From: Bacteroidales bacterium
Lineage (GTDB): Bacteria; Bacteroidota; Bacteroidia; Bacteroidales; UBA932
Direction of reading: 5' to 3'
Length of the DNA: 34,831 bases
Assembly: GCA_017429765.1 (NCBI GenBank)
Contig: JAFROJ010000066.1
Location: 1-34,831, forward strand
Below are positions 1 through 34,831 of the stretch, piece by piece. Under the pieces are notes generated by a model. That model ran no database searches, had not been told where the DNA came from, and worked only from the letters and a program-made list of their open reading frames with translations. The position numbers were made by a program, and so were the translations under genes. The stretch's first letter is position 1; each line of letters begins with the position of its first letter.

Positions 1-133
1 AAAAAATAATGCCGAATCTCTATCTGCCAAACGCACTTACCCACAAGGAAAGTGCTTCTTTTGGTCTGACCGAACTTTAGAAAAGTATGTTAAACGCCTG
101 AGAAATCGGGCAATAAACGAATATTATTTACGA
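1..133. other. Upstream region of the GH13 gene, no separate gene seen
   Basis: AT-rich leader ahead of the first gene. I see no tRNA, no convincing TAnnTTTG promoter box and no independent ORF. The reading frame of the GH13 gene stays open from base 2 to its ATG at 134, but the signal peptide begins at that ATG, so the open stretch is more likely chance or the tail of something outside the window than an N-terminal extension. Confidence 0.5.
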
Positions 134-1882
134 ATGAAACGTTATTTCCTTTTGGCGCTGGTCGCGGGAGCCATCCTGGTCCCGCCGTGGGACGCCGCCG
201 CCCAGAACTATCCCAAATGGCTTGACCGCTCGGTCTTTTACCAGATTTACCCCTCCTCCTACATGGATTCCGACGGGAACGGGATCGGGGACATCAAAGG
301 CATAATATCCAAACTCGACTACATCAAGAGTGTCGGCGTCACCGCGGTCTGGCTCAACCCGGTCTATGAGTCCGGATGGATGGACGGCGGCTATGATGTC
401 ATTGACTATTACAAGGTTGACCCTCGTTTCGGAACCAACACGGACATGGTCGAGCTCTTCTCCGAGGCCCACAAGAGAGGAATAAAGGTAATTATGGACC
501 TGGTCGCCGGACACACTAGCGACCGCAACCAATGGTTCCTCCAGTCGATGGAAAAGGATCCCAACCAGCGTTACAGCGACTATTACATCTGGACGGACGA
601 GATCAGCCAGAAAGACAAGGAGGATATCGCAGAAAGGTATCGCCAGGCCAACCCGAAATCCAGCACGATAGGGAAATTCGTGGAGAAGAACGCCCCCAGG
701 GCAAAGTATTACTACAAAAACTACTACGAGGCCCAGCCGGCGCTCAACTACGGCTTCGCCAACCCTGACCCGTCTCACCCTTGGGAGCAGCCCGTCGACG
801 CCCCCGGTCCCAGGGCCGTGTGGCAGGAGCTGCGGAACATCATGGTGTTCTGGTTCGACAAGGGAGCCGACGGGTTCCGGGTGGACATGGCCCAGAGCCT
901 CGTGAAGAATGATGAGGGGTTCAAGGTGACGAGCCGGATGTGGAAGGAGTTCACCACCTGGATGCACGCCAACTATCCCGACAATGTCCTGCTGGCCGAA
1001 TGGTCCGACCCAGAGGTGTCCCTCCCGATCGGCTTCAACGTGGATTTCTTCCTTCCATGGAGAAGCGCCACAGGCTACACCAAACTGATTCTCCCTGAGC
1101 CCTACGGGAAACACGCCACCAACTACTTCAACAAGGCTGGGCTGGGCGAGGTCCGGGAATTCGTTGATTACTACACCCGTACGCTCAAGACTGTAGGGGA
1201 CATCGGTTACATGGCCCCCCAGATCTCCAACCATGATGTCCAGAGGCCTAACATCCTGACCCGAAACACCATCGACCAGCTGAAAGTGGCGATCACATTC
1301 TTCCTCACCCTCAAGAGCATTCCCTTCATCTATTACGGGGACGAGATCGGCATGAAATACAACCCCGACGCCCCGGAGAAAGAGGGCTCGAGGGAGGTGT
1401 TCTCGTCAGGGTTCGTCAACGAGAGGTCCGGTTCCCGCACACCTATGCAGTGGACAAACGGGAAGAACGCGGGCTTCTCCACCTGCGCCCCGGAGGATCT
1501 CTTCCTCCCTGTGGATACCGACGGGGGCCTGCTGACAGTGGAGACTCAGGAGAATGACCCCAACTCGATGCTGAACCATGTACGGAAGGTGCTGGCCCTC
1601 CGCCAGGAGTCTCCCGCCATGAGCAACACGGGCGGCTGGGAATATGTCTCGGATCCGGACAAGCCCTATCCTATGGTGTACAAGCGGTTCGCCGGGGACG
1701 AGGTCTACATCGTGGCGCTTAACCCGAGCGGCAAGAAAGTCAAGGCGGACTTCAGTACCCTTGGAAGGGCACGCGCCGAGGTGTTCACGATGGTCGGGAA
1801 AGCAAAGTACAAGCTCGGCAAGGTGACCGACCGGATCGAGATGGGGCCTGTCAGCGCCGTTATCTACAAGATGGAAAGATAA
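134..1882 (+). CDS. Secreted alpha-amylase family (GH13) glycoside hydrolase
   Basis: Retaining alpha-glucan hydrolase of 582 aa, predicted to cleave alpha-glucosidic bonds in starch- or maltodextrin-like substrates outside the cytoplasm. Residues 1-24 form a signal peptide ending in AAAQ, which fixes the start at this ATG. The (beta/alpha)8 domain has the four classical GH13 regions: D122 to H127 (VAGH replaces the common VVNH), the nucleophile D251 in GFRVD, the acid/base E289 in LLAEW, and the transition-state stabiliser D368 after NH. The last 90 or so residues resemble the all-beta C-domain. Family membership is clear; substrate and product are not. No susC/susD-type genes lie beside it in the window, so it is not visibly part of a polysaccharide utilisation locus. 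The next gene on the same strand lies beyond a minus-strand tRNA. Confidence 0.95.
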   Translation: MKRYFLLALVAGAILVPPWDAAAQNYPKWLDRSVFYQIYPSSYMDSDGNGIGDIKGIISKLDYIKSVGVTAVWLNPVYESGWMDGGYDVIDYYKVDPRFGTNTDMVELFSEAHKRGIKVIMDLVAGHTSDRNQWFLQSMEKDPNQRYSDYYIWTDEISQKDKEDIAERYRQANPKSSTIGKFVEKNAPRAKYYYKNYYEAQPALNYGFANPDPSHPWEQPVDAPGPRAVWQELRNIMVFWFDKGADGFRVDMAQSLVKNDEGFKVTSRMWKEFTTWMHANYPDNVLLAEWSDPEVSLPIGFNVDFFLPWRSATGYTKLILPEPYGKHATNYFNKAGLGEVREFVDYYTRTLKTVGDIGYMAPQISNHDVQRPNILTRNTIDQLKVAITFFLTLKSIPFIYYGDEIGMKYNPDAPEKEGSREVFSSGFVNERSGSRTPMQWTNGKNAGFSTCAPEDLFLPVDTDGGLLTVETQENDPNSMLNHVRKVLALRQESPAMSNTGGWEYVSDPDKPYPMVYKRFAGDEVYIVALNPSGKKVKADFSTLGRARAEVFTMVGKAKYKLGKVTDRIEMGPVSAVIYKMER

Positions 1883-1916
1883 CAGGCACCCACGTTGCCG
1901 TAAGTGCCTGATTGTT
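1883..1916 (-). terminator. Hairpin between GH13 gene and tRNA-Pro, probable terminator
   Basis: Seven-base arms CAGGCAC (1883-1889) and GTGCCTG (1904-1910) flank a 14-base loop. On the minus strand the hairpin lies just past the tRNA 3' end and is followed by TTATCTTT; on the plus strand it follows the GH13 stop and is trailed by ATTGTT. It may serve both convergent transcripts. The T tracts are weak, so this is a moderate call. Confidence 0.45.
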
Positions 1917-1922
1917 AAAGTG

Positions 1923-1996
1923 TCGGGGTGAAAAGACTCGAACTTTCGACCCTCTGCTCCCAAAGCAGATGCGCTAGCCAACTGCGCCACACCCCG
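1923..1996 (-). tRNA. tRNA-Pro (anticodon UGG)
   Basis: Read on the minus strand, this 74-base gene folds into a full cloverleaf. The 7-bp acceptor stem is CGGGGTG with CACCCCG, the D stem is GCGC/GCGC, the anticodon stem is TCTGC/GCAGA around loop TTTGGGA (anticodon TGG), and the T loop is TTCGAGT on a stem with one G-T pair. The discriminator base is A. The 3' CCA is not encoded, since the following bases read CAC. A very good promoter lies six bases upstream. Confidence 0.97.
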
Positions 1997-2006
1997 ATGG
2001 GGACTG

Positions 2007-2038
2007 CAAATGTATCCCTTTTTTCGCGAAATGCCAAA
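2007..2038 (-). promoter_or_regulatory. Promoter of tRNA-Pro
   Basis: On the minus strand there is TTTG (2038-2035), a 20-base spacer, then TACATTTG (2014-2007). This is an exact match to the Bacteroides -33/-7 consensus. The expected transcription start is a few bases before the tRNA 5' end at 1996. It overlaps the divergent lolD-like promoter. Confidence 0.8.
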
Positions 2039-2053
2039 AAAAGAGTATCTTTG
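2022..2053 (+). promoter_or_regulatory. Promoter of the LolD-like ABC gene
   Basis: TTTC (2022-2025), a 20-base spacer, then TATCTTTG (2046-2053). The -7 box is perfect; the -33 box has one mismatch. The G of the -7 box is four bases before the ATG at 2058, so the transcript is probably leaderless or nearly so. Confidence 0.65.
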
Positions 2054-2057
2054 GGAC

Positions 2058-2717
2058 ATGATCATACAGGCGAAAGGAATAGAGAAGAGTTTCGGGGATC
2101 TTAAGGTCCTCAAGGGGATTGATTTCCAAGTCGGGAAATCCGAGGTCGTGTCCATCATGGGAGCTTCCGGGGCGGGGAAGTCCACCCTGCTCCAGATCCT
2201 GGGCACCCTCTCCACCCCTGACTCCGGCTCTCTGGAGATCGACGGCACCGATGTCCTCCATCTTCCGGGCAAGGAACTCTCCGCTTTCAGGAACCGCAGG
2301 ATAGGGTTCGTGTTCCAGTTCCACCACCTTCTCCCTGAGTTCAACGCCCTTGAGAATGTGATGATTCCGGCTTTCATCGCCGGCCGTTCCGACAAAGACT
2401 CCAAGGCCGCGTCCACGAGACTGCTGGAGGAGATGGGTCTCTCCGAGAGGATGGATCACAAGCCCTCTGAGCTTTCTGGTGGCGAGCAGCAGAGAGTCGC
2501 CATAGCCAGGGCCCTGGTCAATGAGCCGGCGATACTTTTCGCCGACGAGCCCTCCGGCAACCTCGACACCAAGACCAAGGCCGAGATCCATCAGTTATTC
2601 TTTGACCTGAGGGAGCGTCACGGGCAGACAATCGTCATCGTGACCCACGACCCCGAGCTGGCCGCCATGTGCGACCGTTCCCTCTTCATGAGGGACGGCT
2701 TGTTCGTTGAGGAATAA
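2058..2717 (+). CDS. LolD-like ABC transporter ATP-binding protein
   Basis: ATPase subunit (219 aa) of the MacB/LolD/FtsE branch of ABC transporters, which powers membrane-protein partners that extract lipoproteins or other substrates from the inner membrane. Walker A is G35-ASGAGKST, the signature LSGGE is at 139-143, Walker B ends at D163 followed by the catalytic E164, and the H-loop lies in VTHD near the C terminus. I chose the ATG at 2058, which starts [12 protein letters not shown], over an in-frame ATG at 2010. The earlier start would add 16 unrelated residues and place the -7 box inside the gene. No permease (LolC/LolE-like) gene is adjacent, so the partner must be encoded elsewhere. 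LolD is the best guess from length and sequence, but a MacB-type exporter ATPase is possible. Confidence 0.85.
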
Positions 2718-2737
2718 AGGGACAGCATTCCGGGAGG

Positions 2738-4060
2738 CTACCAGCCGGCCAGATTGAATAGCGCTGTCGGCAGTAGCAGGAGGAGGCCCAGGACCAGCAG
2801 GGCCAGGGTCATTTTCCATATCCATCTAACCCATTCCGAGTAGGGGATCCGGGCCATCGCGAGGGCGGCCACGAGGACGCCAGATGTGGGTGTGACCATA
2901 TTCGTGAAACCGTCTCCGAACTGGAAGGCGAGGACCATCGACTGGCGGGAGACCCCGACCAGGTCGGAGAAGGGAGCCATGATCGGGATGGTTATCGCCG
3001 CCTTCGCCGTCGCGCTGGGTATCAGGAAGTTGATCACAGCCTGGATGCCGTACATCGCCGAGAGGGAGCCGATCCGGCCGCTTCCCTCCAACCCTTCCTG
3101 CATCGAGTGGAGAAGGCTGTCGATGACCTTGCCGTCCTGGAGTATGACTATGATCCCTGAGGCGAATCCCACCACCAGGGCGGCGGAAAGGATGTCCTTG
3201 GCCCCGGCCATCAGCTCATCGACCACCTTCCCGGCCGGGAAGCCGGCTATGATCCCGCAGACTATCCCCATCGCGAGGAACAGGCCGGTGATCTCCGGAA
3301 GGTACCAGTCGAGGCGGGTGACGCCGACAATCAGGGCGACGACAGTCACCCCTAGAGTCGCCAGGATCCAGGACTGGCGCCTGGTAAGTGGCTTGGCCTC
3401 AATGGCTTCCTCTGCCAGCGAGGCTTTCTTGGTCTTGCGGGCGTAAAACACCACGATAATGGCCAGGAGAACCGTCAGGAAGGCCCAGCAGAAGAGTCTG
3501 TAACCCATCCCGGAGAATAACGGAAGATCCGCCATCCCCTGGGCTACACCCACAGTGAAGGGATTCAGGAAGGCGCTGGAGAAGCCCACGTTGGAGGCCA
3601 CATAGACGACCAGCATCCCCATGAAAGCGTCATATCCCATCGACACCGCCAGAGGGACCACTATCCCCACGAATGGGATGGTCTCCTCGCTCATCCCGAA
3701 CACGGCGCCTCCGAGGGAGAAGAGGACCGTCAACACCACCAGCACGATAATGTCCCTTTTCCCGATCAGGGCGATAAGGCGCTTGATCCCGGCCTCGACA
3801 GCCCCGGTGGCGTTCAGCAGCCAGAAAGCCCCGCCCACGACGAGAATGAATATGATGATCCCGGCCTGCTTGACGAAGCCGTGGTAGATCGCTGGGAACA
3901 CCTGCCAGGTCTGCGGGACGGAGTCCACGGCCTCGTAGGTGACAGTCCCGTCGTCGGCCTTGATATATTGCCCTCCGGGCATGAACCATGTCATCACCGC
4001 ACACAGGACGATGATCGCGGCGATGATGACGTAGGTGTTAGGCGCTTTCAGTTTCCTCAT
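2738..4060 (-). CDS. YfcC/DcuC-family (C4-dicarboxylate anaerobic carrier type) membrane transporter
   Basis: Integral inner-membrane carrier of 440 aa with about 12 hydrophobic segments. It begins with the family-typical pattern of an N-terminal helix ending in TWFMPGGQY, and has GMSEETIPFVGIVVPLA and a second-half INFLIPSATAKAAITIPIMAP segment resembling the YfcC/ArcD-like group of Pfam C4-dicarboxylate anaerobic carriers. Substrates of this group are mostly untested; dicarboxylates, basic amino acids or peptides are possible. Its ATG overlaps the TGA of the upstream FAD oxidoreductase by four bases (ATGA), so the two are probably translationally coupled. The gene ends 20 bases from the convergent LolD-like gene, with no clear terminator between them. 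Confidence 0.85.
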   Translation of the reverse strand: MRKLKAPNTYVIIAAIIVLCAVMTWFMPGGQYIKADDGTVTYEAVDSVPQTWQVFPAIYHGFVKQAGIIIFILVVGGAFWLLNATGAVEAGIKRLIALIGKRDIIVLVVLTVLFSLGGAVFGMSEETIPFVGIVVPLAVSMGYDAFMGMLVVYVASNVGFSSAFLNPFTVGVAQGMADLPLFSGMGYRLFCWAFLTVLLAIIVVFYARKTKKASLAEEAIEAKPLTRRQSWILATLGVTVVALIVGVTRLDWYLPEITGLFLAMGIVCGIIAGFPAGKVVDELMAGAKDILSAALVVGFASGIIVILQDGKVIDSLLHSMQEGLEGSGRIGSLSAMYGIQAVINFLIPSATAKAAITIPIMAPFSDLVGVSRQSMVLAFQFGDGFTNMVTPTSGVLVAALAMARIPYSEWVRWIWKMTLALLVLGLLLLLPTALFNLAGW

Positions 4061-5943
4061 CGCTCTGCGTGATGGTCAGGCACACCCTCCTCCATCAAGG
4101 CTTTAAGCTCTTCGAGATGGGATTTGTAGATCCCTCTGGGGGTGGCCCTGTGGCTCTTGCACAGTGAGGCCGCCATCCCCACGACCTCTCCCATCATCCC
4201 GCCGGTTCGCATGACCCGGACGGTTCCGAGGGCGACGTGCGTCACGCTGATGTCCCTGCCTGCCATCATGAGGTTCTTGATGTTCCGAGAATACAGGCAG
4301 CGGAAGGGGACGGCGAAGGGTTTGTGGCGGGTGGTGTTGCTGACCGCCCTGAAAGGCTCCTCGCCCTCCATCCCCGGCTCGACCTTCGGGTAGTGGAGGT
4401 CCATCCCCCAGGTTGTGGTGAAGGTACCGTCCTCATATTCAACACCTTCAATAAGATCCTGCTCTTTGAGGATCACGTCCCCGAGGAGTCTCCTGGACTC
4501 TCTCTTCCCTCCGATGCAGGCCACCCACTCAAGGCTCTTGTCCTTGAACTCTTCCTTGAAGGGATCGTTGTTTTTCAGATAGGCCCAGTTGCCGAACACG
4601 GCCCTGAGCCCATGGTCCCTGATGTGCTCTATCTCATTGACCTGATCCTTCCCGAGTCCGGTCTCCCAGTCCCACTCGCCGTGGATGATGGGGATGCAGG
4701 TGCTGTCGCTGAAAGTCATGGCCCACGGACACTCGGGGAAATCCTCAGGCTCATCCTTGGCGGTGGCGTACCATTGGACAGATGTGCCCATGGTCATCAT
4801 GTCAGGCTCCTCCGGGGCCCGGGGCTCGCCGGTCTCGGCCTTGCTCTCCCGGCCCATCCTCCAGTCGGCCCCGGCAAGGAAGCCGAGGTTGCCGTCGCCG
4901 GTGCAGTCGGCGAAGAGTTTGCCCTTGATGACTATCTCCTCGCTTGTGGATATGTCTTTGGCGACCACTTTGCGGATCTTCCCGAGGAAGGTCTTCGCCG
5001 AGATCACCTCCTTGTTGAGAAAGAGGGTGATGTTGGGCTCGGCGAGGACGGCGTTCAGTTTCATGTCATCCTCGTAGTTCGAGGCCGGTCCGGCGTTGTG
5101 GATCGCTTTCTCGGGGTGCTCGGCGAGGGTCTTGAGGATCCTCTCGCTCCTCGGGGAGCCCGGGTCGGCGAGAGCCTCGTGGCGGGTCCAGTAGCCGACA
5201 CCGCCGATCTCGTCCATCAGTTTCCCCAGTTTCGGGTACGGCTCCTGGTAGATCAGGCCGGAGAGGCCCACCCTGATCTCGGAGGAGTTGTTGCCTCCCA
5301 GCACGGGCCGGTTCTGGATGAGGGCGACCTTGCAGCCGAGCCTCGCCGCGGAGATGGCGGAGGTAATTCCCGCTATTCCGCCACCGACGACCACGAGGTC
5401 GTATTTCCCGGCCTTGGCGGGTCGTTTCAGGCCGAGGAGTTTCCGCCTCACCGCGGCGTTCAGCTCCGGGGCGGGGGAGTCGAGGTCATTTGTCATGAAT
5501 ATGGCGTCGCACCTCCCGTCGAATCCTGTCAGGTCGTGGAGAGTGATAATGTTCTTACCCTCAACAAGTTCCACGGTACCTCCGTCCTGCCAGGCCCATT
5601 CCTCTGTCTTGGTGCCGAAGACGGCGTCAGCGGCCTTGCCGTTGACAATCACCTGGAACCTTCCGGGACTTTCCTCGCGTCCCCAGGACCTTGTCCAGTC
5701 CCTTGTCCTCACCCAGAGGCGATAGACTCCGGGGGAGGGTGCGGTGAAGATTGTCCGGGCGTCGGCCACAGGTTTCCCGAGGCCGTGCGCTATCATGTAG
5801 GGGGATCCCATCCGGGCCGTGGACTGGTTGTCGTTGGTCCAGCCGCCGGGGGCCACGAAACCCTCGGCCTCCAGGAACACGACCTGGGCCGGGGCCGACA
5901 ATGACAAGAGAACGCTAACGAGAAGAGACAGAAAATGTTTCAT
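4057..5943 (-). CDS. Secreted FAD-dependent oxidoreductase with N-terminal beta-sandwich-like domain
   Basis: Protein of 628 aa. Residues 1-19 are a signal peptide (MKHFLSLLVSVLLSLSAPA), which sets the start at 5943 rather than at an in-frame ATG at 5997. Residues 20-155 look like a carbohydrate-binding or jelly-roll module, rich in aromatic and Gly residues. Residues 181-192 carry the dinucleotide-binding motif VVVGGGIAG of the FAD_oxidored (PF12831) family, followed by GGNNSSEIRVG, a second glycine-rich FAD contact (FADCTGDGNLG), and a C-terminal MMAGRDIS...GTVRVMRTGGMMGE block typical of that family. The reaction is unknown; oxidation of a sugar or sugar derivative in the periplasm is a fair guess. 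It overlaps the YfcC-type carrier gene by four bases, which suggests the carrier imports the product or a related compound. Confidence 0.85.
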   Translation of the reverse strand: MKHFLSLLVSVLLSLSAPAQVVFLEAEGFVAPGGWTNDNQSTARMGSPYMIAHGLGKPVADARTIFTAPSPGVYRLWVRTRDWTRSWGREESPGRFQVIVNGKAADAVFGTKTEEWAWQDGGTVELVEGKNIITLHDLTGFDGRCDAIFMTNDLDSPAPELNAAVRRKLLGLKRPAKAGKYDLVVVGGGIAGITSAISAARLGCKVALIQNRPVLGGNNSSEIRVGLSGLIYQEPYPKLGKLMDEIGGVGYWTRHEALADPGSPRSERILKTLAEHPEKAIHNAGPASNYEDDMKLNAVLAEPNITLFLNKEVISAKTFLGKIRKVVAKDISTSEEIVIKGKLFADCTGDGNLGFLAGADWRMGRESKAETGEPRAPEEPDMMTMGTSVQWYATAKDEPEDFPECPWAMTFSDSTCIPIIHGEWDWETGLGKDQVNEIEHIRDHGLRAVFGNWAYLKNNDPFKEEFKDKSLEWVACIGGKRESRRLLGDVILKEQDLIEGVEYEDGTFTTTWGMDLHYPKVEPGMEGEEPFRAVSNTTRHKPFAVPFRCLYSRNIKNLMMAGRDISVTHVALGTVRVMRTGGMMGEVVGMAASLCKSHRATPRGIYKSHLEELKALMEEGVPDHHAER

Positions 5944-5947
5944 GTCA

Positions 5948-5955
5948 TAAAGATA
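5948..5955 (-). promoter_or_regulatory. Possible -7 box for the FAD oxidoreductase gene
   Basis: On the minus strand TATCTTTA lies four bases ahead of the ATG at 5943. It differs from TAnnTTTG only in the last base. I do not see a convincing -33 box. It lies just downstream of the terminator of the sigma-factor operon, where a new promoter would be expected. Confidence 0.3.
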
Positions 5956-5994
5956 AGCAAAAAAATAAAAGGCGAACCTCACGGCGCGCCTTTT
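5956..5994 (-). terminator. Intrinsic terminator of the ECF sigma/Spy-like operon
   Basis: Arms AAAAGGCG (5994-5987 as read on the minus strand) and CGCCTTTT (5974-5967) flank a 12-base loop and run into TTTTATTTTTTT on the minus strand. This is a classical stem plus T tract about 30 bases past the stop of the Spy-like gene and just before the FAD oxidoreductase gene. Confidence 0.75.
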
Positions 5995-6024
5995 CATGAC
6001 AGACTACTAGTTTTAGTGTAAGTG

Positions 6025-6504
6025 TCACTTTTTGTCGGTTTTGCTATTTTCGTTCCTATTTAGTCTGTGAATTTGCTGTCTGCGGAAACTCTCCTCGGCG
6101 ATGTGCAGTTTGGCGATCTTCTCGTTGGAGAGGATCTTCCTGTACTCGGCGGTGTACTTGATCTCGATCCCCTCTCCGGCCTTCCGGGCCTCAAGGTATT
6201 TGTCGAGCAAGACACCTATCTCCTTGTCGTCCTTACCGGCCTTGAGACCCTGGTCGAGGGCGATGTAGGCCTCGGCGGTACGTTTCCAGGACTGCCTTGT
6301 CTCGGCCTCAGCCTTGTTGTAGACGGGCCAGAACTTCTCGGCCTCGGCGGGCGTGAGATCCATGGCTCCGGTCAGGTAGGCGATCTTCTCGGCCTTCATC
6401 CTGTCCTCCCAACCCCGGTCGTTCCTGTGCTCCTGGGCTGAGAGATTCCTCGTGACGCACATTGTGGCGAGGAATATTATTGTCAGTGTGATAAACTTTC
6501 TCAT
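6025..6504 (-). CDS. Spy/CpxP-like periplasmic protein (LTxxQ-type)
   Basis: Small exported protein of 159 aa. The N-terminal 23 residues form a signal peptide ending in LSAQ. The mature part is helical and charged, with MDLTPAEAEKFWPVYNKAE, a pattern common to Spy/CpxP-like proteins of Bacteroidota, where it marks the first long helix. Spy-family proteins act as periplasmic chaperones or metal/stress sensors; here the role is inferred. It is the last gene of a three-gene operon after an ECF sigma factor and a one-helix membrane protein, seven bases after the latter. This fits an envelope-stress output or a signal modulator. A strong terminator follows. Confidence 0.75.
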   Translation of the reverse strand: MRKFITLTIIFLATMCVTRNLSAQEHRNDRGWEDRMKAEKIAYLTGAMDLTPAEAEKFWPVYNKAEAETRQSWKRTAEAYIALDQGLKAGKDDKEIGVLLDKYLEARKAGEGIEIKYTAEYRKILSNEKIAKLHIAEESFRRQQIHRLNRNENSKTDKK

Positions 6505-6511
6505 GGCTGTT

Positions 6512-6910
6512 CTATCTGATGTCCCCGGCGTAGGCGACGCGCTCCGGATTCACGCCGGACTCGATAAGGTAATTGATGATGTCCTCGTCGGTGACCTCCT
6601 CGGCCTCGGACTCGAGGACGTTGTAGATGGTCGAGGGGCTGGTGAAGGAGACCATCTCCACATAGCTGGACTCGAAGGAGCCAGGGTCTGGGGAGGCGGT
6701 GTGGCGAAGAACCGAGTTCCCGATCACGAGGACGGCGGCGAAACTGGCCGCGAGGGCGAGGTAAGGCCTTACCTTGCCCCAGTCCAGGCGGCGGGACACC
6801 TCCGTCGAGGGGATGGACTCCAGGCGGCTCTTGAGGCTGTCGAAATAGCCTTCAGGAACCCCCATGGAGGGCTTTCCCACTTTCTCGAGTATGTCTTTTC
6901 CGATTTCCAT
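6512..6910 (-). CDS. Single-helix membrane protein, probable anti-sigma factor
   Basis: Protein of 132 aa with no recognised named domain. Residues 1-45 are predicted cytoplasmic and contain VPEGYFDSLKSRL, a motif seen at the start of many Bacteroidota proteins encoded directly after ECF sigma genes. One transmembrane helix lies at about 49-66 (RPYLALAASFAAVLVIGN), followed by a periplasmic tail that ends in an acidic segment (EEVTDEDIINYLIESG). There is no zinc-binding HxxxCxxC motif, so it is not a ZAS-type anti-sigma factor. The anti-sigma role is inferred from position 40 bases after the sigma gene and from topology. Confidence 0.65.
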   Translation of the reverse strand: MEIGKDILEKVGKPSMGVPEGYFDSLKSRLESIPSTEVSRRLDWGKVRPYLALAASFAAVLVIGNSVLRHTASPDPGSFESSYVEMVSFTSPSTIYNVLESEAEEVTDEDIINYLIESGVNPERVAYAGDIR

Positions 6911-6950
6911 TTCCGATATTTTGACAATGAATTGGTTATTAGGTTTAAAA

Positions 6951-7493
6951 TCATTTTAATTTTTTCTCCAGATCCGCCTTGATTTTCTCCGAGGCGAAGT
7001 GGTACGAGGCCTTAAGCGCCCCGACGGAGGTACCCAGGATCTCGGAGATGTCTTCGTAGGACATCTCGTCGAACCATCTCATAATGAACACTGTACGTTG
7101 CTTTGCAGGGAGCTTTTGGACCGCTTTCATCAAGTCCCTCTGGAGACGGTCGCCATCCAGGTGGATGTCCTCGTCGATCCTGTCCTCCATCTTGGAGGAG
7201 ATGCTCTCGAACTGGAGGGCGGAACGTATCTTCATCTTCTGGAGGAAGTTGAGGGATTCGTTGGTGGCGACCCGGTAGATCCAGGTGTAGAGTTGGGAGT
7301 CTCCCCTGAATGTCGGGAGCGCGTTCCAGATCTTTATGAATATCTCCTGGAGGAGGTCATCGGTGTCCTCGTGAGAGCACAGGAATCGCCGGACATGCCA
7401 GTAGAGTCTTTCGCTGTAAGATTCAACAATCTCCGTGAAAGCCGCCTCCCTTCGTCCCGATTTGTACAAGTCGAGTATTTCCTTGTCAGTCAT
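6951..7493 (-). CDS. ECF-type RNA polymerase sigma factor
   Basis: Sigma-70 family protein of 180 aa with region 2 at about residues 15-85 (YWHVRRFL...[20 protein letters not shown]...[17 protein letters not shown]) and region 4 at about 120-172 ([45 protein letters not shown]), joined by a short linker. It would direct RNA polymerase to a small regulon, probably linked to envelope state given its downstream neighbours (one-helix membrane protein and Spy-like protein). It is divergent from lepA across 59 bases in which both promoters overlap. Its own promoter looks like a primary-sigma (-33/-7) promoter, so basal expression need not depend on itself. Confidence 0.93.
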
Positions 7494-7516
7494 ACCTCTT
7501 CGTGAACCCTTCCATC

Positions 7517-7547
7517 TTTCAAATGTACGACATTTTGATTATTTTTG
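7517..7547 (+). promoter_or_regulatory. Promoter of lepA
   Basis: TTTC (7517-7520), a 19-base spacer, then TATTTTTG (7540-7547). The -7 box matches TAnnTTTG exactly and ends five bases before the lepA ATG at 7553, which predicts a leader of only a base or two. Confidence 0.65.
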
Positions 7548-7551
7548 CAAT
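7520..7551 (-). promoter_or_regulatory. Promoter of the ECF sigma gene, overlapping the lepA promoter
   Basis: Minus-strand ATTG (7551-7548), a 20-base spacer, then TACATTTG (7527-7520). The -7 box is a perfect TAnnTTTG and would start transcription about 22 bases before the sigma ATG. The two divergent promoters occupy the same 35 bases. Confidence 0.6.
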
Positions 7552-7552
7552 C

Positions 7553-9343
7553 ATGAAGCATATTCGCAATTTCTGCATAATCGCCCATATCGACCATGGC
7601 AAGAGCACCCTCGCCGACCGTCTTCTGGAGTTGACACAGACGTTGTCGACCCGGGACATGGAGGCCCAGGTGCTTGACGACATGGATCTTGAGAAGGAGA
7701 AAGGCATCACCATAAAGAGCCACGCCATCCAGATGGAATATGTCTACAAGGGAGAGAAGTATATCCTCAACCTGATCGACACCCCCGGCCATGTGGACTT
7801 CTCCTACGAGGTCTCCCGCTCCATCGCCTCCTGCGAGGGAGCCCTCCTGGTGGTGGACGCCTCCCAGGGCATTCAGGCGCAGACGATCTCCAACCTCTAT
7901 CTCGCAGTGGATCACGGGCTTGAGATTATCCCTGTGTTGAACAAGATCGACATGGAGTCGGCTCAGGTCGAGGTTGTCTCTGACCAGATCGCGGATTTGC
8001 TCGGCTGCGGCCACGATGAGATATTCAAAGTCTCGGCCCGCACCGGCGAGGGCATCCCGCCCCTGCTGGACGCCATCGTCGAGAGGATACCCGCCCCGAA
8101 GGGCGACCCGGACGGCCCGCTCCAGGCGCTCATATTCGACTCTGTCTTCAACCAGTTCCGGGGTATAATAGCTTATTTCAAGGTCCTGAACGGGTCCATC
8201 TCCACGGGCGACAAGGTCAAGTTCGTGGCCACGGGGATGGAATATGACGCCGAGGAGGTCGGTGTGCTGAAGATGAAACTCCAGCCGACCGGCAAGGTGG
8301 GGACAGGTGACGTGGGATACATCATCTCCGGTATTAAGAGGGCTGTCGAGGTGAAGGTGGGTGACACCATCACCCATTCCGCCCGGCCTTGCGAGAGCGC
8401 CATCGCCGGTTTCGAGGAGGTAAAGCCCATGGTCTTCGCCGGCATGTACCCTGTCCAGGCGGACAAGTTCGAGGAGCTGAGGGCGACTCTGGAGAAGTTC
8501 CAGCTCAACGACGCCTCCTTTGTCTATGAGCCCGAGTCGTCGCTGGCCCTGGGATTCGGTTTCCGCTGCGGCTTCCTGGGCCTCCTGCATCTGGAGATAG
8601 TCCAGGAGAGGTTGTTCAGGGAGTTCAACATGGATGTCATCACCACCGTCCCGAACGTCTCGTACAAGGTCTACACCACTCAGGGTGAGGTACTTGACGT
8701 CCACAATCCCTCAGGCCTTCCCGCCCCGACCCTGATCGACCACATCGAGGAGCCGTACATCAGGGCCCAGATCATCTCCAAAACCGAGTTCTACGGGCCT
8801 ATAATGAAACTTTGCATGGACAAGAGGGGAACTTTGATAGGGGAGCACTACATCACGGCCGACAGGGTCGAGCTCACCTATGACATGCCTCTCTCCGAGA
8901 TAGTCTTCGATTTCTACGACAAGTTGAAGTCGATCTCCAAGGGCTACGCCTCATTCGACTATCATGTCATCGACTTCCGCCGCGCGAGGCTGGTCAAGCT
9001 GGACATCCTTCTGAACGGCGACCCGGCAGACGCCCTGTCCTCGCTGATCCATGAGGATCACGCCTATGATTTCGGGCGCAAGATGTGCGTCAAATTGAAG
9101 GAGCTGATCCCCCGGCAGCAGTTCGACATCGCCGTGCAGGCGGCCATCGGGGCCAAGATCATCGCCCGAGAGACTGTTCGCCAGGTGCGTAAGGACGTGA
9201 CCGCCAAGTGCTACGGAGGAGACGTGACCCGAAAGCGCAAGCTCCTGGAGAAGCAGAAGGAAGGAAAGAAGAGGATGCGCCAGATAGGCACCGTGCAGGT
9301 GCCCCAGAGCGCTTTCATGGCTGTTTTGAAACTTGATAATTGA
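7553..9343 (+). CDS. lepA: Elongation factor 4 (LepA)
   Basis: Translational GTPase of 596 aa, the usual LepA length, which acts on the ribosome during translation or biogenesis. The G1 motif AHIDHGKST is at residues 9-17, followed by the switch I/G2 region with EKGITIKS, the G3 motif DTPGH, and the G4 motif NKID. Domains II, III and V follow, and the C-terminal LepA-specific domain ends with the diagnostic [17 protein letters not shown] and a final [11 protein letters not shown] chose the ATG at 7553, which gives [16 protein letters not shown] as in other LepA proteins, over an in-frame ATG at 7502 that would bury the promoter. A small GT2-like gene follows eight bases after its stop. Confidence 0.98.
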
Positions 9344-9351
9344 CGCTCCGG

Positions 9352-9996
9352 ATGCCCAAGGTCGCTATAATCATCACAATCATGGAGGGGGACGACGGTT
9401 CCGCCGGTTGTCTGGAGGAATGCCAGAGGCAGGTTGACGCTGTCGCCGCCGAGGGGAGATATTCCTTTTCCATATTCCTCAACGACGAGGGGGAGAACGG
9501 TTATCCCGCCGCCTGGGAGAAGGCTTCCAGGGACGGGGCGGAGTTCTTCCTTTGGATCGACCACGACCTGAGCCTCAACGAGGATGTGATCGCCCTCATG
9601 CTTGAGAACTCCACCTTCCTTCGCCACAGGGCCGTCATCACCGGCACGGTGTCCCGCCCGGACAAGACTCTGGTCTTCGGGGGAAGGACTCGCCGGGGTC
9701 GCCTGGTTGAGCCGGATCCGGTCATCCCGGTTCCCTGCCAGCTTTTCGACATGTCCCTGGCCCTTGTTCCCGAATACGCTTTCTCGTCCCTTGAGAATCC
9801 TCTCGACTTCTTCCGGCCGGGCCTGCTGTCTTACGGCCACGGGTCGAGACTGTCCAAGGCGGGGGTCGCCAGGATGGTCGCCCCCGGAGTGCTGGCGGTG
9901 TCGTCCAGAAGATTTGAGATACCCTCATGGAAAGACCCTGAGAGCGGCTTTAAGGAAAAACTGCTCTGGCTTTACCGTTCTCTTTGGAAAAAATGA
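9352..9996 (+). CDS. Putative GT2-like glycosyltransferase (small GT-A fold protein)
   Basis: Predicted cytoplasmic protein of 214 aa. It begins with a beta-strand PKVAIIITIMEGDDG, followed by a helix with LEECQRQVD, a strand YSFSIFLNDEGENG, and EFFLWIDHDLSLNEDVI, which resembles the nucleotide-sugar and metal-binding DxD region of GT-A glycosyltransferases. It is shorter than typical GT2 enzymes, has no membrane segment, and donor and acceptor are unknown. The ATG at 9352 is preferred; an in-frame TTG at 9340 overlaps the lepA stop and only adds four residues. It probably shares the lepA transcript. Function is tentative because the sequence is divergent after the first 110 residues. Confidence 0.55.
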   Translation: MPKVAIIITIMEGDDGSAGCLEECQRQVDAVAAEGRYSFSIFLNDEGENGYPAAWEKASRDGAEFFLWIDHDLSLNEDVIALMLENSTFLRHRAVITGTVSRPDKTLVFGGRTRRGRLVEPDPVIPVPCQLFDMSLALVPEYAFSSLENPLDFFRPGLLSYGHGSRLSKAGVARMVAPGVLAVSSRRFEIPSWKDPESGFKEKLLWLYRSLWKK

Positions 9997-10026
9997 GTTA
10001 TATTTAAAAACAAATCCACATAAGTT

Positions 10027-11799
10027 ATGAAGCATCCTAAAATCGGTATCCGCCCGACCATAGATGGTCGCCAGGGCGGTGTTCGCGAAAGTCTGGAAGA
10101 GAAGACCATGACCCTCGCCGCCAATGTGGCGAAGCTTATCTCCTCGAACCTGAAATACAGTGACGGCGCTCCTGTGGAGTGCGTGATCGCCGACAGCACC
10201 ATCGGCAGGGTAGCCGAGAGCGCAGCCTGCGCCGAGAAGTTCGAGCGCGAGGGCGTCTGGGGCACTGTCTCCGTGACTTCCTGCTGGTGCTATGGCTCCG
10301 AGACCATGGACATGCATCCCCTTTGGCCGAAGGCTGTCTGGGGCTTCAACGGCACCGAGCGCCCCGGCGCGGTCTATCTTGCCGCCGTCTTGGCCGCCCA
10401 TGCCCAGAAGGGTCTCCCCGCTTTCGGTATCTACGGGCACGATGTGCAGGACATCGAGGACAACTCGATTCCTTGCGACGTGGCTGAGAAGATCCTCCGT
10501 TTCGCCAAGGCCGCCGTGGCTGTCGGTGAGATGAGGGGAGAGTCCTATCTTTCCATCGGTAGCGTGACCATGGGAATCGCCGGATCGATCGTGGACTGCG
10601 ATTTCTTCCAGAAGTATCTGGGAATGAGGAACGAGAGCGTCGATGAGGTCGAGATTCTCCGCAGGATGGATCTGGGAATATACGATCCCGAAGAGTACGC
10701 CAAGGCCAAGGCCTGGGTCGAGAAGTATTGCATGCCTCAGGAGGGCTGGGACAAGAACCGTCCCGAGAAACAGAAGACCCGCGAGGAGAAGGACTCCGAC
10801 TGGGATTTCGTGACGAAGATGACCATCATCGTGATGGATCTGCTTCATGGCAACCCGAAGCTCAAGGAGCTGGGATTCAAGGAGGAGGCCCTTGGCCACA
10901 ACGCCATCGCCGGAGGTTTCCAGGGACAGCGCCAGTGGACCGACTGGATGCCCAACGGTGACTTCACCGAGACTCTCCTGAACACCAATTTCGACTGGAA
11001 CGGCCGACGCGAGCCCACTATTCTCGCCACCGAGAACGACTCCCTGAACGGAGCCGCCATGCTTCTGGCCCATCTCCTCACCAACCTGCCCCAGATATTC
11101 TCGGATGTCCGCACCTACTGGAGCCCCGAGGCTGTCAAGAGGGTCACCGGCAAGGAGCTCACCGGCAAGGCCGCCCCTGGCATCATCCACCTTATCAACT
11201 CCGGAGCCACCACGATGGACGGCTGCGGCCAGAGCGCGGACGCTGAGGGTAATCCCGTGATGAAGACCTTCTGGGAGATGACCGACGAGGACGAGAAGAA
11301 GTGCCTCGAGAACTCCTGGTGGATGCCGGCTGACCGCGATTACTTCCGCGGTGGCGGCTTCAGCATCCATTTCGTCTCCAAGGGCGACTTCCCCGCCACG
11401 ATGATGAGAGTCAACATCGTGGACGGCCTCGGTCCTGTCCTCCAGATAGCCGAGGGCTGGGTCGTCAATGTCGATCCCGAGATCCACGACATTCTCGACA
11501 AGCGCACCGACCCGACTTGGCCCACCACCTGGTTCACCCCTCGCCTCGATCCCTCGAAGGACGCCTTCAAGGATGTGTACAGCGTGATGAACAACTGGGG
11601 AGCCAACCACGGTGCCATCTCCTACGGCCACATCGGAGCCGACATGATCACCCTGGCCTCCATGCTCAGGATCCCTGTCTGCATGCACAACGTGGCTGAC
11701 GCGGAGATCTTCCGTCCCGCCGCCTGGAACGCTTTCGGAATGGACAAGGAGGGCGCCGACTTCAGGGCCTGCGCCAACTTCGGACCTATCTACAAATAG
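10027..11799 (+). CDS. fucI: L-fucose isomerase
   Basis: Cytoplasmic ketol isomerase of 590 aa that converts L-fucose to L-fuculose and often D-arabinose to D-ribulose. Length and whole-protein pattern match FucI, including [10 protein letters not shown] at the start and [13 protein letters not shown]. The Mn2+-binding residues of the E. coli enzyme (E337, D361, H528) correspond to E336, D360 and H535; the 24-residue spacing between the first two is exactly conserved. The fucP gene starts three bases after its stop, so uptake and isomerisation are co-expressed. Genes for fuculokinase and fuculose-phosphate aldolase are not in the window. I see no convincing promoter in the 30-base gap before it. 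Confidence 0.97.
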
Positions 11800-11802
11800 C
11801 CT

Positions 11803-13113
11803 ATGGCAAAGGAGAAACTGGTGGAGGGTAAATACCTCTTCATCTTTATCCTGATCACGTCCCTTTTCGCTCTCTGGGGGTTCGCCAACGACATCACCAA
11901 CCCGATGGTGGCGGCCTTCCAGACAGTGATGGAGTTGTCCGCGGCCAAGGCCTCGCTGGTGCAGTTCGCCTTCTACGGGGGCTACGCCACGATGGCCATT
12001 CCCGCCGCCCTGTTTATCAGGAAGAAAAGCTACAAGAGCGGGATCCTGCTCGGCCTGACGCTTTACGCGATCGGGGCCTTCCTGTTCATCCCCGCCGCCC
12101 AGTTCCAGAGGTTCTCGTTCTTCTGCGTCTCCCTCTACGTGCTGACTTTCGGCCTGGCCTTCCTTGAGACCACCGCCAATCCTTTCATCCTGTCGCTCGG
12201 CTCCAAGAGCAACGCCACCCGCCGCCTCAACCTCTCGCAGTCCTTCAACCCGATGGGCTCCCTTATGGGCATGAGCGTGGCCTCCTTCGTGGTTCTGCCC
12301 CAGCTCATCTCCGACAAGAGGGACGCGGCCGGGAACATCATATTCCCGACTCTCTCCGAGGCCGAGAAGGCCAGCGTTCGCCTGCATGACCTGGCGGTCA
12401 TCCGGAATCCCTATGTGATCATCGGCATGGTCGTGGTTGTGGTCCTGGTGATCATCGCCCTGGCGAAGGTGCCCAAGACGGACATCCAGCCGGAGAGGAC
12501 GAACAGCACCGGGAAGACTCTTTCCAACCTCTGGCACAATAAGTTGTACAGGGAAGGAGTGGTCGCGCAGATGTTCTATGTCGCCGCCCAGATCATGGTC
12601 TGGACCTTCATCATCCAGTACGCCGACAACCTCGGGATCAACAAGGCCACTGCCCAGACGTACAACATCGTGGCCATGGCCCTCTTCCTGTGCGGCAGGT
12701 TCATCGCCACCGCCTTGATGAAATATGTCAATTCCAGCCGGCTGCTCGCGATCTTCGCGACCGGCGCCGGGCTTTGCGCCATCGGGGCCATCTGCATTGT
12801 CGGGATGGGCGGCTTGTACTGCCTGATGGGCATCAGCGCTTTCATGTCCCTGATGTTCCCTACCATCTACGGGATCGCCCTCGAGAACGTGGAGAGCCAG
12901 GACGCCAGCCTCGGAGCCGCCTTCCTCGTGGAGGCCATCGTGGGCGGTGCCATCATGCCTCCCCTCCAGGGGATGATCATCGACCAGAAAGTCATCCTCG
13001 GCCACCCGGCCGTCAACGTCTCCTTCGTTCTGCCTCTCATCTGCTTCATCATAGTGTTCATCTATGGTGTCAGGTCCTACAAGGCGAGGAAGGCCGCCGT
13101 CACAGCGAGCTGA
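11803..13113 (+). CDS. fucP: L-fucose:H+ symporter (MFS)
   Basis: Major facilitator transporter of 436 aa with about 12 transmembrane helices, in the FHS family that includes FucP. The N-terminal segment has LFALWGFANDITNPMV, containing the conserved acidic Asp of helix 1 used in proton coupling in FucP, and FGLAFLETTANPFILSLG in helix 4, also highly characteristic. It sits three bases after fucI, which supports L-fucose as substrate, although related proteins carry glucose, galactose or other sugars. The last 14 bases overlap the 3' end of the convergent comEC-like gene. Confidence 0.93.
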   Translation: MAKEKLVEGKYLFIFILITSLFALWGFANDITNPMVAAFQTVMELSAAKASLVQFAFYGGYATMAIPAALFIRKKSYKSGILLGLTLYAIGAFLFIPAAQFQRFSFFCVSLYVLTFGLAFLETTANPFILSLGSKSNATRRLNLSQSFNPMGSLMGMSVASFVVLPQLISDKRDAAGNIIFPTLSEAEKASVRLHDLAVIRNPYVIIGMVVVVVLVIIALAKVPKTDIQPERTNSTGKTLSNLWHNKLYREGVVAQMFYVAAQIMVWTFIIQYADNLGINKATAQTYNIVAMALFLCGRFIATALMKYVNSSRLLAIFATGAGLCAIGAICIVGMGGLYCLMGISAFMSLMFPTIYGIALENVESQDASLGAAFLVEAIVGGAIMPPLQGMIIDQKVILGHPAVNVSFVLPLICFIIVFIYGVRSYKARKAAVTAS

Positions 13114-14206
13114 TGATCTCAAGGCAACTGACCAGCGCCCGGACGGCCAGGTCGTTCAGCGAGGTCAGGGAATAAGGACATATCCCTAAAGCTGACAGCG
13201 CGATCGTGGACACCGAGAGGACCATGACCGCGCTTGTCAGCGGAAGTGCGGTCAAGTTGGTGATCATGAAATAGTTAGGGAAGGTGTGGAAGCGCCACCA
13301 GACCAGCGGGGCCGTGAAAGCCTGGCAGGAAATTGACAGGACAGCCCCCTTCCAGATCCGCCTCATCGGGTCGATCTTCCCGGCCAGTCCTTCCGCCTCA
13401 GGGTACAGTCTTTCCAGCCTTGGATAGAGGAGGACTATCCCCGCCATCGCCAGATAGGAGAGTTGGAAGCCGAGGGTCGTGATGGTCTCCGGCTTTAGGG
13501 CGAGCTGGATGGTGAGCGCCACGAGAAAGACACGGACCGGGTCGCGTTTCCGTCCGAGGAGCCTGGCGGTCTCGCCGATCAGGATGAAGAGGAAAGCCCT
13601 CACGATCGAGGGGGAGGCTCCGGTCATCAAGGTGTAGAACCCAGCCGCCGCGATTGTCAATGAATAGCTTGCCCTCTTCGCCACCGGACCGTTCCCGAGC
13701 GGGACGGTCAGCCTCGTCAGGATGAGGTATAATATTCCTAAATGGAGTCCGGAAAGGGCGAGGATGTGGGAGGCTCCGCTGGCCCTGAATATGCCGACCA
13801 CCTCCCTGTCGAGCCCGCTCCTGTCCCCGGTCAGAAGGGCTTTCACGAGCGCTCCGGTGCCCTCGGAAGGGTAGGGGATATTGTCTATCAGCGACTTAAG
13901 CCGCTCGCCGTTGGTGGCCGCCAGCCTGTTGACAGGGCCTTGGGGGAGAGGTATTCCCGCCCCCATCCTGGAGTTGAGGAAGCAGAATATTCCGGCGAGG
14001 AGGAAAACAGCGGCGAGGGGGATCCTTCCCGACATCGACTTGCCTGAGCCGAGAAGGATAATGGCCGCGAATGACGGGATCGCCGCCGAGAGTGAGAAAG
14101 GAATAAACAAGGGTATGTCCCGGAAAGGGGACGACAGTAGCGCCCCGGCGGCGACTCCGGCCGCGAACGGGACAGCGATTCCCGCGAGATCTCCCGAGTC
14201 CTTCAT
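13100..14206 (-). CDS. Short ComEC/Rec2-family membrane protein
   Basis: Polytopic membrane protein of 368 aa that corresponds to the Competence domain of ComEC/Rec2, the channel through which single-stranded DNA enters the cytoplasm in transformable bacteria. The hallmark SGASHILALSGLHLGILY lies in the middle, and further helices include GASPSIVRAFLFILIGE and LGFQLSYLAMAGI. Full-length ComEC proteins usually also have an N-terminal OB-fold (DUF4131) region and often a C-terminal metallo-beta-lactamase domain; both are absent or very reduced here. The start is the ATG at 14206; a TTG two codons upstream is also in frame. The gene ends inside the 3' end of fucP. It may be a working minimal form or a remnant. 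Confidence 0.85.
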   Translation of the reverse strand: MKDSGDLAGIAVPFAAGVAAGALLSSPFRDIPLFIPFSLSAAIPSFAAIILLGSGKSMSGRIPLAAVFLLAGIFCFLNSRMGAGIPLPQGPVNRLAATNGERLKSLIDNIPYPSEGTGALVKALLTGDRSGLDREVVGIFRASGASHILALSGLHLGILYLILTRLTVPLGNGPVAKRASYSLTIAAAGFYTLMTGASPSIVRAFLFILIGETARLLGRKRDPVRVFLVALTIQLALKPETITTLGFQLSYLAMAGIVLLYPRLERLYPEAEGLAGKIDPMRRIWKGAVLSISCQAFTAPLVWWRFHTFPNYFMITNLTALPLTSAVMVLSVSTIALSALGICPYSLTSLNDLAVRALVSCLEIISSL

Positions 14207-14222
14207 AGTCAAGTTCCTGAAT

Positions 14223-14256
14223 TTTGATAAAAATAGTCATTTAATTCGTATCTTTG
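14223..14256 (+). promoter_or_regulatory. Promoter of the ackA-ptb operon
   Basis: TTTG (14223-14226), a 22-base spacer, then a perfect TATCTTTG (14249-14256). The spacer is slightly longer than the usual 19-21. It predicts a leader of about 25 bases before the ackA ATG at 14286. Confidence 0.65.
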
Positions 14257-14285
14257 CCAATCTGAAACTTAATTACTTTAGAAGA

Positions 14286-15500
14286 ATGATCATTCTTGTT
14301 ATCAATTGCGGCAGCTCCTCGATCAAGTACCAACTGCTCGACATGAGGAGCGACGATGTCTATGACCTGATGGCCAAAGGTATAGTCGAGAAGATCGGAC
14401 TCGAGTCCGGAAGGCTCCAGCACACCCCGATCGGGAAGGATAAGGTTGTCAAGGATCTCCCTATCCCCGACCACACAGTGGGCATGCAGCTCGTGCTCGA
14501 CGCCCTTGTGGACAAGGACTATGGGGTGTTGAAGTCGTTCGAGGACATCGAGGCTGTGGGTCACAGGATCGTCCAGGGAGCGGACTTCTTCTCCGGCAGC
14601 GCCATCGTCAACGATGACGTGATGGAAAAGCTCGAGTTCTGCTGCGACTTCGCCCCTCTGCACAACCCCGCCCATATTCTCGGAATCAAGGCTTGCCAGG
14701 AGGTCCTCCCGAACGTGATCCAGGTGGTCACTTTCGACACCGCCTTCCATCAGACGATGCCGCCCCAGGCCTACATGTACGGTCTGCCCTACGAGTATTA
14801 CGAGAAATATCATATCCGTCGTTACGGGGCTCACGGGACGAGCCACCAGTTTGTCGCCCACAAGGGTGCCAAGATGGTCGGGATCGATGTCTATGATTCC
14901 AAGATCATCACCTGCCACATTGGTAACGGCAGTTCCATCACCGCCATCCACAACGGCAAGTCGATCGACACCTCCATGGGTCTCACCCCTCTCGAGGGCC
15001 TTATCATGGGCACCCGCTGCGGTGATGTCGATCCCAACGCCATCCTTTACATCATGAAGAAGGAGAACCTTACTCCCGACGAGATGTACACCATGGTCAA
15101 CAAGAAGAGCGGTTTCCTCGGTGTCTCCCAGAAGACCTCCGACGCCCGGGAGATGGACGAGCTCGCCAACGGCGGCGACTTCAAGGCGAAGTTGACCCTC
15201 AAGATGCTCTCCTTCCAGATGATCAAGTACATCGGAGCCTACATCGCAGAGATGAACGGGGTGGACGCCATATTCTTCACCGGCGGGATCGGCGAGCATA
15301 ACAGCCGCCTGCGCCGCAGGGTCTGCGAGAACATGACTTATCTCGGCCTCAAGTTCGACTATGAGGCCAACACGGCCTGGGGAGTTGACACCGTGATCTC
15401 CCTGCCGGATTCCAAGGTCAAGGCCGCTCTCGTCACCACCGACGAGGAGCTGGTCATCGCCAGGGACACCATGCGCCTTGTGCAAAGTGTTGAGGAATAA
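14286..15500 (+). CDS. ackA: Acetate kinase
   Basis: Cytoplasmic ASKHA-fold kinase of 404 aa that interconverts acetyl phosphate plus ADP with acetate plus ATP. The N terminus MIILVINCGSSSIKY matches signature 1, VTFDTAFHQTMPPQAYMYGLP and RRYGAHGTSH match signature 2, and MGTRCGDVDP, FFTGGIGEHN and the closing TDEELVIARDT are diagnostic. I chose the ATG at 14286 after the promoter; the frame is open upstream to 13881, but that stretch is antisense to comEC. Nineteen bases after its stop lies a phosphate butyryltransferase-type gene rather than a standard pta, an unusual pairing. The two are almost certainly one operon. Confidence 0.96.
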   Translation: MIILVINCGSSSIKYQLLDMRSDDVYDLMAKGIVEKIGLESGRLQHTPIGKDKVVKDLPIPDHTVGMQLVLDALVDKDYGVLKSFEDIEAVGHRIVQGADFFSGSAIVNDDVMEKLEFCCDFAPLHNPAHILGIKACQEVLPNVIQVVTFDTAFHQTMPPQAYMYGLPYEYYEKYHIRRYGAHGTSHQFVAHKGAKMVGIDVYDSKIITCHIGNGSSITAIHNGKSIDTSMGLTPLEGLIMGTRCGDVDPNAILYIMKKENLTPDEMYTMVNKKSGFLGVSQKTSDAREMDELANGGDFKAKLTLKMLSFQMIKYIGAYIAEMNGVDAIFFTGGIGEHNSRLRRRVCENMTYLGLKFDYEANTAWGVDTVISLPDSKVKAALVTTDEELVIARDTMRLVQSVEE

Positions 15501-15519
15501 TCAAATAACCGCATAGACA

Positions 15520-16431
15520 ATGATCACAAAATTCGCTGATGTATTCGCGGATCTCAAAGAGAAGGGTATCTGCAAGAAGATGGTAGCGGCCTGGGCCGTG
15601 GATGAGCACACTATCGAGGCCTGCGCCAAGGCTTCCGAGATGGGATTCGTCAAGGTCACCCTCGTGGGCGACAAGGCGATGATCGCCGAGACTTGCGAGA
15701 AGCTCGGGATCGACATCGAGATGTTCGACGTCGTCAACGAGCCTGTGGAGCTTAAGGCTGTCGCCAAGGCTGTCCAGATGGTTCATGACGGCGACGGTGA
15801 TGTCCTGATGAAGGGTCTCTGCTCGACCGACAAGTTCCTCCGCGCCATCCTTAACAAGGAGACCGGTCTCCTTCCTCCCAAGGGTGTCCTGAGCCACGTC
15901 GGTGTCATCGAGAACCCGAACTACCACAAGCTCATGTTCCTCTCCGACATGGCCGTGATTCCTCTCCCGGACTTCCGCCAGAAGGTCAAGATCGCCGGTT
16001 ATCTAGTGGGTGTCGCCAAGTCCTTCGGCATCGCCAAGCCGAAACTGGCCTTCATCGCCGCCTCCGAGCAGATGCTTGACTCCATGCCCGCTTGCGTCGA
16101 GGCCGCCCAGCTGGCCAAGATGTGCGACCGCGGACAGATCAAGGGTTGCGTGGCCGACGGCCCTCTCGCCCTGGATGTGGCCATCGACAAGGAGTCTGTC
16201 GAGATCAAGAAGCTCGTCAGCCCTGTGGCCGGCGACGCCGACTGCCTCCAGTTCCCTAACATCGAGTCAGCCAACGTGTTCTGGAAGACCAACTCGAAGC
16301 TCGCGACGGGCGTCCGCCAGGCCGGAATGCTGGTCGGTACCACCGCTCCTTGCGTCCTCGCCAGCCGCGCCGACAGCGTCGACACCAAGCTGAACTCCAT
16401 CGCCGAGGCGGTGATGTTCGTCAACAAGTAA
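15520..16431 (+). CDS. ptb: Phosphate butyryltransferase-type phosphotransacylase
   Basis: Cytoplasmic phosphotransacylase of 303 aa, which moves acyl groups between CoA and phosphate. Length and sequence fit Ptb of clostridia better than the 330-residue or longer Pta enzymes: LVGDKAMI, DVLMKGLCSTDKFLRAILNKETGL, SHVGVIENPNYHKLMFLSDMAV, MCDRGQIKGCVADGPLALDVAID and a C-terminal VLASRADSVDTKLNSIA all line up. Ptb enzymes favour butyryl-, valeryl- and branched acyl-CoA, and some accept acetyl- or propionyl-CoA. With the neighbouring acetate kinase it would make ATP from an acyl-CoA by way of an acyl phosphate. The real acyl substrate is uncertain. It ends six bases from the convergent beta-barrel gene, without a visible terminator. 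Confidence 0.88.
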   Translation: MITKFADVFADLKEKGICKKMVAAWAVDEHTIEACAKASEMGFVKVTLVGDKAMIAETCEKLGIDIEMFDVVNEPVELKAVAKAVQMVHDGDGDVLMKGLCSTDKFLRAILNKETGLLPPKGVLSHVGVIENPNYHKLMFLSDMAVIPLPDFRQKVKIAGYLVGVAKSFGIAKPKLAFIAASEQMLDSMPACVEAAQLAKMCDRGQIKGCVADGPLALDVAIDKESVEIKKLVSPVAGDADCLQFPNIESANVFWKTNSKLATGVRQAGMLVGTTAPCVLASRADSVDTKLNSIAEAVMFVNK

Positions 16432-16437
16432 AGAAGG

Positions 16438-17532
16438 CTATAAGCTGATCCTGAGACCGGCGCCGATTGTTAGCATCAAGGGGTTCTCCGTCCTGTAGGT
16501 TAGCAGGGCGGGGTTCTCCGGCTTGAAGTACCACGACAACTCTGGCGCCATGAATATTCCGATGTTATCGGAAATGTCATACTGTACACCGACATCCGCC
16601 ATAACAGACCAGTTAATCCTATTGTCCTGAACGGTCTTCCCGTTATATCGGGCGAAAACACAACGGTCAACCTTGCCTCCCGCACCGGTCCGGATCGAGA
16701 ACCTACCGTTTTTTATAGTGACCCATTCTAACTTCAATGGAATCCCTAAATAATAAACGGTTTGTCTCTTGGCTGTCTGTTTATCGTCTGGCAGTGTGAA
16801 TACTGACTTATAAGATGACAGCTCAAGTCCCGAAGTCAGGGCGAGTTTGTCACTTAACGAGTAACTGACATCTATTCCGAAAGTCAAAGGTAAAGAATGG
16901 TCGGCGTTCATATTCGCGCCAGGGGCTATTATTGAAATTGATCCTCCTGGAGTGGAAAGGTAAGGTTGATCGAAAGGAGCGCCATCGACGGAAACAGATC
17001 TTCTCAATCCATTAAGATGTGGAGTGACAGAGAAGCGTCCGTTGGTTTTTCTACTGACAGTCAGATAATCATTTTGGAATTCATCCCTTCTATTATCCTC
17101 TATAGTGTTTTCCTCGTTTTCCGCCGGGAAGCTATCGTTATCATCTTCTTCATCCTCAACGGTTTCCTTTTCAAGGAGGGTGAGAGATGTGTCAGCCGAA
17201 CGCACAATGTTATTTGTCCGCTCCAAGTGACTCGCTGGTGCGGTCAGCATCTCATCTGATTCAGGGATAACTGCTTCTGATGACAATGATAAGGGGGAAG
17301 ATGACAATACGTTTTCCTGCTTGATGATGGTTTCGTCTGCCTGATGAATAAAGAAGATTGACACAATGGACGCCACCGCCGTCGTTGTGAGCAAAATATA
17401 AGATAATGCCGACAAGCGCCGTCGTCTCCTATTGGAGAGATACATCGCTTCGAAGACTTCCCAGTCGTCCGAGGGAAGTTGAGCTTCCGTATCTTTAACG
17501 CGGCCCCGTATTATGTCAATCCATTCTTCCAT
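16438..17532 (-). CDS. Single-helix protein with C-terminal outer-membrane-type beta-barrel, candidate trans-envelope anti-sigma factor
   Basis: Protein of 364 aa with an unusual order of parts. Residues 1-39 are hydrophilic, contain DDWEVFEAMY, and end in five arginines (35-39). A transmembrane helix spans about 41-62, with the positive charges placing the N terminus in the cytoplasm. A long linker (63-165) is rich in Ser, Glu and Asp, very acidic at 119-151. From about 165 the sequence alternates polar and hydrophobic residues as in outer-membrane beta-barrels, with GIDVSYSLSDKLALTSGLELSSY and a C-terminal strand LTIGAGLRISL. It starts three bases after the stop of an ECF sigma gene, the usual place of an anti-sigma factor. 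The region is AT-richer than the rest of the window. I know of no assigned function; the anti-sigma role is inference. Confidence 0.75.
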   Translation of the reverse strand: MEEWIDIIRGRVKDTEAQLPSDDWEVFEAMYLSNRRRRRLSALSYILLTTTAVASIVSIFFIHQADETIIKQENVLSSSPLSLSSEAVIPESDEMLTAPASHLERTNNIVRSADTSLTLLEKETVEDEEDDNDSFPAENEENTIEDNRRDEFQNDYLTVSRKTNGRFSVTPHLNGLRRSVSVDGAPFDQPYLSTPGGSISIIAPGANMNADHSLPLTFGIDVSYSLSDKLALTSGLELSSYKSVFTLPDDKQTAKRQTVYYLGIPLKLEWVTIKNGRFSIRTGAGGKVDRCVFARYNGKTVQDNRINWSVMADVGVQYDISDNIGIFMAPELSWYFKPENPALLTYRTENPLMLTIGAGLRISL

Positions 17533-17535
17533 AGT

Positions 17536-18099
17536 TTACCGATTATTCTCATAATACGCTTTTATCATGTTAGCTAACATCTTCTTTGCTTTGGCTAAAG
17601 AAGAAGATGATGTCTTTTCCCGGATCCCCAGGATCTCCGCTATCTCTTTATGGGAGAATCCGTCGATGCAGAACATGTTGAAAACTATTCTGTTAGAATC
17701 GGGAAGTCTCGAAATGAATTGTTGCAATACCGGAAGAGGTATGTGTCTTACTTCATCTATCTCGGGGATAACCACATTCGACATTTCCTCTCCAAGAGCG
17801 GAGACTTCCAGTTTATTATCTTTCCGCAAACGGTCAATCGCCATATTCATGGCGATTCTTGTCAGCCATGAATAAAGAGATCCCCGGCCTTGATAACGAA
17901 ACTGATGAATCTTCTGGAGAGCCCGGATCATCGTGTCATGCATAATGTCCGTCCCTTCTATTGGGCCATTGGAGTAGCGTGAGCAGAACGAGGAAAGTCT
18001 AGCCGCATATCGACTATACAGCTCCTTCCTGGCGGCGCTGTTTCCGTCAGCGCACAAAGACGCCAGTTCCTTCTCGTCTATCTCAGAAATGTTTATCAA
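17536..18099 (-). CDS. ECF-type RNA polymerase sigma factor (island)
   Basis: Sigma-70 family protein of 187 aa. Region 2 (about residues 22-95) includes IEGTDIMHDTMIRALQKIHQF and GRGSLYSWLTRIAMNMAIDRLRK. Region 4 (about 125-180) includes LPDSNRIVFNMFCIDGFSHKEIAEILGIREKTSSSSLAKAKKML, a helix-turn-helix. The start appears to be TTG at 18099; no in-frame ATG occurs upstream and the next one falls inside region 2. The upstream region carries TAGCCGTATT-N13-CGTTAT, also found ahead of the divergent serpin gene, which suggests autoregulation and control of the serpin. The next gene on its strand, three bases away, encodes the helix-linker-barrel protein. Confidence 0.93.
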   Translation of the reverse strand: MINISEIDEKELASLCADGNSAARKELYSRYAARLSSFCSRYSNGPIEGTDIMHDTMIRALQKIHQFRYQGRGSLYSWLTRIAMNMAIDRLRKDNKLEVSALGEEMSNVVIPEIDEVRHIPLPVLQQFISRLPDSNRIVFNMFCIDGFSHKEIAEILGIREKTSSSSLAKAKKMLANMIKAYYENNR

Positions 18100-18112
18100 T
18101 CTCTCTATTCGT

Positions 18113-18141
18113 ATAACGTGATTATTTCTGTAATACGGCTA
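18113..18141 (-). promoter_or_regulatory. Predicted ECF-type promoter of the island sigma operon
   Basis: On the minus strand TAGCCGTATT (18141-18132), 13 bases, then CGTTAT (18118-18113). The same two words with the same spacing stand in front of the serpin on the other strand. The CGT in the downstream element is typical of -10 elements read by ECF sigma factors. Transcription would start a few bases before the TTG start codon. Confidence 0.65.
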
Positions 18142-18176
18142 AAAGATATAGATTTTCTTAATATGATAGCCGTATT
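18132..18176. repeat. Inverted repeat formed by the two divergent ECF promoter elements
   Basis: Perfect 10-base arms AATACGGCTA (18132-18141) and TAGCCGTATT (18167-18176) are separated by 25 AT-rich bases. The arms are the upstream elements of two back-to-back promoters. A regulator binding site is an alternative reading, but the conserved CGTTAT on each outer side favours promoters. Confidence 0.8.
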
Positions 18177-18195
18177 TCGGGAATTCAGGCGTTAT
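18167..18195 (+). promoter_or_regulatory. Predicted ECF-type promoter of the serpin gene
   Basis: TAGCCGTATT (18167-18176), 13 bases, then CGTTAT (18190-18195). It duplicates the sigma-operon promoter exactly in both words and in spacing, whereas most of the spacer bases differ. It predicts a leader of about 28 bases before the serpin ATG at 18231. Confidence 0.65.
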
Positions 18196-18230
18196 GTTGA
18201 TGACGATATGATTCATGAGTGTCCGCGATT

Positions 18231-19496
18231 ATGAAAATGATGATAAATACGTTATCTCACTCGCTCCTCGCTGTAATGGTGATCGCTCTCTCAGGATGTG
18301 AGAAGGACGACACGATACCGGCGGATGAGCTTGTTGAAAGGAAGGATCTCGTCATGACGAGATCTGAGTTGGAGTTCATACAGGCGAACAACGACTTCGC
18401 CTTCGAACTCTTCAAGAATATGCCGGAGAGATTTGACGGTGGTGACTTCGTGATCTCGCCCCTATCTGTGACTTTTGACCTGGGGATGGTTGACAATGGG
18501 GCCAAGGGGGAGACCTTTGATGAGATAAACAAGGTTCTTGGATATAAGGAAAGCACCGTGGATGGCTTGAACTCTTTCTGCCAGTCAATGATGAGGCAAT
18601 CGGTGGAAGTGGACCCTTCCACGACCATCGAGATAGCGAATGCCGCAGTTGTCAACAACAAATTAGCTCCGCTTAAGGACAGTTTCTCAAAAACCGTCAA
18701 GTCTTTCTATGACGCGGAGATTGTCAACAAGGATTTCTCCAAGGATGACGTGAGGAAGTTGGTCAACGACTGGTGTGACAAGAAAACCCATGGGATGATA
18801 AAGGAGTTGCTTAAGGACAAGGTTTCTCCGGCTGACTATGCCCATTTCCTGAACGCGGTCTATTTCAAGGGAGTATGGTCCAGTCAATTCAAGAAGAGCG
18901 AGACAAAAGAAGAGAAGTTCACATGTGAGAACGGAAGTAAGAAGACGGTCAACATGATGCGTCAAAAGGGTAAGTTTCAATTATCCTCCGATAGAACAGC
19001 CTCGTTGTTACGAATGCCTTACGGGAATGGCGCGTTCAATATGACGATACTTCTCCCTAAACAGGGAAAGACGCTTGATGATGTGATAAAAGGACTCGAT
19101 TGGGCTTCTTGGAATGATTCATTTAAAAATACGGGTATCGCTGAGGTGGATGTTAAGATCCCAAGGTTCGAGACAGAGACATATTCGGAATTGGTAAAAC
19201 CTCTGGAACAATTGGGAATCCACAGAGCTTTTGACAGTCAGATGGCTGATTTCTCCCTTATGACAGACGAGGCGGTGTGCGTGACGGATATCCATCATAA
19301 AGTCAGGATTAAAGTTGATGAGCGTGGCTCAGAGGCGGCCGCGACATCAGATGTGGTGGTGGCTATGTTGACATCAACAGGGGCTGGTACAAGCCAGCCG
19401 ACTTTAGAGTTCCATGCCGACCATCCTTTTCTCTATGTCATCACGGAAATCAGTTCCGGGGCCATCTTCTTTATAGGCCAATACACAGGGAGGTAA
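18231..19496 (+). CDS. Serpin-family protease inhibitor, lipoprotein
   Basis: Serpin of 421 aa, a suicide inhibitor of serine or cysteine proteases. Residues 1-22 are a lipoprotein signal with lipobox LSGC and acylated Cys at 23. The next residues, EKDD, resemble the Lys/acidic surface-export signal known for Bacteroidota lipoproteins, so it is probably on the cell surface. The serpin fold covers about 55-421, with NDFAFELFKNM, FVISPLSVTFDLGM, FLNAVYFKGVW and the closing HPFLYVI. The reactive loop keeps the inhibitory hinge pattern GSEAAATS (366-373). Counting from P17 (E364), P1-P1' would be L380-T381, pointing to chymotrypsin-, elastase- or subtilisin-like targets. ATG 18231 is preferred over a GTG at 18219. 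It shares a promoter motif with the divergent sigma operon. Confidence 0.95.
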   Translation: MKMMINTLSHSLLAVMVIALSGCEKDDTIPADELVERKDLVMTRSELEFIQANNDFAFELFKNMPERFDGGDFVISPLSVTFDLGMVDNGAKGETFDEINKVLGYKESTVDGLNSFCQSMMRQSVEVDPSTTIEIANAAVVNNKLAPLKDSFSKTVKSFYDAEIVNKDFSKDDVRKLVNDWCDKKTHGMIKELLKDKVSPADYAHFLNAVYFKGVWSSQFKKSETKEEKFTCENGSKKTVNMMRQKGKFQLSSDRTASLLRMPYGNGAFNMTILLPKQGKTLDDVIKGLDWASWNDSFKNTGIAEVDVKIPRFETETYSELVKPLEQLGIHRAFDSQMADFSLMTDEAVCVTDIHHKVRIKVDERGSEAAATSDVVVAMLTSTGAGTSQPTLEFHADHPFLYVITEISSGAIFFIGQYTGR

Positions 19497-19507
19497 AGAA
19501 ATAATAT

Positions 19508-20038
19508 CTATTCGAAGAAGGAGAAGCGCACGCGGCCGTAGCGCTTCTCTTTTTTGAATCTGGGGTGACCGGTGAAGGAGTGCTCCTCGCCGTGCTCGAG
19601 GATGAAGTAGCACCCGGGGTGCAGCAGGTCACGCTCGAAAATCTTGTCGGGGAGGGTCTCCACGCCTTCGAGGGCGTAGGGCGGGTCGGCGAATATGATG
19701 TCGAACTTCTCCCGGCAGATCGGGATGAAGTCGAAGACGTTGTCCCTGACCATCACGACGTTGTCGAGCCCGAGCCTTTTCGCCTCCGTCTTGATGAAGG
19801 ACGCGTTCTCCCTGGCCATTTCCACTGAATAAACCACCGCCGCACCCCTTGAGGCGAACTCGAAGGCGACGGCGCCCGTGCCGCCGAACAGGTCGAGAAC
19901 CTTCAAGTCCTCGAACTCATATTCGTTGTTAAGGATGTTGAACAGCCCTTCCCGCGCGAAATCCGTGGTGGGACGGGCCTTGTAGCCCGCCGGGGGATTG
20001 ATCGACTTCCCCTTCAAGCGACCGCCGATGATCCTCAT
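19508..20038 (-). CDS. rsmD: 16S rRNA (guanine-N2) methyltransferase RsmD
   Basis: SAM-dependent methyltransferase of 176 aa that modifies G966 of 16S rRNA in the small subunit (E. coli numbering). It starts with MRIIGGRLKGKSI, followed by RPTTDFAREGLFNIL, the SAM-binding VLDLFGGTGAVAFEFASRGA (motif I) with E in YSVEMA, and the catalytic motif IV DPPY. The ATG overlaps the stop of the upstream DUF3822 gene by four bases. The last codons lie over a strong plus-strand terminator for the serpin, so the C-terminal residues RVRFSFFE are partly shaped by that hairpin. Confidence 0.95.
   Translation of the reverse strand: MRIIGGRLKGKSINPPAGYKARPTTDFAREGLFNILNNEYEFEDLKVLDLFGGTGAVAFEFASRGAAVVYSVEMARENASFIKTEAKRLGLDNVVMVRDNVFDFIPICREKFDIIFADPPYALEGVETLPDKIFERDLLHPGCYFILEHGEEHSFTGHPRFKKEKRYGRVRFSFFE
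19521..19555 (+). terminator. Intrinsic terminator of the serpin gene, inside the rsmD 3' end
   Basis: Perfect 9-base arms GAGAAGCGC (19521-19529) and GCGCTTCTC (19541-19549) with an 11-base loop, followed by six T (19550-19555). The stem can be lengthened by A-T and G-T pairs with GAAG upstream. It lies 25 bases after the serpin stop, wholly inside the convergent rsmD coding sequence. Confidence 0.85.
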
Positions 20039-20493
20039 GACCTCTCGACGGACTTGAAGTAGCGGTAGAGAGACATCTCCTCCTCGTCGGAGAGGGGAGT
20101 CATGAAATGGACTGTCGAGACCTCCGGGTTGAGTTGCAGCTTCCTGACGGACATGAACAGGAAATACTCCGCCGTGGTGAAGTCGGCCGCCTGGAAGGTG
20201 TTGGCCAGCAGGAGGTTGTCTCCTTGGGCTATGACCAGCGACAGGATGCCGTCCTCGAAGGAGGCGGCGATTTTGTTGTATTCCTTGATGTCGGGGAGGC
20301 TCTTGAGGAGGTGGTACAACTCGGGGAGCTCAGAATGAGAATACACCAGTTCGGCGGATAACTCCGGCAAACTGATGTATTCGACTTGGTCTTCCTCGCC
20401 TAGCTTGACCGTCCGTGAAAGGAGTTCCGCGGCGTTAGCCGGGTCGAAAAACGCGGATGGTACCAGCGCGGCTTTGAGGGTGTGACGGGACAT
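20035..20493 (-). CDS. DUF3822 family protein, short form
   Basis: Protein of 152 aa that matches the central and C-terminal part of DUF3822, a Bacteroidota family with an actin-like ATPase fold and unknown role, usually encoded beside rsmD. Recognisable parts are ALVPSAFFDPANAAELL, ELVYSHSELPELYHLLKSL, a strand block ILSLVIAQGDNLLLANTF, and YFLFMSVRKLQLNPEVSTVHF. Family members are commonly 250-280 aa, so about 100 N-terminal residues seem to be missing. The preceding gene stops seven bases upstream, leaving no room for them in this position. It may be a natural short form or an old deletion. Confidence 0.7.
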   Translation of the reverse strand: MSRHTLKAALVPSAFFDPANAAELLSRTVKLGEEDQVEYISLPELSAELVYSHSELPELYHLLKSLPDIKEYNKIAASFEDGILSLVIAQGDNLLLANTFQAADFTTAEYFLFMSVRKLQLNPEVSTVHFMTPLSDEEEMSLYRYFKSVERS

Positions 20494-20500
20494 CGGGGGA

Positions 20501-21217
20501 CTACTCCCAGTTACCCGCGTTGTTGTTAGGGGCGGTGATGCTACCTACCTGGAGTCCCTCATACTGGCCGAGATCCTCGCGCTCGGCGATCAGGTTGACG
20601 ATGAGCTGGTGGTCAAGACCGTTCAGCAGGGACTTGTAGGGCAACTTGGCCTCGAAGAGGGGAACATCGACTCCGGAGACCTTTTTCACGATAGCGTTCA
20701 TCTCGATGTCCTGGACCTCAGCCGCGCCGTACTCGCCGACAGCGAAGGGGATCTTGTCGATGGTGTTGATATCGAAATCGGTCCTGCTCTTGAACAAGGT
20801 GTCCTTCACGGGGATCTTGTTCTGGATGGAGAAAACGAGATTCTGGTCACCCGCGAGATAGAGCTTGTAGAGGTCGGCGTCGGTGATCTTGCCCCTGGCG
20901 GCCTTCTTCACCTCGTTGGTGTGGGCCATAGCGAGGGAGTCGTCCTTGGAGCCAATCTGCATGAGAACCACCATCTCACCCTTGTTGTAGAACTGCTTGA
21001 GGGTGTCGAAAGAGGCGGTGAAACGGTCATTCACGCTCTTGTAGGCGACCTGGAGGTCACGGATATCCTTGAGCTGCTGAATGGCAACCTTCTTTCTGGC
21101 GTTGACATCCTTCTCGAACCTGACAGGTTCCATTACACCTTCGTAGATCTTGTACACAAGGAACACGCAGAGAAGCGCGAGCACGATGCTGAGAATCGTT
21201 TTCAGAGTCTTGTTCAT
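20501..21217 (-). CDS. Membrane-anchored protein of unknown function
   Basis: Protein of 238 aa. Residues 5-25 form one hydrophobic helix (LKTILSIVLALLCVFLVYKIY), probably a membrane anchor with the rest in the periplasm. Residues 35-75 are a likely amphipathic helix or coiled coil (KDVNARKKVAIQQLKDIRDLQVAYKSVNDRF), and the remainder is mixed alpha/beta with FAVGEYGAAEVQDIEM and PYKSLLNGLDHQLIVNLI. I do not recognise a named domain. It heads a three-gene run with DUF3822 and rsmD and has its own promoter. The gene looks intact and its codon use resembles its neighbours. Confidence 0.8.
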   Translation of the reverse strand: MNKTLKTILSIVLALLCVFLVYKIYEGVMEPVRFEKDVNARKKVAIQQLKDIRDLQVAYKSVNDRFTASFDTLKQFYNKGEMVVLMQIGSKDDSLAMAHTNEVKKAARGKITDADLYKLYLAGDQNLVFSIQNKIPVKDTLFKSRTDFDINTIDKIPFAVGEYGAAEVQDIEMNAIVKKVSGVDVPLFEAKLPYKSLLNGLDHQLIVNLIAEREDLGQYEGLQVGSITAPNNNAGNWE

Positions 21218-21272
21218 TATACTTGAAATTTATGATTAGCTTTCCGTGAACCGACAATAAGTCAATTCTGGA

Positions 21273-21303
21273 CAAAGTTAGAAAATTGATTTATGAATTG
21301 CAA
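21273..21303 (-). promoter_or_regulatory. Promoter of the unknown-DUF3822-rsmD operon
   Basis: Minus-strand TTG (21303-21301, in ATTG), a 20-base spacer, then TAACTTTG (21280-21273), a perfect TAnnTTTG. It predicts a leader of about 50 bases before the ATG at 21217. Confidence 0.6.
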
Positions 21304-21326
21304 TATAATATTTGTAATATTATTCG

Positions 21327-21334
21327 TAATTTTG
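21327..21334 (+). promoter_or_regulatory. -7 box for the DHH-led operon
   Basis: TAATTTTG matches TAnnTTTG exactly and ends eight bases before the ATG at 21343, so the leader would be very short. I see no good TTTG at the right distance, so the -33 element is weak or absent. Confidence 0.5.
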
Positions 21335-21342
21335 CTCCCCGA

Positions 21343-22380
21343 ATGGACAAGATCAAAGAACTCAGCGCTCGGATCCAGGTGGCGGCACGCGTCTCCGTGG
21401 TTGTCCATACCCACCCGGACGGCGACGCCCTGGGCAGCGGTATGGCTCTTGTCGGCTATCTGGGAGGCAGTCTCGGGAAGGACGCCGTCCTTGTGGCTCC
21501 GGACAGTGTCCCGGAGTCTCTGGCGTTCATCCCCGCGGGCTTTCCTGAAGGTTCTTTGATGGTCTATGGAGACGATCCCGAAAGGGCGTCCGGGAGTTTG
21601 AGGGAGAGCGACTTGCTGTTTTGCCTGGACTGTCCGGACTTCTCCAGGACGAACCCGGGGATGGAGGCTGTCCTGAAGTCCGCCAAGGCCCCTAAGGTGC
21701 TGGTGGACCATCATTTGAACCCCTCTTCAGGGTCTTTCGACATCGTGTTCTCACAGACTGACATCTCCTCCACCTGCGAGCTTCTTTTCGGGATATTGAA
21801 AAGACTGCCGGGGGTCGACGGTGACCTTTCCAGGATCCCGATGAGCTCTCTCGAGGCCCTGATGACCGGGATGACCACGGACACGAACAACCTCGCCAAC
21901 TCGGTCTTCCCCGGGACCTTGGAGATGGCTTCCGAGCTTATCGCCGCCGGGGTGGACAGGGATAGGATTCTCGACCTTGTCTACAACCGCTACCGGGAGA
22001 ACCGCCTGAGGCTGATGGGTTATCTCCTTCATGACATAATGAGGATCACTCCCCAGGGAGTGGCCTACATGATCCTCGACAAGGAGATCCAGGACAGGTT
22101 CGATTTCCGCCAGGGCGAGAGCGAGGGTTTCGTGAATATCCCCCTGGCCGTCTCCTCGGTGAGGATGAGCGTCCTGCTCACGGAGGAGGATAGGTGGTTC
22201 AGGGTCTCAGTCAGGTCAAAGAGGGGAGTCTCCGCCAACCGGTTCGCCAGGGAACACTTCCATGGCGGGGGGCATGAGATGGCCGCCGGAGGGAGGTTAT
22301 ATTTCCCCGAGGACATCCCGTCCCACGGCGACGCCGAGGCATACATATTGAAAGTGACAGAAGAGTTTTTCCGGAGATGA
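21343..22380 (+). CDS. DHH/DHHA1 phosphoesterase (NrnA-like)
   Basis: Cytoplasmic phosphoesterase of 345 aa, similar to bifunctional oligoribonuclease/pAp phosphatase NrnA, which removes nucleotides from very short RNAs and dephosphorylates pAp; some relatives cleave cyclic dinucleotides or their pApA products. Mn-binding motifs are present: H24-P-D-G-D28, the DHH triad D122-H123-H124, and DHHA1 GGGH at 308-311 before EMAAGG. The ATG at 21343 is chosen; an in-frame ATG at 21286 lies upstream of the promoter box and adds 19 AT-rich-coded residues. The next gene starts on its stop codon (ATGA), the first of several tight junctions in a six-gene run. Confidence 0.93.
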   Translation: MDKIKELSARIQVAARVSVVVHTHPDGDALGSGMALVGYLGGSLGKDAVLVAPDSVPESLAFIPAGFPEGSLMVYGDDPERASGSLRESDLLFCLDCPDFSRTNPGMEAVLKSAKAPKVLVDHHLNPSSGSFDIVFSQTDISSTCELLFGILKRLPGVDGDLSRIPMSSLEALMTGMTTDTNNLANSVFPGTLEMASELIAAGVDRDRILDLVYNRYRENRLRLMGYLLHDIMRITPQGVAYMILDKEIQDRFDFRQGESEGFVNIPLAVSSVRMSVLLTEEDRWFRVSVRSKRGVSANRFAREHFHGGGHEMAAGGRLYFPEDIPSHGDAEAYILKVTEEFFRR

Positions 22381-22928
22381 GGAGATCACGTTTCATATTA
22401 ATAAGCTCCGCCCTTGTCCTTCTTGCCGTCTCTTGCGACAAGAAGCGTATGGAAACGGTGTACGACAAGCAGGAGAGCAACATCGAGAGCCTTGTCGAGC
22501 TTTTCTCCAACTCTTCCGAGGACGCCACTGTCGAGAGGAGGGTCGAGACGGTCAGGGTCACCGTGGCTCACGGGGACGGGCAGGCCCTTCAGGAGAACGG
22601 GGCGGTGGCCTTCTATTACGCCGGTCACTTCATCAACGGCTCCACCCTCAGTGTCTCCAACCTCTTCGCCACCAACTATGAGACCTACGCCAATTCTGTC
22701 AGGTGGAGTGTCACCGACAGCTCGGCTTTCGACATCATGACCATAAGGCTTGGACGGGACGAGATCGTCGAAGGCTTGAGGAATGGGCTTCCCGGGGTCA
22801 AGGCGGGGGACGAGTGCTACATCTTGTTCAACGGCCAGTATGGTTTCGGCAAAAAGAAGATAGGAAATGTCCCCTCGAACTCGGCTTTGGCCTATCATTT
22901 GTGGATAAAGAGCGTCAGCAATGATTAA
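22377..22928 (+). CDS. FKBP-type peptidyl-prolyl isomerase-like lipoprotein
   Basis: Lipoprotein of 183 aa. The signal ends in LAVSC with Cys at 20. From about residue 70 the sequence follows an FKBP fold: GAVAFYYAGHFINGSTLS (the usual HYTG-like strand), FDIMTIRLGRDEIVEGLRNGLPGVKAGDECYILF, and a closing GNVPSNSALAYHLWIKSV. Several active-site aromatics differ from canonical FKBPs, so isomerase activity is uncertain. FKBP-like lipoproteins such as GldI act in cell-envelope protein folding in Bacteroidota; I cannot say this is GldI. It overlaps the DHH gene by four bases and the next lipoprotein gene by eight. Confidence 0.8.
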   Translation: MRRSRFILISSALVLLAVSCDKKRMETVYDKQESNIESLVELFSNSSEDATVERRVETVRVTVAHGDGQALQENGAVAFYYAGHFINGSTLSVSNLFATNYETYANSVRWSVTDSSAFDIMTIRLGRDEIVEGLRNGLPGVKAGDECYILFNGQYGFGKKKIGNVPSNSALAYHLWIKSVSND

Positions 22929-23964
22929 ACTTAGGACAATTCTTCTCGGGGGCCTCGCCGCCTCCGCCCTTATTTTCTCTCCTGGTTGCGCCAAGGAGGG
23001 TGGGGTTGACACAAGCTCCAATGAAAAGGATTTCATCGAGGCGTGGATAAAGGAGTTCCATCCCGAGGCCAAGAAGTCGGGCCTCGGCATCTATATTCTT
23101 GAGGATGAGCCTGGTACCGGAGCCTCCCTGACGGATGACGACTTCTATCTCTTCGTCGATTTCACGGCCACGGATCTTGACGGCAACGTCAGCTCGACCA
23201 CCTATGAGAAACTCTCGCAGCAGATCGGGACTTACGACGCCGCCAACTATTACGGCGCCGACATCATCATCAGGGACAGGGCCTATTGCCCCGTCGGGAT
23301 CCTCGAGATGGTCAACGACATGAGGATCGGAGGCACGAGGAAGGCTGTCGTGCCGGGTTGGCTAAATGTCAACGACGACTACGATACCGCCGAGGAATAT
23401 GAGAAGAAGAGTTCAGGCACCAACGGCATCTATACCATCACCCTCATGGGTAAGGAAAGCGACATCATCGAGTGGCAGCTTGACACCCTCGAGAGATTTG
23501 TGATGTCGAATCTTGGCCTGTCCCCGGCCGACTCGGTCTTCATGGGCTACTATAGCAAGACCATCAAGGAGCCGACCGACACGACGACCTTCACCAGCGA
23601 CACAAACTTCTACATCAACTACACCGGAAGGCTCCTGAACGGGCACGTGTTCGACACCACGATAGAGGACACCGCCAAGGTTCACGGGATCTATTCCTCT
23701 TCGAAGACTTACGCTCCGATGTACGTCACCCCTTCAGCCGATGACTACAAAGACACGCAGATAGCCACCGACGCCACCTCGTCAGGCAGCACGACTGTCG
23801 AGGGTTTCGCCTATTGCCTCTCCAAGCTGAGACCTTTCGAGAAGGTGATCTGCGCTTTCTATTCCGAACTCGGCTACGGCTACAGCGGCAAGGATTCCAG
23901 TATTCCCAAGTTCGCTCCCCTGGTCTTCGAGATCGAGGTGGTGGCCGAGCCGGAGTCTGAGTGA
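22921..23964 (+). CDS. Larger FKBP-like lipoprotein, possibly two FKBP-type modules
   Basis: Lipoprotein of 347 aa with a probable lipobox SPGC (Cys 23). Two segments resemble FKBP modules. The first, about 50-190, contains LYFLFVDFTATDLDGNVSS-like strands (FYLFVDFTATDLDGN) and VGILEMVNDMRIGGTRKAVVPGWL. The second, about 215-345, contains FYINYTGRLLNGHVFDTT, VEGFAYCLSKLRPFEKVICAFYSELGYGYSG and PKFAPLVFEIEVVAE. The second is closer to canonical FKBP (NYTG...G..FDTT). It directly follows, and overlaps by eight bases, another FKBP-like lipoprotein gene, so the pair may have arisen by duplication. Its partner proteins are unknown. Confidence 0.75.
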   Translation: MIKLRTILLGGLAASALIFSPGCAKEGGVDTSSNEKDFIEAWIKEFHPEAKKSGLGIYILEDEPGTGASLTDDDFYLFVDFTATDLDGNVSSTTYEKLSQQIGTYDAANYYGADIIIRDRAYCPVGILEMVNDMRIGGTRKAVVPGWLNVNDDYDTAEEYEKKSSGTNGIYTITLMGKESDIIEWQLDTLERFVMSNLGLSPADSVFMGYYSKTIKEPTDTTTFTSDTNFYINYTGRLLNGHVFDTTIEDTAKVHGIYSSSKTYAPMYVTPSADDYKDTQIATDATSSGSTTVEGFAYCLSKLRPFEKVICAFYSELGYGYSGKDSSIPKFAPLVFEIEVVAEPESE

Positions 23965-23990
23965 CGTGACGCTAACCAAGAGGCCCGGCC

Positions 23991-25400
23991 ATGACCCAAT
24001 CCAAGACGGCGCCTGTTGAGCTAGGCAGCGAAAGCATAGGGAAATTGCTCAAGAAGTACGCGGTTCCTGGCATTATCGCCATGACCGCGTCTTCGTTGTA
24101 CAACATGGTCGACAGCATATTCATCGGCCATATCCCCGGTGTCGGCTCGCTGGCTCTCTCAGGGCTGGCTGTCACCTTCCCCTTGATGAACCTGAGCTCC
24201 GCCCTTGGCACTCTCGTGGGTGTCGGCGCGGCCACTCTTGTCTCGGTCCTCCTGGGCCAGAAGAACTACAAGACCGCCAACAAGGTGCTGGCCAACGACA
24301 TCAGCCTCAACTGCATCACCGGAGTCGTGTTCGCGCTGCTGTGCCTGGTCTTCATCAACCCGATCCTGCGCTTTTTCGGCGCCAGCGACAACACCCTGGT
24401 CTTCGCCAGGGAATACATGCAGGTCATCCTCGCCGGCAACGTCATCACCCACCTGTACTTCGGCCTGAACGCCCTCATCCGGTCTTCCGGCAACCCAAGG
24501 CTGGCCATGGGGCTGACCTTGTTCACGGTTATCTCCAACACCATCCTTGACCCGGTGTTCATATTCGTTCTCGGGCTGGGGATCCGGGGAGCCGCGATCG
24601 CTACCGTTCTCTGCCAGACCATGGCGCTTTCTTACTCGCTCTGGTATTTCACGAGGAAGGACAACATCCTGAGGCTTCCTAAGGGTGTTTTCGCCCTCGA
24701 CTGGAGGATCGCGAAGGATTCCCTCGCCATCGGCATGGGTCCCTTCCTGATGAACGCCGCCTCTTGCGTCGTCACGATGTTCATCAACCAGCAGCTTCTC
24801 AAGTACGGCGGAGACCTCGCCATCGGCGCCTACGGCATCGTGAACAGGATCAACTTCATGTTCGTGATGATCGTGATGGGATTCAATCAGGGCATGCAGC
24901 CGATAGCGGGCTATAATTTCGGGGCCCTGAAATATTCCAGGGTAAAGAAGGTGTTCAACCTGACGGCGATGTGGGCCACCGCGGTCTGCCTCTTGTGGTT
25001 CGTGGCGTCGGAGCTGTTCCCCAACCAGATGGTGGGGATATTCACCAACGATCCGGACCTTCGCGAGCTGGCGGACAAGTGTCTCCGCGTCTCTAACCCT
25101 GTGGTCTTCCTGGTGGGCTGGCAGATGGTCTCGACCAACTTCTTCCAGAGCCTCGGCATGGTCGGGAAGTCCATTTTCCTGTCTTTGAGCAGGCAGCTTC
25201 TCTTCCTTGTGCCGCTTGTCTACATCTTCCCCGTATTCCTTGGAGTCAAGGGAGTGTTCTATTCTTTCCCCGCCTCGGACATCCTGGCGTGCGTCACAAC
25301 TTTAGTATTGATAACCAGCTTGTTCCGCAAGTTCGGCAAGCTGAGGGACGGGGATGAGCCAACCATCCTCGGGAGCCGGATCAAAAACAATAACCGATGA
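23991..25400 (+). CDS. MATE-family multidrug/cation efflux transporter
   Basis: Inner-membrane MATE protein of 469 aa with about 12 transmembrane helices in two six-helix halves. Family features include IGKLLKKYAVPGIIAMTASSLYNMVDSIFIGH at the start, FPLMNLSSALGTLVGVGAATLVS, LNALIRSSGNPRLAMGLT, and in the second half NRINFMFVMIVMGFNQGMQPIAGYNFGA. These proteins export cationic drugs or metabolites using Na+ or H+ gradients; the substrate here is unknown. It starts 26 bases after the lipoprotein gene and its stop overlaps the next start by four bases (ATGA). Confidence 0.95.
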   Translation: MTQSKTAPVELGSESIGKLLKKYAVPGIIAMTASSLYNMVDSIFIGHIPGVGSLALSGLAVTFPLMNLSSALGTLVGVGAATLVSVLLGQKNYKTANKVLANDISLNCITGVVFALLCLVFINPILRFFGASDNTLVFAREYMQVILAGNVITHLYFGLNALIRSSGNPRLAMGLTLFTVISNTILDPVFIFVLGLGIRGAAIATVLCQTMALSYSLWYFTRKDNILRLPKGVFALDWRIAKDSLAIGMGPFLMNAASCVVTMFINQQLLKYGGDLAIGAYGIVNRINFMFVMIVMGFNQGMQPIAGYNFGALKYSRVKKVFNLTAMWATAVCLLWFVASELFPNQMVGIFTNDPDLRELADKCLRVSNPVVFLVGWQMVSTNFFQSLGMVGKSIFLSLSRQLLFLVPLVYIFPVFLGVKGVFYSFPASDILACVTTLVLITSLFRKFGKLRDGDEPTILGSRIKNNNR

Positions 25401-26008
25401 GCAACCACACAATAATCAACATAGGACGCCAGTTCGGCAGCGGAGGCAAGGAGGTCGCCTCCAGGATCGGAGCCGTTCTTGGAATAGAAGTCTTTGACAA
25501 TGAGCTGATCTCCAAGGCCGCGGAGCAGAGCGGCTTCAGCAAGGAGCTTTTCGAGCGCAGCGACGAGAAGAGAAGCGTCTTCAACATGTTCTCGTTTTTC
25601 GGAACCGACCGTTTCGGCGGCGCCCAGAACTACGTGGGTGACAATGAGTTATTCAAAATCCAAAGCGAGGTCATAAAGGGCGTGGCGGACAAAGGCCCCG
25701 CCATCTTCGTGGGCCGCTGCTCGAACTATATCCTCAGGGACCGCAAGTGTCTCGACGTCTTCATCTCCGCGCCTGTCGAGGCGAGGGTCAAGAGGGTTAT
25801 GGAAAGGACAGGTCTCGACGAGGAAAGCGCGGTGAGCCGTGTCGAGAGGCAGGACCGCACAAGGCAGACCTACTACAATTTCTTCACTTTCGGGAACTGG
25901 GGCGCGGCCTCTGACTACGACCTTTGCCTGGATTCCTCCATACTCGGGATCGAGGGCACCGCTGAATACATCATAGATTTCGGCAGGAGAGCCGGATTGA
26001 TCTTCTGA
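25397..26008 (+). CDS. Cytidylate kinase-like family protein
   Basis: Predicted P-loop kinase of 203 aa in the cytidylate kinase-like family (Cytidylate_kin2). The P-loop region is GRQFGSGGKEVASRIGAVLGI; IFVGRCSNYILRD and an Arg-rich lid region RVERQDRTRQTYYNFFTFGNWG follow. These proteins are widespread in gut bacteria, and their substrate is not established; they are distinct from the essential Cmk. The gene overlaps the MATE gene by four bases. A link between the two is suggested only by the junction. Confidence 0.85.
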   Translation: MSNHTIINIGRQFGSGGKEVASRIGAVLGIEVFDNELISKAAEQSGFSKELFERSDEKRSVFNMFSFFGTDRFGGAQNYVGDNELFKIQSEVIKGVADKGPAIFVGRCSNYILRDRKCLDVFISAPVEARVKRVMERTGLDEESAVSRVERQDRTRQTYYNFFTFGNWGAASDYDLCLDSSILGIEGTAEYIIDFGRRAGLIF

Positions 26009-26018
26009 CAAACGCGCG

Positions 26019-27308
26019 ATGAGGATGACGAGGAAAGCAAGAATCCTGGCGGCGGCCATGTTGACACTGGCCGTTCTGGCCGCTGTCGCCATCACCAGCT
26101 CCGGGAAGAAGGATCAGGAGATCCGCCGGGTTCCGGTGAACCTTAACGAGACGCTGACAAACGCTGTGTCAGACACTTCTGTCCTGGACGGTTTCGACAA
26201 GATTGTCAAGGATTACATGACTTATTGGGGGCTTCATGGAGTGTCTCTCTCCGTGATGAGGAACGACTCGCTGCTCTTCGCCAAGGGGTTCGGCATGGCC
26301 GACACCAATGTCCCCATGGAGCCGGGGCATGTTCTCAGGATGGCCTCCGTCTCGAAGCTGGTGACCGCCGTGGGGATAATGGTGCTGGAGGAGAAAGGCC
26401 TGCTGACCCTTGAGGATAAGGTGTTCGGCCCTGACGGCATCCTCAATGACTCGATCTTCAACGCCGCCATAAAGGACACCCTCTACCACAAGATAACTGT
26501 GGAAGACCTGCTGCGTCACAAGGGAGGGTTCTCCAAGAAAGGCGGTGATCCCATGTTCTCGACAAGGTGGATAATGATACAGAACCGTTGGAGTGAGGTC
26601 CCTACCAAGGAGCAACTGACTGTGGTTCAATTGAAAAGACCTCTCGCCTTCGAGCCTGGGACTTGGCAGGACTATTCCAACTACGGCTATCTCGCCCTGT
26701 CCATGGTCATCGAGAAGTTGAGCGGCCTCCCTTACGAGGTTTTCATCCAGGAGAATGTCCTTCACCCGGCAGGCTGCGTGAATTTCAAGATAGGGGGGAA
26801 CTATTACGTCGACAAATATCCCGACGAGGTCCGCTACTATGTCCAGAAGGACGACGAGCCTGTCGAGGAGTTCAACAACAGCGGCAGGAAGGTCATCCGC
26901 AGCTACGGGGGCAACAATGTCTCAGGTCTGCTCGGGGCCGGCGCGTGGGTGGGTTCCACTCCTGAGCTGGCTCTTCTCGTGGCCTCGATCGACGGCCGCC
27001 CCGAGGTGCCGGACATCATCACGGAGGAGAGTGTGAGGGCAATGACCGAATACATCGACCCGGACACCTTCTCGCTTGGATGGAATGACACAAAACCGGA
27101 CGGGGAATGGACACGCACCGGCACCTTCGCCGGTACCAGCGCCCTCGTCAAATACTTCCCGGACGGGGAATGCTGGGTCTTCATAACCAACACCAGCACC
27201 TACAGGGGCCCCGGCCTCGCCAGATTCACCACGGAGCTCTTCGAGAAACTCCGCGCCTCCTACTCGTCCAAGTTCCCTCCCCGCAACCTCTTCTACGCCG
27301 AGGAATAA
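26019..27308 (+). CDS. Beta-lactamase-fold serine hydrolase (class C/AmpH-like)
   Basis: Membrane-anchored or exported protein of 429 aa, with an N-terminal hydrophobic segment at about 6-29. It has the beta-lactamase/transpeptidase-like (PF00144) fold: nucleophile motif S110-V-S-K113 in MASVSKLVTA, tyrosine motif Y219-S-N221 in QDYSNYGYLALS, and a third motif reading RTG in WTRTGTFAGTSALVKYF in place of KTG or HTG. Members include esterases, DD-peptidases and beta-lactamases; the shape suggests an esterase or peptidase acting on cell-wall or small ester substrates. It starts 10 bases after the kinase-like gene and ends two bases from the convergent DUF853 gene. Confidence 0.9.
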   Translation: MRMTRKARILAAAMLTLAVLAAVAITSSGKKDQEIRRVPVNLNETLTNAVSDTSVLDGFDKIVKDYMTYWGLHGVSLSVMRNDSLLFAKGFGMADTNVPMEPGHVLRMASVSKLVTAVGIMVLEEKGLLTLEDKVFGPDGILNDSIFNAAIKDTLYHKITVEDLLRHKGGFSKKGGDPMFSTRWIMIQNRWSEVPTKEQLTVVQLKRPLAFEPGTWQDYSNYGYLALSMVIEKLSGLPYEVFIQENVLHPAGCVNFKIGGNYYVDKYPDEVRYYVQKDDEPVEEFNNSGRKVIRSYGGNNVSGLLGAGAWVGSTPELALLVASIDGRPEVPDIITEESVRAMTEYIDPDTFSLGWNDTKPDGEWTRTGTFAGTSALVKYFPDGECWVFITNTSTYRGPGLARFTTELFEKLRASYSSKFPPRNLFYAEE

Positions 27309-27310
27309 GG

Positions 27311-28915
27311 CTATTTCCCGAGGGTGCCCAGGATCGTGCGGGTGATCTCGCGGGTGATGGTCCTGGTGGCGGCGCTCGTGGCGCTCTTCACCACCTTGCC
27401 GGCGCTCTCCTTGGTCGTGGTCTTGGACTTCTTCCCTGTCACCTTGTTGGAGACCTCGTTGCCGATGGCTGTGGCCACGGTGGCTGTCACGGCTGTGATC
27501 ACGGCTTTGGCGACCTTGTTGAACACACCGTTACTCTTCTTGGTCTTAGGCATCTTTGTGGCCTTGGAGGAACCCTTGCCGGTCTCTTTGGCCTCCTTCC
27601 CGGCGGCTTTCTCGGCCTCCTTCCTCTCTTTCTCCTTCTCCGCCATCAGCACCTCGAAAGCGCTCTCCCGCTCGAACAGCTTGTCGTACTTGCCATAGAC
27701 ACGGGACTGCTTGATGATCGCGCTTCTCTGCCCGTCGTCGATGGCTCCGATCTGGCTGAGAGGGAAAAGGATCTTCGCCTTCTCGACAATGTTCGGGGCG
27801 CCCTTATCGTCGAGGAAGGAAACAAGGGCCTCGCCGGTGCCGAGGCTGGTGATGGCCTCGTAGGTGTTGAACTCGGGGTTGGTCCTGAAAGTGTCCGCGG
27901 CGACCTGGACAGCTTTCTGGTCCCTCGGGGTGAAGGCGCGCAGGGCGTGCTGCACCCTGTTGCCGAGCTGGCCGAGGATGACGTAAGGGATGTCGGTAGG
28001 GCTTTGGGTGACGAAATAGACCCCCACACCCTTGCTTCGGATGAGCCTGACGACCTGCTCTATCTTGTCCGAGAGGGCCTTGGACGTGTCCTCGAAGAGC
28101 ATGTGGGCCTCGTCGAAGAAGAACACGAGCTTGGGAAGATCCATGTCACCGACCTCGGGGAGGGTGGTGTAGAGCTCGGAGAGAAGCCAGAGGAGGAACG
28201 TTGAATAGAGCTTCGGCTTGAGCATGAGCTTGTCCGCCGCCAGCACGCTCATCACACCCTTGCCGCCCTCGGTCGCAAGGAGGTCCATGATGTCGAAGGA
28301 GGGCTGGCCGAAGAACTTGTCGGCTCCCTCGTTCTCGAGAGTCAGGAGGGCTCTCTGGATGCCTCCGACAGAGACGGAGGCGATGTTGCCGTAGAGCTGT
28401 GAATATTCGGCGGCGTGTTCGGAGATGTAGTTGAGGCAGGCCCTCATGTCCTTGATGTCGTCAAGGAGAAGCCCCCTCTCGTCGGCGATCCTGAACATTA
28501 TGTTCAGCACTCCCTCCTGGGCGTCGGACAGCCCGAGGATCCTGGTGAGGAGCTGGGGACCCATCTGCGAGATAGTGCACCTCATCGGGTGGCCCTGCTC
28601 GCCGAAAACGTCGTAGAAGCGCACAGGGCAGCTCTGGAACGCGGGGTTCTCGATCCCGAACTCGGGCATTCTCTTCTCGATGAAGCCGCTGGTCTTTCCG
28701 GTCTGGGATATTCCGGAAAGATCGCCTTTCATGTCGGCCATGAAGCAAGGCACTCCGGCCTGGCAGAAACTCTCGGCCATGACCTGGAGGGTCACGGTCT
28801 TCCCGGTTCCGGTCGCCCCGGCCACGAGGCCGTGCCTGTTGGCCATATTGCCCACGATGGAGAGGGGTCCTTTGTCGCAATGGGCTATCCAGAGCCCTTT
28901 ATTGATGTCGTACAT
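27311..28915 (-). CDS. HerA-like ATPase, DUF853 family
   Basis: Cytoplasmic P-loop ATPase of 534 aa. Walker A is GATGTGKTVTLQ near residue 33; Walker B lies in KLVFFFDEAHMLF, and TQSPTDIPYVILGQLGNRVQHALRAFTPRD is typical of the DUF853 family, related to archaeal HerA helicases and FtsK-type translocases. The C-terminal 120 residues are rich in Lys, Ala and Thr with low complexity, and may contact nucleic acid. The cellular role is unknown. It starts 12 bases after the cstA stop and is probably on the same transcript. Confidence 0.92.
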   Translation of the reverse strand: MYDINKGLWIAHCDKGPLSIVGNMANRHGLVAGATGTGKTVTLQVMAESFCQAGVPCFMADMKGDLSGISQTGKTSGFIEKRMPEFGIENPAFQSCPVRFYDVFGEQGHPMRCTISQMGPQLLTRILGLSDAQEGVLNIMFRIADERGLLLDDIKDMRACLNYISEHAAEYSQLYGNIASVSVGGIQRALLTLENEGADKFFGQPSFDIMDLLATEGGKGVMSVLAADKLMLKPKLYSTFLLWLLSELYTTLPEVGDMDLPKLVFFFDEAHMLFEDTSKALSDKIEQVVRLIRSKGVGVYFVTQSPTDIPYVILGQLGNRVQHALRAFTPRDQKAVQVAADTFRTNPEFNTYEAITSLGTGEALVSFLDDKGAPNIVEKAKILFPLSQIGAIDDGQRSAIIKQSRVYGKYDKLFERESAFEVLMAEKEKERKEAEKAAGKEAKETGKGSSKATKMPKTKKSNGVFNKVAKAVITAVTATVATAIGNEVSNKVTGKKSKTTTKESAGKVVKSATSAATRTITREITRTILGTLGK

Positions 28916-28927
28916 ATTCCTTTGATT

Positions 28928-30400
28928 TTATTTGTTTTCCGATTGTCTCGAGTCATGTCTCATTTTCATGCCGGAGAGGAGGGCTCCCGCCAGGGCGAAT
29001 GTGATCAGGCCGATCCAGGGGGCCGCCTCGGCCTTGACCCCGAATCCCACATTGTCCACGAGGATGAAGGTGACGCTCACGGCTGTCATGAAAGCCGCCG
29101 GGATGCCGCTGATGAGGTAGCGGAGCCCTTTCTTGTTTTTGAGCAGGTAGACCGTCACGGCCCAGAGCGAGAAGACCGCCAGGGTCTGGTTGGCCCAGCC
29201 GAAGTATCTCCAGATGGTGTTGAACCCGTTGGTGTCGGCGATGTTGAACCAAAGCAGCAGGCCGGTCACGATGAAGAGGGGCACACTGATGAGAAGCCTG
29301 TTACGCACGGGCTTCTGGTCGAATTTCAGGAAGTCGGCAATGATGAGCCTGGTGCTCCTGAGCGCGGTGTCACCGCTGGTGATGGGGGCTGCGACGACTC
29401 CGAGGATGGCAAGCACCCCGCCGAGGATCCCGAGCCAGGACTTGGACACCGTGGTGACGACCGTGGGAGCTGCGGCGGTGATGTCCGAACCGCATTCGGC
29501 GGCGCCTCCGTCAAAGAAGAAATAGGAGGAGACAGCCGCCCAGACCAGGGCCACGAGTCCCTCGGTGATCATCGAGCCGTAGAACACCGGCCGTCCGAGC
29601 CTCTCGTTCTTGAGGCAGCGGGCCATCAGGGGACTCTGCGTGGCGTGGAACCCGCTGATCGCCCCGCAAGCTATGGTGATGAACAGGCAGGGGAATATGG
29701 GTTGTCCCTTGACCCCGACCGAAGGGCCCCTGTTGGCCAGGCCGTCCCAGATCTCGGGGATGGAAGGCCATTTGACAAAGAGTCCGACCATAAGAGCCAA
29801 GGCCATGAATATCAACGCGAAAGCGAAGATAGGGTAAACCTTGGCAATGATCTTGTCGATCGGAAGCATCGTGGCGACGAAGTAATAGATGAATATCACT
29901 CCGACCCAGATCATCATGGATCTGGAGGTGCCGTCGCCGGCGATGTCGCCCAGGATGATGGCGGGGCTGTAGACAAACACGGCCGCCACCAGAACCAGAA
30001 GGAGCAGGGTGAACAGAAGGACGACTTTCTTGGTGCCCTGGCCGAGGTAGTCCCCGATGATCTCCGGGAGTCCCACTCCGCCCTTGCGGAGGGAGAGCAT
30101 GCCGGTCATGTAGTCATGGACGGCTCCCGCGAATATGCATCCGAACACGATCCAGAGATAGGACGCCGGCCCGAACTTGGCTCCCATGATGGCTCCGAAT
30201 ATCGGCCCTGTGCCTGCGATATTCAGGAACTGGATCATGAACACTTCCCATGTGGGCAGGGCCACATAATCGACACCGTCGGCCTTGGAGATGGCCGGGG
30301 TGGGTCGGTCACGCTCAGGCCCGAATATCCTCTCCACGAATCTGCCGTAGAGAAGGTAGCCCAAAACAAGGGCGATAAGGCTAAGGATTAGAGATATCAT
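28928..30400 (-). CDS. cstA: CstA-family carbon starvation/pyruvate or peptide transporter
   Basis: Integral membrane protein of 490 aa with more than a dozen hydrophobic segments. It begins with ALVLGYLLYGRFVERIFG and has PTWEVFMIQFLNIAGTGPIFGAIMGAKFGPASYLWIVFGCIFAGAVHDYMTGMLSLRKGG, the CstA hallmark, then SGFHATQSPLMARCL and a C-terminal CstA_5TM-like part. This is the shorter form found in Bacteroidota rather than the roughly 700-residue E. coli protein. E. coli homologues carry pyruvate or peptides under carbon limitation; the substrate here is untested. The ATG at 30400 is preferred to one six codons upstream, which lies on the promoter box. The GH2 gene is divergent across 71 bases. Confidence 0.92.
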   Translation of the reverse strand: MISLILSLIALVLGYLLYGRFVERIFGPERDRPTPAISKADGVDYVALPTWEVFMIQFLNIAGTGPIFGAIMGAKFGPASYLWIVFGCIFAGAVHDYMTGMLSLRKGGVGLPEIIGDYLGQGTKKVVLLFTLLLLVLVAAVFVYSPAIILGDIAGDGTSRSMMIWVGVIFIYYFVATMLPIDKIIAKVYPIFAFALIFMALALMVGLFVKWPSIPEIWDGLANRGPSVGVKGQPIFPCLFITIACGAISGFHATQSPLMARCLKNERLGRPVFYGSMITEGLVALVWAAVSSYFFFDGGAAECGSDITAAAPTVVTTVSKSWLGILGGVLAILGVVAAPITSGDTALRSTRLIIADFLKFDQKPVRNRLLISVPLFIVTGLLLWFNIADTNGFNTIWRYFGWANQTLAVFSLWAVTVYLLKNKKGLRYLISGIPAAFMTAVSVTFILVDNVGFGVKAEAAPWIGLITFALAGALLSGMKMRHDSRQSENK

Positions 30401-30406
30401 ATCATA

Positions 30407-30414
30407 CAAATTTA
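30407..30414 (-). promoter_or_regulatory. Possible -7 box of cstA
   Basis: Minus-strand TAAATTTG fits TAnnTTTG and lies six bases before the ATG at 30400. No clear TTTG lies 19-21 bases upstream, so this is a tentative call. Confidence 0.4.
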
Positions 30415-30425
30415 ACAAATAATCG

Positions 30426-30433
30426 TATATTTG
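30426..30433 (+). promoter_or_regulatory. Possible -7 box of the GH2-kinase-LarA operon
   Basis: TATATTTG fits TAnnTTTG exactly and predicts a leader of about 34 AT-rich bases before the ATG at 30472. The -33 element is not obvious. It lies 12 bases from the divergent cstA box, so the two transcripts may compete. Confidence 0.5.
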
Positions 30434-30471
30434 TATTATATGGCATTGACGTTTTTAAGTATTTATCAATA

Positions 30472-32328
30472 ATGAAATCAAGACTCATAATCACCATGGC
30501 CGCCGCCATCGCGGCGGTGACGGTCGCCTCGGCCCAGACCTGGGCCCCGGCCGGCGACAGGATCAAGACCAAATGGGCCGAGGAAGTCTCCCCGGCGAAC
30601 GCCCATCCGGAGTATCCCCGCCCTCAGATGGTAAGGCCTGACTGGAAGTCCCTGAACGGCCTGTGGGATTACGCCATCACCCCCAAGACAGCGACCTGCC
30701 CCGAGGTTTTCGACGGCAAGATCCTGGTCCCCTTCGCCGTCGAGTCTTCGCTCTCCGGTGTCGGGAGGACTTTCACCCCGGACGACGCCCTCTGGTACAA
30801 GACGGTCTTCACCGTCCCCTCGACTTGGAAGGACAAGAGGCTCTCGCTCAATTTCGAGGCCGTTGACTGGAAGGCGGACGTCTATCTTAACGACATCCAG
30901 ATCGGCACTCACACGGGAGGCTACACTCATTTCTCCTTCGATGTGACGCCTTACCTGAAGAAGGGTTCCAACACACTGATCCTCAGGGTCACGGACGCGA
31001 CGGACAATGATTTCCAGCCCCGCGGCAAGCAGGTGAGGAAGCCCAGCGGAATCTGGTACACGGCTGTTTCCGGAATATGGCAGAGCGTCTGGATCGAGCC
31101 TGTGGCCCCCGCCCATGTCACTGATTTCAACGTGGTCTCCAACATAAAGGAGAACTCCATCGATGTCACCGTGGACGCCGCCGGCACCCGCGAGGGTGAC
31201 ATCATCCAGGTCACGCTCCGGGAGGGCGGTGTCGGTTATTCCACCGAGACCGGCCAGGCCGGAAAGGTCGTCGCCAAGGGCATGACAGTCCCTGGCGGGA
31301 AGGCAACCCTCACATTGGCCGATCCAAAGCTCTGGTCCCCTGACAGCCCGTACCTCTACGGGATGGACATCGAGGTCATCCGCGCGGGCAAGACCGTCGA
31401 TAAGGTCAAGGCCTACACCGCCATGAGGGAGATCGCCGTCTATCGCAAGAACAGCAACACCAAGCTGATGGGCATCAACGGCGAGGCCATATTCCAGCTC
31501 GGCCCCCTCGACCAGGGCTGGTGGCCCGACGGGCTTTACACCGCCCCGACCGACGAGGCTCTCAAATTTGATATCCAGAAGACCAAGGACTTCGGTTTCA
31601 ACATGATACGTAAGCACATCAAGGTCGAGCCCGACCGCTGGTTCTACTACTGCGACCAGATCGGTATCGTGGTCTGGCAGGACATGCCTTCCTTCGGCGG
31701 CAGCAAGAAGTGGGGAATGTACTACTACGGCGAGGGGGAGGACTTCCCCGCCACCGCCGAGGCCAAGGCCAACTACTACAAGGAGTGGGGCGAGATCATG
31801 AACCAGGTCAAGAAGTTCCAGTGCGTCGTGGTCTGGGTGCCCTTCAACGAGGCCTGGAGCCAGTTCGACACCAAGGAGGTGGTCGCCTTCACCAAGAGGA
31901 ACGACCCGACCAGGCTTGTCAACCAGTCCTCCGGAGGCAACTGGGAGGAGGGAGTCGGGGATATTCTCGACAACCACCACTATCCCTATCCCGCCTTCAG
32001 GATGTGGGACAAGAACATGATCAACGTCCTCGGGGAGTATGGAGGCATCGGGTTTCCCGTCCAGGGCCATCTCTGGCAGGATGACAAGAACTGGGGCTAC
32101 GTCCAGTACAAGAGCGGCGACGAGGTTCTCGCCGAGTACGCCGATTTCGCCGAGCAGCTCAAGCAGATCATCAAGCAGGGCTGCTGCGCCGCGGTCTACA
32201 CCCAGACCACCGATGTCGAGATCGAGGTCAACGGCCTCATGACCTATGACCGCAAGGTGATCAAGATGGACGAGAAGAAGCTCCGCGAGGTCAACCTCGG
32301 GATCATCAAGAGCATGCCGGTCAAGTGA
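30472..32328 (+). CDS. Secreted glycoside hydrolase family 2 protein
   Basis: Exported retaining glycosidase of 618 aa. Residues 1-21 form a signal peptide ending in ASAQ. Next come the GH2 sugar-binding jelly-roll (about 45-205, with SLNGLWDYAI, LWYKTVFTVP and GTHTGGYTHFSFDVTPYL), an immunoglobulin-like domain (about 215-325) and the TIM barrel (about 330-600). The acid/base is E460 in VPFNEAW and the nucleophile is E522 in LGEYGG. The family contains beta-galactosidases, beta-glucuronidases, beta-mannosidases and related enzymes; I cannot tell which this is. The following KDG-kinase-like gene starts on its stop codon (TGATG), which hints at a uronic- or sugar-acid-containing substrate, but that is inference. 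Confidence 0.93.
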   Translation: MKSRLIITMAAAIAAVTVASAQTWAPAGDRIKTKWAEEVSPANAHPEYPRPQMVRPDWKSLNGLWDYAITPKTATCPEVFDGKILVPFAVESSLSGVGRTFTPDDALWYKTVFTVPSTWKDKRLSLNFEAVDWKADVYLNDIQIGTHTGGYTHFSFDVTPYLKKGSNTLILRVTDATDNDFQPRGKQVRKPSGIWYTAVSGIWQSVWIEPVAPAHVTDFNVVSNIKENSIDVTVDAAGTREGDIIQVTLREGGVGYSTETGQAGKVVAKGMTVPGGKATLTLADPKLWSPDSPYLYGMDIEVIRAGKTVDKVKAYTAMREIAVYRKNSNTKLMGINGEAIFQLGPLDQGWWPDGLYTAPTDEALKFDIQKTKDFGFNMIRKHIKVEPDRWFYYCDQIGIVVWQDMPSFGGSKKWGMYYYGEGEDFPATAEAKANYYKEWGEIMNQVKKFQCVVVWVPFNEAWSQFDTKEVVAFTKRNDPTRLVNQSSGGNWEEGVGDILDNHHYPYPAFRMWDKNMINVLGEYGGIGFPVQGHLWQDDKNWGYVQYKSGDEVLAEYADFAEQLKQIIKQGCCAAVYTQTTDVEIEVNGLMTYDRKVIKMDEKKLREVNLGIIKSMPVK

Positions 32329-33407
32329 TGAGTGTCTCTTTGAAGGATAATTGCCGCTATTCCCTGCTGGTCCCCACCAGCATGGGCTTGCGGGTCACCC
32401 CCGAGGACGGGCAGCCGGTCAGTTCAGCCGATGTCCTGCGGCTTCAGGCCACCAGCGCCGAGACCAATGTGGCCAGCGTGTCGTCCTATCTCGGGCTTCC
32501 GGTGAAGGTGCTGACCACCTTCGTGAAAGACAGTCCTTTCGCCGCCTTCATCAAGTCCAACCTCCGCTCGAGGGGGATGGATTTCGAGGGGCCGGAAGTG
32601 CCTCAGGGAGGCCCCTGGGGCTATCGCCATCAGATCAACGTGGCCGACAGCGGCTTCGGCTCGCGCGGCCCGAGAGTATGGAACGACCGCGCGGGAGAGG
32701 TAGGAAGGACACTGAACGCGGCCGACTTCGACCTCGACAGGATATTCGGGAAAGAGGGGGTACAGATAGTCCATCTCTCCGGCCTGATCGGGGCTTTGAG
32801 TCCCCAGACGAGCCGTTTCTGCCTCGAGATCGCCAGGAAGGCCAAGGAATATGGCGCCAGAATCAGTTTCGACCTCAATTACAGGGCCTCGTTCTGGGTC
32901 GGAAGGGAGGAGGAGCTGAGGACGGTTTTCAGTGAGATATGCGCCCTCGCCGACATTCTCATCGGCAATGAGGAGGATTTCCAGCTTTGCCTGGGCATCC
33001 CCGGGCCCGAGGCCGGTGGGAAAGACATCGCCGCCAAGATCGACGGTTTCAAGGAGATGATAGGCAGGGTCAAGGAGCGGTATCCCTCGGCCTCCGTCTT
33101 CGCCACCACGCTCAGGCAGGTGAACCACGCCAACAGCCACAACTGGGGCGCGATAATGCTGGAAGGGGAGACCTGGCACGTCGTTGAGCCCCGCGAGATC
33201 CATGTCCTCGACAGGATCGGGGGCGGCGACGGTTTCGTGGGAGGCCTTCTGTACGCTATCCTGAAAGGCTGGGAGCCGGAGAAATGGATCCGGTTCGGAT
33301 GGGCCTGCGGCGCCCTCGCCACAACCTTCCTCACGGACTACGCCCAGCCCTCCGACGAGGAGCAGGTGTGGAGTGTCTGGAACGGCAACGCCAGGGTAAA
33401 GAGATAG
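32328..33407 (+). CDS. PfkB-family carbohydrate kinase, likely 2-keto-3-deoxygluconate kinase
   Basis: Ribokinase-fold kinase of 359 aa, which resembles KdgK proteins that turn 2-keto-3-deoxygluconate into KDPG. N-terminal features are a sugar-binding region with RLQATSAETNVASVSSYLGLPVKV and FAAFIKSNLRSRGMD. SFDLNYRASFW and LIGNEEDF are typical of the KDG kinase branch. The catalytic motif reads DRIGGGDGFVGGLLYAI, with Asp 301 as base. I chose the ATG at 32328, which shares one base with the GH2 stop; an in-frame GTG at 32325 adds one residue. The next gene, a LarA-type racemase, starts three bases after its stop. Substrate assignment rests on sequence resemblance and neighbours. Confidence 0.85.
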   Translation: MSVSLKDNCRYSLLVPTSMGLRVTPEDGQPVSSADVLRLQATSAETNVASVSSYLGLPVKVLTTFVKDSPFAAFIKSNLRSRGMDFEGPEVPQGGPWGYRHQINVADSGFGSRGPRVWNDRAGEVGRTLNAADFDLDRIFGKEGVQIVHLSGLIGALSPQTSRFCLEIARKAKEYGARISFDLNYRASFWVGREEELRTVFSEICALADILIGNEEDFQLCLGIPGPEAGGKDIAAKIDGFKEMIGRVKERYPSASVFATTLRQVNHANSHNWGAIMLEGETWHVVEPREIHVLDRIGGGDGFVGGLLYAILKGWEPEKWIRFGWACGALATTFLTDYAQPSDEEQVWSVWNGNARVKR

Positions 33408-33410
33408 GTC

Positions 33411-34694
33411 ATGCTGTACTTCGCCAAGGGATCCCCCACGAGTGTAATCACGGCGGAAGAGACAAGGTCCGCCCTGAGGGAGGTCTTTGACGGTCTGGGG
33501 CCTAGGAAAAGGGTGATGGCCATACCACCCGACTACACCCGGCTCAATTCCTTCGCCGGCCCGATCACCGGGATGGTCAACGAGTATTTCGGGGATCGCC
33601 TGACCGACGTCATGCCTGCCCTTGGCACCCACAGCCCCATGACTCCGGAGCAGATCGCCTCGATGTTCCCCGATGTGCCTCCCGGAAAGTTCCGGGTCCA
33701 CGACTGGCGGAACGATGTCGTGACAGTGGGGGAGGTCCCCGCCGAATATGTGGAGAAGGTCTCTGAGGGCCGTGTGAGTTACCCTTGGCCGGCGCAGGTC
33801 AACAAGGCGCTTCTGGACCCGTCGTTCGACCTCATCCTCTCGATCGGCCAGGTGGTGCCGCACGAGGTCATCGGCATGGCCAATCATTCCAAGAATATCT
33901 TCGTGGGCGTGGGCGGTTCAGAGGGGATCAACAAGAGCCACTTCGTCGGGGCCTCCTACGGGATGGAGCGCATCATGGGAAGGGCGAGAACCCCGGTGAG
34001 GGACATCCTTGAATATTCAAGGACTCATTTCATCCCGGAACTTCCTATAATCTACATACTTACGGTGAGGGCTAAGGATGAGGCGACGGGCGGGCTCGTC
34101 ACCCGGGGGCTTTTCATCGGGGACGATTTCGAGTGTTTCGAGAAGGCGTCGGCGCTCTCGCTTGAGACCAATTTCATCATGGTCGACCGCGAGATCAGCA
34201 AGTGCGTGGTCCGGCTCGACCCTTCCGAGTTCAAGAGCACCTGGCTCGGGAACAAGGCCATCTACCGCACCCGAATGGCCCTGGCCGACGGCGCGGAGCT
34301 GGTTATTCTCGCCCCTGGCCTGAAGGAGTTCGGCGAGGATGCGGCCATTGACGTCCTGATCCGGAAATATGGCTACAAGGGTACTCCGGCCACCCTCGCG
34401 GCCACTGCGGCCAACGAGGACCTGAGGGACAATCTCGGGGCCTCGGCCCACCTTATACACGGGTCTTCCGAGGGGAGGTTCAAGATCACTTATTACCCCG
34501 GTCCCGGAGTGACCAGGGAAGAGATAGAAGGTGTCGGTTTCGCCTACGGCGACCTTGACGAGGCGTTGAGGCGTTATCCGGCCGACAGAATGAGAGACGG
34601 GTGGAACACGCTTCCGGACGGCGAGGAGGTCTATTACATCTCCAATCCCGCCCTCGGCCTCTGGGCTCATCCGGATAGGTTTGTAAACTATTGA
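33411..34694 (+). CDS. LarA-like nickel-pincer racemase/epimerase (DUF2088 domain)
   Basis: Cytoplasmic enzyme of 427 aa in the lactate racemase LarA family, which uses a nickel-pincer nucleotide to invert C2 of 2-hydroxy acids. Key residues are placed as in Lactobacillus LarA (H108, H174, K184, H200): H74 in GTHSPM, H151 in VPHEV, K161 in HSKN and H177 in KSHF. The 10- and 16-residue spacings of the last three are conserved exactly. Some LarA homologues are known to act on malate, 2-hydroxyglutarate, phenyllactate or gluconate (gluconate 2-epimerase). The adjacent KDG kinase points to a sugar acid such as gluconate/mannonate; this is inference. Cofactor genes larB, larC and larE are not in the window. 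Confidence 0.88.
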   Translation: MLYFAKGSPTSVITAEETRSALREVFDGLGPRKRVMAIPPDYTRLNSFAGPITGMVNEYFGDRLTDVMPALGTHSPMTPEQIASMFPDVPPGKFRVHDWRNDVVTVGEVPAEYVEKVSEGRVSYPWPAQVNKALLDPSFDLILSIGQVVPHEVIGMANHSKNIFVGVGGSEGINKSHFVGASYGMERIMGRARTPVRDILEYSRTHFIPELPIIYILTVRAKDEATGGLVTRGLFIGDDFECFEKASALSLETNFIMVDREISKCVVRLDPSEFKSTWLGNKAIYRTRMALADGAELVILAPGLKEFGEDAAIDVLIRKYGYKGTPATLAATAANEDLRDNLGASAHLIHGSSEGRFKITYYPGPGVTREEIEGVGFAYGDLDEALRRYPADRMRDGWNTLPDGEEVYYISNPALGLWAHPDRFVNY

Positions 34695-34831
34695 TACTAT
34701 GGTTTTTTCAATGGAATAGAAGCGTCCCCTTCCGGCCTCTGCCACCCTCGGCACGATAAGAGGGGGGACCGAAATTGAGGAAAGAGGAGAGACAACTGGT
34801 TGTCTCGACGAGTTCCGAGATTTTGGTGGGG
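34695..34831. other. 3' flank with an 18-base dyad; no gene seen
   Basis: Non-coding 137 bases after the last gene. It holds a near-perfect dyad, GAGACAAC (34789-34796) and GTTGTCTC (34799-34806) around TG, and purine-rich runs. No T tract follows the dyad, so it is not a clear terminator. The remaining bases may belong to the next transcription unit or to a dispersed repeat. Confidence 0.4.

What the first reader, a model, noticed from the sequence alone, without database searches (positions are those of the whole stretch)
16438..19496. Candidate new system: ECF sigma factor, trans-envelope helix/beta-barrel protein and a co-controlled surface serpin
Three genes form a self-contained island: an ECF sigma gene, a gene three bases downstream whose product has cytoplasmic residues, one membrane helix, a long acidic linker and an outer-membrane-type beta-barrel, and a divergent serpin lipoprotein. 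Seen directly: gene order, spacing, domain pattern and matching divergent promoters. Known: ECF sigma factors are usually held by a membrane-bound anti-sigma factor encoded next to them, and serpins inhibit proteases. Inferred: the barrel protein spans both membranes and senses an outside event, possibly cleavage by a host or competitor protease, which frees the sigma factor to raise serpin production on the surface. I do not know of a described system with this layout.
Basis: partly seen in the sequence, partly recalled or inferred. Interest (0 to 1): 0.85.

Follow-up and report, generated by a model that had tools for sequence, protein, structure and literature searches.

The report
Trans-envelope sigma switch controlling serpin
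A gut bacterium carries a known kind of switch that reaches from the cell surface to the inside of the cell, and DNA evidence from related bacteria indicates that here its job is to turn on a protease inhibitor of the serpin family.

Summary
The trio is real: an ECF sigma gene (17536-18099, -), three bases downstream a protein with one membrane helix, acidic linker and likely C-terminal barrel (16438-17532, -), and a divergent serpin lipoprotein (18219-19496, +). The barrel protein is not a new layout: it matches the published Dma (dual membrane-spanning anti-sigma) family. What I found no description of is the serpin as its target. The divergent promoters share CCGTATT-N13-CGTTAT, with no other exact or one-mismatch copy in the genome. 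The genome has a second sigma-Dma-serpin operon. A serpin lies beside sigma/Dma in 39 of 80 named Dma loci fetched with this Dma, and in 13 of 80 serpin loci from the order. All 11 divergent loci there carry matching head-to-head boxes of another sequence (0 of 300 shuffles); that box also precedes 9 of 66 unlinked serpins against 1 of 232 other genes. Sigma control of the serpin is thus well supported by sequence. What the barrel senses, including protease cleavage, is untested. Most sampled serpins of the genus are not next to such a switch. New variant of a known switch; no structure model was obtained.

The parts
17536..18099 (-). ECF sigma factor gene (187 aa, TTG start as called); Das-like
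   Evidence: Pfam Sigma70_r2/r4_2, TIGR02937 2.2e-25; exact start uncertain, the promoter-like box ends only 14 nt upstream
16438..17532 (-). [quoted passage not shown]
   Evidence: architecture, alignment A3 of 45 members, three paralogous sigma-Dma pairs in the genome
17404..17532 (-). cytoplasmic N-terminal segment (residues 1-43), predicted sigma-binding part
   Evidence: W4 invariant, L19 and P20 invariant in A1 and nearly so in A3; binding not tested
17347..17403 (-). single membrane helix (residues 44-62)
   Evidence: hydropathy maximum 1.97, +5 on the N-terminal side
16441..17037 (-). outer-membrane beta-barrel region (about residues 166-364; limits are my estimate)
   Evidence: sub-threshold Pfam OMP_b-brl (190-326) and OMP_b-brl_2 (207-324) matches; conserved C-terminal block
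18219..19496 (+). serpin lipoprotein gene (425 aa from GTG; likely start ATG 18231)
   Evidence: PF00079 4e-99; best solved-structure match 5ncs, E 7.4e-72, named only Serpin; entries named miropin at 5.3e-64
19320..19370 (+). serpin reactive-centre loop from P17 (E368) to about P1 (L384), hinge GSEAAATS
   Evidence: script; register by analogy with alpha-1-antitrypsin (recalled), so P1 may be off by one or two
18167..18198 (+). ECF-type promoter of the serpin gene (TAGCCGTATT-N13-CGTTATGTT)
   Evidence: matrix score 17.1, best in window; exact pattern
18110..18141 (-). ECF-type promoter of the sigma-Dma operon (TAGCCGTATT-N13-CGTTATACG)
   Evidence: matrix score 14.0, second best in window; exact pattern

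Best explanation
A sigma/anti-sigma switch of the Dma type whose dedicated output is a surface serpin. At rest the N-terminal segment of the Dma protein holds the ECF sigma factor at the inner membrane, while its linker crosses the periplasm to a barrel in the outer membrane. A change at the outer membrane or surface releases sigma. Sigma then transcribes its own operon and, from a matching divergent promoter, the serpin, which is exported as a surface lipoprotein and irreversibly inhibits proteases. Shown by sequence: gene order, anatomy, shared promoter, recurrence of trio plus promoter in other genera. Inferred from published Dma/Das genetics: sigma holding and release. Inferred only: surface location and inhibitory activity of the serpin. 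Unknown: the signal.
For: Anatomy. Only two exact promoter copies in the genome, head to head between the genes; a matrix from other genomes' sigma upstreams ranks them 1 and 2 of the window. Second sigma-Dma-serpin operon in the same genome. Adjacent serpin in 39 of 80 named Dma loci (from 44 and 47); L175 repeats the divergent layout with both promoters (16.0 and 19.4), and in L173 the serpin is convergent yet has its own promoter copy (19.2). In the order 13 of 80 serpin loci have it within 400 bp; all 11 divergent regions have boxes on both strands, 0 of 300 shuffles. The box precedes 9 of 66 unlinked serpins against 1 of 232 other ORFs, p 6.7e-6, and was absent before sigma in all 20 fetched Dma loci without serpin. 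Inhibitory-type hinge in 63 of 64 linked serpins, 99 of 131 unlinked.
Against: No expression or binding data. In the genus 67 of 75 serpin ORFs are not adjacent, and of the unlinked ones only two have a promoter score of 14 or more. The C29 and C36 Dma pairs have other lipoprotein neighbours. The barrel is below Pfam cut-off and no fold was obtained. The GCAAC pattern was written after viewing the divergent loci, so 11 of 11 is not an independent test; the unlinked-serpin count is. Two of three co-directional order loci (L267, L329) have no such box. The matrix can score high by chance or inside genes: 17.2 within the upstream gene of an operonic serpin (L211). A crude script found an acidic pair just after the first cysteine in only 15 of 64 linked serpins, so surface export is not shown for the group. 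Two-mismatch sites in the genome (27) barely exceed the control (21), so no further targets can be named.
Confidence: 0.75

Rival explanations
1. Protease-sensing feedback loop: an outside protease cuts or disturbs the barrel's exposed loops or linker, sigma is released, serpin is made and inhibits that protease.
For: Dedicated pairing with an inhibitor. Precedent of the same logic in B. [quoted passage not shown]
Against: No sequence evidence for a cleavage site or for protease sensing; induction of the related P. vulgatus pair looks like a response to envelope stress (PMC9308784, passages).
Confidence: 0.3
2. General outer-membrane stress response in which the serpin is one protective output, the signal being membrane damage by toxins or misassembly rather than a protease.
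For: Related P. vulgatus pair is induced by the toxin BcpT (sigma gene 33-fold) and partly protects against two toxins; NigD lipoprotein next to the C36 pair, NigD1 being a known Dma1 output.
Against: The exact promoter occurs only at sigma and serpin in this genome, which suggests a narrow regulon.
Confidence: 0.4
3. Housekeeping of the cell's own surface proteases: the serpin restrains self-made C10-type or secreted proteases, and the switch reads export load.
For: A third serpin of this genome lies next to a C10 peptidase.
Against: That serpin has no Dma next to it and no promoter site (score 4.9); none of the three further window genes scanned around the trio is a protease.
Confidence: 0.15
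4. Chance neighbours: serpin and sigma-Dma merely lie side by side.
For: Most sampled serpins in the genus are not linked.
Against: Twin promoters, recurrence in four gene arrangements, box before unlinked serpins.
Confidence: 0.03

Closest known systems
Dma/Das systems (Dma1-Das1, Dma2-Das2 of Bacteroides thetaiotaomicron)
   Same: sigma gene and an anti-sigma with N-terminal sigma-binding part, one helix, tether and C-terminal barrel; das2 rises when dma2 is deleted; a NigD neighbour at the C36 paralogue, NigD1 being a Dma1 output
   Different: reported outputs are NigD1, vesicles, PULs and BT_1555-1557; the word serpin does not occur in PMC13088901
EcfO-Reo and M0N98_03760-61 (B. fragilis, P. 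vulgatus)
   Same: sigma plus anti-sigma predicted to span the periplasm with an outer-membrane barrel (PMC9308784 passages)
   Different: regulon tied to toxin protection or oxidative stress; serpin has 0 occurrences in that text and in PMC13114119
Dma3 of B. theta (sigma domain fused to Dma)
   Same: a fused sigma-Dma ORF stands next to a serpin in L118
   Different: the window pair is two genes
B. breve serpin with protease-inducible two-component system
   Same: serpin operon next to a regulator that responds to protease (PMC8012564 passages)
   Different: a two-component system in an actinobacterium, not sigma/anti-sigma
Miropin (Tannerella forsythia serpin)
   Same: entries named miropin are among the four best solved-structure matches, E 5.3e-64 and 6.6e-64; the best, 5ncs (7.4e-72), is miropin by recall
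   Different: regulation of miropin not examined here

Membership tests
[quoted passage not shown]
   conserved segment with invariant W4 in alignments; binding not testable
Dma family | single transmembrane helix | tested here: met
   residues 44-62, positive on the inner side
Dma family | long disordered tether | tested here: inconclusive
   about 100 residues, net -18, poorly aligned; disorder not computed
Dma family | C-terminal outer-membrane beta-barrel | tested here: inconclusive
   OMP_b-brl hits below cut-off; relatives L267 and L118 pass the PF13568 cut-off of 27 (31.8 and 28.2 bits), L266 and L120 give no barrel match at all; no model obtained
Dma family | encoded next to an ECF21-group sigma factor | tested here: inconclusive
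   ECF sigma gene 3 bases upstream; assignment to group ECF21 not tested
Dma family | sequence relation to B. theta Dma1/Dma2 | not tested
   their sequences were not at hand
Serpin family | serpin domain by sequence | tested here: met
   PF00079 332.8 bits against 27
Inhibitory serpins | flexible hinge with small residues P15-P9 | tested here: met
   GSEAAAT; the hinge rule is recalled
Inhibitory serpins | covalent inhibition of a protease | not testable with these tools
   none
Surface lipoproteins of Bacteroidota | lipobox and export signal C-X-K-(D/E)2-X | tested here: met
   LSGC-EKDD in the sequence; the motif is that of Capnocytophaga (PMC5080379 passages), those of other genera differ, and location itself is untested

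The most novel reading that the evidence does not exclude
A widespread Bacteroidales defence circuit in which a barrel anti-sigma factor works as a protease tripwire: outside proteolysis of the barrel or tether releases sigma, which deploys a serpin on the surface and on vesicles, closing a negative feedback loop. The signal would be the very activity that the product inhibits.
Probability: 0.28. Interest if true: 0.85.

Novelty: new variant of a known kind. Interest (0 to 1): 0.62.

Why it matters
What Dma-type switches sense is left open in the Dma2 paper (discussion), and the outputs reported there are diffuse. A branch with one dedicated output of known biochemistry, a protease inhibitor, points to a testable class of signals and gives a simple reporter. 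It would also mean that gut and rumen Bacteroidales regulate antiproteases, as Bifidobacterium breve does, by a quite different machine.

Tried and rejected
Rejected: that the layout is undescribed. Rejected: chance neighbours. Rejected: that all serpins of the genus belong to the system. Rejected: that the GCAAC box is a general Dma feature (0 of 20 Dma loci without serpin; seven of these show a GCAGTATTTTT element instead).

Led nowhere: NCBIfam gave no name for the barrel protein; a PDB profile search of the Dma alignment gave three weak, irrelevant hits; a direct comparison with B. theta Dma1/2 was not possible; the serpin tree gave 27 changes of linked/unlinked state, but it is a FastTree tree, contig ends count as unlinked, its rule for linked is looser than that (it counts L340, where no Dma was found), some loci are repeats of one another, and it cannot tell gain from loss. 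Literature searches for a serpin together with anti-sigma, sigma or ECF terms or with Bacteroidales operons listed no paper that by title and opening of the abstract deals with such a link; (barrel anti-sigma terms) listed none. Subscription papers and preprints are mostly outside that library.
Full report
WHAT IS THERE. The window lies in a 2.36-Mb Bacteroidota genome of 75 contigs. A locus from a genome of the same genus (L058, G012) is 100% identical over 3507 bases to L248, a record named Candidatus Cryptobacteroides onthequi, so the window's genus is taken to be Cryptobacteroides. The sigma gene (17536-18099, -), the barrel protein (16438-17532, -) three bases after it, and the divergent serpin (18219-19496, +) are as described. 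The barrel protein has 43 residues, a helix at 44-62 with net +5 before it, about 100 residues of net charge -18, and a C-terminal region with barrel matches below Pfam's cut-off. The acid linker is not a general trait: it ranges from -33 to +17 in the 19 proteins compared. The serpin keeps the inhibitory-type hinge GSEAAATS and a lipobox-like LSGC followed by EKDD, which fits the surface export signal C-X-K-(D/E)2-X found in Capnocytophaga (PMC5080379, passages).

THE SWITCH IS A KNOWN KIND. The published description of the Dma family is an N-terminal sigma-binding part, one helix, a long disordered tether and a C-terminal barrel, encoded next to an ECF21 sigma gene (PMC13088901, section read). 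The same design was described in P. vulgatus, where the toxin BcpT raised the sigma gene 33-fold and the regulon gave partial protection (PMC9308784, passages). The window's genome has at least four sigma-Dma pairs: C54 (window), C40, C29 and C36; a fifth, weak and partial Dma match on C66 (E 9.3e-7) was not followed. The C36 pair lies beside a NigD lipoprotein; NigD1 is an output of Dma1.

THE SERPIN LINK IN THE GENUS. The C40 pair is followed, 26 bases on, by a serpin in the same direction. Of 61 genomes of the genus, 45 have a serpin. I fetched 69 regions around the longer matches, leaving out short fragments at the foot of that list. With three regions of the own genome they hold 75 serpin ORFs, of which 8, in 7 genomes, lie within 400 bp of a sigma or Dma gene; a ninth (L135) is about 650 bp from the Dma. 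One linked locus has sigma and Dma fused (L118).

NAMED LOCI. A scan of named genomes with the Dma alignment confirmed 98 places and kept the best 80. Of these, 39 have an adjacent serpin and two more (L223, L224) a serpin farther off. They partly repeat the genus set (L196 = L083, L226 = L081, L176 = L046) and were chosen by likeness to the window's own Dma group, so 39 of 80 is not a rate for Dma proteins at large. In 37 of the 39 the serpin follows Dma in the same direction. L175 has the window's divergent layout with both promoters. In L173, the closest by E-value, the serpin is convergent and has its own promoter copy.

PROMOTERS IN THE GENUS. Between the window's genes, CCGTATT-N13-CGTTAT stands once on each strand, pointing at serpin and at sigma. 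There is no other exact or one-mismatch copy in the genome; the 27 two-mismatch copies are close to the 21 of the reversed-pattern control. Upstream regions of sigma in several other genomes of the genus share GACGTATT-N13-[CT]GTTTAT. The matrix ranked the window's two sites first (17.1, serpin) and second (14.0, sigma); it also found a site before the C40 (20.3) and C29 (14.9) sigma genes and none before C36. Among serpins not linked to Dma, two scored 14 or more (L094 19.3, L116 14.6), against 0 of 405 other ORFs, whose maximum was 13.6. L094 is 54% identical to the window serpin. One operonic serpin (L211) had a 17.2 site inside the gene before it, by chance or as an inner promoter.

BEYOND THE GENUS. 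Serpins occur in 130 of 294 genomes of the order, 128 over the cut-off. I fetched 80 serpin regions from the upper part of its capped list, from 76 genomes; two of them (G223, G194) I had already seen to be near a Dma by comparing. In 13 of 80 a serpin lies within 400 bp of sigma or Dma (in L329 only the sigma was found). Ten of the 13 are divergent like the window; an eleventh, L288, is divergent with one glycosyltransferase gene between. These 11 fall in 7 coded families and 9 coded genera. All 11 have [AC]GCAAC-N15-19-C[AG]TC on both strands; none of 300 sets of shuffles gave a single region with both. I wrote this pattern after reading those regions. Independent of that, the box precedes 9 of 66 unlinked serpins and 1 of 232 other ORFs of 250 aa or more (Fisher p 6.7e-6). 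Of the three co-directional loci, L302 has a box between serpin and sigma, and L267 and L329 have none. In 20 further Dma loci without serpin, none had the box before sigma. The promoter sequence thus differs between groups while the pairing of serpin and sigma promoters stays. This is the strongest evidence for co-control.

SERPINS. In a pooled set of 195, 64 count as linked by a looser rule (50 co-directional, 13 divergent, 1 convergent). A hinge was recognised in 63 of 64 linked and 99 of 131 unlinked; small residues at P12-P9 in 59 of 64 and 97 of 131; an acidic pair close after the first cysteine in 15 of 64 linked. On a FastTree tree the linked state changes at least 27 times, with the limits given under Tried and rejected. 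The best solved-structure matches are 5ncs (named Serpin) and entries named miropin.

HOW IT PROBABLY WORKS. Dma holds sigma; a change at the outer membrane frees it; sigma transcribes its own operon and the serpin; the serpin appears at the surface and blocks proteases. Co-control is supported by sequence. Holding and release are carried over from B. theta and P. vulgatus. The signal is unknown. A precedent for protease-induced serpin exists in B. breve, with a two-component system next to the serpin operon (PMC8012564, passages). Induction of the P. vulgatus pair fits envelope stress, so I rank general outer-membrane stress a little above a protease tripwire.

LIMITS. No fold was obtained after 16 attempts on a busy machine. 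The barrel rests on sub-threshold matches and on architecture. Membership in Dma by direct sequence comparison, and the ECF21 label, were not tested. The sigma start codon is uncertain.

Noticed in passing
L118:4454-6034 (-), L061:1495-3189 (-), L071:1495-3198 (-): Sigma and Dma fused in one open frame, as reported for Dma3 of B. theta; L118 has a serpin about 60 bp downstream.
   Followed up: partly
L120:4463-5815 (+): Barrel anti-sigma candidate with a different N-terminal part (no Pfam match), between a sigma gene and a serpin.
   Followed up: no
L014:310-3234 (-), contig C33 of the window's genome: A third serpin directly downstream of a C10 peptidase with an inhibitor prodomain; no Dma nearby.
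   Followed up: partly
L274, L289, L303, L311, L321: A lytic transglycosylase (SLT) gene lies next to the sigma-Dma-serpin group in five of six divergent order loci in which one such neighbour was scanned (L301 had no match).
   Followed up: partly
L346, L349, L351-L354, L357: Seven of 20 Dma loci without serpin share another element before sigma, GCAGTATTTTT followed by CATTTA-like letters in most: a further promoter dialect.
   Followed up: no
G000 C46:33841-33951 and C37:25-135 (L004, L005): Serpin C-terminal fragments with equal scores near the ends of two contigs, perhaps a further serpin gene broken by the assembly; the letters were not compared.
   Followed up: no
L328:6741-7676 (-): The only non-serpin ORF with the GCAAC box lies two genes upstream of a serpin in the same direction, possibly its operon start.
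   Followed up: partly
G000:C66:19739-19909 (+): A weak partial Dma match (E 9.3e-7, N-terminal part) that may mark a fifth Dma-like gene of the window's genome.
   Followed up: no
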